From the NCBI RefSeq assembly GCF_005869855.1, contig NZ_SZNH01000014.1, positions 127,042 through 162,248 on the forward strand: a DNA stretch of 35,207 bases. The letters run 5' to 3'. The notes under the pieces are model-generated. The model made no database searches. It was given only the letters and a program-made list of their open reading frames with translations, and was not told the origin of the DNA. The stretch comes from Nostoc sp. PA-18-2419. GTDB lineage: Bacteria; Cyanobacteriota; Cyanobacteriia; Cyanobacteriales; Nostocaceae. Shown here in pieces: positions 1 through 35,207 of this stretch (position 1 is the stretch's first letter; the number at the start of each line of letters is the position of its first letter). The translations under genes and the position numbers were made by a program.

Positions 1-1
1 T

Positions 2-496
2 AAAGGCGTGTTCTTTATGGATGGTAATCCAGCTCCAGATGATTGCCTCACAATGTACAACTTAGAATGGGATATTCACAAACGCACCCTAGTTCTACCT
101 GTCTCTGATCCTTTGCAGTGGACTTTTCACAACACAATTTATGGATGGTTATTACTTCATTCAGTCCAATTAACTCGACTTAGCTACAAAATAGAGTTTG
201 TAGATGAAAGTTTACAACATGGGCAAATTCTAGCTTTTATTTTAGGGGTGCAAGTTCCTAAATGGGTGATAGATGCTACTATACACCAAGAAGAAAATTC
301 TCAAGACATTTGGCAACGTAAAAACCTTTGGTTTGGAGGAATTTTACGGCTTGGAGAGTATACCTTACATAGAGTTGTAGATGAAAATGGTAATTACACT
401 CCTGCTTTTGAGTCAATGCTCGCTAAGGTTCAAAGTGAGTGTCTAGTAATTGCGAGAGGCGGAAATTGTGAACATAAAAAAGAGCCAGAGATTTAG
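2..496 (+). CDS. Unrecognised protein, 5' end outside window
   Basis: The reading frame is open to the left edge of the window, so the gene probably starts upstream. A GTG at 8 and an ATG at 17 are the first possible internal starts, but neither has a ribosome binding site in view. About 165 residues are visible. They are rich in Trp, Leu and Ile, with no signal peptide, membrane helix or motif that I recognise, and the C-terminal tail is charged (EHKKEPEI). The last codons overlap a hairpin that serves as terminator for psaK on the other strand. The gene converges with psaK. I cannot assign a function. Confidence 0.6.
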   Translation, partial: KGVFFMDGNPAPDDCLTMYNLEWDIHKRTLVLPVSDPLQWTFHNTIYGWLLLHSVQLTRLSYKIEFVDESLQHGQILAFILGVQVPKWVIDATIHQEENSQDIWQRKNLWFGGILRLGEYTLHRVVDENGNYTPAFESMLAKVQSECLVIARGGNCEHKKEPEI

Positions 497-507
497 TTAT
501 CTGGCTC
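476..507 (-). terminator. Intrinsic terminator of psaK
   Basis: Read on the minus strand, GAGCCAGA (500-507) pairs with TCTGGCTC (482-489) across a 10-nt loop and is followed by six T. It lies about 50 nt past the psaK stop and overlaps the stop codon of the converging gene. Confidence 0.85.
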
Positions 508-557
508 AAAGCTAGAGACAAAAGAATCATCAAATAAAGGCTAAGTTGGGTAAGAAT

Positions 558-818
558 CTAAATTCTGCCTAGGTTATGCAGCCCTAAAATAGCGCCTACT
601 CCTAAGATATGACCAAAGGCGGTAGTTGCTAATAAAGCAGGTAAACCAAAACCACCAAAGAAATTGTTTGATGGTAGTGCTGGTTCTGCATTGGGATACT
701 TGATGGTAGATTTACCAAAGGCAATGGCAATTATGTTGGCGATAATCATAATCACTCCAACTACAGGACTCCATTGCAGGGGTGCGGTTGCAGCAGCAAG
801 TAATGTTGAAGTAAACAC
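558..818 (-). CDS. psaK: Photosystem I reaction centre subunit X (PsaK)
   Basis: An 86-residue thylakoid membrane protein that sits at the edge of photosystem I, helping bind antenna chlorophyll and contact neighbouring complexes. The sequence shows two hydrophobic helices (about residues 17-34 and 58-80) joined by a polar loop containing KYPNAEPALPS, and the typical C-terminus GLHNLGRI. The length is normal for the family. The start is a GTG at 818, preceded at about 8 nt by GGGAG; no ATG fits. The gene stands alone, with a terminator downstream and a 615-bp upstream region that also serves the divergent sufE. Confidence 0.95.
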   Translation of the reverse strand: MFTSTLLAAATAPLQWSPVVGVIMIIANIIAIAFGKSTIKYPNAEPALPSNNFFGGFGLPALLATTAFGHILGVGAILGLHNLGRI

Positions 819-1433
819 CTGATTTGCTCCCGAAATTTATTAATGATTAAAAATATAATCTGAAAATTTCCGAAGCCAATTCAAGAAAAAGCCCAATTTT
901 GCATCAATATTTAACAGTTATTCTCATTGCTTAATATAAATAACCTTTTGTTACTGCTTTTTGTCGTTAGAGTTCGATAGACGCTAAAATTCTAAATAGT
1001 ACATTTGAACGACTCTAATTAATCACAATTAGCTTTCAGATTCAATAGAGTATGCAAACACTCTAACTTAGATAGAAATAATCAAAAAGGCTATAATGCA
1101 TGTCCTCTAGATGACAAATATCCTTACATCAAACGACACATAGATTTTATACTTCCTCCTCACTTACGTAATAGCAGAAAGTCTACGTTAATACAACTCT
1201 AACTTTTGGGAGTTGCTGTCAAAGCCTGTTGAGAACAAAATAAAGTTTTTCTAATTACAGAGATTAAAAAACCTGACCAATACTGAATACGATCGCATTA
1301 ATTGTCTACATTTGACAACTTCTAGTCAATAATAGCTATTATGGCTACGTGATACGCCAACATGAACTACAGACGCGATCGCTCTAAAGATAATTTACAC
1401 TCAAGATGATAGCGATTATTTCCGGCTTCTGTT
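819..1433. other. Intergenic region between divergent psaK and sufE
   Basis: No gene is visible. The stretch is AT-rich. A TATAAT at about 1092 could be a -10 box pointing toward sufE, but it lies more than 300 nt from the start codon and has no convincing -35. Several short ACTCTAA / TTAGAGT words recur at about 965-1205. Two HIP1-like GCGATCGC or CGATCGC sites are present, one close to the sufE start. Confidence 0.4.
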
Positions 1434-1874
1434 ATGTCCTCAACTCTAGATTCTTTGCCACCTGCACTCGCTAAAATTGTCCAGCGCTTTCAGCGCGCTT
1501 CTGAACCAAAGCGACGCTACGAACAGCTCATCTGGTATGCTCAGAAGCTCAATGAGTTCCCAGAAGCTGATAAATTACCCGACAACAAAGTTCCTGGTTG
1601 CGTTTCTCAAGTTTATATCACAGCAACCTTGGATGATGGTAAAGTTGTGTTTCAAGGCGATTCTGATTCCCAGCTAACCAAAGGATTAGTAGGGCTTTTG
1701 GTTGAAGGATTGAATGGACTAACGCCAACTGAGATTGTGCAACTTACTCCAGATTTTATTCAAGCAACAGGTTTAAATGTTAGCCTTACACCTTCCCGTG
1801 CTAATGGATTTTACAACATTTTTAAAACCATGCAAAAAAAAGCTTTGGAATGTAAGTTAGATGTAGCTAACTAA
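1434..1874 (+). CDS. sufE: SufE family sulfur-acceptor protein
   Basis: SufE takes persulfide sulfur from the cysteine desulfurase SufS (or CsdA) and passes it to the SufBCD scaffold for Fe-S cluster building, mainly in the cytosol. The 146-residue length is normal. The key cysteine is Cys56 in the family motif VPGCVSQV, and the C-terminal half carries the expected SRANGFYNIFKTM segment. The ATG at 1434 is followed directly by conserved family sequence; no strong ribosome binding site is visible. The gene has no suf neighbours here, as is usual in cyanobacteria where sufBCDS lie elsewhere. Downstream are heptamer repeats and a hydrolase gene on the same strand, 51 nt away. Confidence 0.93.
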   Translation: MSSTLDSLPPALAKIVQRFQRASEPKRRYEQLIWYAQKLNEFPEADKLPDNKVPGCVSQVYITATLDDGKVVFQGDSDSQLTKGLVGLLVEGLNGLTPTEIVQLTPDFIQATGLNVSLTPSRANGFYNIFKTMQKKALECKLDVAN

Positions 1875-1875
1875 A

Positions 1876-1938
1876 CTTGGTCATTAGTCATTAGTCATTG
1901 GTAATTTGTTATTTGCAAACGACGAATGACAAATGACA
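1876..1938 (+). repeat. Heptamer tandem repeats (TCATTAG / AATGACA type)
   Basis: Short tandem copies of a seven-base word between sufE and the next gene, of the kind scattered through Nostoc intergenic DNA. They run into the beginning of the next reading frame, which argues that its first ATG (1926) is not the real start. Confidence 0.7.
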
Positions 1939-1961
1939 TACAACTACCAAAATTTAATCTA

Positions 1962-2876
1962 ATGTCAACAAATTTATTATCTACCTCTACTGCTGTGGGA
2001 TTTGGTGGAGTAGTTCAAGAATACCTCTGGAATTGGGAAAACCAGCAATTGCGCGTTGTTTATGAAACCCTTGGTAAAGGTTCGCCGCTATTGCTGCTAC
2101 CAGCTTTTAGCAGTGTTTCGACGCGTTTGGAAATGGGCGAACTTGCTAGATTATTAGCTCCCCATTTTCAAGTTGTAGCCATAGACTGGCCTGGTTTTGG
2201 TGAATCTTCTCGCCCTAGTTTAAATTATCAACCCCAAATATATCAGCAATTTCTGGAAGATTTTGTCAAAGCTATTTTTAATACTCCAATTACTGTAATG
2301 GCGGCTGGTCATGCGGCTAGTTACGTCTTACAATTAGCTTTGAAACAGCCTGCTGCTTTTTCACGAATTGTGTTGTTAGCTCCTACTTGGCGCGGTCCTT
2401 TGCCGACAATGGGGGCAAGTCAGGAGATAGCTGGTATGGTGAGAGAATTAGTGCGATCGCCTATACTTGGTCAAGCTCTCTACAAACTCAACACTACCCC
2501 ATCTTTTTTAAATTTTATGTACCGCCGTCATGTCTTCACCGACACGGCTAAACTTACACCCAGTTTCATTGAGAAAAAATGGCAGACAACCCAACAACCG
2601 GGAGCGAGATTTGCTTCTGCTGCCTTTGTAACTGGTAATCTTGATGCTGTACGCCAGCAATCCGATTTTCTCAAACTCGTACAGTCTTTAACCGTACCAC
2701 TAATGGTGATAATTGGGGAATCCAGCCCTGCGAAATCACGAGAAGAAATGAACGTATTGACTGCATTACCAGGAGTAACAAGCGCCGTGATTCCTGGTTC
2801 TCTAGGACTGCATGAAGAATACCCAGCAGATGTTTTAGCAGCAGTTGAGGAATTTTTGTTCTCGCGCTCAAATTGA
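1962..2876 (+). CDS. Alpha/beta-hydrolase-fold protein lacking the nucleophile serine
   Basis: About 304 residues (316 from the earlier ATG at 1926). I choose 1962 because the first codons from 1926 lie in heptamer-repeat DNA. The fold is recognisable: a beta strand LLLLPAF with the oxyanion region, the AIDWPGFGESSRP segment typical of the family, a nucleophile-elbow region, a cap segment, and a late conserved His in LGLHEEY. At the elbow the usual G-H-S-x-G reads G-H-A-A-S, so the nucleophile Ser is replaced by Ala. The protein is therefore unlikely to be an ordinary serine hydrolase; a binding or regulatory role is possible. No signal peptide is evident. A strong hairpin terminator follows. 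Confidence 0.85.
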   Translation: MSTNLLSTSTAVGFGGVVQEYLWNWENQQLRVVYETLGKGSPLLLLPAFSSVSTRLEMGELARLLAPHFQVVAIDWPGFGESSRPSLNYQPQIYQQFLEDFVKAIFNTPITVMAAGHAASYVLQLALKQPAAFSRIVLLAPTWRGPLPTMGASQEIAGMVRELVRSPILGQALYKLNTTPSFLNFMYRRHVFTDTAKLTPSFIEKKWQTTQQPGARFASAAFVTGNLDAVRQQSDFLKLVQSLTVPLMVIIGESSPAKSREEMNVLTALPGVTSAVIPGSLGLHEEYPADVLAAVEEFLFSRSN

Positions 2877-2918
2877 ACAATAATTGAGAACTAAAAATAT
2901 TTGCAACAAATTAATCCA

Positions 2919-2955
2919 TTGTCGGGGCATGCAGGTGTATGCCCCGACAACGCAT
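2919..2955 (+). terminator. Strong hairpin terminator / dispersed repeat
   Basis: A perfect 12-bp stem (TTGTCGGGGCAT / ATGCCCCGACAA) with an 8-nt loop, followed by a short T run (ATTTTT). It lies 43 nt after the hydrolase stop. This hairpin sequence is also of a type dispersed in Nostoc genomes. Confidence 0.75.
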
Positions 2956-3124
2956 TTTTAGCAGAAATTTTCTCAAACAGTATTAGCTCAAGTGTCAGAA
3001 TTCAGAAGCTATTATGTAATTATTTTGCCCAAACCCATAAGCCAAGTTCGCACAAAAAAAATAAAAACAATTATCATAGGCGGTAATGATTATTTATAGT
3101 GGTGAGATAAAAGGAATTTAGAGT

Positions 3125-4096
3125 ATGGTGGCTCACGCAATCACAAATTCAGTTCCCGTTACTGTTCTTACAGGCTATTTGGGAGCAGGTAAAACAACTC
3201 TACTTAATCACATCCTTACCTACGAACACGGCAAAAAAGTTGCAGTGATTGTTAATGAATTTGGGGAAGTGGGCATTGATAATCAACTAATTATCGATGC
3301 AGATGAAGAAATATTTGAAATGAATAACGGCTGTATCTGTTGTACAGTGCGTGGTGATTTAATTCGCATCATTGGTAATTTGATGAAGCGCCGCGATAAA
3401 TTTGATCATTTAGTAATTGAAACAACCGGACTAGCTGACCCTGCACCAGTGATTCAGACATTTTTTGTAGATGAAGATTTGCAAAGTCAACTTTCTTTAG
3501 ATGCAGTGGTAACAGTCGTAGATGCCAAGCATATCTGGCAGCATTGGGATGCAGACGAAGCGCAAGAACAGATTGCCTTTGCTGATGTAATTTTACTTAA
3601 TAAAACTGATTTAGTAGCCTTAGAAGAATTGGAAGAATTAGAAAGGCGAATTCGCTCAATGAATGCGATGGCAAAAATCTATCGTACCCGCAATTCGGAA
3701 TTAGAAATGAATGCTTTATTAGGTGTAAAAGCATTTGATTTAGATCGGGCATTAGAAATAGATCCAAATTTCTTAGGTGAAGATGCCCATGAACACGATG
3801 AAAGTGTGTTTTCTGTAGCTTTAGTAGAAAAAGGTGCAGTCGATGGCGAAAAATTAAACGCTTGGCTTTCCGAGTTGCTGCGTACTCAAGGGCCAGATAT
3901 TTTTCGGATGAAAGGCATATTAAATATTGCTGGCGAAGAAAATAGATTTGTGTTCCAAGGAGTGCATATGATATTTGATGGCAGACCCGATCGCCCTTGG
4001 AAACCCAGCGAAACCCCGAAAAATGAACTAGTCTTCATCGGTCGCAACCTGAATGCAGAGCAACTCAAACAAGATTTTATTGCTTGTTTAGCATAA
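3125..4096 (+). CDS. COG0523 / CobW-family G3E GTPase (metal chaperone-like)
   Basis: A 323-residue P-loop GTPase of the G3E class, whose members deliver or handle metals such as Zn, Co and Ni. Visible motifs: Walker A GYLGAGKTT (17-25), the family metal-binding motif C70-x-C72-C73, ETTGLADP (switch region), NKTD (base recognition), and a C-terminal CobW_C domain. A short His/Asp-rich stretch (AHEHDES) lies between the domains, much weaker than the His-rich loops of dedicated zinc chaperones. The start is the ATG at 3125, with AAGGAA about 9 nt upstream. An AT-rich imperfect inverted repeat upstream could be an operator. A WD40 gene follows on the same strand after 110 nt. The metal and client cannot be told from the sequence. 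Confidence 0.9.
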   Translation: MVAHAITNSVPVTVLTGYLGAGKTTLLNHILTYEHGKKVAVIVNEFGEVGIDNQLIIDADEEIFEMNNGCICCTVRGDLIRIIGNLMKRRDKFDHLVIETTGLADPAPVIQTFFVDEDLQSQLSLDAVVTVVDAKHIWQHWDADEAQEQIAFADVILLNKTDLVALEELEELERRIRSMNAMAKIYRTRNSELEMNALLGVKAFDLDRALEIDPNFLGEDAHEHDESVFSVALVEKGAVDGEKLNAWLSELLRTQGPDIFRMKGILNIAGEENRFVFQGVHMIFDGRPDRPWKPSETPKNELVFIGRNLNAEQLKQDFIACLA

Positions 4097-4107
4097 ATAG
4101 AGACTTA

Positions 4108-4158
4108 GGAGTTAAGAGTTATGACTTAAAATTTCATGCACTCCTAACTCTTAACTCC
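4108..4158. repeat. 14-bp perfect inverted repeat between cobW-like and WD40 genes
   Basis: GGAGTTAAGAGTTA (4108-4121) pairs with its complement at 4145-4158 across a 23-nt loop. The AGGAGTTA/TAACTCCT words are typical of Nostoc tandem-repeat DNA. It may act as a hairpin at the end of the GTPase transcript, but there is no T run. A second fragment, TTAATCGCGTCT, follows at about 4173 and matches a palindrome at 15209-15236. Confidence 0.6.
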
Positions 4159-4206
4159 TGGAAAGACTTGAGTTAATCGCGTCTACTCCTAACTCCCTTC
4201 AGAAAT

Positions 4207-5253
4207 ATGAACTCCACAACCAGCACATCTAAAGAATTTGAACAATACTATTCAGGGACACTTGCAGATTATGTAACTGCGATCGCTTGGTCGCCCATCG
4301 GTGAAACTTTAGCAGCAACTTCGGCGGCTGGCGAAGTAGTACTGTGGAATGATGGTGAACTGACAACCTTACAAACTGCTAACGGTAAATCAGTAGATTG
4401 CCTTGCCTTTTCTGCCGATGGTCAATTTTTAGCCGTTGGTGGACAGGATGGACAAGTCAAAATTTGGCAGGATACTGAATTAATCGCCACCTTGGAAAAT
4501 GCGCCTGCATGGGTTGACAAACTAGCTTGGAATTACACCAATAACCAGCTAGCTTTTAGTTTGGGGCGTTATGTGCAAGTGTGGAACGCAGATACTCGTG
4601 AAATTGTCGTCACACTGAATTTCGACAACTCATCTGTTTTAGGGATAGATTGGCGCAGTGATGGTCAGTATCTAGCCATTAATGGTTATAAAGGAGTCAA
4701 GATTTGGCACACTCAAAACTGGGATGACGAACCATACAATTTAGATATGACTACTGTCAGCCTAGCTATGGGTTGGTCACCCGATGGTAAATTCCTCGCT
4801 TCTGGCAACATGGATCGTAGCCTTACCGTTTTGGAATGGAACAATCCCGATCCTTGGGTAATGCAGGGTTTCCCTGGTAAAATTCGCCAATTGGCATGGT
4901 CAGAAGCTACTACAAAAGTGGGTGCGCCAATACTAGCTTCCTCTAGTGTCGAAGGTATTGTGGTCTGGGAAAAGTTAGAGGATGATACCTTAGGGTGGCA
5001 AGCACGAGTTTTAACTAATCATGTTGATGTGATTAATGCGATCGCCTTTGCACCTAAAAGCTTTCTTCTGGCTTCTGCTGGTGCTGATGGCTGGTTGTGT
5101 TTGTGGAACGAAGCCCAGCAAGTATCCCAAATTATCACAGGTGTCTTAGGCGGCTTTTCTAGCTTAGCTTGGCATCTCCAAGGTGAATTATTAGCCGCAG
5201 GTGGTGAAAAAGGCGAATTACTTATTTGGTCAAAAGTTTCCCACAGACAATAG
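4207..5253 (+). CDS. WD40-repeat beta-propeller protein
   Basis: A 348-residue protein made almost entirely of WD40-type repeats. Eight repeat ends are visible as short strands with a conserved Trp: VVLWND, VKIWQD, VQVWNA, VKIWHT, VLEWNN, IVVWEK, LCLWNE and LLIWSK. This is enough for one 7- to 8-bladed propeller with no extra domain. No signal peptide is seen, so it is probably a cytoplasmic scaffold. The ATG at 4207 is followed directly by the first blade; the ribosome binding site is weak. The next gene starts 2 nt after its stop, so the two are probably translated together. WD40 proteins bind other proteins; the partner is unknown, although the preceding GTPase is a candidate by position. 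Confidence 0.9.
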   Translation: MNSTTSTSKEFEQYYSGTLADYVTAIAWSPIGETLAATSAAGEVVLWNDGELTTLQTANGKSVDCLAFSADGQFLAVGGQDGQVKIWQDTELIATLENAPAWVDKLAWNYTNNQLAFSLGRYVQVWNADTREIVVTLNFDNSSVLGIDWRSDGQYLAINGYKGVKIWHTQNWDDEPYNLDMTTVSLAMGWSPDGKFLASGNMDRSLTVLEWNNPDPWVMQGFPGKIRQLAWSEATTKVGAPILASSSVEGIVVWEKLEDDTLGWQARVLTNHVDVINAIAFAPKSFLLASAGADGWLCLWNEAQQVSQIITGVLGGFSSLAWHLQGELLAAGGEKGELLIWSKVSHRQ

Positions 5254-5255
5254 AT

Positions 5256-6056
5256 ATGAATGATTACTTAAATGACTACGAACTTAATAATCTTGATTTT
5301 TATCGAAAAAATCATGGATTACAACTTTATTACAATTGGTCTGGAGAAATTTGGTGGCAAGAGACACCAGACAAATCAAAAGAAAAATTGTTTTCTATTG
5401 TTGGGATGAATGCAACAAAAGTATTTCTCAAACCAGATTCTGAATATGGCGAAGTCGGATATCGAATCAATAGAGAATTAGGTCTATTTTGTCACCCAGA
5501 TACTCAAGAAATTCTACATTTTTGGCACTCCCCAACAGCAAATCAACCAGTACCAGTAGTACATATTGCGAATAGAATTGTCCAAGGCTCAGTTAAACCC
5601 AAAAAATTTATCATCCCCAAAGGCAAGGGATATCTCACCTCTGTGATGGAAATTCCTCTAGAATACCCGCATCCCTTAGCAGGAGATAGTAAATACTCAG
5701 ATTATTGCCCTGGAGAAAAGTTTAAGGGAGTTGAATATTTTATCTCAAATGCCTGCCGACCCGATGCAACTGATGTTCCTCCTGCAAAATGGGCGAGAGA
5801 TTGTCCTTGGATGCCCTGGATGAAATTAGGATATGCTCACCCAGCTAAATTGAGATTTGAAACCACAATATCCAGAGTAGATACTTTTGAGCAGCTCGAG
5901 CCTAAATTGGTCAAACTAGTGAGAGAAAAAGTCCCAATTTACGAATTCACACCCACAGAAAGTGATGAACCGAATATGACCAGTATTCAGTACTTTAAAA
6001 AATACTTTGAATCTTATTTGCAAGGCGATATTTTTCCCCTGAATGAAAATATCTGA
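5256..6056 (+). CDS. DUF1838 family protein
   Basis: 266 residues from the ATG at 5256, which lies 2 nt after the WD40 stop; a TTG further up would overlap the WD40 gene and adds no family sequence. The region around residues 40-110 matches my memory of the DUF1838 pattern: a G-M-N segment, REL-x-L-x-C-H-P-D-T-Q-E-I-L, then H-F-W-H-S-P and VVHIAN. The family has no established biochemical function as far as I know. No signal peptide or membrane helix is visible. It is coupled to the WD40 gene, so the two products may act together. A long inverted repeat begins at its stop codon. Family assignment is from recognition only. Confidence 0.75.
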   Translation: MNDYLNDYELNNLDFYRKNHGLQLYYNWSGEIWWQETPDKSKEKLFSIVGMNATKVFLKPDSEYGEVGYRINRELGLFCHPDTQEILHFWHSPTANQPVPVVHIANRIVQGSVKPKKFIIPKGKGYLTSVMEIPLEYPHPLAGDSKYSDYCPGEKFKGVEYFISNACRPDATDVPPAKWARDCPWMPWMKLGYAHPAKLRFETTISRVDTFEQLEPKLVKLVREKVPIYEFTPTESDEPNMTSIQYFKKYFESYLQGDIFPLNENI

Positions 6057-6166
6057 GAGGCTATTTATCAAGTAAATTTTAAATAATGCACTGAGATTAA
6101 TGATGCTTTTACTGTGGGATAACATCCTGAAAAAAGTTAGTATTCACTTGATAAATGCTCTCTCAG
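6053..6166. repeat. Imperfect long inverted repeat (114-bp element)
   Basis: The arms 6053-6073 and 6146-6166 are inverted copies identical at 18 of 21 positions (CTGAGAG...ATTTATCAAGT). Weaker pairing continues inward for about 10 more bases. The spacer is 72 nt. It fills nearly the whole gap between two genes. It could be a small MITE or a terminator/attenuator. Confidence 0.6.
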
Positions 6167-6177
6167 TGAGGCAGTAA

Positions 6178-6627
6178 ATGGAAGCCATTATTTTTATCGG
6201 AATTCAGGGAGCAGGTAAATCTACCTTTTATTGCACTCAGTTTTTTAATACGCATATCCATCTTAATCTTGATATGCTCAAAACTCGTCATCGAGAGCAA
6301 ATTCTTCTGCAAGGCTGTTTAGAGGCTAAACAGCCTTTTGTGGTGGATAATACTAACCCAACTGTGGAAGACAGAAAGCAATACATTATTCCAGCTAAAG
6401 ACAAAGGTTTCCGGGTTTTAGCTTACTATTTTGACTCTAAATTGGAAGATTGTCAACAACGGAACAGTCGAAGGTCTCCCAAACTAATCGTACCTTTAGT
6501 GGGGCTATTAGCAACACAAAAAAAGCTGGTTTTACCAAGTTGGAACGAAGGATTCAATGCTATTTATTCAGTAAAAACTAATTTTAATTATTCATTTATT
6601 GTTGAGGAATGGAAACATGAAATTTGA
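6178..6627 (+). CDS. P-loop kinase, polynucleotide-kinase-like
   Basis: A 149-residue P-loop protein of the polynucleotide-kinase/Zeta-like kinase group. Walker A is G8-I-Q-G-A-G-K14-S-T16. A following NLDMLKTRHRE segment holds the Asp that would act as the general base on a 5'-OH, and VVDNTNPTVEDR is the usual strand-and-Arg segment of PNK-type kinases. A lid region rich in Arg (QQRNSRR) follows. The size fits a stand-alone kinase domain. The likely reaction is transfer of phosphate from ATP to a nucleic acid or nucleotide end; the substrate is not proven. Its last 11 nt overlap the start of the Thg1-like gene, so the two are translationally coupled, which suggests a nucleic-acid end-repair pair. 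Confidence 0.8.
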   Translation: MEAIIFIGIQGAGKSTFYCTQFFNTHIHLNLDMLKTRHREQILLQGCLEAKQPFVVDNTNPTVEDRKQYIIPAKDKGFRVLAYYFDSKLEDCQQRNSRRSPKLIVPLVGLLATQKKLVLPSWNEGFNAIYSVKTNFNYSFIVEEWKHEI

Positions 6628-7407
6628 TGAACTAGATAGTAAAATGCGAGTATATGAAATAGCCGATGATTATTGTGTGCTACCTGGACTTTATACAGTT
6701 GCCAGATTGGATGGACGCAGCTTTACTCGCTTGACAAAAGAAGTGCATCAATTTGAAGCTCCTTACGATACTCGTTTTCGAGACTTGATGCTAGAAACAG
6801 TCGAGCATCTGATGAATTGCGACATAGATATTATCTATGGCTATACCCAAAGTGACGAAATTTCTTTACTTTTTGCTCAGCAAGAAAATACTTTCAACCG
6901 CAAACTTAGAAAACTTAATTCAGTATTAGCAGGTGAAGCAAGTGCTAAATTTTCTCTATTATTAGTAATATTGGCTGCTTTGACTGTCGAATTTCTCAAC
7001 TACCCAATTTAGAAGGAGTTGTGAATTATTTTCGTTGGCGACATGAAGATGCCCACAGAAACGCTCTGAATGCTCATTGCTACTGGTGTCTGCGTCGCGA
7101 TCGCCAAAATCCTACTCAAGCAACCAGCATGATGAAAGGATTGTCTGTTGCCGATAAAAATGAGATGTTATTCCAGCATGGAATTAATTTTAATCAACTT
7201 CCCAATTGGCAAAAACGAGGTGTGGGACTTTATTGGGAAGAATACCACAAACAGGGATTTAATCCGATTACAAACGAAACTGTGCTTGCACTGCGGCTGT
7301 GTATCCGGCGAGATTTAGACTTGCCGATGAAAGCTGAGTACAGCCAATTTATTGCAGAATTAGTCAATACCCCAAGTTACAAACTCTCACTACAAAACCG
7401 AAAGTAG
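6617..7407 (+). pseudogene. Thg1-like 3'-5' nucleotidyltransferase, frameshifted
   Basis: Thg1 and Thg1-like proteins add nucleotides to RNA 5' ends in the 3'-5' direction (G-1 of tRNA-His, or tRNA 5'-end repair). The first part (6617-6963) has the family core: ARLDGRSF with Asp32, the KEVHQFE segment, and YTQSDEIS with Asp80-Glu81 as metal ligands, then LNSVLAGEASAKFS. At about 6950-6966 the reading frame breaks. The continuation lies in the -1 frame (IGCFDCR, then YFRWRHEDAHRNALNAH, LPNWQKRGVG and LPMKAEYS) and ends at 7407. One missing base restores a normal protein of about 263 residues. The real start is the ATG at 6617, with GAGG upstream, overlapping the kinase gene. It may be a true pseudogene, a sequencing error or a recoded gene. 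Confidence 0.85.
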
Positions 7408-7412
7408 GCAAA

Positions 7413-7464
7413 GCAAGGTTAATCTGAAAAACCTGAAGCAGCTGCAATTTTGATTCAACCTTGC
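7413..7464 (+). terminator. Hairpin after Thg1-like gene
   Basis: GCAAGGTT (7413-7420) pairs with AACCTTGC (7457-7464); ATC/GAT can extend the stem after a small mismatch. It lies 5 nt after the stop codon. There is no T run, so this is a possible factor-dependent end or an RNA-stabilising hairpin rather than a classical terminator. Confidence 0.45.
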
Positions 7465-7690
7465 GGTTAGACTCGGCTTTTGAGGTTTTCCATCAAAAAG
7501 CTTTACTAGTGGTAACCCAATCTGAGAAAATTAAAATATATCTTTTGTCAGCTATTAGTTAGTTATTTATTGACAATTGTTGAGTTATATGTACAAAAAA
7601 ACTATTAGTTTTGAAAAAGTAACTAACAATAAACAACAGTCGAACACTGACAAAAAATCATCATAAATACACACTTAGGAAACAAAAGAT

Positions 7691-7930
7691 ATGGATGAAA
7701 CCTCAGAATCGACAACAAATAATGATGTAACCGCCCAAGATATAGCAGAGGCAATTGCAGAACTTGAGGAATATCGAGAACGTTTAGTTAAAGAAACTAC
7801 AGAAACAGCAAAACGCGCCAAGTTGATGAGGGTAAGTGTCATGGCAAAATTGGAACCTGAACTGGCCAAAATTGATGCCGCGCTTCAAGAACTGCGTAAT
7901 CAGCAGGCTAGTCTCAGCGAAAGTAACTAG
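7691..7930 (+). CDS. Small acidic coiled-coil protein, unknown function
   Basis: 79 residues, with a Ser/Thr/Asp-rich N-terminus (about 1-18) followed by a long charged helix (about 19-72) with heptad-like Leu/Ile/Ala spacing (AIAELEEYRERLVKE, LEPELAKIDAALQELRNQQ). It has no Cys, no signal peptide and no known motif. The ATG at 7691 is supported by AGGAAACAAAAGAT upstream. It precedes the CpeF-like lyase gene by 126 nt on the same strand and may share its transcript. A coiled-coil adaptor is a reasonable guess but is not shown. Confidence 0.75.
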   Translation: MDETSESTTNNDVTAQDIAEAIAELEEYRERLVKETTETAKRAKLMRVSVMAKLEPELAKIDAALQELRNQQASLSESN

Positions 7931-8056
7931 TACAGCACGGCAGGCAAGATACCCACCCCAGAAGAGGGATAATTTATTTTGTGGAAATCCCTTTCTTCTT
8001 AGAATTCCCTAATCCCCACTTCATGCAGGCTTCGAGTTACCTATTCCTTAATTTGC

Positions 8057-8965
8057 ATGGTCAACTTTGAAACTCAGTCAAAAGAAAATTCAATTCAGCT
8101 ATCCCACGCTGAAACTGATGCTTTACTTGCAGTAGTCAGTGAACAATTAAATTTAAATACTTTCAACCGTGATGACCAAAAAATCCTCAAGCAGATGATT
8201 GAGAGTATGGGAGATTCACGGGGCATGGTACGTTTGAGTTTTGCAGAGGCATTGGGTAAAGTTGGTAAGCCTGTAACTCCGTTGTTGATGGAAGCCGTGG
8301 CAAATCACCCAAACCCGGTTGTGCGGCGAGCTAGCACCAAAACTTTGACACTGATTGCTGACCCGATCGCAATTCCCACTTTGCTCGACGCCCTCTTAAA
8401 TGATGAAGATACAGTGGTCAAAGCCTCGTCAGTGGGAGCGTTGGCAAAGATTGGTGAGGCTGCTGTCCCAGCCTTGCTGAAAATCTTAGCCTCATCAGAA
8501 TATCCAGAAAGTGCCAAAGGATATGCAGTATGGGCGTTGGGATTTATTGGAGTACAGGCTAAGGAATATTTGTATCGAGAAATCAACTCTGACTCCCCAG
8601 AGGTTCGTGCGGCGGTGGTGGGAGCGATCGCTAAAATCGCTGAAGAACATAATGAGGCTGAGGCATTTCAAGTCTTAATTAATGCCCTGAGCGATCCATC
8701 CGCAATCGTGCGGTGCGAAGCAGCAGCAGCTTTAGGCAGTTTAGCTTATCAAGTAGCGATTCCCAACCTCGTTGAGTTATTGGATCATTCCGATTGTGAA
8801 ACTCGCAAAGCGGCTGCTTTGGCATTGATGAAAATTGGCGATGGCGTCGCTTTAGAACCTCTACAAACTGCATTGACCCAAGAACCGGAAGCAGGAGTTC
8901 AGGCGGTGATGCAGTTGGCAATTTCTCAAATTCAGAAACAGTTAGAGGAGGATGCTTGGGAATAG
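8057..8965 (+). CDS. cpeF: HEAT-repeat bilin lyase of the CpcE/F type, probable CpeF
   Basis: A 302-residue all-helical protein with at least six HEAT-like (PBS-lyase) repeats, for example GKVGKPVTPLLMEAV, GALAKIGEAAVPALLKIL and AAALGSLAYQVAIPNLVELL. This is the fold of E/F-type phycobilin lyases. In Fremyella, CpeF attaches the doubly linked phycoerythrobilin to Cys48/Cys59 of CpeB and needs the chaperone-like CpeZ. Here the length, the neighbouring cpeZ and cpeBA, and the presence of the double-link cysteines in CpeB all fit CpeF. MpeU/MpeV-like lyases are alternatives. The start is the ATG at 8057 with a poor ribosome binding site. A 63-bp element that also occurs downstream of cpeZ lies 37 nt after its stop. 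Confidence 0.7.
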   Translation: MVNFETQSKENSIQLSHAETDALLAVVSEQLNLNTFNRDDQKILKQMIESMGDSRGMVRLSFAEALGKVGKPVTPLLMEAVANHPNPVVRRASTKTLTLIADPIAIPTLLDALLNDEDTVVKASSVGALAKIGEAAVPALLKILASSEYPESAKGYAVWALGFIGVQAKEYLYREINSDSPEVRAAVVGAIAKIAEEHNEAEAFQVLINALSDPSAIVRCEAAAALGSLAYQVAIPNLVELLDHSDCETRKAAALALMKIGDGVALEPLQTALTQEPEAGVQAVMQLAISQIQKQLEEDAWE

Positions 8966-9001
8966 AAAGACAAGAATTTACTTGTTGACCTATACCGAAT
9001 A

Positions 9002-9064
9002 TCAGTAAACCGAAAAGTTTGGCGATCGCTAAAAAATAGTAGTGTATAATACTGTTTTTTTGAA
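9002..9064 (+). repeat. 63-bp element, copy A (inverted partner at 10980-11042)
   Basis: It matches the reverse complement of 10980-11042 at all but about four of 63 positions. It contains a HIP1 site and ends in seven T preceded by a weak stem (GTAT/ATAC). It sits 37 nt after the cpeF-like stop, in the orientation in which it could end that transcript. Confidence 0.85.
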
Positions 9065-9276
9065 AATGTAGAAGTGCTCATAGGGTTAAATAAATGATCA
9101 GATTAGCTTATAAAAAAGCCTAGAAATCAACTAAAATCAGCCGGACGGCAAACAAACTTTGCAAGCTACCCCATAGTTGCGGTCTACTGCTTGGCATAAA
9201 AATTCAAGCATTTGTTTAAGTACAAATAGATGAGAAAAAACTTGTCTAGTACTCCTTTTTAAACGGCTGACATAAT

Positions 9277-9316
9277 GCGGCGTTGCTGAATCCAAGCATG
9301 AATTATGCAACGCCGC
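9277..9316. repeat. Hairpin made of IS1-type terminal sequences
   Basis: A perfect 10-bp stem (GCGGCGTTGC / GCAACGCCGC) with a 20-nt loop. The words GGCGTTGCTGAAT and ATGAATTA also form the end of the IS1-family element at 34912, so this looks like two IS ends joined with the interior lost, or a very small MITE. A TTTC follows, so it could also help end transcription. Confidence 0.6.
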
Positions 9317-9394
9317 TTTCAAATTAGGTAAAATCGGATTTGAATAGAATCAAAAGCAACTGACAGACCCAGAATATTAAATCAGGGTAAACCG

Positions 9395-10858
9395 ATGCAG
9401 CAATCTATTGAGCAATGCATTAAGGGTGTCATCAATAATCTTCTGCCAGCAATAGCTCTGCAAGGAAAATTCGGTTCCCCAAAAAATTTGTATAGCAGAT
9501 TAACACGTTACCAAACACCAGGTATTAGTATTGCTGTTATTAATAATTTTGAAATCGAATGGGCGCGTGGATTTGGAGTATGCGAAGCTGGAACAACTCG
9601 TGAAGTCACGCCAGACACGTTGTTTCAAGCAGCCTCAATTAGTAAACCTGTATTCGCTTTAGCAGTTATGCGTCTTGTGCAGTCGGGGCTGCTAAATCTT
9701 GATGAGGATGTTAACAATTATCTGACCTCATGGCGTGTGCCTGCGATCGCTTCTTGGCAACCTCGGATAACGCTACGTCAGTTATTGAGTCATACTGCTG
9801 GCTTGACTGTACATGGCTTTCCTGGCTACCTCAATTCAGATCCATTACCAACTACAGTTCAAATTCTCAATGGTGAGCCTCCAGCTAATACCGATAAAGT
9901 CGAGGTCAATATCATTCCTGGTTTACATTATCGATATTCGGGTGGTGGCACGACAATTGCCCAACAGCTATTAGTTGATGTATTAGGTAAACCGTTTCCA
10001 GAAATCATGCGCGAATTGGTACTCGAACCGTTGGGTATGACCAATAGTACTTACCAGCAGCCGCTCCCGAATGATTGGTTAAAAAGGGCAGCAACCAGTC
10101 ATTCATTCTCTGGTGTTCCACTTGTAGGCAGGCCACACGTTTATCCTGAGATGGCGGCAGCCGGTTTGTGGACAACTCCATCAGATTTAGCCAAAGTCGG
10201 AGTCGAACTCTTGCGCGTATTGCACGGGTCACCTCCTACCATCTGGAGTAAACAGACACTAGAAGAAATGTTGCGTCCCCAACAGCCAGAGCAAACACAA
10301 GGAGCGAAGGAATCATTTGTAGGGTTAGGAAATGGATTATTTGTAGGATTGGGATTCTTCGCAGGTGGTGGAGTTGGCGATGGATTCTACTTTTTTCACA
10401 GTGGTAGAAATGAAGGATTTGTATCATTAATGCGTATTTACGCGCATATTGGAAAAGGTGCTATTGTTATGCTCAATTCACATGAAATCGATCTGATCCC
10501 AGAAGTAATGCGAGCAATCGCGCTTGAGTATAACTGGCCTGACGTGTTTGAGCAAGAAATACCAATCATCACCCTACCCCAAGTTGACCTCTACTCAGGG
10601 TTATACTTAACAAAATCTGGATTGCAGTTCAAAGTAATCAACCACCATGAAGATTTGTTCATACAATGTGGGCAGCAACCGCCATTACAGTTCTTCCCTA
10701 AATCAGAGCTAGAGTTCTTTGCTAAATCAGTGAATACAAGTATTTTCTTTGAAACGGATGACACAGGTAAAATTTCTGCAATGACGTTAAGTCAAACAGG
10801 TGTCATGAGTTTAAGACAACAAGCGGATCAACAGATTAGAGCAGAAAGACAGAAGTGA
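9395..10858 (+). CDS. Class-C beta-lactamase-fold serine hydrolase
   Basis: A 487-residue protein of the beta-lactamase/penicillin-binding-protein superfamily (esterase EstB and D-aminopeptidase relatives). The nucleophile motif is Ser81-I-S-Lys84, the second is Tyr181-S-G, and the third (KTG position) is His336-S-G in FFHSGRNEGF, a variant common in esterases and peptidases of this group. The catalytic domain spans about 35-380; the rest forms a beta-rich C-terminal (lipocalin-like) domain. I see no signal peptide, so a cytoplasmic role is likely. The ATG at 9395 has GGGTAA upstream. The gene lies between inverted copies of a 63-bp element and between two bilin-lyase genes, with which it shares no evident function. 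The substrate is unknown. Confidence 0.88.
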   Translation: MQQSIEQCIKGVINNLLPAIALQGKFGSPKNLYSRLTRYQTPGISIAVINNFEIEWARGFGVCEAGTTREVTPDTLFQAASISKPVFALAVMRLVQSGLLNLDEDVNNYLTSWRVPAIASWQPRITLRQLLSHTAGLTVHGFPGYLNSDPLPTTVQILNGEPPANTDKVEVNIIPGLHYRYSGGGTTIAQQLLVDVLGKPFPEIMRELVLEPLGMTNSTYQQPLPNDWLKRAATSHSFSGVPLVGRPHVYPEMAAAGLWTTPSDLAKVGVELLRVLHGSPPTIWSKQTLEEMLRPQQPEQTQGAKESFVGLGNGLFVGLGFFAGGGVGDGFYFFHSGRNEGFVSLMRIYAHIGKGAIVMLNSHEIDLIPEVMRAIALEYNWPDVFEQEIPIITLPQVDLYSGLYLTKSGLQFKVINHHEDLFIQCGQQPPLQFFPKSELEFFAKSVNTSIFFETDDTGKISAMTLSQTGVMSLRQQADQQIRAERQK

Positions 10859-10979
10859 AAAAGACAATATAGATGTAACAAGCGTAGCTTAACCAATCAC
10901 TACAAAATTGTTTGAGTAAAAGCACAGATCCTCAGCATTAGCTTGATGCTTTACCCACCTGCCAAACCATTACTTCGCA

Positions 10980-11042
10980 TTCAAAAAAACGGTATCGTAC
11001 ACTACTATTTTTTAGCGATCGCCAAACTTTTCGGTCTACTGA
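10980..11042 (-). repeat. 63-bp element, copy B (inverted partner of 9002-9064)
   Basis: This is the reverse-complement copy of the element at 9002-9064. It lies 49 nt past the cpeZ stop, with its T run at the far end in the direction of cpeZ transcription. Both copies therefore have the same placement relative to an E/F-type lyase gene. Confidence 0.85.
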
Positions 11043-11091
11043 AGGTAGTTACATTTAAAAGCAATCGCTGCGCCAACGCCAAGGGCGATCG

Positions 11092-11700
11092 CTACTTTTT
11101 GCTATATTTAATCACCTGCTCTAATCGAGGTAAGGCACTCACTGCTGACTCTTGAACATAGGAATCAACTGTTTCATCGTTAGTCAATGCTGTCAGCACT
11201 TCCACCCCTCGCGCATCACCCATTGAACCAAGTGCATTCACAATCGCCACAGCTACCGCAACATTATCTGTGGTTTTCAAAGCTTCAGTTAAAATTTCAA
11301 AGGCAGGAGAACCAATCTCACCCAGAGCCATCACAGATGCGATGTAGACAACACCATTTGGGTCATCGAGTGCGGTTTTTAATCCCTGTAAGCCCTCTTG
11401 GGGGAAGGGTATGTCTGAATGATTGGCGGCGACCTGTGCCAAGGCTTTAGCACAACTGCCTCGAATCGTGGCGTTATCACTATTAAGTAATGACTCTACC
11501 AGTGTCGGTACAGCATCTACACCAACGGCACCCAATGCCTTTACCGCCGCTCGACGATAGGTCACATCTTCATCATCCAAAATACTCATCAGTCGAGGAA
11601 TGGTATTTTCATCGCGGACTTCGGCTAGCTGCCACATAGCTCGTTCCCGCAGATTCGGGTTAGGGTGTTTCAACTGTTCAAATAAAGAATCTGTTGTCAT
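11092..11700 (-). CDS. cpeZ: CpeZ, HEAT-repeat chaperone-like lyase for phycoerythrin
   Basis: 202 residues, close to the 205 of Fremyella CpeZ. Five to six short HEAT repeats are visible (LRERAMWQLAEVRDE, YRRAAVKALGAVG, IRGSCAKALAQVA, YIASVMALGEIG, VAVAIVNALGSMG). CpeZ helps other lyases (CpeY on alpha-Cys82, CpeF on the doubly linked site of CpeB) by keeping PE subunits soluble. It lies downstream of cpeBA on the same strand, as in Fremyella, but there cpeY precedes cpeZ; here cpeY is absent from the interval. The ATG at 11700 has a weak ribosome binding site. Expression by read-through from cpeBA past the hairpin at 11792-11846 is likely. Confidence 0.82.
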   Translation of the reverse strand: MTTDSLFEQLKHPNPNLRERAMWQLAEVRDENTIPRLMSILDDEDVTYRRAAVKALGAVGVDAVPTLVESLLNSDNATIRGSCAKALAQVAANHSDIPFPQEGLQGLKTALDDPNGVVYIASVMALGEIGSPAFEILTEALKTTDNVAVAVAIVNALGSMGDARGVEVLTALTNDETVDSYVQESAVSALPRLEQVIKYSKK

Positions 11701-11791
11701 AAGAAAAAATTTCGTTCTGACTCCTGAATTCTGACGCTAAACTGTGCAGCGTCTCCAGCTTTGCTGCTAAATTCTTTTAATCACAACTGAA

Positions 11792-11846
11792 GGACTCTGG
11801 GTCAATCACTCAACCTAATCTAGGCAAAGCAATAGACCCAAAGTCC
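11792..11846 (-). terminator. Hairpin downstream of cpeBA
   Basis: On the minus strand GGACTTTGGGTC pairs with GACCCAGAGTCC (12 positions, one G-U), with an inner CCTA/TAGG stem in the 31-nt loop. It lies between the cpeA stop and cpeZ, without a T run. It may be a partial terminator or a 3'-end stabiliser that makes cpeBA mRNA more abundant than cpeZ mRNA. Confidence 0.7.
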
Positions 11847-11887
11847 CTAGTTTTAGAGTGCAACCGCTCGGCTAGTCAATCTGTGTA

Positions 11888-12388
<501 letters not shown>

Positions 12389-12461
12389 TTATACTCCAGA
12401 TGGGATTTGATCGGGTTTTGATTTCACTTTGTTTGGCTAAATAGCCATTAACTATGAGTTA

Positions 12462-13413
<952 letters not shown>

Positions 13414-13444
13414 TAAGACCTACGCAGTGCTTGCATAAGTCTTA
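13414..13444 (-). terminator. Intrinsic terminator of nblA
   Basis: An imperfect 13-bp stem (TAAGAC...GTCTTA outer part, TGC/GCA inner part) with a GTGCT-type loop, followed on the minus strand by AATTTTTTT. It lies 27 nt past the nblA stop and insulates nblA from cpeB. Confidence 0.75.
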
Positions 13445-13470
13445 AGGAAAAATCTTATTTTTTTAGTCGC

Positions 13471-13638
13471 TCAAGCTTGTTTGAGCAGATGTTTGACCAA
13501 ATTATCTTTCACCATCATCTGCCGTAAAACTTCTAATAAAAATTCTTGAGCTTCTTGTTGACTCAAATTCTTTACCTGGTCTTTTAAGTTTTGTAAACGA
13601 AATTGTTGCTCTAAGGTTAGTTCGATGGGGAAGTCCAT
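13471..13638 (-). CDS. nblA: NblA family phycobilisome degradation protein
   Basis: A 55-residue protein. It starts MDFPIELTLEQQF, the hallmark N-terminus of NblA (family pattern P-I-E-L-S/T-L-E-Q-Q-F), followed by the helical QVKNLSQQEAQEFLLEVLRQMMV segment and a charged C-terminal helix (VKHLLKQA). NblA dimers bind phycobilisome rods and bring them to the ClpC protease, mainly under nutrient starvation. The ATG at 13638 has GAGGAG 7 nt upstream. It lies just upstream of cpeBA on the same strand, an arrangement reported for nblAI in Tolypothrix/Fremyella. A perfect GTA-N8-TAC sequence lies 30 nt upstream of the start. Confidence 0.9.
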   Translation of the reverse strand: MDFPIELTLEQQFRLQNLKDQVKNLSQQEAQEFLLEVLRQMMVKDNLVKHLLKQA

Positions 13639-13958
13639 GATTCACTCCTCTACTTGACTGAATCGGAGGTATATTTTGTTACTTACACTGTAAAAGCGTA
13701 TGCGTAGCTTATGGTAAACGCTGCTTTATATTAGTATAGCACTGAGATATTAAAATGTCCATCTTGTCAAGTGATAAAAAACTGACATAATAAAATTTTA
13801 CAATTTGAAAAAGACATATTTGTCTGTTCCTTTTTCAGGAGTTTATTGAAGCCAAGCATTGATAGTTGTAATGTTTAGAATATTTATATACCAACGACAT
13901 TAAAAAGAAAAAACAAGCAAAACATCATCTGCAGGAGTCATAACTAGGAGTCAGAAGA
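13639..13958. other. Divergent nblA / cpeS upstream region
   Basis: It contains the nblA ribosome binding site and the NtcA-like site, a dispersed-repeat fragment around 13694-13723 (GCGTATGCGTAGCTTATGG), and AT-rich DNA. The cpeS ribosome binding site AGGAG is at about 13945. No further gene is seen. Confidence 0.4.
13669..13682 (-). promoter_or_regulatory. Candidate NtcA site upstream of nblA
   Basis: A perfect GTA-N8-TAC palindrome, the core NtcA recognition pattern. NtcA control of nblA genes is known in other cyanobacteria. The site is only 30 nt from the start codon, which is too close for a classical NtcA-activated promoter with its -10 box and start site in between, so it may act differently or be a chance match. 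Confidence 0.35.
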
Positions 13959-14555
13959 TTGATAGACGCAATGAAATTTTTTCAGCAAAGTGCTGGGAAG
14001 TGGCGATCGCAACGTGCAACTCACCACCTAGCCTTCAAGCGCTCAGAGACGGGAGAATCTGATATAGAAGTAGAAACTCTGGCTGCCGATCATCCAGAAA
14101 TCATTGAACTATGCCAGTATCATCAGATTGACCCTAGCCTCTCAGTAGGAGGGTCACGGGTGCGCTGGCTAGGCACAATGTCTTGGGATAGAGAGGATGA
14201 GGAAAATCATCAAGGGAAAACCATATTTGCGATCGTCCCTGATGCAGATAATCCAAGGCAAGGCAAATTACTTCGTGAAAGAGGTTACGCCGAAATTGTA
14301 CCCGTCGTTGGTCTGTTTCATCTGGATGATGAAGATGGATTAGTGTTGACAACCGAATACGAAACAATGAGTTCCATTGAACGATTTTGGTTCATCAGCC
14401 CAAACACGCGACTGCGAAGCAGTACAGTGAAACGGTTTGGTGGCTTCAGCACTGCATCGTTTTGCACAGAAACCCGGATTGAGAATTCTTTAGAACCTTC
14501 CACCACCGAAGAGGTGACTTCTAAACAACAGTTTTATTCTGTTTTAGGCTGGTGA
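13959..14555 (+). CDS. cpeS: CpeS, S-type phycoerythrobilin lyase
   Basis: 198 residues. The sequence matches CpeS closely (FFQQSAGKWRSQRATHHLAF, VGGSRVRWLGTMSWDRED, LLRERGYAEIVPVVG, TEYETMSSIERFWF, RLRSSTVKRFGGFSTASFC). S-type lyases are lipocalin-like barrels; CpeS attaches phycoerythrobilin to the Cys82-equivalent of CpeB (Cys83 here). I take the TTG at 13959 as start: AGGAG is 8 nt upstream and the IDAMKFF sequence lines up with the usual N-terminus. An ATG at 13971 is the alternative. The next gene begins directly after its stop. Confidence 0.92.
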   Translation: MIDAMKFFQQSAGKWRSQRATHHLAFKRSETGESDIEVETLAADHPEIIELCQYHQIDPSLSVGGSRVRWLGTMSWDREDEENHQGKTIFAIVPDADNPRQGKLLRERGYAEIVPVVGLFHLDDEDGLVLTTEYETMSSIERFWFISPNTRLRSSTVKRFGGFSTASFCTETRIENSLEPSTTEEVTSKQQFYSVLGW

Positions 14556-15110
14556 ATGATTCTCAAGCAGACTGATGCTTTTACTCGTGGGCAAGATTAT
14601 CTACATCTGGTAGGGGGATTTGCCCTAGAGCCAGGTATGGTGAATGTATTCGATAACTTACGCGATCGCATTGCCATTTGCACTTGGATCGGCGAAAACA
14701 TTAACACTGTTAATGCTCAAATCAACACTTATGTGGAAGCCTGTCACCAGTGCTTTCATCCCCAACAGCGTCGCCATATCCAAATTTTTGCAGTACCCAT
14801 CGCTCAGTCTTTCGGTATAGACGGTCTGTGCAACATTCTTATAAACCCAATCACCATTTTGGTAGATGTCGGTCGAGTTGCACCCAAAGACTGGTTCGGT
14901 ATCGTCGTTCATGAATATGCTCATGCCCATTTAAAAGACTTTGGTCATAATCAGCAGTTTGCTAGCATTCTGTCTCATCTGTGTTTAGGACTGGGATTAG
15001 AACCACCTCGTTGGGAAGCAGGAATGGAAGCAACTTTGCGTAGCTGGCCTTACTGTCAATCAACCATAGATCCTTTGGAATTTTGGATCGGAAATGGGAA
15101 TAGAAAATAG
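14556..15110 (+). CDS. Putative zinc metalloprotease-like protein coupled to cpeS
   Basis: 184 residues starting with the ATG right after the cpeS TGA, with no gap, so translation is coupled. Residues 119-131 carry a zincin-like motif: H119-E-x-x-H123 followed by GH131, with F135 close behind (HEYAHAHLKDFGHNQQF). This resembles the HExxH...GH arrangement of SprT-like and related gluzincins. No membrane helix is evident. I do not know a characterised homologue. Its position suggests a role in phycoerythrin maturation or quality control, but this is inference. A structural role of the motif without protease activity is possible. Confidence 0.8.
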   Translation: MILKQTDAFTRGQDYLHLVGGFALEPGMVNVFDNLRDRIAICTWIGENINTVNAQINTYVEACHQCFHPQQRRHIQIFAVPIAQSFGIDGLCNILINPITILVDVGRVAPKDWFGIVVHEYAHAHLKDFGHNQQFASILSHLCLGLGLEPPRWEAGMEATLRSWPYCQSTIDPLEFWIGNGNRK

Positions 15111-15733
15111 GGTATGGGGGATGGGGAAATGTGGGGATGGGGAACTAGGGGCCCCCACGAAGTGGGGAAGGTGAGGTAATGGGCAGATAAGGAGAATTCC
15201 TAACTGCTGTAGAGACGTGATTAATCGCGTCTGTACTCAACAGTCAATACTCCTAATGCCCCTATTCATTAATTAATTTTGCGAAATGTTAAAAAATATT
15301 GCTTCAGTTGAAAAAGGTGAAACAGAATCTTCTAATCTGAATTATGTGAACAAAAGCTTTTACTTAATATTTAGCTAAATCCGAAAGAACCCGAGAAGAT
15401 AAGAAAATTCATCATCTGCGGTAGGGCATTTTCTGAACTGGAAAGTGAGCTTCAGCATCTCCTGAGCAATAGCTGGGTTAGCTGAAAACCCTACGCCATA
15501 TTGCTTGCAGATAGTGTAGAGATGTCACTAATTATTGACTGGGAAGCCGCAGTGCCTTGCTGAGGCTAGCAGTGGGTTAAATCCAGCAGGCTAAACGCTG
15601 TTTTTCTGAATACTTAACTACTATTGGTTAAGTTTCGTAAAACTTTATCAGAATCTAAGGTTCTGATCCAACTACGTCCCTTAATATGTGATTTAAAGTT
15701 GTTAACTTTAATTAAGAACATGGAGGCTTTAGA
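15111..15733. other. Long leader/intergenic region before the rod-core linker gene
   Basis: 15115-15170 is a G-rich tandem repeat (GGGGATGGGG type) with a GGGGCCCCC palindrome. 15209-15236 is a near-perfect palindrome (GTAGAGACG...CGTCTGTAC) known as a dispersed Nostoc repeat type. From about 15415 the DNA can form long-range pairs, for example GTAGGG (15421-15426) with CCCTAC (15489-15494) and GCCT/AGGC at about 15554-15566, so a structured 5' leader is possible. No gene is seen. Confidence 0.45.
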
Positions 15734-16501
15734 GTGTCACTTCCTCTGTTAACATACGATCCTTCAAGTCAAAATCAGCGTGTAGCTGCATATGAAGTAC
15801 CGGGTGATGAACAGCCCAGAATTTTTTCTACAGACAATCTGCTTTCTCCATCAGATTTAGGTAATCTGATTGAAGCAGCATATCGTCAAATTTTATTTCA
15901 TGCGTTTGCTGCCGATCGCGAAACATTCCTAGAGTCCCAACTCCGTAATGGACAAATTACAGTACGGGACTTTATTCGTGGGTTGCTGCTTTCCAATACC
16001 TTTAGAAAAAGCTTCTACGACCTCAACAGCAACTATCGTTTTGTTGAGCAAGTAATCCAACGGGCTTTAGGACGTGACCCATACAACGAGCGAGAAAAAA
16101 TCGCTTGGTCGATTGTGGTCGCTACCAAGGGTATTAAAGGCTTCATTGATGAAGTCCTCAATACTGAAGAATATCTAAGTAGCTTTGGATACTCAACAGT
16201 ACCTTATCAACGGCGTCGAGTACTGCCATCTCGCGCTGAGGGTGAGTTGCCTTTCAACATCAAATCTCCGCGATACGAGGCTTACCACCGTGCCCAATTA
16301 GGCTTCCCCCAAATTATTTGGCAGGTAGAAATACGCAGATACACCCCACAAGACAAAAAGCCCAAGGCTGGCGATCCGTCTCAATTCTTGGGGATGGCAC
16401 AGGAAGTCAATGCAACTGGCAATATCCCACAAAGGATCTCGTCATACAACATCGATATCGAAAAGGATGTACCTTATCGACAACTGGCAGGAATCAAGTA
16501 A
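15734..16501 (+). CDS. cpcG: Phycobilisome rod-core linker, CpcG type
   Basis: 255 residues. The N-terminus [17 protein letters not shown] and [12 protein letters not shown] is diagnostic of CpcG rod-core linkers. The Pfam00427-type linker domain covers about residues 20-180 ([50 protein letters not shown]). The C-terminal 70 residues, ending [10 protein letters not shown], are the variable core-binding part. The linker attaches rods to the allophycocyanin core. The start is the GTG at 15734 with an excellent GGAGG 7 nt upstream. Its place in the phycoerythrin island, away from a cpc operon, suggests a linker used in PE-containing phycobilisomes. An N-terminal C-phycocyanin rod contact cannot be excluded. 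Confidence 0.92.
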
Positions 16502-16547
16502 GGATTTGAAGTCAGTTGCTAGTTAGTACATAGTTTTGAGCATTTTG

Positions 16548-16633
16548 TAGCGTGCATCAGTCCTGGGTTTGGTAGTAGTTTCATCTAGGTATAACTAGTG
16601 AAGCAGATTCTAGCCCATGTCTGATGCACGCTA
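16548..16633 (+). terminator. Long hairpin downstream of cpcG
   Basis: A perfect 13-bp stem: TAGCGTGCATCAG (16548-16560) with CTGATGCACGCTA (16621-16633). Pairing can extend inward (GGG/CCC). It is 47 nt past the cpcG stop, followed by AATCGTTT. It may be a terminator or a dispersed hairpin repeat. Confidence 0.6.
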
Positions 16634-16749
16634 ATCGTTTATGGGCATGGGAAGTATGGGGAGAGCAGGAGAGCTTCAGGTGCAGAGGGGATGAATAATA
16701 ACTTCTCACGCCTCGGCAGAGTGTCTTCGGCTTTGCTCAATAGTCATTA

Positions 16750-16967
16750 GACCTCTTGCATAAATATTTTTTTGTCTCACGCAGAGGCGCAACCGAAAGT
16801 CTGAGCGCCGGCTTCCGAGGTAGACGCTTTGCGGTGAGGGGGTCGCGGTCTTGGCGGTTTCCGTCGATTGCGATCCCCCGAACCCGTAGGGCTTGCCGCA
16901 GGCATCAGAACTTTCCAAGACACAAACGCACAGAAGAGAACGCAAAGAAGGACTTTTGCAAGAGGTC
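16750..16967. mobile_element. 218-bp MITE with 11-bp terminal inverted repeats
   Basis: Perfect ends GACCTCTTGCA / TGCAAGAGGTC, flanked on both sides by CATTA, which could be a 5-bp target duplication (the flanks are also heptamer-repeat DNA, so this is not certain). The interior is GC-rich, has no open frame of substance, and includes at 16879-16905 a module related to a repeat found inside the gene at 33403-34836. Confidence 0.75.
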
Positions 16968-17005
16968 CATTAGTCATCAGTCAACACTCAGTATACCCCA
17001 TACCT

Positions 17006-17947
17006 TTACGGTGCAATTCGTCTTTTTAGCATTTCCAAAAGTTTGGTAAATTGGCTCGGAGGAGTTGCTGTCACCTCAATCATCTCTCCAGATAAAGGAT
17101 GCTGTAATTTGAGTCGCCAAGCGTGCAGTGCTTGACCAGGCAAATTTACTCCCACTGAACGGCCAGAACCATAAACGGGGTCGCCAACAATTGGATGACC
17201 GATTTTGGCGCTGTGGACACGAATTTGATGGGTGCGTCCAGTTTCTAGTTGAAAGAGGATTAATGTGTAGTTACCGAGGCGTTCTAGTATTTGCCAATGA
17301 GTGACGGCTACTCGTCCACCTGCTTCAACAGACATAATAGCCATTTTTTTGCGGTCTTGGGGATGGCGACCAATGGGCATATCAATTGTGCCAGATTTCG
17401 TTTTCGGCGCACCGTAAACCACGCCCAAGTATTCTCGCCGTGCTGTTTTTGCTTTTAGTTGTGCTTGTAGGTGATGATGGGCAAGTTCTGTTTTGGCGAT
17501 CGCGATCGCTCCTGTTGTATCCTTATCCAAGCGATGCACAATTCCCGGACGCTGGACTCCCCCAATTCCTGGTAAATTGGGACAGTGTGCTAATAGGGCA
17601 TTAACCAAGGTGCCATCTGGATGACCGGGTGCAGGATGGACAACTAAGCCTGCGGGTTTGTTAAGAATGAGTAACTGGTCATCTTCGTAGAGGATATCTA
17701 AGGGAATATCTTCTGCTTGCAGTTCTAAAGGTTGGGCTTGTGGGATTTCTAGAGTGATGCGATCGCCCACTTTTACATTAATCTTTTTAGATATGCAAAC
17801 TTTGCCGTTAAGTTGGACGTTACCTTCTTCGATTAATTGTTGGATGCGGGAACGGGATAAATCTGGTAGTTCTTGCGAAATATAACGGTCAAGACGAACA
17901 CCCGCGTCATCACTATTTTCTGAGATTTGTAAATTAAATACGGTCAC
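17006..17947 (-). CDS. RluA/RluD-family 23S rRNA pseudouridine synthase
   Basis: A 313-residue enzyme that isomerises uridine to pseudouridine in RNA. It has an N-terminal S4 RNA-binding domain (about 17-65, VRLDRYISQELPDLSRSRIQQLI) and the catalytic domain with HRLDKDTTG, where Asp141 is the catalytic residue, and the later GRTHQIRVH motif. The NKPAGLVVHP segment fits the RluD branch, whose usual targets are in helix 69 of 23S rRNA; the exact target is inferred. The start is the GTG at 17947 with a weak ribosome binding site. It stands alone on the minus strand. Confidence 0.92.
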   Translation of the reverse strand: MTVFNLQISENSDDAGVRLDRYISQELPDLSRSRIQQLIEEGNVQLNGKVCISKKINVKVGDRITLEIPQAQPLELQAEDIPLDILYEDDQLLILNKPAGLVVHPAPGHPDGTLVNALLAHCPNLPGIGGVQRPGIVHRLDKDTTGAIAIAKTELAHHHLQAQLKAKTARREYLGVVYGAPKTKSGTIDMPIGRHPQDRKKMAIMSVEAGGRVAVTHWQILERLGNYTLILFQLETGRTHQIRVHSAKIGHPIVGDPVYGSGRSVGVNLPGQALHAWRLKLQHPLSGEMIEVTATPPSQFTKLLEMLKRRIAP

Positions 17948-18043
17948 AATTTCTTGAAATTACTTCTCTACGATTCTTAAAATTCTTCTTTGTTAAAACT
18001 TTATTTTTTTAGAAGTGAACTATTTTGAATTCTAAATTTTGCT

Positions 18044-18607
18044 TTATGGAATCCCTGCTTGTTTAAAAATTTGTTCGGCTGTAATTTGCAGTCTTTCAAG
18101 TAGGGAATCTTCTATAATATCTGCACCGCTTTTTGTTTGAGGTCGGGCATCAGGATAAAAAATAGTGACTGTTTTCGCTTTTGGATCTATAACCCAAACT
18201 CTCATAACGCCAGCATTGAGGTAATCTGTAGCTTTTGCACTCATTTCTCCAAAAGTTTGGTCGGGAGAGATAATTTCAATCGCTAAATCTGGAGGTATGG
18301 GACAAGCTTCATCCTCAATTAAATCACTGTTAAGCCGAGAGTAAGAGATATAAAGTAAGTCTGGTATGGGCACCCAGTCTCGACCCTGACGTTTTAAGGT
18401 AATTGCCCACTCGATACCAACCTCACCGCGATTTTGTGCCCATTGAGTTAGAAGTATACTTAGAGCAAGAGTCAATCGTGAATGGAATCTTTTTGGTGCC
18501 ATTTTGGGTTTTAATTCACCATCAACTAATTCGTAGGTGATATCCCCTTCCCCTTCAGGCAGTGAAAGGAATTCTTCTAGTGTGATTTGAGATTTGACTT
18601 GAGTCAT
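18044..18607 (-). CDS. Uma2 family (DUF820) endonuclease-like protein
   Basis: 187 residues from the ATG at 18607, which has GGGAG 9 nt upstream; an upstream extension to 18634 would overlap that site. The PD-(D/E)xK-like core is visible: a Pro-Asp in VPIPDLLYIS and the later DLAIEIISPDQT with Glu as second acidic residue, followed by KATDYLNAGVMRVWVID, the pattern of Uma2 proteins. These are very numerous in cyanobacteria. Nuclease activity is predicted from the fold; the biological role is unknown. It is a single gene without an evident partner. Confidence 0.88.
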   Translation of the reverse strand: MTQVKSQITLEEFLSLPEGEGDITYELVDGELKPKMAPKRFHSRLTLALSILLTQWAQNRGEVGIEWAITLKRQGRDWVPIPDLLYISYSRLNSDLIEDEACPIPPDLAIEIISPDQTFGEMSAKATDYLNAGVMRVWVIDPKAKTVTIFYPDARPQTKSGADIIEDSLLERLQITAEQIFKQAGIP

Positions 18608-18779
18608 GGTCGTTGTCTCCCTGTACAAAATCACCGCTTGTTCTGAGTTTCAGGAAGCTTGGAGCTTCTGACTTTTTTCAAATTCAAATTAGCAATTTTA
18701 TAACTAATATGCTTATTATGACTTCTAAAGACGAAATATATTGCGTCTATTTTGGCATAGATAAATTTAGTAAAAGCAA

Positions 18780-19043
18780 ATGCGATTAATTTTATACAGT
18801 AAACCTGGCTGCCATTTATGTGAAGGTTTGCAAGAAAAGCTCGAACAAATCCAAAATCTTAGTTTTGAGTTGGAAATTCGAGATATTACAACTCGTGAAG
18901 ATTGGTTCGGTGCGTATCAGTATGAGGTGCCGATACTTTTTTTAGCAAACCGCCAAGACACCGAGGAAGTGTTACCCCGTCCTTCTCCTCGTGCTAGTGT
19001 GCAACAGTTGGAGCAAATGTTGCGTAAGTATTTCGCCAATTAG
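18780..19043 (+). CDS. Glutaredoxin-like (DUF836) thiol protein
   Basis: An 87-residue thioredoxin-fold protein with a Cys11-H-L-Cys14 active site after an opening LILYSKPG strand, a VPILF segment with the cis-Pro typical of the fold, and a C-terminal helix. The length fits the glutaredoxin-like DUF836 group. It probably reduces or senses disulfides in the cytosol; the partner is unknown. The start is the ATG at 18780. murE follows after 52 nt on the same strand, so the two may be cotranscribed. Confidence 0.88.
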   Translation: MRLILYSKPGCHLCEGLQEKLEQIQNLSFELEIRDITTREDWFGAYQYEVPILFLANRQDTEEVLPRPSPRASVQQLEQMLRKYFAN

Positions 19044-19095
19044 AAAAAAATAATGCAGAATAAGCGCAAGAAAACTATGTGACGAGGTTCACAAG

Positions 19096-20589
19096 ATGAA
19101 ATTGCGGGAATTATTAACAGGGGTAGATAGTGTTGAGCAATTACCTAATCATCCAGCTTTGAAGGATGCAGAAGTTAAAGGTTTGAAGACAAATTCCCAT
19201 GCTTGTGGAGTGGGAGATTTGTTTATTGGAATGCCCGGAACACGGGTTGATGGTGGGGAATTTTGGCCTAGTGCGATCGCATCTGGTGCTGTGGCAGCAA
19301 TTATCTCTCCCCAAGCGGCAGAGAAACATCCTCCCACAGATGAAGCTGTGGTGATTAGCGCCAGTAACATCACTCAAGCTTGTGCCCAGATAGCCAGCGC
19401 TTTTTACGGTTATCCAGGGCAAAAACTCAAGCTGGTGGGTGTAACCGGTACCAATGGCAAAACTACAACCACCCACTTAATTGAATTTTTGCTCGCCAAA
19501 GCTAATCTAGCTACGGCTTTGATGGGAACTCTTTATACTCGTTGGCCTGGTTTTGAGCAAACTGCTATCCACACAACGCCCTTCGCGGTGGAACTGCAAC
19601 AGCAGTTAGCTGAGGCTGTGAATGCTGGTAATGAGTTTGGGGTGATGGAAGTCAGTTCCCACGCTTTGGCACAAGGTCGAGTATTGGGTTGTCAATTTGA
19701 GGTAGGAATATTCACTAATCTTACTCAAGACCATCTCGACTACCACAGCGATATGGAAGATTACTTTGCCGCCAAAGCCTTGTTGTTTAGCCCTGATTAT
19801 CTCAAGGGACAGGCGATAATTAACGCTGATGATTCCTACGGTCAGCGCATAATTGCCTCCTTGAATCCAGAGCAAGTTTGGAGTTACAGTGTCAACGACA
19901 ACAGCGCTGATTTATGGATGAGTGACTTAAGTTACCAGCCGAATGGTGTGAGTGGAACTTTGCATACACCAAAAGGTGATGTAGCTTTTCGATCGCCTTT
20001 AGTCGGTCAATATAATTTAGAAAATCTTCTAGCAGCGGTAGGAGCAGTTTTACACTTAGGGTTAGATTTACAATTAGTGGCATCTGTAATACCTGAATTC
20101 CCAGGAGTTCCCGGACGGATGGAACGAGTACAAATTAGCTCTAAGCAAGATATTAGCGTGATTGTAGATTATGCTCATACCCCAGATAGCTTAGAGAATT
20201 TGCTCAAAGCCGCACGTCCATTTATACCTGGGAAGCTGATTTGTATGTTTGGTTGTGGCGGTGATCGCGATCGCACCAAGCGCCCAAAAATGGGTAAAAT
20301 TGCGGCTGAATTGGCTGATCTGGCAGTGGTGACATCAGATAATCCCCGTACCGAAAACCCAGAAGGGATTTTAGAGGATATTTTGGCGGGAATTCCCCAA
20401 ACAGTGCAGCCAATTGTAATTTGTGATCGAGCGATCGCTATTCGTACCGCTATTTTACAAGCACAACCAGGTGATGGGGTATTGCTTGCTGGTAAAGGTC
20501 ACGAAGACTACCAAATTCTCGGTACCGAAAAAATCCATTTTGATGACCGAGAACACGCACGCGAAGCTTTACAGGCAAGACTAGGCTAA
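19096..20589 (+). CDS. murE: UDP-MurNAc-tripeptide synthetase (MurE)
   Basis: A 497-residue cytoplasmic Mur ligase that adds the third residue of the peptidoglycan stem peptide using ATP. The P-loop is GTNGKTT (118-124). MEVSSHAL and the NLTQDHLDYH segment mark the ATP/UDP-substrate domain. D415-N-P-R is the motif that selects meso-diaminopimelate, as expected for cyanobacteria. The last domain holds GKGHEDYQ. The length is normal. The ATG at 19096 has GAGG upstream. G-rich and C-rich tandem repeats follow its stop. Confidence 0.95.
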   Translation: MKLRELLTGVDSVEQLPNHPALKDAEVKGLKTNSHACGVGDLFIGMPGTRVDGGEFWPSAIASGAVAAIISPQAAEKHPPTDEAVVISASNITQACAQIASAFYGYPGQKLKLVGVTGTNGKTTTTHLIEFLLAKANLATALMGTLYTRWPGFEQTAIHTTPFAVELQQQLAEAVNAGNEFGVMEVSSHALAQGRVLGCQFEVGIFTNLTQDHLDYHSDMEDYFAAKALLFSPDYLKGQAIINADDSYGQRIIASLNPEQVWSYSVNDNSADLWMSDLSYQPNGVSGTLHTPKGDVAFRSPLVGQYNLENLLAAVGAVLHLGLDLQLVASVIPEFPGVPGRMERVQISSKQDISVIVDYAHTPDSLENLLKAARPFIPGKLICMFGCGGDRDRTKRPKMGKIAAELADLAVVTSDNPRTENPEGILEDILAGIPQTVQPIVICDRAIAIRTAILQAQPGDGVLLAGKGHEDYQILGTEKIHFDDREHAREALQARLG

Positions 20590-20596
20590 TTTAGGC

Positions 20597-20690
20597 ATAG
20601 GGTATGGGTGAGAGGATGGGGGGATAAGGGGAGATGGGGAAAAGAAGAATTACTTTCTCCCCCACCTTTCCATCTCCCTATCTCGCCATT
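20597..20690. repeat. G-rich / C-rich complementary tract after murE
   Basis: A tract of GGGATGGGGGGATAAGGGG-like repeats is followed by CTCCCCCACC and CATCTCCC words that can pair with it, so it can fold into a long imperfect hairpin. A similar GATGGGGGAGATG stretch occurs inside the next gene (about 21072-21130), encoding a Gly/Asp/Ser-rich insert. Confidence 0.5.
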
Positions 20691-20799
20691 TTTCATTTGT
20701 TAATATTTCTTTCCGTAGGGATTTTGTCAAAAATGCACACATAAAGGTGAAAATCGAAGACAGAATTGTTTGTTGCTTCATCCTTATTGTGCTTGACTC

Positions 20800-22260
20800 A
20801 TGAATGTTTCTTTGACTAAGGATCTGTCTGTTTATCAACTGGTTATGGGTGTGCAAGCCCCTCCTAAACCATTGTCCCTCAGTCCTGCTACTCTCCTATC
20901 ACTGGTGAGAGCGCAAATTGACTTACTCATAGAGCAACAAATTGCAGCTACTTTATGGGTGAAGCTACCACCAGAAAAAGTTTGGCAATTAGAATTAGCT
21001 CGTTATCAATCCTTGGTGGGTGCGTCTAGTCTGATATATACTTGCCAAATTGAGGATATTAAGAGAAGGAAAGATGAGGGAGATGGGGGAGATGAGGAAA
21101 ATATGGGAGCATCCCCCTCATCTTCCTCATTACCCCATCAAATCCCCGTTTATTGGCCACCCCATAGCCAACTACGACGGGAAAACTTTCTGATGGTATT
21201 GTCTCCCCAATTTTGCAGTTTAATTTTGGCTCATCGACTACTGAAAAAACGCAAAAATCAAACATCTGAAAAAGTCAGTAGCAATAAAAATCAGCCGTTG
21301 TTAATTATCACTACTGTTGAGGGAAGAATAATTCAGCAAGTATTAAATGGTATCCAACAGGCACTAACGCCATCATCCCCAATTATATCTGCTGATTTTA
21401 TTTATCCAACTGTGCCTGAACCTGCACTGATGAATCAACTGTTGGCAAAACAACTCTTGCGCCAAGATGAAATTAATCGTCAAATTGTCTCAGTACGCAC
21501 TACCAAGTTGCAACAGCAAAATCAAGAGCTACAGAACAAAGAACAACAAAAAGACGAATACTTAAAAAATGTTTGTCAAGAACTGCGTATTCCTTTGACA
21601 CACATGAAGACAGCACTCTCGTTGTTGAATTCCCCTAATCTCAAACCACCACAGCGACAACGTTATTTACAAATGTTAAATACCCAGTGCGATCGCCAAA
21701 ATTCTTTAATTACTGGTTTATTGGATCTCGTGCAACTGGAACGTGATTTAGAAGGGACAACTTTAGAATCGGTGCGTCTTGGTGATATTGTGCCTGGAGT
21801 TGTCAGTACCTACCAACCTCTAGCCCAAGAAAAAGGAATTATGCTAGCTTACACCGTACCTACCGAACTTCCAGCTGTTTGGTGCGTTAGTGGTGGGCTG
21901 AGGCAAATTGTGATTAATCTGCTGCACAACAGTATTAAGTTTACCCCCAATGGAGGTCAAGTATGGGTACGTGCCCGTCTTCAGGGTGATTATGTCCAAT
22001 TAGAATTTCGTGACACAGGTATTGGTATTCCCGAAAGCGAAATCCCTAAAATCTTTGACCGCTTTTATCGCGTGCGGACAACAGCAAGTGAAGATTATGG
22101 TGGTGCTGGGTTGGGGTTAACAATTGTTCAACAATTGCTACTACGTTGTGGCGGTTCTATTTCTGTGAAAAGTAAACTAAATGAAGGCTCCACTTTTGTA
22201 TTACAATTACCCAGTGTTGGCGACCGCTTAGCAGCGAGCGCTACCGAAAATGAGTCGTAA
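20800..22260 (+). CDS. Histidine-kinase-like protein with His-to-Gln change in the H-box
   Basis: 486 residues. The N-terminal sensor region (about 1-220) is not one I can name; it carries a low-complexity insert (about 90-112). A coiled coil follows (225-256), then a HisKA-like domain whose H-box reads C-Gln260-E-L-R-I-P instead of S-His-E-L-R-x-P (CAA at 21577-21579). The ATPase domain is intact: N-box NLLHNSIKF with Asn377, G1 DTGIGIP (405-411), F-box FDRFYR (419-424) and G2 GGAGLGL (434-440). So it should bind ATP but has no histidine to phosphorylate at the normal place. No membrane helix is visible, so it is soluble. It converges with a second kinase-like gene that has the opposite defect. 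Confidence 0.88.
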   Translation: MNVSLTKDLSVYQLVMGVQAPPKPLSLSPATLLSLVRAQIDLLIEQQIAATLWVKLPPEKVWQLELARYQSLVGASSLIYTCQIEDIKRRKDEGDGGDEENMGASPSSSSLPHQIPVYWPPHSQLRRENFLMVLSPQFCSLILAHRLLKKRKNQTSEKVSSNKNQPLLIITTVEGRIIQQVLNGIQQALTPSSPIISADFIYPTVPEPALMNQLLAKQLLRQDEINRQIVSVRTTKLQQQNQELQNKEQQKDEYLKNVCQELRIPLTHMKTALSLLNSPNLKPPQRQRYLQMLNTQCDRQNSLITGLLDLVQLERDLEGTTLESVRLGDIVPGVVSTYQPLAQEKGIMLAYTVPTELPAVWCVSGGLRQIVINLLHNSIKFTPNGGQVWVRARLQGDYVQLEFRDTGIGIPESEIPKIFDRFYRVRTTASEDYGGAGLGLTIVQQLLLRCGGSISVKSKLNEGSTFVLQLPSVGDRLAASATENES

Positions 22261-22635
22261 GTTATGATTATTCCTTGAGTTAATTTTGTGGTGCTATACA
22301 TTGCCCTTGTTTAAACTTAATTAAGAAATAGCATCACAAATTTTGGTATAATCTATTTTGCTTAGAAAGTTTATTAAAGGAATTAAAATTTGACGAATCG
22401 AGAGTATTTTAATTGTGAATACTTAATTTTTAATTTATTATTTTTTGATAAATAATAATTCCTTGTTAGAAGTTATTGGAAAAGCCGTGATAAGTTGGCG
22501 GACCATCATAATTTACCAATAAATATTAAAGCTCCTACTTAAGCTCTTACCTTCGGGTAGAGGATAAATTTAAAATTACTTTCATCACAAAGCCAAAAGT
22601 CTTTAACTAAAGGCAGATTGTTTGTGCCTTTACTC
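22261..22635. other. Region between convergent kinase genes
   Basis: AT-rich. It holds the UUCG hairpin at 22544-22562 and an AAAGGCA / TGCCTTT pair near 22609-22632. No gene is seen. Confidence 0.5.
22544..22562. terminator. UUCG-loop hairpin between convergent kinase genes
   Basis: CTCTTACC-TTCG-GGTAGAG forms a stem with one bulged T and a stable UUCG tetraloop. There is no T run directly after it. It may act as an end point for the plus-strand transcript. Confidence 0.4.
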
Positions 22636-24102
22636 CTAACTTTTAACTTCTAACTTTTGCTGATTACTGCTAACTTCTAAAGGAAGAAAAATCGTTAATA
22701 TTTCTCCATAATGTGGGCGCTGACGCACAATTAGTTTGCCGCCGATCGCCTGAAACAAATGTTTGGTTGCCGCCATATTCAAACTAATCGTACCTGTTTC
22801 TGGTTGGAACATCAGCAGTTGACCAAGGGCTTTGCGAATTGGCGGCGTTGCTGGTGTAGGAAATTTATTAGTATCTTTGCATAAGAATTGGGGCGATAAT
22901 TGTAACTTCAGTTGATCTCCAGCTGGAATAACTTGTACTTGAATGTGGCTACCAGCGGGTAAACTGCGAGTAAAATTCTCCATCAAACCAGTGAGTACCC
23001 GGTCTAACATACTGGGATTGCTAACTACAGTTGGCAGTTGTTGGGGTAAAACAACATTCAAAGTTAAATTCCGTCGGTGTGCTGCTTGTTCCCAACGGGG
23101 AATGCTTTGTTGCAACACTTGATCTAAACACATGGGTGTGAGTTGAGTTTTTGAGGATTTTACTGAGGTAGCAGTTTCCAGTTCTGCTGCTTTAAACAGT
23201 AACTCCATACGGTCAATTTGCTCGCTACACTCACGATCAATAATTTCTAAGCGATCAATTACACTTGGGGCTAAGTCTCGCCGCTTCAACAGTAGACGCG
23301 TCATGGTGCGAATAGTTGTCAAAGGTGTACGAACTTCGTGGGCAAAGGCCTGGAGTAACTCAACATCAGGATTGTGCATTGGGCATGAGTTATTTTCTCT
23401 GTCCTCCTTGTTGCCACTCTCTAGTAAAGAGTCCCTAGTTTCTTCTGGTTGTGTTAATTCCTGAAGCAACAGCTGGCTAAACTGAACCACGATCCGGGAA
23501 TCTAGCGCTACTGGTGAATACTGTTGTACTAATTCATCCAGTTGGGTAAAAAATTCTGGATCGTTGAGGATTACCCGTGCTCCTAGCGATCGCCAAGCTT
23601 GCTGTACTACTTCTGGTTCAAAAGAAAATGAAAAGGTTTTTTTACCATTATTATGTGTTGCTAAAACTAATACTAATGTAAATTTATCTGTAAAAACTAA
23701 GCAAAACTGTTCTGCTGCCAGCGGATCGGCAGGTAGTAAGGGAAGTACCGATTCACCAGCAGCGATTTCATCATCATCAGGTACGTTGGTGTAGCCCGGT
23801 ACAGGCATCGCATCTGGCATCTGAAACGGCATCAGCGCTAAAGGGTTAAATGGTTTTGCACTAAAAGTAACTGTTTGTAAGCTTTGAGTCAGTTTTGGCT
23901 GACTAAATAAGGGCGCTGGTGCAGCTAAAACTAATCCTTGGGTTGTGTCACCTGAAACAGTTGCTAAAGTATTTAATAGTAACTGTTGTGTTGCTGCGAG
24001 GCTGACACGCCACTGGCGCTCTGCTTTAGCTGGTGATTCAGCCACACTTGATTGATTTTGTGCCAAGATTTCCAAAAGACTTGGCAATATCCATTGGTAC
24101 AC
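22636..24102 (-). CDS. Histidine-kinase-like protein with degenerate ATPase domain
   Basis: 488 residues. The N-terminal 240 residues form an unrecognised sensor region, rich in Pro and hydrophobic residues, without clear membrane helices. The H-box is intact: FAHEVRTPLTTIRTM with His255. The ATPase domain keeps a possible N-box Asn376 (GLMENF), but the G1 DxGxG motif is absent (the place reads SPQFLCKD) and the G2 GxGxG is replaced by GTISLN; only the end (IGGKLIVRQRPHYGEILTIFLPLE) looks normal. It should offer a histidine but probably cannot bind ATP by itself. The start is the ATG at 24102. It is convergent to the kinase-like gene that lacks the histidine. Confidence 0.85.
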   Translation of the reverse strand: MYQWILPSLLEILAQNQSSVAESPAKAERQWRVSLAATQQLLLNTLATVSGDTTQGLVLAAPAPLFSQPKLTQSLQTVTFSAKPFNPLALMPFQMPDAMPVPGYTNVPDDDEIAAGESVLPLLPADPLAAEQFCLVFTDKFTLVLVLATHNNGKKTFSFSFEPEVVQQAWRSLGARVILNDPEFFTQLDELVQQYSPVALDSRIVVQFSQLLLQELTQPEETRDSLLESGNKEDRENNSCPMHNPDVELLQAFAHEVRTPLTTIRTMTRLLLKRRDLAPSVIDRLEIIDRECSEQIDRMELLFKAAELETATSVKSSKTQLTPMCLDQVLQQSIPRWEQAAHRRNLTLNVVLPQQLPTVVSNPSMLDRVLTGLMENFTRSLPAGSHIQVQVIPAGDQLKLQLSPQFLCKDTNKFPTPATPPIRKALGQLLMFQPETGTISLNMAATKHLFQAIGGKLIVRQRPHYGEILTIFLPLEVSSNQQKLEVKS

Positions 24103-24606
24103 AGGTTTTCACCCCTTAATTCCAGAGCGACTAACAGCGTCTAAAGTAGACATCTCACTACTACTTAAAAGGTTATAGTTATTTGTGTACTGGTGACAGT
24201 CGTAGAACCGAACAATTTGGGTGCAATTTCCTCTGTGATTAACGCCGTAACGCATCCTACAAAATTGGTGATTTTTTAATTAGAAATCCTATGGAGAGCG
24301 ATCGCTTTTTAATTGTGGTGAATTAAAGAGCGTTCGCCTTTATGAGTACCCAGAGTGCGATCGCCCTAGCATCGTAGACAACTTACAATATGAAGATGTC
24401 AGCTAAAGACCTCTATCACGATACAGTCAACAGGACTTACGCAACTGGCACACCACGAGCGCTAGTCAGTAGTACATAAGTATTTATTTACTGAGAATGT
24501 GTTTGATTGGCTTGACTCAAATTAGTAATAATAATTAATCATGTATCTTCTTGTTCAAAATTTTATAATAAAATTGATATAAGGTGCATAAAAAAGTTGG
24601 TTAGTG
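24103..24606. other. Intergenic region upstream of the minus-strand kinase-like gene
   Basis: It contains several HIP1 sites (about 24299 and 24358), an AGGACTTACGCAACTG word at about 24432 that resembles ends of Nostoc insertion sequences, and AT-rich DNA. No gene or clear promoter is seen. Confidence 0.4.
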
Positions 24607-24867
24607 ATGAGATTTACTAAACTTAATTATTCTCAATATTTACTAAGCAGCCAAATTAACTATACAATGACTAATTTAGCAGAACACTTATAAAGTATTA
24701 GTCATGATAAAATTAATTAATATTTAAAGAATGAAAAATTAACTCCTCGTTTACTTTGTGATAATGTCAAAGATTTAATTGCCCCTGACGAGGATGCTTA
24801 TATTATATTTGATGATACAGTTTTAGATAAAAGATTTTCTGAGGAAATAGAAAAAGTTTTAGCATAA
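24607..24867 (+). pseudogene. IS701-type transposase remnant
   Basis: Read from the ATG at 24607, the sequence has in-frame stops at 24691 and 24718 and ends at 24865-24867. The translation matches the N-terminus of a transposase common in Nostoc (KLNYSQYLLSSQINYT; YLKNEKLTPRLL; DNVKDLIAPDEDAYIIFDD with the first catalytic Asp region; VLDKRFSEEIE). Everything after about 85 codons is missing. It lies directly upstream of the EACC1/caspase operon and may mark how that region was acquired or broken. Confidence 0.8.
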
Positions 24868-24928
24868 GGTTTTATACTTATATTTTAAAAAATACATATA
24901 ATTTTATACTGACTTGCTCCTGACAACT

Positions 24929-25306
24929 ATGAATACAAGTTCCAATATCAAGTTAACGATCGCCTTCAACGACCCTGACTTAGAACCTGAAGAACAAGAT
25001 GAGCAGGTTCAACGGCTAATGACAGAACTCAAACAAATAGACGAGGTATATGCAGTTGGTCGTGTTCTTGATCCCAACCCACCAGAAGGTAACAAAGCAT
25101 TAGGCGGGTTTCTGGTAGGTCTGTTAATGGCTGAGGTGAATGCTGCCAACGCGAAAAAGTTGATGGGATTTCTGGGCGATCGCCTCGGTGGGAAACCAAT
25201 TGAACTGGCGGTGGAAGCCAACGGCAAAAAACTTACAGTAAAAGCTGACAGTCGAGAAGAGCTGGAAGCAGCCATCAAAGCAGCCCAAGATTTTATCTCA
25301 GGATAG
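24929..25306 (+). CDS. EACC1-like small protein of a conflict system
   Basis: 125 residues from the ATG at 24929 (a TTG at 24914 is possible). The pattern fits the effector-associated constant component 1 (EACC1) family as I remember it: an N-terminal strand (KLTIAFNDP), a helix (EEQDEQVQRLMTELKQ), a short strand (VYAVGRVL), a small central helix with Gly-rich turn (ALGGFLVGLLMAEV), then KKLMGFLGDRLGGK and two C-terminal strands (IELAVEANGKKLTVKA) plus helix. EACC1 proteins are reported next to variable effectors such as caspase- or trypsin-type proteases in NTP-dependent conflict systems. Here a caspase gene begins 10 nt after its stop. The family name is inferred from memory; a search is needed to confirm it. 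Confidence 0.75.
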   Translation: MNTSSNIKLTIAFNDPDLEPEEQDEQVQRLMTELKQIDEVYAVGRVLDPNPPEGNKALGGFLVGLLMAEVNAANAKKLMGFLGDRLGGKPIELAVEANGKKLTVKADSREELEAAIKAAQDFISG

Positions 25307-25316
25307 GTAAGAAAAC

Positions 25317-26480
25317 ATGGAAAAAGTAGCTAAAGTAGCTTTGCTGATTGGGGTTAGTGAGTATGAGCCAGAGCTAAATCCATTACCTGCGGCTGTGAAA
25401 GATATTGAGGCGCTGCAACGAGTTTTGAAAGATAGGGAGATGGGAGGATTTGATGAAGTGAAAGTGCTCCCTAATCCTGACCGACAGCAAATGGAATCTG
25501 AGATTGAAACCTTGTTTTCCGGTCGAACCAAAGACGATCTGGTGTTGCTATTTTTCTCTGGGCACGGCATTAAAGATGATGCTGGTAAGCTATATTTTGC
25601 GACTCGGAACACTCGTAAGACTACTAAAGGGGAGTTGATTCGGTCAACTGCTGTACCAGCCAACTTTGTCCATGAAATCCTGAACAATAGTCGAGCCAAA
25701 CGGCAGACAATTATCTTAGACTGTTGCTATAGCGGAGCGTTTGATCCGGCATTACAAACTAAAGATGATGGCTCAATTGATTTGCAGACCCAACTGGGGG
25801 CTGAGGGGCGGGTGGTGCTTACTTCTTCTAGTTCAACCCAGTATTCCTTTGAGCAGCAGGCATCAGACTTATCAATTTACACTCGATATCTAGTTGAGGG
25901 GATTGAAACCGGAGCAGGCGATCGCAATGAGGATGGGTTTATCTCGGTGCTGGAATTGCATGAGTATGCTACCAGTAAAGTGCGGGAAACTGCACCCACG
26001 ATGACCCCAAAGATCATTGTTCTTAAAGATAAGGGGTTTGAAATCATTCTCTCTAAAGCACGAGTTTCTGACCCTCAGCTGAGATATCGAAAAGCCGCTT
26101 CACGTTATGCAAATGCCGGAACAATTCGACCATCTGCTCGTGCTGTTCTAAATACAGTGAGGCAGCAGTTAGGCTTGACCCCTGAAGAAGCTGCTGAAAT
26201 TGAAACTGAGGTATTACGCCCTTATCGAGAGCGATTAGCGAATTTACAAAACTATCGAGAAGCTCTAATTGCAGAAGCAGAGCATGAACATCCTCTAAGT
26301 GACGATGCCTGTCAAGAAATGAATATGCTTCAAAAGCTTCTAGCGTTGAGAGATGCTGATATTTTGCCAATTAAGCAAGAAGTTGAAGCGCAGTTTGCCC
26401 AGAAGTCAGAGTCATACCAACAGAATTTAGCTCAATACAAGCAGTATTTACAGAAACAATTCAACAAGAATTTCCTTTAA
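25317..26480 (+). CDS. Caspase-like (peptidase C14) protein with C-terminal repeats, cut by a frameshift
   Basis: 387 residues. The caspase p20-like domain covers about 1-240: opening [12 protein letters not shown], catalytic His83 in FFSGHG, and catalytic Cys137 in [22 protein letters not shown] stretch resembles a calcium-binding loop. From about 260 come copies of a 60-80-residue helical repeat ([34 protein letters not shown]). The last ten residues (from about 379) are out of frame: a -1 shift at the T run 26447-26449 restores the repeat ([13 protein letters not shown]) and leads into the next open frame, which carries three repeats and DnaK. The ATG at 25317 has AGGTAAG upstream and is 10 nt after the EACC1-like gene. 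Confidence 0.88.
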
Positions 26481-26509
26481 ACCAGCAAGCTCGTCAAAAC
26501 TTAGAGAAT

Positions 26510-29029
26510 TTGCAGAAGTCTTTAGGACTTAGAAATGAAGATATTACCGTTCTTGAACAACCCCTTCTTCACCAAGCACAAATCAGATATCAGCAAAAGC
26601 TCAGACAAATAGCGGAGCAAAAGCAACGGAAACAGGAACAAGCAGAGTATGAAAACAAACTCCGTAGCTACGAGCAAGAATTCGCAAAGGCAGTTCAGGC
26701 AGAATACCCATTAAGTCAAACTGCTTTGCAACGCTTGAAGACCTATCAGCAGCAATTAGGACTAAAAGATGAAGATGTTGAGCGCGCTGAGCAGCCAATT
26801 CGTGAACCAGCAGAGGTCAAGTACCAGCAAAAGCTCAGACAAATAGCGGAGCAAAAGCAACGGCAACAGGAACAGGCAGAGTATGAAAGCAAACTTCGTA
26901 GCTACGAGCAAGAATTCGCAAAGGCAGTTCAGGCAGAATACCCGTTAAGTCAAACTGCTTTACAACGCTTGAAGACCTATCAGCAGCAATTGAAACTAAA
27001 AAATGAAGATGTTGAGCGCGCTGAGCAGCCAATTCGTGAACCAGCAGAGGCCAAGTACCAACAAAAGCTTAGACAAATAGCGGAGCAAGAGCAATGGGAA
27101 CAAAAACAGGCAGAGTATGAAAATGAACTTCGTCGTACAGAACCTAGCAACAAAGCATCAATTCCTTTCACGAAGTCTTCAAAAATAGTTGGAATTGACT
27201 TAGGTACAACGAACTCCTGCGTCGCAGTCATTGAAGGTGGTAAACCCACGGTTATTGCTAATGCAGAGGGTTTTCGGACAACACCATCGGTAGTAGCGTT
27301 CGCCAAAAATGGCGATACTTTGGTAGGGCAAATCGCCAAGCGCCAAGCGGTGATGAACCCGGAAAACACCTTCTCTTCAGTTAAGCGTTTCATTGGTCAC
27401 CGCTTCGACGAAGCTACTAGTGAAGCTAGGGAAGTTTCTTATAAAGTATTGAGCAGTGGTGGTAACATCAAGCTAGATTCTCCTGGTGTTGGTAAGCAGT
27501 TTGCCCCAGAAGAAATTTCAGCTAAAGTTCTGCGTAAACTAGTTGAAGATGCTAGTAAATACCTGGGTGAAACTGTAACCCAAGCTGTAATCACAGTTCC
27601 GGCATACTTCAATAACTCCCAACGGCAAGCGACAAGAGACGCTGGTAAAATCGCAGGTATCGAAGTTCTGCGGATTATCAACGAGCCGACTGCTGCATCT
27701 GTAGCATACGGATTTTATAAAAAGAATAACGAAACTATCCTAGTATTTGACCTTGGTGGTGGTACCTTCGACGTATCTGTGTTGGAAGTAGGTGATGGCG
27801 TATTTGAAGTACTAGCTACATCCGGTGATACCCACCTTGGTGGTGACGACTTTGATAAAAAAATAGTTGACTTCTTAGCTGAAAAGTTCAAGAAAGACAA
27901 AGGCATCGACCTACGCAAAGATAAACAAGCCTTACAACGTTTGACAGAAGCCGCAGAAAAAGCCAAGATTGAGCTTTCTAGCGTTACCGAAGCGGAAATT
28001 AATCTGCCATTCATCACCGCTACCCAGGATGGGCCGAAGCACCTGGATACTACTCTCACCCGCGCTAAATTCGAAGAACTCTGCTCAGACTTAATCAACC
28101 GTTGTCGCGTTCCTCTAGAAAATGCTCTTAGAGATGCGAAGTTAAACAAGAACGATATCGATGAAGTTGTACTAATAGGTGGTTCTACCCGAATTCCTGC
28201 CGTTCAAAATTTAGTCAAGCGGTTGTTAGGTAAAGAACCTAACCAAAGCGTTAACCCTGATGAAGTGGTAGTTCTTGGTGCAGCAATCCATGCAGGGGTA
28301 TCTAGTGGTGAAATTACTGGTATAGTGCTATTAGATGTAACACCACTTAGTCTAGGTGTAGAAACCTTGGGTGGTGTGATGACCAAAATTATCTCCCGCA
28401 ACACCACAGTTCCAAACAAGAAATCTGAAATATTCTCCACTGCCGTGGATGGTCAAACCAACGTAGAAATTCACGTACTCCAAGGTGAGCGGGAACTTGC
28501 TAACGATAACAAGAGTTTGGGAACCTTCCGCCTTGATGGTATTCCCCCTGCACCACGCGGTGTTCCGCAAATTGAAGTGGTGTTCAACGTTGACCCCAAC
28601 GGTATCCTCAACGTCACCGCCAAGGACAAAGTTACTGGTAAAGAACAGTCCATCAGCATAACTGGTGCTTCTACACTAGATAAATCTGATATTGATCGGA
28701 TGGTAAGAGAAGCCGAACAAAATGCTTCTGCTGACAAGGAACGTCGTGAGAAGATTGAACGCGAGAACCAAGCTAACTCTCTGGCGTATCAAGCCGAGAA
28801 ACTGTTGCAAGACTTGGGTAATAAAGTTCCTGCTGCTGACAAGAGTAAAATCGAAGGTTTGGTGAAAGAGCTGCGTAATGCTATCTCTAAAAAATACTAC
28901 GAGCAGATCAAGAAGCTGATACCAGAATTGCAACAAGCACTATTCGCAGTTGGTAGCAACATCTATCAACAAGCTGGTGGCGGTTATGATGTAATTGACG
29001 CTGATTTTAGAAATTATAATAGTAGATGA
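26510..29029 (+). CDS. Repeat-DnaK (Hsp70) fusion, likely 3' part of a caspase-Hsp70 gene
   Basis: Up to 839 residues. The open frame extends upstream to about 26447; the TTG at 26510 is the first plausible start but has no good ribosome binding site. The first ATG codon in frame is at 27353, already inside the DnaK ATPase domain, so this is most likely the continuation of the caspase gene. Residues 1-215 hold three helical repeats ([35 protein letters not shown]). DnaK follows without its own start: phosphate-1 GIDLGTTNS, phosphate-2 [17 protein letters not shown], linker [11 protein letters not shown], substrate-binding domain and lid. The motifs are intact. The C-terminal tail is shortened and altered (DVIDADF then NYNSR) by a 40-bp duplication. 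Confidence 0.85.
26645..27112 (+). repeat. Two tandem 234-bp direct repeats
   Basis: Unit 1 (26645-26878) and unit 2 (26879-27112) are nearly identical and encode 78 residues each; the start of a third unit follows at 27113. Older, diverged copies lie upstream in the caspase gene. The near identity points to a recent duplication or ongoing homogenisation. Confidence 0.9.
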
Positions 29030-29047
29030 TGTAATTGACGCTGATTT
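28986..29047 (+). repeat. 22-bp direct repeat with 40-bp period at the end of the DnaK fusion
   Basis: The stretch encoding D-V-I-D-A-D-F occurs at 28986-29007 and again at 29026-29047. The second copy continues into the normal DnaK ending (T-E-S-K, stop) but lies in another frame behind the new stop codon. A small tandem duplication with extra bases therefore changed the C-terminus. Confidence 0.85.
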
Positions 29048-29165
29048 CACCGAATCAAAGTGATATCGTTTCGGGTTTTCATCATCCCACTAAACGAACT
29101 TTAACAGAATTTACTACTGCTTAATTTTTCAGTAGATTAGCAATAGACTATCTTAATAACACTTT

Positions 29166-29987
29166 ATGACTTCTTTAGAAGCGTCAGTTGAGGATTTAGT
29201 GCTAGTTGCTGGTGCTACTGGTGGAGTAGGGCAACTGGTAGTAGGCAAGCTGCTAGAAAAAGGTTTTAGAGTTCGTGTCCTGACACGCAATGCCGCAAAA
29301 GCTCAACAAATGTTTAATCAGCAAGTGGAAATTGTTGTTGGTGATACCCGCCAGCCCGCTACACTTCCAGCCGCAACATCAGATGTCACCCAAATTATAT
29401 GTTGTACCGGAACCACAGCCTTTCCCTCTGCCAGATGGGAGTTTGAGCAACCCCCGAACTTGATTGAATGGGGAATAATTTTTCTTAATCCCCAATTTAG
29501 TCAAGCAAAAGCAAAAAATAGTCCAGCTCAAATCGATGCCCAAGGTGTTAGCAACCTTGTAGCAGCAGCACCTAAGAATTTGCAGCGATTTATTTTCGTC
29601 TCCTCCTGCGGAATTCTCCGTAAAAATCAGTTTCCTTTTAGCGTTCTCAATGCATTCGGCGTTTTGGATGCCAAACATAAGGGTGAGGAATCGATTGTTG
29701 ATTCAAGATTACCCTACACTATTATCCGCCCAGGACGCCTCATTGACGGGCCTTATACTTCATATGACCTCAATACCCTCCTGAAGGCAAAAACACAGGG
29801 CAAATACGGTGTGGTGCTTGGCACAGGTGATACACTTTCAGGTGATGCTAGCCGGATTGATGTCGCAAACGCTTGTGTAGAATCTCTTTTTTACCCAAGG
29901 AGTTCCAGAAAAATTTTTGAAATAGTTAATAAGGGAGAAAGACCGCCTGTTATTGACTGGGAAACTCTTTTTACTGGGCTGGAGTGA
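29166..29987 (+). CDS. NAD(P)-binding atypical SDR family protein
   Basis: 273 residues with a Rossmann fold. The dinucleotide motif is G16-A-T-G-G-V-G22, followed by VRVLTRN and VVGD segments typical of atypical (NmrA/SDR_a5-like) short-chain dehydrogenases found in cyanobacteria and plastids. IICCTGTTAFPS and FVSSCGIL mark later strands; the classical YxxxK is not in its usual form. Substrate and reaction are unknown. The start is the ATG at 29166. It lies between the DnaK fusion and the normal dnaK, on the same strand, with about 135 nt before it and no sign of functional connection. Confidence 0.85.
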   Translation: MTSLEASVEDLVLVAGATGGVGQLVVGKLLEKGFRVRVLTRNAAKAQQMFNQQVEIVVGDTRQPATLPAATSDVTQIICCTGTTAFPSARWEFEQPPNLIEWGIIFLNPQFSQAKAKNSPAQIDAQGVSNLVAAAPKNLQRFIFVSSCGILRKNQFPFSVLNAFGVLDAKHKGEESIVDSRLPYTIIRPGRLIDGPYTSYDLNTLLKAKTQGKYGVVLGTGDTLSGDASRIDVANACVESLFYPRSSRKIFEIVNKGERPPVIDWETLFTGLE

Positions 29988-30450
29988 GTGGGAAAAAGAC
30001 AGGGGGTAGGGAGGCAGAGCAGAGAATTCCTAACTCAGCGCTCCCAAAGCCACGCATCCTGTTTGGCCAATGCCCAATCCCCCAAGCTTAATGACTAATG
30101 ACTAATGACGTAATTTGTTACCTCTAAAGACGGCAAACACCACTCAGACATTACGGTTCACCCTAATTACTGAAAGTATTAATTCTCATACATTAGACAA
30201 AGTGAAAGCAAATTAATCCATGAATCAACTTAAAAACATTGAGTTGTTTAACCGTCATAACAGAGGTTCGGGAAACCACCCTTCATGGATCTCAATATAT
30301 ATATCAGCATAGTCTGGAGTTATAAGCCCAGAAAAGCCAAACTAAGGTATTAATGCTGAACTGGCTGATTTCTTGACCCTGTTGGTTCAAAATTTAGTCC
30401 TTTATATTCTCATTCATTCATTTAGTAGTTATACGGAGCCAGCACCTAAA
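29988..30450. other. Upstream region of dnaK
   Basis: Heptamer repeats (TAATGAC three times at about 30088-30110) and G-rich/C-rich short repeats (29996-30030) come first, then about 300 bp of ordinary AT-rich DNA that should contain the dnaK promoter. I find no CIRCE operator (TTAGCACTC-N9-GAGTGCTAA). The dnaK ribosome binding site GGAG is at about 30436. Confidence 0.45.
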
Positions 30451-32352
30451 ATGGCAAAAGTAGTTGGAATTGACTTAGGTACAACGAACTCCTGCGTAGC
30501 AGTGATGGAAGGTGGTAAACCCACAGTTATTGCTAATGCAGAAGGTTTTCGGACAACACCATCAGTGGTTGCATTTGCTAAAAATGGTGATCGCTTGGTT
30601 GGTCAAATCGCCAAACGTCAAGCGGTAATGAACCCCGAAAATACGTTTTACTCTGTCAAGCGCTTTATTGGACGCCGCTTTGACGAAGTTACCAAGGAGA
30701 CGACTGAAGTTTCTTATAAAGTCCTGAGTAGCGGCGGCAATGTCAAGCTAGACTCTCCAGGCGCTGGTAAGCAATTTGCTCCAGAAGAAATTTCTGCACA
30801 AGTTCTCCGCAAACTGGTTGAAGACGCTAGCAAATACTTGGGTGAAACTGTAACCCAAGCTGTAATCACTGTCCCAGCATACTTCAATGACTCCCAACGG
30901 CAAGCAACCAAAGATGCTGGGAAAATAGCAGGTATTGAAGTTCTACGGATTATCAACGAACCTACAGCCGCTTCTCTGGCATACGGCTTTGATAAAAAGA
31001 GCAACGAAACAATTCTGGTATTTGACCTTGGTGGTGGTACTTTCGACGTATCCGTGCTGGAAGTTGGCGATGGAGTTTTTGAAGTATTAGCTACATCCGG
31101 TGATACCCACCTTGGTGGTGACGACTTTGATAAAAAAATAGTTGACTTCTTAGCTGAAAAGTTCAAGAAAGACGAAGGCATCGATCTACGCAAAGATAAA
31201 CAAGCTTTACAACGTTTGACTGAAGCCGCAGAGAAAGCGAAAATTGAACTTTCTAGCGTCACCCAAGCAGAAATCAACTTACCATTTATTACTGCTACTC
31301 AGGATGGGCCTAAGCACCTAGATACAACCCTGACTCGCGCTAAATTTGAAGAACTTTGCTCTGACTTAATCGACCGTTGCCGGATCCCTGTGGAAAACGC
31401 TCTCCGGGATGCCAAGTTAAGCAAGAACGATATTGATGAAGTCGTATTAGTTGGTGGTTCTACCCGCATTCCCGCAGTACAACAAATTGTCAAGCAGGTA
31501 TTGGGTAAAGATCCTAACCAAAGCGTTAACCCTGATGAAGTTGTGGCAGTAGGTGCAGCAATTCAAGCTGGGGTCTTGGCTGGTGATGTTACTGGCATCT
31601 TGCTGTTAGATGTGACACCGCTATCTTTGGGTGTTGAAACATTGGGTGGCGTGATGACCAAAATTATCCCCCGCAACACCACAATTCCCACCAAGAAATC
31701 TGAAGTGTTCTCCACCGCTGTGGATGGTCAAACCAACGTAGAAATTCACGTCCTCCAAGGCGAACGCGAATTTTCTAACGATAACAAGAGTTTAGGAACC
31801 TTCCGCCTCGATGGCATTCCTCCTGCACCACGTGGTGTTCCCCAAATTGAAGTCGTGTTCGACATTGACGCCAACGGTATCCTCAATGTCACCGCTAAGG
31901 ACAAAGGTACTGGTAAAGAACAGTCCATCAGCATAACCGGCGCTTCCACCCTCGATAAAACTGACGTTGACCGGATGGTGAGAGAAGCTGAACAAAACGC
32001 CTCAAGTGACAAGGAACGGCGTGAGAAGATTGAACGCAAGAACCAAGCCGATTCTTTGGCATACCAAGCTGAGAAACAGCTACAAGAATTGGGTGATAAA
32101 GTTCCTGCTGCTGACAAGACCAAAGTTGAAGGTTTGGTAAAAGAACTGCGGGAAGCGATCGCTAAAGATGACGATGAACAAATCAAGAAGCTGACCCCAG
32201 AATTGCAACAAGCATTATTTGCCGTAGGTAGCAACATCTATCAACAAGCGGGTGGCGGTGCTGCACCTGGCGCTGAACCTCAAGATGGCAGTTCCTCCAC
32301 TGCTGGCACAGGTGATGATGTGATTGACGCTGATTTTACAGAAAGCAAATAA
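30451..32352 (+). CDS. dnaK: Molecular chaperone DnaK (Hsp70)
   Basis: 633 residues from the ATG at 30451 ([15 protein letters not shown]), with GGAG 12 nt upstream; the open frame reaches further up but that part is not DnaK sequence. The full domain set is present: ATPase domain with [19 protein letters not shown] and GGSTRIP, linker [10 protein letters not shown], substrate-binding beta domain, helical lid, and the C-terminal [10 protein letters not shown]. It folds and remodels proteins with DnaJ and GrpE, neither of which is in this window. It is very similar to the DnaK part of the fusion 1.4 kb upstream, so one derives from the other. The transcript ends at a strong terminator. Confidence 0.97.
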
Positions 32353-32397
32353 TTCCCCTATTTTTTGAGGAAGATTATTTTGTCCCACCTCATATTG

Positions 32398-32431
32398 CCC
32401 ATCCAAGCTTTGGCTTTGATGGGATTTTTTT
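32398..32431 (+). terminator. Intrinsic terminator of dnaK
   Basis: CCCATCCAAGC pairs with GCTTTGATGGG (one mismatch and a short TTTG loop) and is followed by seven T. It lies 45 nt after the dnaK stop. Confidence 0.88.
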
Positions 32432-32469
32432 AACTTTTGAAGTTAGGAGTTAGAAATAATATGACTAGG

Positions 32470-32535
32470 GACTGAGAAATAAAAAATATATCCCCTGTTC
32501 ACAGTCAACAGTCATCAGTCAACTCTTAACATTCT
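32470..32535. repeat. Heptamer-type repeats before the decarboxylase-family gene
   Basis: GTCAACAGTCATCAGTCAAC-like short tandem words of the kind found at 1876-1938 and 30088-30110. Confidence 0.5.
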
Positions 32536-32536
32536 T

Positions 32537-33169
32537 ATGCCTTATGCTCAAGCACCTTGGATACTTCATGGCTATGGTATTCAAACTCTGCATTTGGTGA
32601 ATATTGAAGAAGTGCGCCCTTTAATTCCCTCAGAGTTAGAAATTATTTCTGTATGGCCTGGTAAAACTTTTGGTAGTGCATATTTATCTAATTACAAAAC
32701 AAGCCCTGTATTAGAGTACAATGAGCTAATTATTGTCCCGGCTTTGGTTCATTACCAAAGAAAAATCGGCGCTTGGATTTCGCACATTTATGTAGATAAT
32801 ACTGATTCTGTGGCTGGTGGTAGAGAAATTTGGGGACTACCGAAGCAACTAGCTAAGTTTACCTTGGAAGAAAAATCTACTACTGTACATCAAGGAAACC
32901 AGAAATTGTGTAGTTTTAACTATCATCGACAAAGCTGGGCATGGCCTACCCAATTAAGCGCGTCTACTTTCAGCGCTAAGAGTACTAATTTAGTGATATT
33001 CTCCGCTGAATTTAATTGTCTATTAAGTTTGATTGGTTCTCAGTTAGAAATCCCCGCTGAAAGTCCTTTTTCTGGAATAGGTTTAGGTCAGCCTTGGTTA
33101 ACTGTGCGTTATCAGCAGCTAAATTTGCGAATTCATGCGCCAAAAGTCCTTGGTGAAATACACGTCTAG
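32537..33169 (+). CDS. Acetoacetate decarboxylase family protein
   Basis: 210 residues of the acetoacetate decarboxylase (ADC) fold. The core SHIYVDNTDSVAGGREIWG followed by LPKQLAKF matches the family's GREI-G-x-P-K pattern; Lys103 lines up with the Schiff-base lysine (Lys115 of the clostridial enzyme), while the adjacent Lys116 is Gln here, so the tuned lysine pKa of true ADC may be lost. Many ADC-fold proteins have other activities (aldolase-dehydratase or unknown), so acetoacetate may not be the substrate. The ATG at 32537 follows repeat DNA; the ribosome binding site is weak. No pathway partners are adjacent. Confidence 0.85.
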   Translation: MPYAQAPWILHGYGIQTLHLVNIEEVRPLIPSELEIISVWPGKTFGSAYLSNYKTSPVLEYNELIIVPALVHYQRKIGAWISHIYVDNTDSVAGGREIWGLPKQLAKFTLEEKSTTVHQGNQKLCSFNYHRQSWAWPTQLSASTFSAKSTNLVIFSAEFNCLLSLIGSQLEIPAESPFSGIGLGQPWLTVRYQQLNLRIHAPKVLGEIHV

Positions 33170-33402
33170 CGATTTCCAGATTTTTAACACTAGCAAGCTA
33201 ATGTCTGAAACAAGGTACTTTTTATATATTCTAGTCATAATTGGGAATATTGACAATCTTTAGTAAAGTATTCAAAATTACTAGATAATCTAAAATTACT
33301 TGATAAATTGCTAATTAGACGAATAAAATGAGGTGATACAAATTTATTTAAGCAGGTATATTATCTGATGTTCATACTAAAGTCAATTAAGCAATTTAGA
33401 AA

Positions 33403-34836
33403 ATGAGTAATAGTTGGATAAATGATAAATATAATTTAATAGAAAATATTATAAGATGCTATCCAGATTTACAGGATGTTTTAGAAATATATAATTTTGA
33501 GCCTTCAATTAAGCAAGAAGGTTGCCGCTTAGTTGTTGTGCAACCAAAAGTAGCGATCGCCTGTAAATTACCTAAAACTTTTGGAGAAGGTAATTGTCAA
33601 ATAAATTTCAGCAACATCTTTTTAAAAGGTCTAAAAATTAGTTTAAACCATCAAGATATTTTGGGTCAATTAATGACTGGAATAAACACCCAGCCGCATT
33701 GGGGCTGTCGTCAATTTTTGAAACAGCTAGATAAAAATAATTTTGAAGTATATTTAGGAAAAACAACAGTTATTTTATCCGAGTTAGAAACATTAGATTT
33801 ATGTTTGTGTATTGATACAGTTTGCCAAGAGTATAAAAAATTGATAATTAAATTTGAAAATTCTTTAGAAACATGGGATTTTGAATTTTTAAATGTTGCA
33901 AATAGTCGTGGTTTTCTACTGTTTTCTGTAGGACAAAAATTATGGAAGTTAATGCAGCAGTTTGCTGATGAGTTTGATTATACTAAAGGTAAATCAGAAT
34001 GGCATTTATTTCATAATGAAGATATCTCAATTCGAGTGAGTCGAGGAATTTGCGATCATACATTTATCTCGCCCAGAATTGATAATAGTAATTTTTCGAT
34101 ATGGTCTCAGGATAAAATAAATATCATTTATTTTATAAATGATGTTTATTTACAATCTCTTGAAAGAGGTAAAGTAACTTCTTGGCAGCAAGACATCGGA
34201 CTACGCGGAACCTGGACAGCTAAATATACTAAGCAATGGTTATTAGAAAAATATATTCCCAAAGTTATTAATTATTATCTAGATAAATTTCAATTATCTG
34301 AAGCTGAATTACTATCTGAAATAATAAATTATCAAGGCGATGCCTACGGCGGCAAGCTACGCGTACAGATAAAAGAGATTAATGAGATTAGAGATTTATT
34401 ACCTTATCTTCACGATATCCAGTCATGGTTACATATATATAAAGAAAATATTGCTACTACACTGTTGCAATCATATTACCAAACATTTACGGATTTGATC
34501 CGCAATACTGATTCTTCCATAATAGGCATAGACTATATTATGAGAAATTTATTTAGGATGAAGTGGAAGAATACACAAGAAGAAATTCCTCAAGATTCCA
34601 TACGCTGGAATTTTAAATATGCTCTGAATTATTTAGATGAACAAGTAGCAAGAATAAATACTATTAAATATGAAAATAGTTTGAAAGCAGATTTGATAAC
34701 TAGGACATTTATCTGGATAATAGAAAACGGAAAAATTAGTTTTTCTCAAGCTCACTTAAATACTGCTAAACATGCTTTGCAACCACTTTGGGAACAGAGC
34801 CGCTTTGAAATGCGCCATGTATTTATTAATCGATAA
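33403..34836 (+). CDS. Unrecognised 477-residue protein, AT-rich
   Basis: A long open frame with clearly lower GC than its neighbours and many Ile, Asn, Lys and Tyr codons, suggesting transfer or fast evolution. No family recognised. Features seen: several Cys in the first half (CLCIDTVCQEY), a mixed alpha/beta N-terminal half to about 300, and a mostly helical C-terminal half (LLEKYIPKVINYYLDKF; LLPYLHDIQSWLHIYKEN). No signal peptide or membrane helix. At about residues 312-321 the protein includes QGDAYGGKLR, encoded by a dispersed repeat (34336-34365) inserted in frame. The ATG at 33403 has a poor ribosome binding site. An IS1-type element lies 75 nt downstream. Confidence 0.8.
   Translation: MSNSWINDKYNLIENIIRCYPDLQDVLEIYNFEPSIKQEGCRLVVVQPKVAIACKLPKTFGEGNCQINFSNIFLKGLKISLNHQDILGQLMTGINTQPHWGCRQFLKQLDKNNFEVYLGKTTVILSELETLDLCLCIDTVCQEYKKLIIKFENSLETWDFEFLNVANSRGFLLFSVGQKLWKLMQQFADEFDYTKGKSEWHLFHNEDISIRVSRGICDHTFISPRIDNSNFSIWSQDKINIIYFINDVYLQSLERGKVTSWQQDIGLRGTWTAKYTKQWLLEKYIPKVINYYLDKFQLSEAELLSEIINYQGDAYGGKLRVQIKEINEIRDLLPYLHDIQSWLHIYKENIATTLLQSYYQTFTDLIRNTDSSIIGIDYIMRNLFRMKWKNTQEEIPQDSIRWNFKYALNYLDEQVARINTIKYENSLKADLITRTFIWIIENGKISFSQAHLNTAKHALQPLWEQSRFEMRHVFINR
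34336..34365 (+). repeat. Dispersed repeat unit inserted in frame in a gene
   Basis: A GC-rich unit (GGCGATGCCTACGGCGG, then CAAGCTACGC) stands out in an AT-rich gene. It resembles modules dispersed in Nostoc genomes and the reverse complement of 16879-16905 in the MITE. Confidence 0.65.
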
Positions 34837-34911
34837 AGCTAGATAATATCTTGTAGATTTAACACAAATCCAGGTAGAATATCTTTTCCTGACAAAGTAG
34901 TAGGATTGTTG

Positions 34912-35207
34912 GCGTTGCTGAATAAAGGGATGAATTAATTTATATAGGTACAATTTGATACTTCAAATAATGAAGTAATAATTTAATTGAGTGTCTCAGC
35001 ATTTGTTCTGATTTGGAATAGCATAAAGTTTTTCTGTGAAGGCGTGCAAGATAATGACGTAATCGGGTATTTTCATTTTCTACTCGCGTCATATATGTTT
35101 TACTCACAATTTGATCTCCATTGGGTATAAAACTAGGGTAAACTTTCCAGCCATCGGTCACATAAAAATAGCTTTCCCACTGTTTCACAATTTCCCATAA
35201 TGGCTCA
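34912..35207 (-). mobile_element. IS1-family insertion sequence, one end in window
   Basis: The terminal sequence GGCGTTGCTGAAT (34912-34924) marks the end next to the transposase C-terminus. The element continues past the right edge of the window, so its other end and any target duplication cannot be seen. Confidence 0.75.
34940..35207 (-). CDS. IS1-family transposase (InsB-like), partial
   Basis: The C-terminal 88 or so residues of an IS1-type DDE transposase. The frame is open to the right edge, so the start is outside. Visible: the catalytic Asp in YVTDGWKVYPSFI, then SKTYMTRVENENTRLRHYLARL with the last catalytic Glu and Arg/Lys-rich helix, KTLCYSKS, and the C-terminal helix. The ending (LHYLKYQIVPI) is close to the usual length. 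The reading frame looks intact as far as it can be seen. Confidence 0.88.
   Translation of the reverse strand, partial: EPLWEIVKQWESYFYVTDGWKVYPSFIPNGDQIVSKTYMTRVENENTRLRHYLARLHRKTLCYSKSEQMLRHSIKLLLHYLKYQIVPI

Follow-up and report, generated by a model that had tools for sequence, protein, structure and literature searches.

In Nostoc sp. PA-18-2419, four elements lie together in 4.1 kb of a window of 35,207 nucleotides (the whole stretch that was analysed, to which all positions refer): an EACC1-like gene, a caspase, helical repeats of 234 nt, and a DnaK that is almost complete. The most likely explanation is that an entire chaperone was taken up into a slot for sensors or effectors, and that the resulting fusion was subsequently disrupted by a mutation, or only appears disrupted because of a sequencing misread. 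More specifically, we assign a probability of roughly 0.6 to a reading in which the locus is an EACC1-caspase two-gene system of the conflict type that arrived here as an inserted cassette, with DnaK captured in its C-terminal slot as an input module.

The caspase and its EACC1-like neighbour

The caspase ORF (25317–26480, + strand) comprises the protease (residues 1–250) and the first helical repeats, and ends after a frame break. On its profile matches the caspase is of the EACC1-associated type, scoring 174.6 bits against NCBIfam NF047832 ("caspase, EACC1-associated type", caspase_w_EACC1; cut-off 140) and 84.4 bits against PF00656 (cut-off 21.4). The catalytic pair H83/C137, already named in the initial annotation, occupies columns that are both invariant in 40 aligned rows, the window included. 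The model of this ORF (pLDDT 85.2) predicts a short-helix/long-helix pattern after residue 253, and its PDB matches are MALT1 paracaspase, caspase-7, and metacaspases.

A gap of 10 nt separates the caspase from the EACC1-like ORF upstream (24929–25306, + strand, 125 aa), an arrangement that agrees with the initial annotation. The small protein alone matches the EACC1 profile PF19953 weakly, with 16.8 bits against a cut-off of 23.6 over profile positions 3–104 of 107, and EACC1 matches at E ≤ 0.1 are found in 15 of 40 rows (best 3.9e-5). In 32 of 55 named loci, the gene immediately preceding the caspase encodes an EACC1 homologue, with a gap of 6–30 nt in 31 of these 32; the other 23 loci lack an EACC1 homologue in this position, three of them lying near a contig edge.

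This pair resembles "System 4" of Kaur et al. 2020 (PMC7159879), which is described in passages of that work as prevalent in actinobacteria; common to both are an EACC1-like 5' gene, an N-terminal caspase in the 3' gene, and an exchangeable C-terminal module. However, the EACC1 of System 4 has a single conserved transmembrane helix and a small-residue patch, whereas the protein encoded here scores below the Pfam cut-off and contains no membrane-length hydrophobic stretch, with a best 19-residue mean hydropathy of 1.35 and none of the 40 rows reaching 1.6. As no transmembrane helix was found, the protein is filed as EACC1-like rather than as EACC1. A hydrophobic patch with glycine, ALGGFLVGLL, is present, and the model predicts alpha/beta elements and no long helix at a pLDDT of only 71.8, falling under 50 at residues 57–63. 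No fold name was adopted, the best PDB match being 2nyh, a putative dioxygenase (E = 0.024), with none at E ≤ 0.001.

A frame break within the helical repeats

The second open frame spans 26387–29026 and hence overlaps the caspase frame at 26387–26477 (+ strand), a stretch of 91 nt that is open in both frames and holds the break. Helical repeats continue in the second frame at 26441–27183 (+ strand), with tandem units of 234 nt (78 codons) that begin at positions 26554, 26788, and 27022; units one and two are 90% identical, and the third matches at 77% over 112 nt. A resemblance of these repeats to Tic110 fell below cut-off and was set aside. The initial annotation had taken the same repeat on both sides of the break as a sign of one ancestral gene, and that the gene was once single is supported by sequence comparison, with the 234-nt units beyond the break, the helix pattern before it, and the matching stretch read in one frame by three near relatives (L095, L096, and L098); L097 does not have this stretch, and L099 ends before reaching it. 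The accompanying claim, that a protease and a chaperone share one polypeptide, holds for this ancestral gene but not for the recorded sequence, which stops inside the repeats.

The two open frames of the overlap might be joined by programmed frameshifting, however this is very improbable, as the overlap contains neither a canonical -1 slippery heptamer nor a long homopolymer and the three near relatives need only one frame. A sequencing or assembly error, leaving the protein intact today, is somewhat unlikely: the genome is a draft of 106 contigs, only a single frame change is involved, and those relatives are unbroken, but lesions also affect other family members, with L064 (genome G050) and L143 matching in two frames, and a caspase copy in the same genome (C31) carrying an in-frame TAA. 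A conserved in-frame TAA in a paralogous caspase was considered and dismissed, only C31 having one and none appearing in 20 loci translated. Unless the break is such an error, it uncouples the caspase from DnaK, so that the recorded sequence can yield no more than a caspase with a truncated stalk.

The inserted cassette and the origin of its DnaK

The DnaK-like module (27184–29028, + strand) begins just past the DnaK start and ends in a short, altered tail, matching HSP70 (PF00012) with 854.9 bits over positions 1–599 of 599 and TIGR02350 with 950.4 bits (cut-off 822.55). Its nucleotide-binding domain (NBD), linker, and substrate-binding domain (SBD) are complete and eight nucleotide-site and linker motifs are present, confirming the almost complete DnaK that had been proposed. 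The altered tail contains two identical 22-nt copies of repeat family D4, 40 nt apart (28986–29047, + strand). The DnaK part lacks an ATG at its start; after 26387, the first ATG in this frame is at 27353, within DnaK, and no flagged Shine-Dalgarno-like motif accompanies the few TTG codons that precede it. At 43 positions that are invariant in 31 dnaK rows, the module differs from the neighbouring dnaK, one of these changes being N for D at position 147, presumably a DnaJ contact; together, the changes could mean a loss of chaperone function.

The EACC1-like/caspase/DnaK cassette (24366–29121, ends approximate) is an insertion, as the site is empty in the nearest relative, G048 (L150), whose DNA is alignable up to 24236 and again from 29119, with 186 bp between. 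The cassette was delimited by alignment to this relative, with the finer ends set by eye from the flanks, where a histidine-kinase-like gene lies to the left (22636–24102, - strand) and an NAD(P)-binding gene to the right (29166–29987, + strand). Within the cassette, a degraded transposase-like gene remnant (24431–24851, + strand) is 70–72% identical in DNA to two further locations in the same genome, one of which holds a 322-aa ORF that we take to be a transposase. The best of 131 plasmid records with a match, a Nostoc sp. C057 plasmid, is 58% identical. The same gene order in other Nostocales, which the initial annotation proposed to look for, was not found in five relatives compared, and the dnaK regions of G001, G010, G028, and G024 contain no EACC1, caspase, or repeat match.

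A resident canonical dnaK (30451–32352, + strand; TIGR02350 and PRK00290 above cut-off) lies outside the cassette, 1.4 kb downstream of the module, and is 99.4% identical to its G048 orthologue in the same gene order. It shares 89% amino acid identity with the module over 602 residues. Its proximity, an 86-nt patch identical in both genes, and a DNA identity of 85% would suit a recent tandem duplication of this dnaK, fused on the spot to the caspase. However, the AU test rejects sisterhood of the fused DnaK with the resident dnaK (p = 4.15e-10), as well as a clade that unites fused, resident, and G048 dnaK (p = 5.07e-5), dS is 0.715 for the fused DnaK compared with 0.174 between the resident and G048 genes, and the G048 site is empty, making such an origin decidedly unlikely. 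For a placement of the fused DnaK within the genus as a whole, the test is only borderline (p = 0.0515), and dS could be raised by relaxed codon use. The dN/dS between module and resident dnaK is 0.083, 2–7 times higher than the 0.011–0.040 of canonical dnaK, and this low value may partly date from a time before the fusion, as an ordinary dnaK elsewhere.

The exchangeable slot and a possible role for the chaperone

The window's caspase falls in a clade of 13 rows (SH-aLRT 100) whose C-terminal slot holds DnaK, EAD9, TPR, DnaJ_C with TPR, GUN4, a DnaJ zinc finger, FGE, TPR with GUN4, or L12, with DnaK found in the window's caspase alone; EAL, FGE-sulfatase, and periplasmic-binding parts are also among the modules of related caspases. 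The slot content differs between close relatives, with L097 (GUN4) and L099 (zinc finger) having nearly identical caspase parts (branches of 0.019 and 0.0077), and the C-terminal modules are diverse and exchangeable. Three further caspases of the EACC1 type carry DnaJ parts: L115, L099, and L096, the last an unbroken caspase of Nostoc sp. WHI with DnaJ_C and TPR and an accompanying EACC1-like gene. Another unbroken relative, in the Peltigera cyanobiont, joins a caspase to a DnaJ zinc finger, and a TIR protein of the window's own genome (L029) carries DnaJ_C (38.7 bits, cut-off 26.6).

The initial annotation knew of no described system with this architecture. The two-gene EACC1-caspase system with an exchangeable module is already published as System 4, however an almost complete DnaK is absent from the modules named in the passages of that account (PMC7159879), and DnaK as a module looks new. 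Cyanobacterial orthocaspases similarly combine a caspase p20-like domain with GUN4, FGE, TPR, Ribosomal_L12, and other accessory domains (PMC8283722, PMC2853523, PMC7475262, PMC3501461); in the first three of these papers the main text contains none of the words Hsp70, DnaK, and DnaJ, and the fourth contains neither Hsp70 nor DnaK but names Prefoldin_2 as a chaperone partner. Hsp70-type proteins are known from bacterial conflict systems, namely the GTPase-centred systems with HSP70 and GrpE (PMC7159879) and the CoCoNuTs (PMC11090510), with no caspase fusion in the passages of these accounts; the Hsp70-like domains of CoCoNuTs are there described as having degenerate ATPase motifs, in contrast to the motifs present here. 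No caspase-Hsp70 fusion was found in the literature passages searched, which cover part of the list of up to 50 modules of Kaur et al.

A search for single caspase-Hsp70 proteins, as had been suggested, gave no second case among the matches listed from 534 genomes, with the repeat-DnaK junction matched only in the window's genome; rows of this search with stops inside (G428, G231, and G350) were left out of follow-up. Four further candidates, G407 and G341 (matches beginning before the DnaK start) and G453 and G269 (long frames), proved to be ordinary dnaK with an open leader and no repeat or caspase match. That the fusion was seen in one genome of 534 weighs against its having worked. This rarity, the frame break, the broken appearance of L064, L143, and C31, and other housekeeping pieces in the slot, such as L12, would fit an accident in which a mobile caspase gene recombined with dnaK to give a never-functional product, the break being decay. 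We consider this doubtful, as the second frame runs uninterrupted for 839 codons, the nucleotide and linker motifs are present, dN/dS is 0.083, and the expansion of the repeats was in whole codons.

In the preferred reading, DnaK would serve as the input module of the intact protein, with binding of a misfolded or foreign client, or of a J-protein, changing the state of DnaK, and this change acting via the helical stalk to cluster or release the caspase. EACC1 would help to hold or trigger the caspase, which once active would cut the stalk and cell proteins. Such control of the protease by the chaperone would be plausible. Phage sensing by bNACHT25 requires DnaJ and its coupling to DnaK, according to passages of PMC12169576, and is alike in that a defence protein is activated via Hsp70/Hsp40 machinery, however there the chaperone acts in trans and the sensor is a NACHT protein. 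This use of DnaJ offers a precedent for phage sensing that depends on chaperones, and the DnaJ parts of L096, L115, L099, and L029 also speak for the preferred reading.

Alternatively, DnaK may be a payload freed when the EACC1-triggered caspase cuts the stalk, in line with the auto-proteolytic release of C-terminal effectors proposed for System 4 in passages of Kaur et al. (PMC7159879) and with the enzymes, such as FGE-sulfatase and EAL, that also occupy the slot. This is unlikely, since a freed DnaK would add little beside the three other full-length dnaK genes of this genome, and the GUN4, TPR, periplasmic-binding, and DnaJ_C modules resemble parts used for binding or sensing.

The locus is thus probably a rare, perhaps damaged, form of an already known type of bacterial conflict system, one in which entire housekeeping proteins can occupy the exchangeable slot. 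A broader proposal, which we offer only speculatively, is that in filamentous cyanobacteria the EACC1-type caspases have on repeated occasions acquired DnaK, the DnaJ client-binding domain, or the DnaJ zinc finger as built-in decoys of the cellular chaperone machinery, through which a death protease would read folding load or viral capture of chaperones. Plant immune receptors carry integrated decoys, and chaperone parts, if they are sensors in bacterial caspase systems, would be a counterpart of these. As sensors, they would also join the detection of phage through DnaJ described for bNACHT25 in passages of PMC12169576.

Layout and family of the EACC1-caspase locus

The locus, on contig 18 of a 106-contig, 7.6-Mb genome, comprises a gene for a 125-residue EACC1-like protein (24929-25306), a caspase open reading frame starting 10 nt after it (25317-26480), and a second open frame (26387-29026) encoding 78-codon helical repeats followed by DnaK. 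Between 26554 and 27133 the repeat unit is exactly 234 nt long and units 1 and 2 are 90% identical, suggesting that the array expanded recently and in frame. The caspase belongs to the NCBIfam family "caspase, EACC1-associated type" (174.6 bits, cut-off 140), with the columns of His83 and Cys137 invariant across 40 aligned rows, its own included. An AlphaFold2 model of the caspase frame (pLDDT 85.2) comprises a caspase domain and a stalk of alternating short and long helices, with MALT1, caspase-7, and metacaspases matched by Foldseek. A caspase 58% identical to that of the window is encoded on a Nostoc plasmid (NZ_CP040294.1, 25454-26521), suggesting that the family is able to travel on plasmids.

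The small protein is termed EACC1-like because of a weak, nearly full-length match to the EACC1 profile (16.8 bits, cut-off 23.6) and its position upstream of the caspase; unlike EACC1 as described by Kaur et al., it has no membrane-length hydrophobic stretch. Of 55 named loci, 32 have a homologue immediately 5' of the caspase, separated from it by 6-30 nt in 31 cases; none was found at the other 23, of which 20 had room for one and three lie near a contig edge. At three loci with an open caspase frame (L026, on contig C15 of the same genome, L121, and L177) the partner gene looks broken, as it is matched in two pieces, the first of which ends early.

One gene across the frame break

The initial annotation took the two frames to be one gene, in agreement with related loci L095, L096, and L098, in which the stretch matching the break region is read through in a single frame (L097 lacks such a stretch, and L099 ends upstream of it). 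No canonical slippery site was found in the 91 nt frame overlap. The DnaK part has no ATG at its start, the first in-frame ATG after 26387 being at 27353, within DnaK, and no Shine-Dalgarno-like motif was flagged at the TTG codons ahead of 27353, which argues that the DnaK part was most likely translated from upstream before the gene broke.

A second EACC1-caspase gene of this genome (L025, contig C31, about 317.2-318.3 kb) has an in-frame TAA within its repeats, ahead of a TPR part; together with the break in the window, this leaves two of the genome's four close caspase genes cut between the caspase and the C-terminal module. Two further genes close to that of the window, L064 (genome G050) and L143, are matched in two frames. 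Given the frame break and the lesions in related genes, the fusion may instead be a recombination accident, now decaying, a reading that we consider rather unlikely.

Insertion of the cassette and ancestry of the fused DnaK

The site is empty in the nearest relative, G048, whose flanking DNA is ~94% identical. There a kinase-like gene, an NAD(P)-binding gene, and dnaK (in the window 22636-24102, minus strand, and 29166-29987 and 30451-32352, plus strand) are consecutive, and the interval that corresponds to the cassette measures 186 bp, compared with 4.9 kb in the window. The same order without the cassette is kept in genomes G001, G010, and G028, the last with a related EACC1-caspase carrying TPR at another site (L059). 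The cassette is also absent from the stretch fetched from G024, where the NAD(P)-binding gene and dnaK are present. A transposase-like remnant occupies 24431-24851.

Fused and resident DnaK share 89% amino-acid identity. Placement of the fused DnaK as sister of the resident gene was rejected (AU p = 4.15e-10), as was a clade of both with the G048 dnaK (AU p = 5.07e-5), and placement within the whole genus gave an AU p of 0.0515. Its nearest rows in the tree, at modest support (82/75), are dnaK of G067, G068, and G071, from another genus; once an outgroup is added, the fused DnaK has no settled place. A stretch of 86 nt identical between the fused (27813-27898) and resident (about 31088-31173) genes, against a background of 85%, hints at gene conversion. 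The two differ by a dS of 0.715 and a dN of 0.059 (ratio 0.083), compared with ratios of 0.011-0.040 between the resident dnaK and 30 orthologues, and 43 of the 67 amino-acid differences over 611 columns fall at columns invariant in 31 dnaK rows. On this ratio and these changes, we read the fused DnaK as a chaperone that remained under constraint yet departed from the ordinary dnaK role, although part of the constraint may be older than the fusion.

The repeat-DnaK part was searched in 217 genomes of the family (four candidates scored per genome) and the repeat-DnaK junction in 388 sampled genomes of the order, together 534 different genomes with the best rows listed; among the matches listed, the window's genome alone gave a match through the junction. 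Two rows starting ahead of the DnaK start and two long-frame rows proved on inspection, which left out three rows with internal stops, to be ordinary dnaK genes. No caspase-Hsp70 fusion was found in the literature text available, figures and supplements aside. Many accessory domains are named in the available parts of cyanobacterial orthocaspase surveys (PMC8283722, PMC2853523, PMC7475262, PMC3501461), with the words Hsp70, DnaK, and DnaJ absent from the main texts of the first three, and Hsp70 and DnaK from the available text of the fourth.

An exchangeable C-terminal slot and its proposed working

Kaur et al. 2020 (PMC7159879, section 33) describe EACC1 paired with a caspase whose C-terminus varies as their System 4. 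Thirteen caspases, including that of the window, form one clade (SH-aLRT 100), and the slot behind their stalk is exchangeable. In place of DnaK, it holds TPR (L095), DnaJ_C and TPR (L096, Nostoc sp. WHI; DnaJ_C 29.4 bits, cut-off 26.6), GUN4 (L097), TPR and GUN4 (L103), FGE-sulfatase (L100 and L101), or two ribosomal L7/L12 C-terminal domains (PF00542, 124.4 bits; L102:10001-11563, Pseudanabaena sp. ULC068bin1), with matches below cut-off to EAD9 in L098 (23.4 bits, cut-off 25) and to a DnaJ zinc-finger fragment in L099 (Peltigera cyanobiont; 22.3 bits, cut-off 32.7). A profile scan of L104 found no module, and these contents exclude L063 (no single scan) and L064 (broken). DnaK or DnaJ parts therefore occur in three of the 13, one below cut-off. 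Among 84 caspase ORFs scanned (duplicate fetches included, that of the window excluded), DnaK was found in none, DnaJ_C in L096 (of which L060 is a second fetch) and L115, and the DnaJ zinc finger in L099 (second fetch L061). The modules counted among 58 members scanned include Peripla_BP_6 (10), GUN4 (8), EAL (8), and TPR_1 (6). A TIR protein of the same genome (L029:1630-3549, contig C28) carries DnaJ_C (38.7 bits), TPR, and, by eye, one copy of the window caspase's helical repeat, placing a chaperone-derived part within a further executor protein.

The slot would carry an input (or payload), the stalk would pass the slot's signal on, and the caspase would act as executioner. That DnaK is the payload is in line with Kaur et al., and appears improbable to us. 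We favour DnaK as the input, since many other slot contents are binding parts, and since bNACHT25, as described in the available part of PMC12169576, senses phages via DnaJ in its DnaK-coupled form; the fused DnaK may likewise serve as the input to the caspase.
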